A DNA stretch of 13,429 bases, taken from positions 40,686-54,114 of the forward strand of contig UZAE01012189.1 of the NCBI GenBank assembly GCA_900617975.1, in the 5' to 3' direction. Source of the DNA: Rodentolepis nana (Eukaryota > Platyhelminthes > Cestoda > Cyclophyllidea > Hymenolepididae). This document shows, piece by piece, positions 1 to 13,429 of the stretch. Numbering within the stretch: the stretch's first letter is position 1; each line of letters begins with the position of its first letter. Under the pieces are notes generated by a model. That model worked only from the letters and a program-made list of their open reading frames with translations, did not search any database and was not told where the DNA came from. Both the position numbers and the translations under genes were made by a program.

Positions 1-291
1 TGCACCCTTTTATGAGCCAAAGTTAACAGTTTTTGGCATTCACCTAACCAAACGTGTTCTGCAACATTTTAATAAGGTAGAAATACTTTTATGCTTGGTT
101 GAGTGGATGTCTGCAGAACTCGTGATTTCCTCTCCAGATTACTACTGTTGTCATAAAAAATTTTCTTCCAATAAAAACACACCAGGGAAAGTTAATTGGA
201 GGCTTGTTCAGACAGTGAGTCACTGGATACTGTCGTTAATACCAGTAGTAACATTGAAGCATAAATAACTTCAAAAATGATTTCAATTTGT
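1..291. other. No gene recognised
   Basis: This AT-rich stretch precedes the first SINE. I see no open frame of note, no repeat shared with the rest of the window, and no tRNA or structured RNA. It ends at the left target-site duplication of the first SINE copy. Confidence 0.6.
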
Positions 292-304
292 TTTTTAAGG
301 ATAG
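292..304. repeat. Left target-site duplication of SINE copy 1
   Basis: The 13-bp sequence TTTTTAAGGATAG is repeated exactly at 566-578, directly outside the two ends of the SINE. Confidence 0.88.
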
Positions 305-565
305 TGGGGTGTGCGATAGACTTACCTCCACGTGGTGCACCCCGGGCAACGTATACTCATACGGCAAAAAAGTCTATTAACCGGCAGTTGACTTCTGACT
401 TCAAACTACCCTCACCCCATTGTATATCATATTCGACTACTTCCACAGTACTCACCTCACCATCTCGAGTTGTTTCACTTTGATGTTCCTCCTCCTCTGT
501 GAATCCTGAAGTCAACTAAAGGGCTAATGATAAGTTTCACAACGCCTGCCATTTGATATTAATTA
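305..565 (+). mobile_element. SINE copy 1, short form, with 13-bp target-site duplication
   Basis: This is a full-ended copy of the window's SINE family. It begins with the family head GGGGTGTGCGATAG and ends with the family tail (AAGGGCTAATGATAA, then the CCTGCCATTTGATAT block). It is flanked by a perfect 13-bp direct repeat, TTTTTAAGGATAG, at 292-304 and 566-578, which marks retroposition. It lacks the middle block that contains the TGTCTGTCTC and TACATCT motifs of longer copies, so it is 261 bp. An exact inverted pair AGTTGACTTC / GAAGTCAACT sits at 386-395 and 508-517. The open frame spanning 277-483 is repeat-derived and should not be read as a host gene. Confidence 0.88.
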
Positions 566-578
566 TTTTTAAGGATAG
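566..578. repeat. Right target-site duplication of SINE copy 1
   Basis: This is the exact partner of the repeat at 292-304. It follows the SINE tail directly, so the AT-rich tail and the duplication abut, as in target-primed retroposition. Confidence 0.88.
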
Positions 579-819
579 CTGACGATGTGTCAATATACTG
601 AAGTACATCAGTTGTGGTGGATACTATTTGTCCGGACAATACTTACCATAATTAGGCAGTTTAATATTTCCACCAATATGCTAAATCAGAGGTCAAGGTG
701 TTTCATGGTCATGGTAACAAACCCAAGTCGGACAAAAATAAATTGGGTTGAAAGTATTTCACTTATAACTCGTGTAAAGGGTTTCGAGCGGTCACAAAAT
801 AGTGGTCCATTTCTGTTTC

Positions 820-1161
820 TATTTATTTATTTATATCAAATGGCAGGTTTCATGATAGTTATAATTAGCCCTTTAGTTGACTTCAGGCTTCACAGAGGGA
901 GAGAAACATCAAATCGAAAAAAATTGAGAGGGGGGGGGGTTAGTGAATAGAGGAGTGTTTCAAAGATGTAAAAGAGACAGACAGACAGACACAAAGGCAG
1001 GGAAAAGGTAAGGTGAGTACTGTGAAAGAAGTCGAATATGACATACAGTGGGGTCCTGATAGTTTGAACTCAGAAGTCAAGTGCTGGTTTATTAACTTTT
1101 TGCCGTATGAGTATACGTTGCTCAGGGTGCACCACGTGGAGGTAAGTCTATCCCACACCCC
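820..1161 (-). mobile_element. SINE copy 2, long form, minus orientation
   Basis: Read on the plus strand this copy starts with the reversed tail (TATTTATTTATTTATATC, CAAATGGCAGG) and ends with the reversed head, GTAAGTCTATCCCACACCCC. It includes the middle block, with a (GACA)n run near 970-990 and a run of ten G at 930-939. At 342 bp it is the longest copy. I found no convincing target-site duplication, so the insertion is old or the flanks have changed. The open frames at 585-950 (+) and 940-1158 (-) overlap this repeat and are not credible genes. On the plus strand the head gives a consensus 5' splice site, AG|GTAAGT, at 1140-1147. Confidence 0.87.
930..939. repeat. Ten-base G run inside SINE copy 2
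   Basis: Ten consecutive G occur where the other SINE copies have a short C-rich (reversed G-rich) block. This is the same internal site that expanded to 25 C in SINE copy 3. Confidence 0.9.
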
Positions 1162-1724
1162 GACTCCAGGATATTAGCACATAAAGTAGAGTTGAAACTA
1201 AGCTATACTTAAAATTAACAGGATTTCAATTGAGCAATCCACAATAATCATGATTAAATAACGTAATAGCCGCGAGCTCCTTTCGCCAATAGGCAATTTG
1301 ACTTACTTTTATGGAGGGGATAGGCGCGAAAACGAATCTATTTGGAACTTATCAAATGAAGACGGTTGATAATCATAAAAAATGAATGGGAACGCGATAC
1401 AATTTCTTGTCGCCATAATAATGTCAGATAAAGGCATAACGAAATCAATTTTCACATCACTATCCCATTGTCTGACAGAGTATATTGTGCCCATTCGAAC
1501 AATGATGTCCAATAATGGATTTAATCCTCTCATGACAATCACAATAGATCAAAATCCTATTCTAATTGATTAAAAAAGATTCTGAATTTTATTGTTAAGG
1601 GATGTCTGATCTGGCAATTATACTAGAACTCTCTCCAATATTCACTGGTATTTCCCCCTTTGGGGTCTGAACAGTGCAGTGAATACAAATAAGCCTTGAC
1701 CAAACCTTAGAAATTCATTTTCTC
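1162..1724. other. Unassigned DNA; one weak minus-strand open frame
   Basis: No known family was recognised here. A 77-codon frame on the minus strand (1309-1542) and a 63-codon frame on the plus strand (1382-1573) overlap in antisense. The minus frame is preceded by an in-frame TGA close upstream and shows no signal peptide or motif I know. Either could be chance in AT-rich DNA. I cannot assign a gene. Confidence 0.5.
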
Positions 1725-1897
1725 TATCATCGTGTCTGTTTGTCACTTTTACATCTGTGGATCACTTTTCTGCCCCCCCCCCCCCCCCCCCCCCCCCGAC
1801 TTTTCCCACTTTGATGTTCCCCCATCCTCTGTGAAGCCGGAATTCAACTGAAGAGCCAATGATATCTATCATAAAGCGTTTCATTTTATACAAATAT
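1725..1897 (+). mobile_element. SINE copy 3, 5'-truncated fragment
   Basis: Only the 3' half of the SINE is present. It starts near the TGTCTGTTTGTC block and runs through TTTTACATCTGTGGATCA, an expanded C run, CACTTTGATGTTCC, CCTCTGTGAAGC and the tail, ending near ATACAAATA. The head with its CCACGTGG motif is missing. Loss of the 5' end with the 3' end kept fits incomplete reverse transcription. I see no clear target-site duplication. The left edge is approximate. Confidence 0.8.
1773..1797. repeat. Poly(C) tract of 25 bases
   Basis: Twenty-five consecutive C lie within SINE copy 3, where other copies carry a short CCCCC block (TCTGCCCCCTCTCGAC). It is a mononucleotide expansion of a repeat-internal seed. 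Its exact length may be unreliable in sequencing. Confidence 0.95.
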
Positions 1898-2902
1898 AGA
1901 CGAATTACTTAGCAACCATTAAACATTTAGAACTGGATATGCTCAACTTACTCCTTTCAATCTTAGATAATATACCAGGGAACTCTTAAGTTACGGAACT
2001 CTTAAACTCTGAGACTCTTAGGTCCACAATGGGAAAGTCCATAAAACGCTAAATTATTCGTTCACCTATCAAATTTTAATACGGATTCAAACATCATTGG
2101 CTGGCTGACATTCAAATGTTGAACAATTTTCCCACGTATTTGAAATTTCTCATTGACATTTGAAATCGGTCAAAACTTAAGGATTCCTATCTAGTCCTTA
2201 TTTCAATCAATAAATCTGAGTTTGGAATTTACTTTTATTATTTCATGTAATTCTAAAAAATCGATTGCCGTTTAGCCAATAATTTTCAAACTGAATTGAC
2301 AAATTTCCAATTGGCATGAATTTAGAACTTTGATCAAAACTAGAAATGAAGATGAAAGAGAGATACTGAAAGAGTATTGTCCTGAAGGGAAAGTATATAT
2401 AACTCTCCTTCTTACCACGAATGGTAAGCTACAGGGTGGTTAAATGGATAATTCTCATTGGTTGCTCGGTTGATCAACTACCAATCAACTGCGGTTCCGG
2501 TGGGCTTAGAAATCAATCGCCGCCTGCGATTGGTCCATTCTTCTTCGGTCAATTGCAATAAAATAAACAGATAATGAGTGGACATTTTTTTACAAAAGTG
2601 ATCGCTTTCAGAGTTAATTAGCTTCTTTTTTTCTAAAGATTGTTTCTTGTCATAATCAGTAGGTAATTGATGAGCACTCAGGTGGAGATGCTTAAGTACT
2701 ATGACTCATGGTAATGAGAAGGCACTTATCCGGACACGAAAGTCACCAAATGACTGTTATGTTTGAGAGCTTTTCCATTAGTCACTGAAATGAAAATTTA
2801 TGAGGCTCTGAAGTTAGTAATTGGAAACTCTTTTAAAATATTCAGAGTATACCTTCAAAATACTGCAGATTATATCCCTTCTATGGCGATAAGCATACTA
2901 AA
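1898..2902. other. No gene recognised
   Basis: AT-rich DNA. A short local repetition of GGAACTCTTAA-like words is seen near 1979-2010 (the words GAACTCTTAA recur), and a TATATATA-like run lies near 2394. I see no long open frame, no repeat shared with the rest of the window, and no RNA gene. Confidence 0.55.
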
Positions 2903-2913
2903 CCTTGACACTT
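2903..2913. repeat. Left target-site duplication of SINE copy 4
   Basis: CCTTGACACTT matches CCTTTACACTT at 3184-3194 in 10 of 11 positions and directly borders the SINE head. Confidence 0.8.
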
Positions 2914-3183
2914 GGGATTTGCGATAGACTTACCTCCACCTGGTACACCCTGGGCAACGTATACTCATACAGCAGAAAAGTCTAATAACCGGCAGTTGAC
3001 TTCAAACTACCATGACCCCGCTGTATGTCATATTTGACTTCTTCCACATTACTCGCCTCACCTTTTTATTCCCCCCTCTCTCGACTTTTTTCACTCTGAT
3101 GTTCCTTCCCCTCTGTGGAGCCTGATGTCCACAAAGGGCTAATGGTAACTATCAAAACGCCCGCCATTTGATATAAATAAATA
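2914..3183 (+). mobile_element. SINE copy 4, short form, with 11-bp target-site duplication
   Basis: The copy runs from a mutated head (GGGATTTGCGATAGACTTACC) through GGGCAACGTATACTCATAC, ACCGGCAGTTGACTTC and CTGATGTTCC to the tail (GCCATTTGATATAAATAAATA). The middle TGTCTGTCTC/TACATCT block is absent, with breakpoints different from copy 1, so the short forms look like independent deletions. The flanks CCTTGACACTT and CCTTTACACTT (one mismatch) define both ends of the element. Confidence 0.87.
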
Positions 3184-3194
3184 CCTTTACACTT
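3184..3194. repeat. Right target-site duplication of SINE copy 4
   Basis: CCTTTACACTT is the partner of 2903-2913 with one mismatch. It begins directly after the AAATAAATA tail. Confidence 0.8.
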
Positions 3195-5439
3195 TCTCAA
3201 AAAGCATTTAAATAGCTAAATCAACATCTTGAGATTTTTGTCACATTCGTGGTGTTAATATGATTTACAAGGTATCACATCTTTCCGATAATAGGCAGTT
3301 CATCATAGTCATGAGCTTATCATTAGATTTACCAAGGCCAACCGGATTGTCTTACAAATGGGAGACTGAAACTCTCCAAGAACCACAACTTCTGTTAGTA
3401 GTTACCTGCTGAAAAGATGAAACTCAATACCCATTAATATCAATTGAGTAATTTAATGTAAAGTCTCTTCGGATCACTGGCTTTCGGTAAATTAGGGTTT
3501 CTAGTTTATCGATTTTGAGATGGGAATCAGACATTCTTTCCTTAACTGTTAGAAGCATAATAACACTTACGTAAATGCCATGTCTTAACGATCACTAGAA
3601 TTCTTGTTATTCGCTTAGACGCCTGTTAAAATCTGCTGATAAAATGAAAAAGCGTAATTGTTTGATTGAAAAGCAGGCAACTTGCAAGTATCACTTCTGT
3701 GTCATGATATGAAGAAGTAAAGAGCGTTCATTTGGTATTTGATCTGCTATTAGACCAATCAAATTCGACTCCGAAGCACTCTGAGATCAACATTTATCAA
3801 TAATTGGCTTATTCTTTTCTAACCAATTATAATGAAGCAATATCTAGAAATGGTAGTACATTTAAGCCAATTAGCTACTTTCGAGCCAAATGACATGTTC
3901 TCTCCATTTTCACTGAAATCTTAGCCAATTAAGGGAATTTATTCTCAATATTAGCTGGTAAAGATATGATACTATAATTCATAAAATGAGTACGTACCCA
4001 ACCCTGTAAATAAGTCAAAAAACGGCAAGTGAATACCACTAATAGTAAAATTTATACACGCAAAGAACCAATTGGATCAATCTTTTCACTTTTTACTCTT
4101 TGCTTAACTTACGAAATACAAAAATTAAAGGGTTTGGTTGGATAACTAAACTGGACAGTTATTAAAAACGCTATTTAGTTATTATAAGTATAAAAGAGCA
4201 GTCCGCTCTTATTCCTGATAATCGTGATAGCTCTTGCTGTGAAAAGTCAAAACTGGTCAATATGAAACCGAAGGTGATAATAAGCAAAAATTGACAATAA
4301 GTGAATACAGTAAGAATATTAATGAGAGTCGTTTATAGGATACTTAAATATTGATATGATTTCGTGGCCAAGTGCTAGAAGATGTACAACATGAACAACT
4401 CTGATCTTCATTGATTGAGTTCAAACGGTCTTTTAATGTTACCAAAGGTGTGCGTGGCCTGAAAAGGATAAGACCTTATAAGAAAATGTGAAGCCCAATG
4501 TAATAGAATACAAGAACACCTTTTGGCAGGGATGATGTGTCCAAACTTCATCAATCACTGCGAGCTAAAGATGTTGCTTAGGAGTTGGAGATAGCAATCA
4601 CACTACCCACTTCTTGTAAACAAGGTTGAAAATTGGAAAGTTGAGTTGCGTTAAAGGAGTGTTGTCACTATGGCAGTAGGGTCGTTTCCACTCCATATCG
4701 CCATTTTATGCCCCCTGTTCTTCAATTCTTATTCCATAAGGGAATTTTTATTTTGACCAGACTTTAAATTCTATTTTTTAATGCCTATTCTTCCTTCCCT
4801 CACACCCTCAATTCTCTATTGTGCTGCAGTTTTGCTTATTTTGGAAAAGCCATTGTTTCCTCTGCTTATTAGCTCATTTTAAGTCTTGTAAGTTGTGCTA
4901 CTCTGTTCTCCCAAAATCCACGAAAATTCCGGTTATCACGAGTTCATGGTTTCATATGTAGATTCCACGCTTTGAAATGTACTTGTCGTCAAATAGATAC
5001 TTTTCTCCATTACCGTGTCATTGCTAGGTGTCACCTGAAACTATTTAGGAGGTTTCTACTTTGCGATGGCAAAAAATTTTTTTCATAAGGATTTTGGTAC
5101 ATATAAACTGACTGGTTGCCTGATTAGTTAATAATTGCAGTAATAATTGAGCGAATTACCTTCCTGGATGTCAGCGTGAAAACCTAAAAATTGGTAATCA
5201 AGTGCATGGGGATAATTCTTGTGAACTTTGTCCAGATCTATCAATGACATTCTGATCACTTTTCTGACTTTTAGAATTGAGTTTTTGAGTGCTGGTTATT
5301 TCTTTCACAGTGTTATTCTTGTAAGTACGCAGTGGTATGCCAGAATTCCTCCAATTATTCCAAAATAATACTATTCACCAAGATACCTCCCAATTATGGC
5401 TATTAGTTCACAGAGTGACTAAGTGTGCCTAATCAAATG
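3195..5439. other. Long unassigned stretch without a recognised gene
   Basis: About 2.2 kb of AT-rich DNA with no open frame of useful length on either strand and no SINE, LINE or mariner similarity that I can see. The only local features of note are a TATA-box-like motif with a small hairpin at 4189-4210. It could be intergenic, or intron of a gene whose exons are too small to see by eye. Confidence 0.5.
4189..4196 (+). promoter_or_regulatory. Possible TATA box (TATAAAAG)
   Basis: TATAAAAG is followed by a short hairpin, AAGAGC-AGTCC-GCTCTT (4194-4210). About 73 bp downstream is an ATG (4262) in a reasonable context, which begins a very short frame, ATGAAACCGAAG, followed by GTGATA. That layout resembles arthropod genes with a tiny first coding exon, such as many cuticle-protein genes. 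I found neither an initiator at the expected spacing nor a convincing second exon, so this is weak. Confidence 0.2.
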
Positions 5440-5456
5440 ACCTTTAAAGAAATATA
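5440..5456. repeat. Left target-site duplication of SINE copy 5
   Basis: ACCTTTAAAGAAATATA is repeated exactly (17 of 17) at 5777-5793. It is the longest and cleanest duplication in the window. Confidence 0.93.
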
Positions 5457-5776
5457 TTTATTTCAAATGGCAGGCGTTTTGATAGTTATCATTAGCCATT
5501 TAGCTGACTTCGGGCTTCACAGAGGGAAGGTTCATCAAAGTAGCAGAAAGTCGAGAGTCAGAGAACAGAAGAGCGATTCACAGATGTAAAAGAGGCAGAC
5601 AGACATAAAGGTAGGGAAAAGGACAGATGAGTACTGTGAAAGGGGCCGAATATGACAAGCAGTTGGGCCATGGTATTTTGAAGTCAGAAGTCAAATGTCG
5701 GATAATAGACTTTTTTGCCGTGTGAGTATACGTTGCCAAGGGTGCACCGCATGGAGGTAAGTCTATCGAACACCCC
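5457..5776 (-). mobile_element. SINE copy 5, long form, with perfect 17-bp target-site duplication
   Basis: On the plus strand the copy runs from TTTATTTCAAATGGCAGGCG through TTTGATAGTTATCATTAGCC, the middle block (GATGTAAAAGAGGCAGACAG), and TTGCCGTGTGAGTATACGTT to GTAAGTCTATCGAACACCCC. Flanks at 5440-5456 and 5777-5793 are identical, which makes this probably one of the younger insertions here. The reversed head carries AG|GTAAGT (GTAAGT at 5757-5762). The minus-strand open frame at 5578-5823 is the SINE's own open frame plus flank, not a host gene. Confidence 0.93.
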
Positions 5777-5793
5777 ACCTTTAAAGAAATATA
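5777..5793. repeat. Right target-site duplication of SINE copy 5
   Basis: This is the exact partner of 5440-5456, placed directly outside the CACCCC end of the SINE. Confidence 0.93.
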
Positions 5794-6341
5794 AACCCAC
5801 TCAATCTCGCCAAGGTAAATCATAGTGAGAAATATGGTGGAGATCTAAGTTCAAAGGACCTAATTTATTACCACGATTATGCACTCAATTGAAGATAAAG
5901 AAAGGTCTTCGTGGAAAGCGTGCTGTATAATTTCTCAATTTACCTCTCAGCATATTGAAGAGTAGCTATTATTGTAAAATGTCATTCTTTTGAATAAGTA
6001 GTAAGAAAATCGATTTTTGATCTTTTAACGTCGTCGGTGTTCTTTCTCACCGAGGAAAAGCTTATGGTATGCCATCTAACTCCGACTATCAATTCTCTTA
6101 GGTTCGTTACTAGTTCAACTCCAAAATGTTCTTCATTTCTCTGTTTTCTTCTACTTGAAGAATTTTGTATTATTCTCTCGAATTTTTATCATGTTGAAAA
6201 AGACGTATATACGCGTTTGTTGGCATACTTCAGTTACGCATGGCTCAATGATGCTAATGCCAGAAAGTACTTATTAACAAAGAACAAGTTCAATTCAGCT
6301 TGGTTATTTCAATGTCATCGTCTTATAAGCTTGTAATGCAA
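5794..6341. other. No gene recognised; ends at an N gap
   Basis: AT-rich DNA. A 99-codon frame at 6037-6336 begins with a non-ATG start, has no motif I know and ends just before the N run. I treat it as chance. There is no repeat or RNA signal that I can support. Confidence 0.5.
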
Positions 6342-6345
6342 NNNN
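6342..6345. other. Four-base run of N (assembly gap or unresolved bases)
   Basis: Four N lie exactly where recognisable mariner sequence starts on the right. The transposase N-terminal part is not seen on the left. The true distance and sequence across this point are unknown, so the left end of mariner copy A may be an assembly artefact. Confidence 0.95.
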
Positions 6346-6941
6346 TTGGATTTGGGTGCCACCGCATCAACTCTCCTAGCACAGCGGAGAGGTGCCTAGC
6401 ATCATGGGCACTTGTGTGTTTCCTTAACAACAAATTATTCGTCATTTCTCCACCCGATTGCCACTGAGGTTGGAAGTGAATACCTTGAGGGAACTTAAAT
6501 GGGATTACCAATAGTGGTGTCCAAACCAAACAGGCATTCTCTTCCTGTGACAAAGACGGAGTTTGGTCTTTGCTAACTTCTTCCACGCAATAGGTGGGAA
6601 ATATGTGAAACAATTAATTATGAATGGCCACAATTGAGTGAAAAGGCTAAGGCTAGAGTCCTGTTTCATCAACAATTGAGAAGACTAAAGCAGAAATTAA
6701 AGGATAAATGTTCAGACTTATTTAAGTTAGCGGATTAGTTCTTCAACATGATAATGCCCGACCACCACACCACCTCATTCCAAACAAACCAAGAATAGCT
6801 TCTCATCCATTTAGTGCATTAAATGTGGGGGTTCTATCATATTCGCCAAAATCGCTAGACCTCATCCCAACCGATTATTATCTTTTCACACCCATGAAAA
6901 GCAACTGAAGTGATGGTTACCATGAAAGAATATTTTAAAAC
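6346..6941 (+). pseudogene. Mariner transposase remnant, copy A, first part
   Basis: These are fragments of a Tc1/mariner-superfamily (mariner type) transposase, which cuts and pastes DNA between short inverted repeats using a DDD catalytic triad. Frame-shifted pieces in the right order are visible. WVPPHQLS (near 6354-6377) resembles the conserved WVPH.L motif. QLRRLKQKLKDKCSDL lies near 6670-6725. VLQHDNARP follows, with the second catalytic Asp at 6750-6752, and then LDLIPTDYYLF with the third Asp at 6873-6875. The spacing between these Asp is 40 residues instead of the usual 34, so small insertions are present. Stops interrupt all frames, for example TGA after MKSN near 6906. The first-Asp region is not recognisable. 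A SINE at 6942 splits the gene, and the remainder continues at 7283. Confidence 0.75.
6929..6941. repeat. Left target-site duplication of SINE copy 6
   Basis: AATATTTTAAAAC matches AATATTTTAATAC at 7270-7282 in 12 of 13 positions. It lies inside the mariner copy A coding remnant. Confidence 0.75.
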
Positions 6942-7269
6942 AGGGGTGTGCGATAGACTTACCTCCACGTGGTGCACCCTGGGCAACGTATACTCATGCG
7001 GCAAAAAAGTCTGTTAACTGGCAGTTGACTTCTGACTTCAAACTACCATCACCCCACTGCATGTCATATTCGACTCCTTTCACAGTACTCACCTTACCTT
7101 TTCCCTGCCTTTGTGTCTGTCTGTCTGTCTCTTTTACATCTATGAATCATTATTCTGCCCCCTCTCGACTTTTGTCACTTTGATGTTCCTCCTCCTCCTC
7201 TCTGTGAAGCCCAAACTCAGCTAAAGGGCTAATGATAACTATCAAAACGCCTGTCATTTGATATAAATA
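6942..7269 (+). mobile_element. SINE copy 6, long form, inserted in mariner copy A
   Basis: This is a 328-bp copy from AGGGGTGTGCGATAGACTTA to the GATATAAATAA tail. It is close to the family consensus, with the CCACGTGGTGCACC palindrome pair and a TGTCTGTCTGTCTGTCTC run near 7113-7132. The flanks are 13-bp imperfect direct repeats (6929-6941, 7270-7282). Mariner transposase similarity is present on both sides, so the SINE arrived after the transposon. About 78 codons from the head to a TGA are open without an ATG at the start, as in copies 1 and 5. Confidence 0.9.
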
Positions 7270-7282
7270 AATATTTTAATAC
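7270..7282. repeat. Right target-site duplication of SINE copy 6
   Basis: AATATTTTAATAC is the partner of 6929-6941 with one mismatch. It directly follows the SINE tail. Confidence 0.75.
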
Positions 7283-7355
7283 AAAACCAAACCTTTTCAG
7301 CAGGAGGTGGATGCACTATGAGAGAAAGGGAAAAAAGCTGGAACTGTTGACGGGA
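7283..7355 (+). pseudogene. Mariner transposase remnant, copy A, C-terminal part
   Basis: After the SINE, the peptide FQQEVDAL (near 7296-7319) resembles the C-terminal mariner stretch of the form 'ev..al.ef'. A piece reading VDGNG (near 7346) resembles the end of the family ('vvd.nG.yf'). The match is short and frame-shifted. It is supported mainly by its position: it is what should follow the third-Asp segment interrupted at 6942. The exact right end and the inverted repeat are not visible. Confidence 0.45.
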
Positions 7356-7504
7356 ATGGCATTTCATAGTACTCTAATTGTAATCCAAAAATAAATATAA
7401 TTTAAATATCGTTTTTCAAAAGAGCGATTTCTTTAAAGTGCCCCTAATCTTTATTCAAGTCCTGAGGAAGTTTTGAAATGCAATGAAATTTGAGCTTTTT
7501 ATGA

Positions 7505-7680
7505 CAGTTTGCAAAAATGAAATCATCCATTTTACATAAAATTGTTACTAAGGCCGGGAAGTGACTTGCTTACGACAGCGTTAGTGAAAGAAACAATGCT
7601 TGTCATCAAATCAGACGGCCATTGCTTTCTCTAATCCAGGTTTTGATTATCCGAAAGCTGCTATTATGTTTTTAGTAGGA
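7505..7680 (+). pseudogene. Mariner transposase remnant, copy B, part before the LINE
   Basis: One frame reads SSILHKIVTKAGK, then a stop (TGA), LAYD, and later RKLLLCF followed by two TAG codons and D. This aligns in order with the mariner pattern FL.RIVTGDEKW..YDN ... KK.LLC.WWD. The first catalytic Asp (GDE) is replaced by Ala (KAG), the Trp of EKW is TGA, and the two Trp of WWD are TAG TAG. It is thus a dead copy that decayed through point changes. The frame breaks at 7680 where the LINE begins and resumes after 10710. It differs in sequence from copy A and lies in the same orientation. Confidence 0.75.
7668..7680. repeat. Left target-site duplication of the LINE
   Basis: GTTTTTAGTAGGA matches GTTTTTGGTAGGA at 10711-10723 in 12 of 13 positions. 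The single difference turns a mariner Trp codon (TGG, right copy) into TAG (left copy), as expected from a point change after insertion. Confidence 0.85.
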
Positions 7681-7681
7681 A

Positions 7682-7825
7682 ATCTGGAAGACAAGTCTCG
7701 TACCTAACCAATGGGAAGTTGCCATAGTAATACCAGTACTAAAAAAGGGCAAAGACCCTAGCAACTTTGACAACTATAGGCTCCTCTCCCTCACAAGCGT
7801 GCTGGCTAAACTTACGGAAAGAATG
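7682..7825 (+). pseudogene. Displaced reverse-transcriptase fragment at the LINE 5' end
   Basis: One open frame reads IWKTSLVPNQWEVAIVIP, then LKKGKDPSNF and YRLLSLTSVLAKLTERM. This is the N-terminal RT region (the W..s.vP..W..A.viPi.KKGKd motif and the YRpISLtsv..K..Er motif). It precedes the endonuclease, whereas in a normal element it follows it. Its first eight codons overlap in content with 8714-8737 (IWETSRVP; 20 of 24 bases identical), so it is a diverged duplicate or comes from another element. It continues without a stop into the endonuclease segment at 7826. Confidence 0.8.
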
Positions 7826-8506
7826 GCTTCAAGCGACATCAGCGAGCATACACGCCGCAAAATAATTGACGATCCTGGTTCTGGTCACAAACCAGTCATT
7901 GCTAGTATTACCTTCGGCAGCAAAAGCATGACATAGAAAATGGCAACTAAGCTATCATGGAACTTCAAGAAGGCTGACTGGCCTAGATTCACAAACCTTT
8001 TAGAGAATGAACTTCACACAAGTCTCCTCAACTTCAACCAACATCCTGACAAACTTTGCACTGCTATCACGAATTTTATGATCAGATGTGCAAAGAAAAC
8101 TATTCCCCAAGGCAAGACTAAACACTATCGAGTGTATTGGTCTAGACACCTTGAGGAACTGAAAAGAAAGAGGGACGCCCTTCGCAACACTGCTGATCAG
8201 ACTGGAAGAACGGAAGACGTACAAGCCTGGAGACGACAACCAGCTGTCTTAAGGCAAGCCATCTTACAAGCTAAACGGTCTCTCTTCGACAAGTTCATCT
8301 CAAATATCAACTATCAAAGTGATAGCCAACGCACTTTCAAATTCCTGGGTAACCTCCAAAACAACATGGAAAGACCCAAGAAAGAACCAATAGGTTTTAA
8401 AAACAAACTGCTTACCACGGACTCCAAAATCGTTAACTGCTTTGCGAGGTTCTATTCCCACAAGCAAAAGAAAACACTTTTGTCAGAAAATCTTCAAGAG
8501 ATTTAA
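7826..8506 (+). pseudogene. LINE endonuclease C-terminus and linker
   Basis: The frame reads SSDISEHTRRKIIDDPGSGH and KPVIASI, the last block of an exonuclease-III-like LINE endonuclease that nicks target DNA. The active-site motif SDH.P is SGH here (GGT at 7883-7885), so the catalytic Asp is lost. A TAG at 7934-7936 is followed by a 188-codon open stretch (7940-8503): WNFKKADWPRFTNLLE, then CAKKTIPQGK, a basic and helical linker (RHLEELKRKRDALRNT, DVQAWRRQ) and NYQSDSQRTFKFLGNL, which connects the endonuclease to the RT in this family. A frame change at about 8504 separates it from the RT frame. The ATG at 7940 is internal to the original ORF2, not a real start. Confidence 0.85.
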
Positions 8507-9275
8507 AGATACAAGTAAGACAATTTGGTGAAATTAAGGAAGACATAGCAACACCAAATAATGTAATTACTGAACCATTTAGACCTTGCAAACTTAATGC
8601 TGCAATTAAACAGCTAAAGTGCAAAAAGTCTCCTGGTGAAGACGGTATTCATCCGGAATTTCTAATTAGAATGGGACCAAAGCCAACGAAACCATGCTGA
8701 CGCTTTTCAACAAAATCTGGGAGACCAGTCGCGTCCCTTGAGACCAACAAAATTCTTAGAAATGAACAAGCAAATTTTAGGCCGCAAATATCAACTAACC
8801 AACAAGAAATCACATTCTCCCAACACATCAAAGATTCCCTTGATGCAAGAAATACTCTTACGGCTGTTTTCGTCGATTTCAAATTAGCTTATGACTTAGT
8901 ATGGTAAGAGAAGCTAATTCTAAAACTGCCAAAGATTGGTATTAAGCATAACATGCTCAACTGGATAAAAGCATTCATTGGACAAAGATCGTGAAAAGTC
9001 AGATACGGAAATGCTCTATCAAAATCCAATCTTTTACAAACAGGTCTTCCACAGGGAGCTGTCACAAGCTGCACTCTTTTCAATGTCTTCATCAATGACA
9101 TAGCCGAATTGGTACAGACAGTCACGGACACAAAGTGTTTACTTTTTTGCAGATGATCTTGTTCTGTGATATTCCGCCCCTAAGAAAAACGCTAAGGAGA
9201 GGACAGAAAGTGCTCTTAATAGTGCACTTAAACTACTAGCAAACTGGTCTGACAACAATGGAATGGTAATCAACA
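8506..9275 (+). pseudogene. LINE reverse transcriptase (degenerate)
   Basis: This is an RNA-dependent DNA polymerase remnant. Visible motifs are KSPGEDGIHPEFL (region 0/1), LRNEQANFRP with NQQ, motif A FVDFKLAYDLVW (catalytic Asp 8875-8877), motif B TGLPQGAVTS (near 9040-9069) and motif C FADD (9146-9157, both Asp present). FADD is in a different frame from motif B. In-frame stops lie at 8698-8700, 8905-8907 and 8992-8994. At about 8737 the frame jumps from IWETSRVP straight to LETNK, with loss of roughly 50 codons of the fingers, the same region found displaced at 7682-7825. At about 9275 the thumb stops at WSDNNGMVINT and joins sequence that normally lies much further on. Confidence 0.9.
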
Positions 9276-10128
9276 CCCATTGATGCAATGCCCCTGGTTA
9301 CAGGGAGCACCACAATATGTTCCCTTATCAAAGACAAGGCCTTGATCCTATATGAGAAGCTACTGGGCATTCCCATGGATAAATTCTTCAGCACCTATGA
9401 GAATAGACCAAGACATCTGAAAACGCAATCTGGTCTAATACAGAAAGCCATAGAACTGAAGAAAGAATTACAAATCGATGACAGACCAAAAAGCCTCTCT
9501 CTATCCATGAACTCATTAGCAGACACTGAGGTAGTGTGTTGCATCAGGAAATCAAACACCCCACCAGAACAAATGCGCTCATTGGCCCTTGAGACAATCA
9601 ACGTCAACTATCCTGGAGATCAATGGCTCCAAGTCTTCACTAATGGGTCACACATAGAAAACCAAGCAAACGTTGGTGCAGGTGTCTACTCTGAGCTCTT
9701 TTCTTTTTACGCAGCTGCGGACACAATAGATCCGCTTTCGAAGGAGAAATGGAGGCTATTATGATAGCACTATGCAATTATGTTGCCTGGATACGAAATT
9801 CACCAAAGCAGTAATACTTTCGGACCCACAGTCAGCAATAAACTCAATTGGAAACAGAGAGCAACCCAAAACAGCTGAGATAAACGAATGTAGAAAACTC
9901 TATCATCTACTGAGAGAGAAAAACAAAACAGTGGTCCTACAATGGATTCCTGGTCACTGTGGCATTAAAGGCAATGAGCTTGCTGACACACTTGCTAAGA
10001 AGGGGACAACGATTTTGCAATGCATGGACAGGCCGATGTCTTTCCACACAATGAAGACCTTTATCATGAGAGAGTTCAACACCCCAAGGTGCAACAAACT
10101 TAAAGCTCGAACAAAGGAGAAACAGTAG
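9276..10128 (+). pseudogene. LINE C-terminal region with RNase H domain (degenerate)
   Basis: The domain would degrade RNA in the RNA-DNA hybrid made during retrotransposition. A 158-codon frame (9288-9764) carries PRHLKTQSGLIQKAIELK and the first RNase H motif FTNGS. The first catalytic residue, normally Asp in FTDGS, is Asn (AAT, 9642-9644). GAGVYSELFSFY follows, and then a frameshift near 9735. The next motif, GEMEAI, with a Glu at 9746-9748, is in another frame. A further frame (9772-10128) holds ILSDPQSA (Asp 9823-9825) and WIPGHCGIKGNELADTLAKKG (Asp 9985-9987), typical of class I RNase H. The left edge at 9276 is the right side of an internal deletion that removed the region between thumb and PIDAM. 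The protein is inactive as it stands. Confidence 0.9.
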
Positions 10129-10161
10129 ACAGTGGCACTCTCCGACATAGCCGACTGGTCG

Positions 10162-10221
10162 AGAATCGAAGCCGTTGCTGAGTTTAACTTTGGCCAAGAA
10201 TCGAAGCCGTTGCTGAGTTTA
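10162..10221. repeat. Direct duplication of a 25-bp unit in the LINE
   Basis: A 25-bp unit starting AGAATCGAAGCCGTTGCTGA occurs at 10162-10186 and again, identically, at 10197-10221 (period 35 bp). The duplication disrupts the LINE C-terminal frame after EAVAEF. Confidence 0.92.
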
Positions 10222-10245
10222 GACTACGTACGGACGGATTGCCTG

Positions 10246-10547
10246 GCAAAACACCTTCAAAGATTGGGAGTATACACTGGCCTCACAAATTGGGATTATA
10301 CACTCAACCCACATGCCCTCCATGTAACGTGGGAGTATACACTCAACCCACATGCCCCCTATGTAACCTAAGGAGGAAATGGAGAAGACCCACCTGATTC
10401 GGTGTCTAGCGATCAACCCACATGCCCTCTATGTAACCTACAGGAGGAAATCTGGCGAAGCACCTTCACAGATTAGGAGTATACATATGCCCCCTATGTA
10501 ATCTACAGAAGGAAATGGAGAAGACCCACTTGAATCGGTGTCCAGCC
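10246..10547. repeat. Tandem and segmental duplications of the LINE zinc-finger coding unit
   Basis: The word CAACCCACATGCCCTC or a close variant recurs at about 10305, 10344 and 10415, and a shortened form (ATACATATGCCCCCTATGTA) lies at about 10481. A second word, GGAAATGGAGAAGACCCAC, occurs at about 10374 and 10512. A third pair, CACCTTCAAAGATTGGGAGT and CACCTTCACAGATTAGGAGT, lies at about 10252 and 10461. The units are nested and differ by small indels. This suggests stepwise slippage or template jumping rather than one duplication. Confidence 0.85.
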
Positions 10548-10630
10548 TTAAAGACAACGACAGCAAGCCAGAGACATTGGGAAGCAAGAAGACAGATAAT
10601 GAATTGCTATTAATTAACTACTATATATGT

Positions 10631-10649
10631 ACCCCCCCACCCTTGGGGG
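10631..10649 (+). other. C-run/G-run hairpin in the LINE 3' UTR
   Basis: A run of C (from 10631) followed by ACCCTT and GGGGG (10645-10649) can form a short, strong stem, CCCCC/GGGGG, just upstream of the tail shared with the SINE. Whether it matters for the LINE RNA is not known. Confidence 0.4.
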
Positions 10650-10710
10650 AAGCTGAAGTCAAATTTTAAGGGCTGATGATAAATATCATAAAGCCTGTCA
10701 TTTGAAAAAA
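10648..10710 (+). other. LINE 3' UTR tail shared with the SINE family
   Basis: The LINE ends GGGAAGCTGAAGTCAAATT, TTAAGGGCTGATGATAAATA, TCATAAAGCCTGTCATTTG and AAAAAA. SINE copies end CTGTGAAGCCTGAAGTCAAC, TAAAGGGCTAATGATAACTA, TCAAAACGCCTGCCATTTG and ATATAAATAAATA. The two agree over about 60 bp with few differences, including a small stem TGATA..TATCA (10677-10688 here). In this type of pair, the shared tail is what the LINE's reverse transcriptase recognises on the SINE RNA. Confidence 0.8.
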
Positions 10711-10723
10711 GTTTTTGGTAGGA
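10711..10723. repeat. Right target-site duplication of the LINE
   Basis: GTTTTTGGTAGGA is the partner of 7668-7680 (12 of 13). It directly follows the LINE's A-rich end and keeps one of the two Trp codons of the mariner WWD motif. Confidence 0.85.
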
Positions 10724-11165
10724 TGTGCGTGGGACAATCCATTACGAATCGCAATAACATTAGGGCCGAAGTATTAAAAGTTGGAGTTTACTGTTTTTAG
10801 CTATTCATGAGCCTAGTAAATAGAAAAAAATCGGATAGTTCTTTAATATGGCAATGCCTGCTCCACATCAGGCAAGAAAGACTCCCAAAGAAAGTTCAGG
10901 AATTAAATGAGGAAGTTCTACCACATCCGCCGTGTTTAATAGACTGCACCCCAAACTCATTGTCGTTTTTACAATACCACCATCTTTTCAGGTTCATGAA
11001 GCACATTGAAACTGAATAATAATGTTTTCTCAATATGACTGAGGTGGAAAGGTACTTGAACGACTATTTTACTCGAAGAATCGGCAATGAGGTGAAAGTA
11101 CCTTACACACACAACATTTAGGCGTTGCCTTTAAAATGCGCGATTTCTTACTGGCATCTTTAACA
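10711..11165 (+). pseudogene. Mariner transposase remnant, copy B, part after the LINE
   Basis: The broken transposase resumes with F-W-stop-D then VRGTIHYES (10715-10751), the expected continuation of the WWD..G.iHYE motif cut at 7680. NIRAEVL follows near 10759 and LVNRKK at 10810. NMAMPAPHQARKTPKK (10848 onward) stands for the HDNARPH block with its Asp lost. Then come VQELNEEVLPHPP, and HLFRFMKHIE for the DYHLF block, where the third Asp is Gln (LQYHHLF). TEVERYLNDYFTRRI (near 11037) matches the C-terminal 'ev..al..ff.sr' stretch. At least two of three catalytic Asp and several frames are gone. The right edge and the inverted repeat could not be located. Confidence 0.78.
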
Positions 11166-11765
11166 CTTACCGGTAAACACCAGCTCCATCTATACTAATG
11201 CATTCTAACGCTTTTAGATTTTCTAAGGTTGAAAACTGAATTAGTTGAACTCTAAAGGAGTGACAGATAATTGTGAGCGAATTCAAATCAGACTTGATGA
11301 GTGCACAACGGTGTTATTGCTGAACAAAGAAATCTCATGAGTATTCAGACAGACTCAAAGGTGCGGCCGTGCTGCTTGTTGCGTAGGTAGCAAGTGATGT
11401 TATGATCGTAGAGACTTCTCAGCCAGGCACCAATCAATAATCCCACCATTGTGTAGTAAACCCTTCAGTGTGTTCTACAGACTATGCTCCTTGTCTGTAG
11501 GCCACGCCAAACGTTTGTTTTTTCTACGCTGTTGAGGTAAAGTATTTAAACCTGGGATCCATTCTAAGCTAAACTGGAAGAACTTGCCATAGAGATATTA
11601 TTGAGCATGACCCAGGGCTTGATAGTGCAGCAGCGAACCCCGCCACAAACTTATACTCGAAGTTCAAGTTAAAATGAGCCAGAAGCAAGCATAAATTATG
11701 AATCATTTTACTATAAATTAATTCTACATTCTCTAATTCATTAAATATGTATCAATTAAAATAAG
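11166..11765. other. Unassigned DNA between mariner copy B and the minus-strand exon
   Basis: I recognise no protein-coding frame here. A hairpin followed by a palindrome and a T run is listed separately. Downstream of the exon's stop (reading the minus strand from 11765 toward 11600) I see no AATAAA or ATTAAA, so the poly(A) signal of that gene is either a variant or further away. Confidence 0.5.
11475..11523 (+). other. Hairpin, palindrome and T6 run (possible small structured RNA end)
   Basis: CTACAGAC (11475-11482) and GTCTGTAG (11493-11500) are exact inverse complements around a 10-base loop. They are followed by the 10-bp palindrome CAAACGTTTG (11508-11517) and six T (11518-11523), which is enough to stop RNA polymerase III. 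No A or B box is evident upstream at a standard spacing. It may be chance. Confidence 0.25.
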
Positions 11766-12092
11766 CTAATTGGCTATTTTCATCTGAGTATCCGCAGGAT
11801 TTTTCACTTTGGCCTCTTCAACAGGCGGATCCTTTTGATTTTCCTCCATCACTTCTCCACCTTCGACTTCAATTTTCTTAGATTCCAAAAACTCCTTCAT
11901 CTTACGCACATCTCTCCCGAGGTCTTCCTTGCCAACGAGGGTTGTCAGTTCAAAGATCTCACTCATGGCATCGAAGGTCTGCTGCATCAAATTTCCAGCG
12001 TCAGCAGTAGTAAGGCCTTCCGTTAGAATTGGTTTCAGAATGTAGACACCATAGGTAGCTACAATATTGGAAGAGGTGCAGGCAATAACGGA
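11766..12092 (-). CDS. Terminal coding exon of an unidentified gene (108 codons plus stop)
   Basis: On the minus strand the frame is open from a splice acceptor to TAG (11766-11768). It reads SVIACTSSNIVATYGVYIL, then KPILTEGLTTADAGNLMQQ, TFDAMSEIFELTTLVGKE, DLGRDVRKMKEFLESKK and IEVEGGEVMEENQKDPPVEE, ending MKIAN. The first ~70 residues look like folded helical protein. The last ~35 are acidic and charged, as in a flexible tail. It differs from the rest of the window in balanced composition and lack of repeats, and it has a plausible intron boundary, so I think it is host coding sequence. The Met often taken as a start (near 11985) is probably internal. I do not recognise the family. Upstream exons would lie beyond 12100 toward the right edge or outside the window. 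The antisense frame at 11835-12026 is a shadow. Confidence 0.55.
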   Translation of the reverse strand, partial: SVIACTSSNIVATYGVYILKPILTEGLTTADAGNLMQQTFDAMSEIFELTTLVGKEDLGRDVRKMKEFLESKKIEVEGGEVMEENQKDPPVEEAKVKNPADTQMKIAN

Positions 12093-12112
12093 CTGTTAAA
12101 CAGAGTGCGGGA
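12093..12112 (-). other. Predicted 3' splice site (acceptor) of the terminal exon
   Basis: Reading the minus strand, CCCGCACTCTGTTTAACAG runs into the exon that begins TCC GTT ATT. This is a pyrimidine-rich tract ending in CAG. An in-frame TAA (12096-12098) just inside the presumed intron means the frame cannot simply continue upstream, which supports a splice boundary here. Confidence 0.5.
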
Positions 12113-12741
12113 TTTCAGTTATTTTAGTTTACTATAAAGATAGCGTCAGTTAATCCAAGTATTCAATAAATGTAACGGTTTGAAATAAAAGTAGCTTCAA
12201 ATTTTATCGAATCATAAAGCTTCTAAAAAAGATATCAAACTTAGAAACAAATATCAATTAATTTGCATTTTACTTTCCTTGTTACCCAATACAGACCTTT
12301 TCATCTTAGATTGGAATTGCCGGGGTTTACTGAAAATCCGCCCAGGGTGGTTTAACGGAAAATTTCATTTCAAGAAACTATCTTAGAGCCAAATAACCCC
12401 CCACCCGATTGACTTTATTAATAATCATTTTTATAATTAGATTAGATATGTTCAAGCTAAATGACAGGGGAAGCAAGATATTATTAACTATATAAGGAAG
12501 TAATGATCCTAATTTCTTTATTCTAATGGTTAGAAAATCTTCTTTTGAAATAGATTAATGAAAATTAGCTATTCAGGCCAAATGTATATCTGAAATTTTT
12601 ACTATCTATGGGTTTTCTAAGAGAGCAAATAAGGAATTCGTGCTGTCAACTCTCCTGCCTCAAAGAAATTCATATTCATTAACTTATTCATATTAGTACA
12701 TGGAAAAAATATTGAGTGTATAAATATTAACTTCAAATGTA
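12113..12741. other. Probable intron or upstream flank; no gene recognised
   Basis: Very AT-rich DNA with no open frame of useful length and no repeat shared with the rest of the window. If the exon at 11766-12092 is real, this is most likely part of its last intron. Confidence 0.45.
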
Positions 12742-13056
12742 TTTTATTTATTTATTTCGAATGGCAGGCATTTTGATAGTTATCATTAGCCCTTAGCTGA
12801 CTTCACAGAGGGGAGAAACATCGAAGTTAGAAAAATTCAAGAAGGTAGACCGAAGAGTGATTTACAGATGTAAAAGAGACGGGCACAATGATAGTGAGTT
12901 GGGTAAGGTGAGTATTGTAGAAGTGGCCGACTATGTCATACAGTGAGGTCATGGTAGTTAGAAGTCAGAAGTCAACTGCCGGTCAATAGACTTTTTTGCC
13001 GTATGAGTATATGTTGCCCAGTATTCACCACGTGGAGGCAAGTCTATAGCACACCC
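12742..13056 (-). mobile_element. SINE copy 7, long form, minus orientation
   Basis: On the plus strand the copy runs from TTTTATTTATTTATTTCGAA and TGGCAGGCATTTTGATAGTT through the middle block (GATGTAAAAGAGAC) and AGACTTTTTTGCCGTATGAG to the reversed head, which ends CACACCC. The splice-donor-like site of the head is mutated here (GCAAGT instead of GTAAGT). A few bases are lost in the 3' region (CCCTTAGCTGACTTCACAGA). The flanks are AT-rich and give no reliable target-site duplication. Confidence 0.87.
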
Positions 13057-13116
13057 AATAAAAATAATTAAAATTAAACATATTGGTGACTTTCATGTCT
13101 ACTTAAATAATAACAG

Positions 13117-13129
13117 TAGGTGTGAAATT
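13117..13129. repeat. Left target-site duplication of SINE copy 8
   Basis: TAGGTGTGAAATT is repeated exactly at 13340-13352. Confidence 0.9.
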
Positions 13130-13339
13130 TATTTATATCAAATGGCAGGCGTTTTGATAGTTATCATTAGCCCTTTAGTGGACTCCAGGCTCTACAGAGG
13201 GGAAGGAGCATTTGTCAAATATGACATACAGCGGAGTCATGGTAGTTTGAAGTCAACTGCCGGTTAATAGACTTTTTTGCTGTATGAGTATACGTTGCTC
13301 AGGTTGCACCACGTGGAGGTAAGTCTATCGCATACCCCA
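13130..13339 (-). mobile_element. SINE copy 8, short form, with perfect 13-bp target-site duplication
   Basis: At 210 bp this is the shortest full-ended copy. It runs from TATTTATATCAAATGGCAGG to GTAAGTCTATCGCATACCCC. The region between GGGGAAGGAGCATTTG and TCAAATATGACATACAGCGG is deleted, removing the C-rich and TGTCTGTCTC blocks. Identical flanks TAGGTGTGAAATT (13117-13129, 13340-13352) define its ends. The plus strand again carries AG|GTAAGT (GTAAGT at 13319-13324). It lies only 73 bp from copy 7 in the same orientation. Confidence 0.92.
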
Positions 13340-13352
13340 TAGGTGTGAAATT
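13340..13352. repeat. Right target-site duplication of SINE copy 8
   Basis: This is the exact partner of 13117-13129, directly outside the TACCCCA end of the element. Confidence 0.9.
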
Positions 13353-13429
13353 AAATTATGGAAGAAGGTGAAAATATGATGCGCTATTTTCAATAGCATT
13401 AAGATGCAGATAAATAAAAAATATTGATC

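Follow-up and report, generated by a model that had tools for sequence, protein, structure and literature searches.

The window, by which we mean the whole 13,429-nucleotide stretch analysed, corresponds to bases 40686–54114 of a contig in the 107.1-Mb assembly (4701 contigs) of Rodentolepis nana (Hymenolepis nana, the dwarf tapeworm). It carries a LINE copy together with eight copies of a short element, the number that the first-pass annotation had counted under the name of SINE; seven of them keep their 5′ end and one is 5′-truncated (Table 1). We refer to the short elements as SIDEs, a term whose basis is given below. Within the LINE copy, a reverse transcriptase (RT) piece at 7681–7826 is followed by the endonuclease end, a linker, RT, RNase H and a CCHC-like end, and the last open reading frame stops at 10611–10613. 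In the best-preserved SIDE copy, an unrelated middle at ~7042–7195 is followed by the tail at ~7205–7260 and then by ATATAAATAAATATT. SIDE copy 3 has a run of ~20 or more C at 1774–1798, where the other copies are C-rich, and at another locus (L049, C4449:11788–12413) two SIDE copies lie tail to tail with a single N between them, through either joining during assembly or nested insertion. On the minus strand of the window, an open gene-like stretch at 11760–12100, whose frame by eye ends in ..KNPADTQMKIAN, may be a host gene's final exon.

Table 1. Elements and element parts in the window, in order of position (TSD, target-site duplication; RF02682, Rfam model of the HDV-like ribozyme).
Feature	Position	Strand	Basis or remarks
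SIDE copy 1, TSD TTTTTAAGGATAG	292-304 and 566-578	+	printed flanks
SIDE copy 1	306..565	+	ribozyme motif 306-377; RF02682 47.1 bits (gathering score 44); strict descriptor
SIDE copy 2	824..1161	-	ribozyme motif 1161-1090; RF02682 39.3 bits
SIDE copy 3, 5′-truncated	1733..1900	+	repeat families D9, D15; no ribozyme match
SIDE copy 4	2914..3183	+	degenerate ribozyme motif 2914-2985; RF02682 24.4 bits, E 0.55
SIDE copy 5	5452..5776	-	ribozyme motif 5776-5705 (Rfam); TSD TATATTTCTTTAAAGGT
SIDE copy 6, best preserved	6943..7275	+	ribozyme motif 6943-7014; RF02682 42.2 bits; strict descriptor
LINE TSD, 5′ copy GTTTTTAGTAGGA	7668..7680	+	12/13 bases match 10711-10723
LINE copy, 5′-truncated and rearranged	7681..10704	+	open reading frames; RNase H by Pfam; alignment with other copies
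LINE 3′ tail common to SIDE copies	10649..10704	+	tail alignments, locus comparison
A6 terminus of LINE copy	10705..10710	+	sequence; A-run ends in 7/39 LINE tails
LINE TSD, 3′ copy GTTTTTGGTAGGA	10711..10723	+	printed flanks; directly 3′ of A6
SIDE copy 7	12745..13057	-	ribozyme motif 13055-12986; RF02682 36.2 bits
SIDE copy 8, internally shortened	13127..13339	-	ribozyme motif 13336-13267; RF02682 27.1 bits

Overlapping copies from the assembly give an estimated LINE length of ~3.6 kb. Pfam domains Exo_endo_phos_2, RVT_1 and RNase_H were identified on separate open pieces: a 588-aa frame free of N (L092) contains the endonuclease and the start of the RT, with RVT_1 just below the cut-off, a second piece (P0057) matches the RT far over the cut-off, and a third (L034) encodes 477 aa with RNase H. 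A match to zf-RVT, corresponding to an Ingi-type zinc-finger-like end, was weak (E 0.085). In PDB, the LINE protein matched an RNA-directed DNA polymerase chain and LINE-1 ORF2 proteins best and R2 less strongly; the relatives found by protein search include Hymenolepis microstoma proteins, and no named RT clade references were among the matches.

Six LINE copies with both ends were recovered (L089, L090, L092, the joined F027, F032 and F036), all below the estimated full length, and none of the seven copies with a 5′ end is intact, each being truncated, internally deleted or interrupted by N. Single Ns are present in L089, F036, F032, F027 and L091, and a run of 751 N in L090; because single Ns often sit where sequence is missing, as also in L038, the assembly seems to have lost repeat stretches, and much of the shortening of LINE copies may be an assembly effect. 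We therefore dropped the idea that the shortened copies form an internal-deletion series, as most of them have an N at the break or close to it. Interior jumps free of N do exist in L092, where the early RT runs directly into the tail, in F027 (near 4030) and in F032 (near 4977), indicating that interior loss with both ends kept does occur. This weakened the evidence from internal deletions and left our confidence in the main interpretation unchanged, since the latter is independent of them. The L092 junction (reverse strand, ~1952) resembles an intermediate towards a SIDE. The window copy itself is rearranged at its 5′ end: the RT piece at 7681–7826 has been placed first with its orientation unchanged, and elsewhere (F019, F027, F032, L091, L092) it lies 3′ of the stretch matching ~8500–8738. 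Internal tandem duplications (families D12, D13, D16, D17 and D19) occupy 10156–10550, in the C-terminal coding part, and the listed matches to the LINE 3′ query skip parts of them.

The first-pass annotation had proposed that the end of the LINE 3′ untranslated region aligns with the 3′ ends of the short elements, and this was confirmed at the place proposed. We compared commonest-base strings built from 39 LINE tails (GAAGCTGAAGTCAAAGTTTAAGGGCTAATGATAAATATCATAAAGCCTGCCATTTG) and 93 short-element tails (TGAAGCCCGAAGTCAGCTAAAGGGCTAATGATAACTATCAAAACGCCTGCCATTTG), with 5 additional unclassable tails excluded, and obtained an alignment score of 35 over 56 nt ending in CATTTG, whereas 1000 shuffles averaged -8.3 and never exceeded 6, on which grounds chance similarity was rejected. 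The tail held in common is thus specific and goes beyond simple repeats. LINE relatives lacking the tail had been named beforehand as the observation that would count against the pairing, and they were searched for with a query that excludes the tail (window 9600–10560; best 40 of 1782 candidates scored, 30 loci taken). The tail was present at 29 of these 30 LINE 3′ loci, the window copy counted, with 82–100% identity, and the sole tail-less locus (L038) has an N immediately 3′ of the open reading frame. The possibility that a truncated SINE had by chance come to adjoin a single LINE copy at its 3′ end was rejected on this count: the shared tail is the genuine 3′ end of the LINE and no stray SINE. 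The first-look candidates in the assembly numbered 6,322 for the SIDE query, 1,782 for the LINE 3′ query and 2,551 for the LINE 5′ query, values that are unscored and overlapping and do not represent copy number.

A difference between the terminal units, A6 on the LINE and AAATAAATA on the SINEs, had been put forward as a point to explain. The window copy does end in A6, but this is a minority form among LINE ends: when ends were classed by our own regular expressions, 25 of the 39 LINE ends were AAAT-type, 7 were A-runs and 7 were other, with 68, 1 and 24, respectively, among the 93 short-element ends. Because most LINE ends are AAAT-type, the puzzle dissolves, and an A6/AAATA barrier between LINE and SINE was rejected by these counts. 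The window LINE is flanked by a TSD matching at 12 of 13 bases, which shows that the tail and A6 form the true end of one insertion.

Outside the tail, the two elements had been described as unrelated, which is true only of the 5′-truncated window copy. Seven LINE copies with a preserved 5′ end were examined, and their first 70–97 nt match the short element, the LINE starting with GGGGTGCGCGATAGACTTACCTCCACG.. and the short element with GGGGTGTGCGATAGACTTACCTCCACG..; the common 5′ end had been missed because the window LINE is 5′-truncated. Among the best 40 of 2551 candidates for the LINE 5′ query, a set that contains the query's own copy, 39 begin no more than 4 nt from the query start and the remaining one at nt 12, although taking only the best-scoring candidates favours complete 5′ matches. 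The LINE boundary is sharp, with an identity of 0.92–1.00 at positions +1 to +12 and 0.33–0.67 at -12 to -1 (24 copies), and the boundary of the short element is likewise marked (0.85–1.00 inside versus 0.31–0.61 upstream; 59 of 74 copies used).

The SIDE (~330 nt) is accordingly made up of ~70–97 nt of the LINE 5′ end, a middle of ~150 nt and ~56 nt of LINE tail, so that both of its ends are held in common with an autonomous LINE. Its middle (nt 98–240) had no match in seven LINE copies searched by BLAST at E 1e-5, six of which hold N, and no Rfam match. When the middle was used as a query, 27 of the best 40 among 3387 candidates fell inside whole-SIDE matches; of the remaining 13, a same-strand ribozyme motif was found in 12 (not L094) and a same-strand tail in 11 (not L100, which is cut by the contig start, or L105), the tail of L101 being partial and displaced, and 10 have both.

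These observations bear directly on the kind of pair that had been proposed, namely a stringent LINE-SINE pair in which a tRNA-type SINE, transcribed by RNA polymerase III (Pol III), has captured only the LINE 3′ tail. The common tail, the TSDs described below and a B-box-like match of 9 of 11 bases at SINE position ~125, in one of the two copies tested, would all suit such a pair, but the first 70–97 nt are also common with the LINE, and the window gave no match to tRNA or to any other RNA family transcribed by Pol III. The A and B boxes were at chance level in the two copies, the B-box score being reached in 55 and 284, and the A-box score in 489 and 484, of 500 shuffles each. A Pol III head with A and B boxes, as in tRNA-, 5S- or 7SL-type SINEs, is thus not found, and a tRNA or other Pol III origin of the SIDE was rejected. 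The picture of a SINE with the LINE tail on an otherwise unrelated body therefore went unsupported, because the short element carries the LINE 5′ end and an HDV-like motif and has no Pol III match, and we judge this type of pair very unlikely. The short element is most plausibly a SIDE- or NARTc-like derivative, not a tRNA-type SINE.

The shared 5′ sequence fits the HDV-like ribozyme family, the predicted motif beginning at the first base of the element. Rfam model RF02682 matched all seven window SIDE copies keeping a 5′ end (E<=1), one above the gathering score of 44 and the others at 24.4 to 42.2 bits, and 16 of 20 LINE 5′-end loci at E<=0.1, where the best score was 40.2 bits and none exceeded the gathering score. 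The motif has the double-pseudoknot layout with a candidate catalytic C: P1 pairs nt 1–7 with 32–38, starting with a G.U wobble, P2 pairs nt 11–18 with 65–72, P3 pairs nt 19–21 with 29–31, P1.1 pairs CC(23,24) with GG(39,40), and P4 pairs nt 45–49 with 54–58. Helix nomenclature follows the HDV literature, as do the roles assigned to the G.U pair and to the putative catalytic C (nt 60).

Across 99 copies (74 SIDE, 24 LINE and 1 unclassable, which, like the 5 unclassable tails, was omitted from group counts), pairing was kept in 2297 of 2452 cells (93.7%). When the partners were slid by 1–3 nt, 31–50% of cells paired, a comparison that favours the structure because it was drawn from the same sequences. 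The putative catalytic C is present in 93 of the 99 copies. One-sided changes comprised 86 pair-keeping and 115 pair-breaking in SIDEs, and 14 and 33 in LINEs; two-sided changes were limited to SIDEs (3 kept, 4 broken), with none in LINEs. Since the changes are mostly one-sided decay and few are two-sided, covariation lends weak support, and the case for a candidate ribozyme is built on the fit of the motif and on its position. Every pair and the catalytic C are intact in a minority of copies (14 of 74 SIDE and 4 of 24 LINE). A strict descriptor of the motif geometry, fitted to the element, found only the window copies at 306 and 6943, i.e. two of the seven copies with a 5′ end and none of the four minus-strand copies, and had no match in 537,160 shuffled bases.

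Exact TSDs of at least 10 bp, ending within 3 nt of the first base of the element (G1), flank 21 of 67 SIDEs, the other 46 having none, and a swapped-flank control gave a mean of 0.08 and a maximum of 1; of 70 distinct SIDEs and 6 LINEs in all, 3 and 1, respectively, lay too close to a stretch end to be counted. Together with the fixed 5′ junctions, these TSDs point to spread of the SIDE by target-primed reverse transcription (TPRT). Three of five LINEs have exact TSDs of at least 10 bp, one of which is uninformative because it lies inside an AT microsatellite; in the uncounted LINE (L090), a TSD is visible by eye. TSDs of at least 8 bp abut G1 exactly in 11 of 27 SIDEs and lie at most 3 nt away in the others, a limit set by the test. 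Because TSDs adjoin G1, the predicted cut site coincides with the element end as far as this can be read.

An alternative view of the 5′ block is that it represents a DNA promoter module like trypanosome Pr77, in which ribozyme activity has been lost or is incidental. Broken pairs in many copies would agree with this, and Pr77 is itself described as both promoter and ribozyme (PMC4035085), but the double-pseudoknot anatomy remains recognisable in most pairs, the catalytic C is retained as noted above, and the TSDs of at least 8 bp adjoin G1 exactly or within the tested range. We regard a promoter module as an improbable account of the block.

We also considered whether SINE copies merely sit at LINE ends through nested insertion or assembly artefacts. 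SINEs are dense: the loci retrieved with the LINE or LINE-tail queries total 135,786 bases and contain 20 SIDE-type 5′ ends. Single Ns also reveal breaks in the assembly within LINE copies. Against this, the 3′ junction is identical at all but one of the 30 LINE loci, the 5′ start is nearly invariant among the best 40 of 2551 matches, and TSDs surround whole LINEs; the fixed junctions largely refute this explanation, to which we assign a negligible chance.

Taken together, a LINE with endonuclease, RT and RNase H, and a short element keeping both ends of that LINE, very probably constitute a ribozyme-headed LINE/SIDE pair in which the LINE mobilises the SIDE. The proposal that this LINE is the likely driver of the short family is supported; the tail belongs to the LINE, and TSDs are found on both element types. 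The LINE carries an HDV-like ribozyme motif at its start and the ~56-nt 3′ tail with AAAT or A repeats at its end, and the SIDE carries both of these ends around its ~150-nt middle. The ribozyme would cut read-through transcripts of either element exactly before G1, releasing RNA whose 5′ end is correct and making an internal Pol III promoter unnecessary. The LINE RT would then recognise the common tail, including its TGATA..TATCA stem, in either RNA, in trans in the case of the SIDE, and copy the RNA into nicked target DNA, producing TSDs beside G1. As to the direction of descent, the SIDE would derive from the LINE, not the LINE from the SIDE.

The closest anatomical description is that of the SIDEs defined by Eickbush and Eickbush, which combine a ribozyme, an unrelated centre and a LINE 3′ end and are not Pol III elements (PMC3414825). 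R2Dwi_SIDE of Drosophila resembles the tapeworm element in having a 5′ HDV-like ribozyme and a LINE 3′ end around an unrelated centre, which measures 197 bp there and ~150 nt here, within total lengths of 529 bp and ~330 nt, respectively (PMC3414825). R2 SIDEs spread by LINE machinery and not by Pol III, as is also predicted for the tapeworm SIDE, and they occupy 28S rDNA, where they depend on cotranscription with the rRNA (PMC3414825); unlike them, the tapeworm SIDE is dispersed, present in many copies and flanked by TSDs of up to 17 bp. In trypanosomes, NARTc and RIME are truncated versions of L1Tc and ingi, dispersed LINEs with endonuclease, RT and RNase H that have a 77-nt 5′ ribozyme block in common with their short derivatives (PMC4035085). 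The tapeworm pair, likened to these by anatomy, differs in its animal host, its specific 56-nt tail and its AAAT-type ends. Animal retrozymes are likewise non-autonomous non-LTR elements with self-cleaving RNA, but they are of the hammerhead type and are found as circular RNAs (PMC7229834), whereas the tapeworm motif is a predicted one of HDV type at the 5′ end of the element.

LINEs account for 1% of the H. microstoma genome assembly, and 14.8% of its repetitive sequence is unclassified; a term search found 'SINE' absent from the main text of that paper (PMC7653826). Among the papers listed by searches of open-access literature, titles and the starts of abstracts described no tapeworm element of the ribozyme-headed kind, and these searches gave no papers on a hepatitis delta ribozyme in a tapeworm or on a Rodentolepis nana retrotransposon. 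Stringent pairs such as UnaL2 and UnaSINE involve a SINE with a tRNA-type Pol III head. That pair resembles the tapeworm one in its common 3′ tail, small stem and short terminal repeats; the tapeworm SIDE is unlike UnaSINE in that its head is the LINE's own 5′ end.

These results identify the LINE that probably drives an abundant repeat of a human parasite and replace the label 'SINE' with a testable mechanism. The range of ribozyme-headed short retroelements would thereby extend to tapeworms, and the pair provides a natural system for testing which portions of a LINE RNA are enough for mobilisation in trans. We incline slightly towards the more general reading that an animal LINE, dispersed and outside rDNA, has exactly two modules, an HDV-like ribozyme and a 56-nt tail, in common with a short partner of high copy number, and that self-cleavage and tail recognition would be all that mobilisation in trans requires. 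If this two-module reading is true, the pair would be the equivalent, in a flatworm, of L1Tc/NARTc in trypanosomes, possibly of independent origin, and the 'SINEs' of R. nana would spread without any Pol III promoter.
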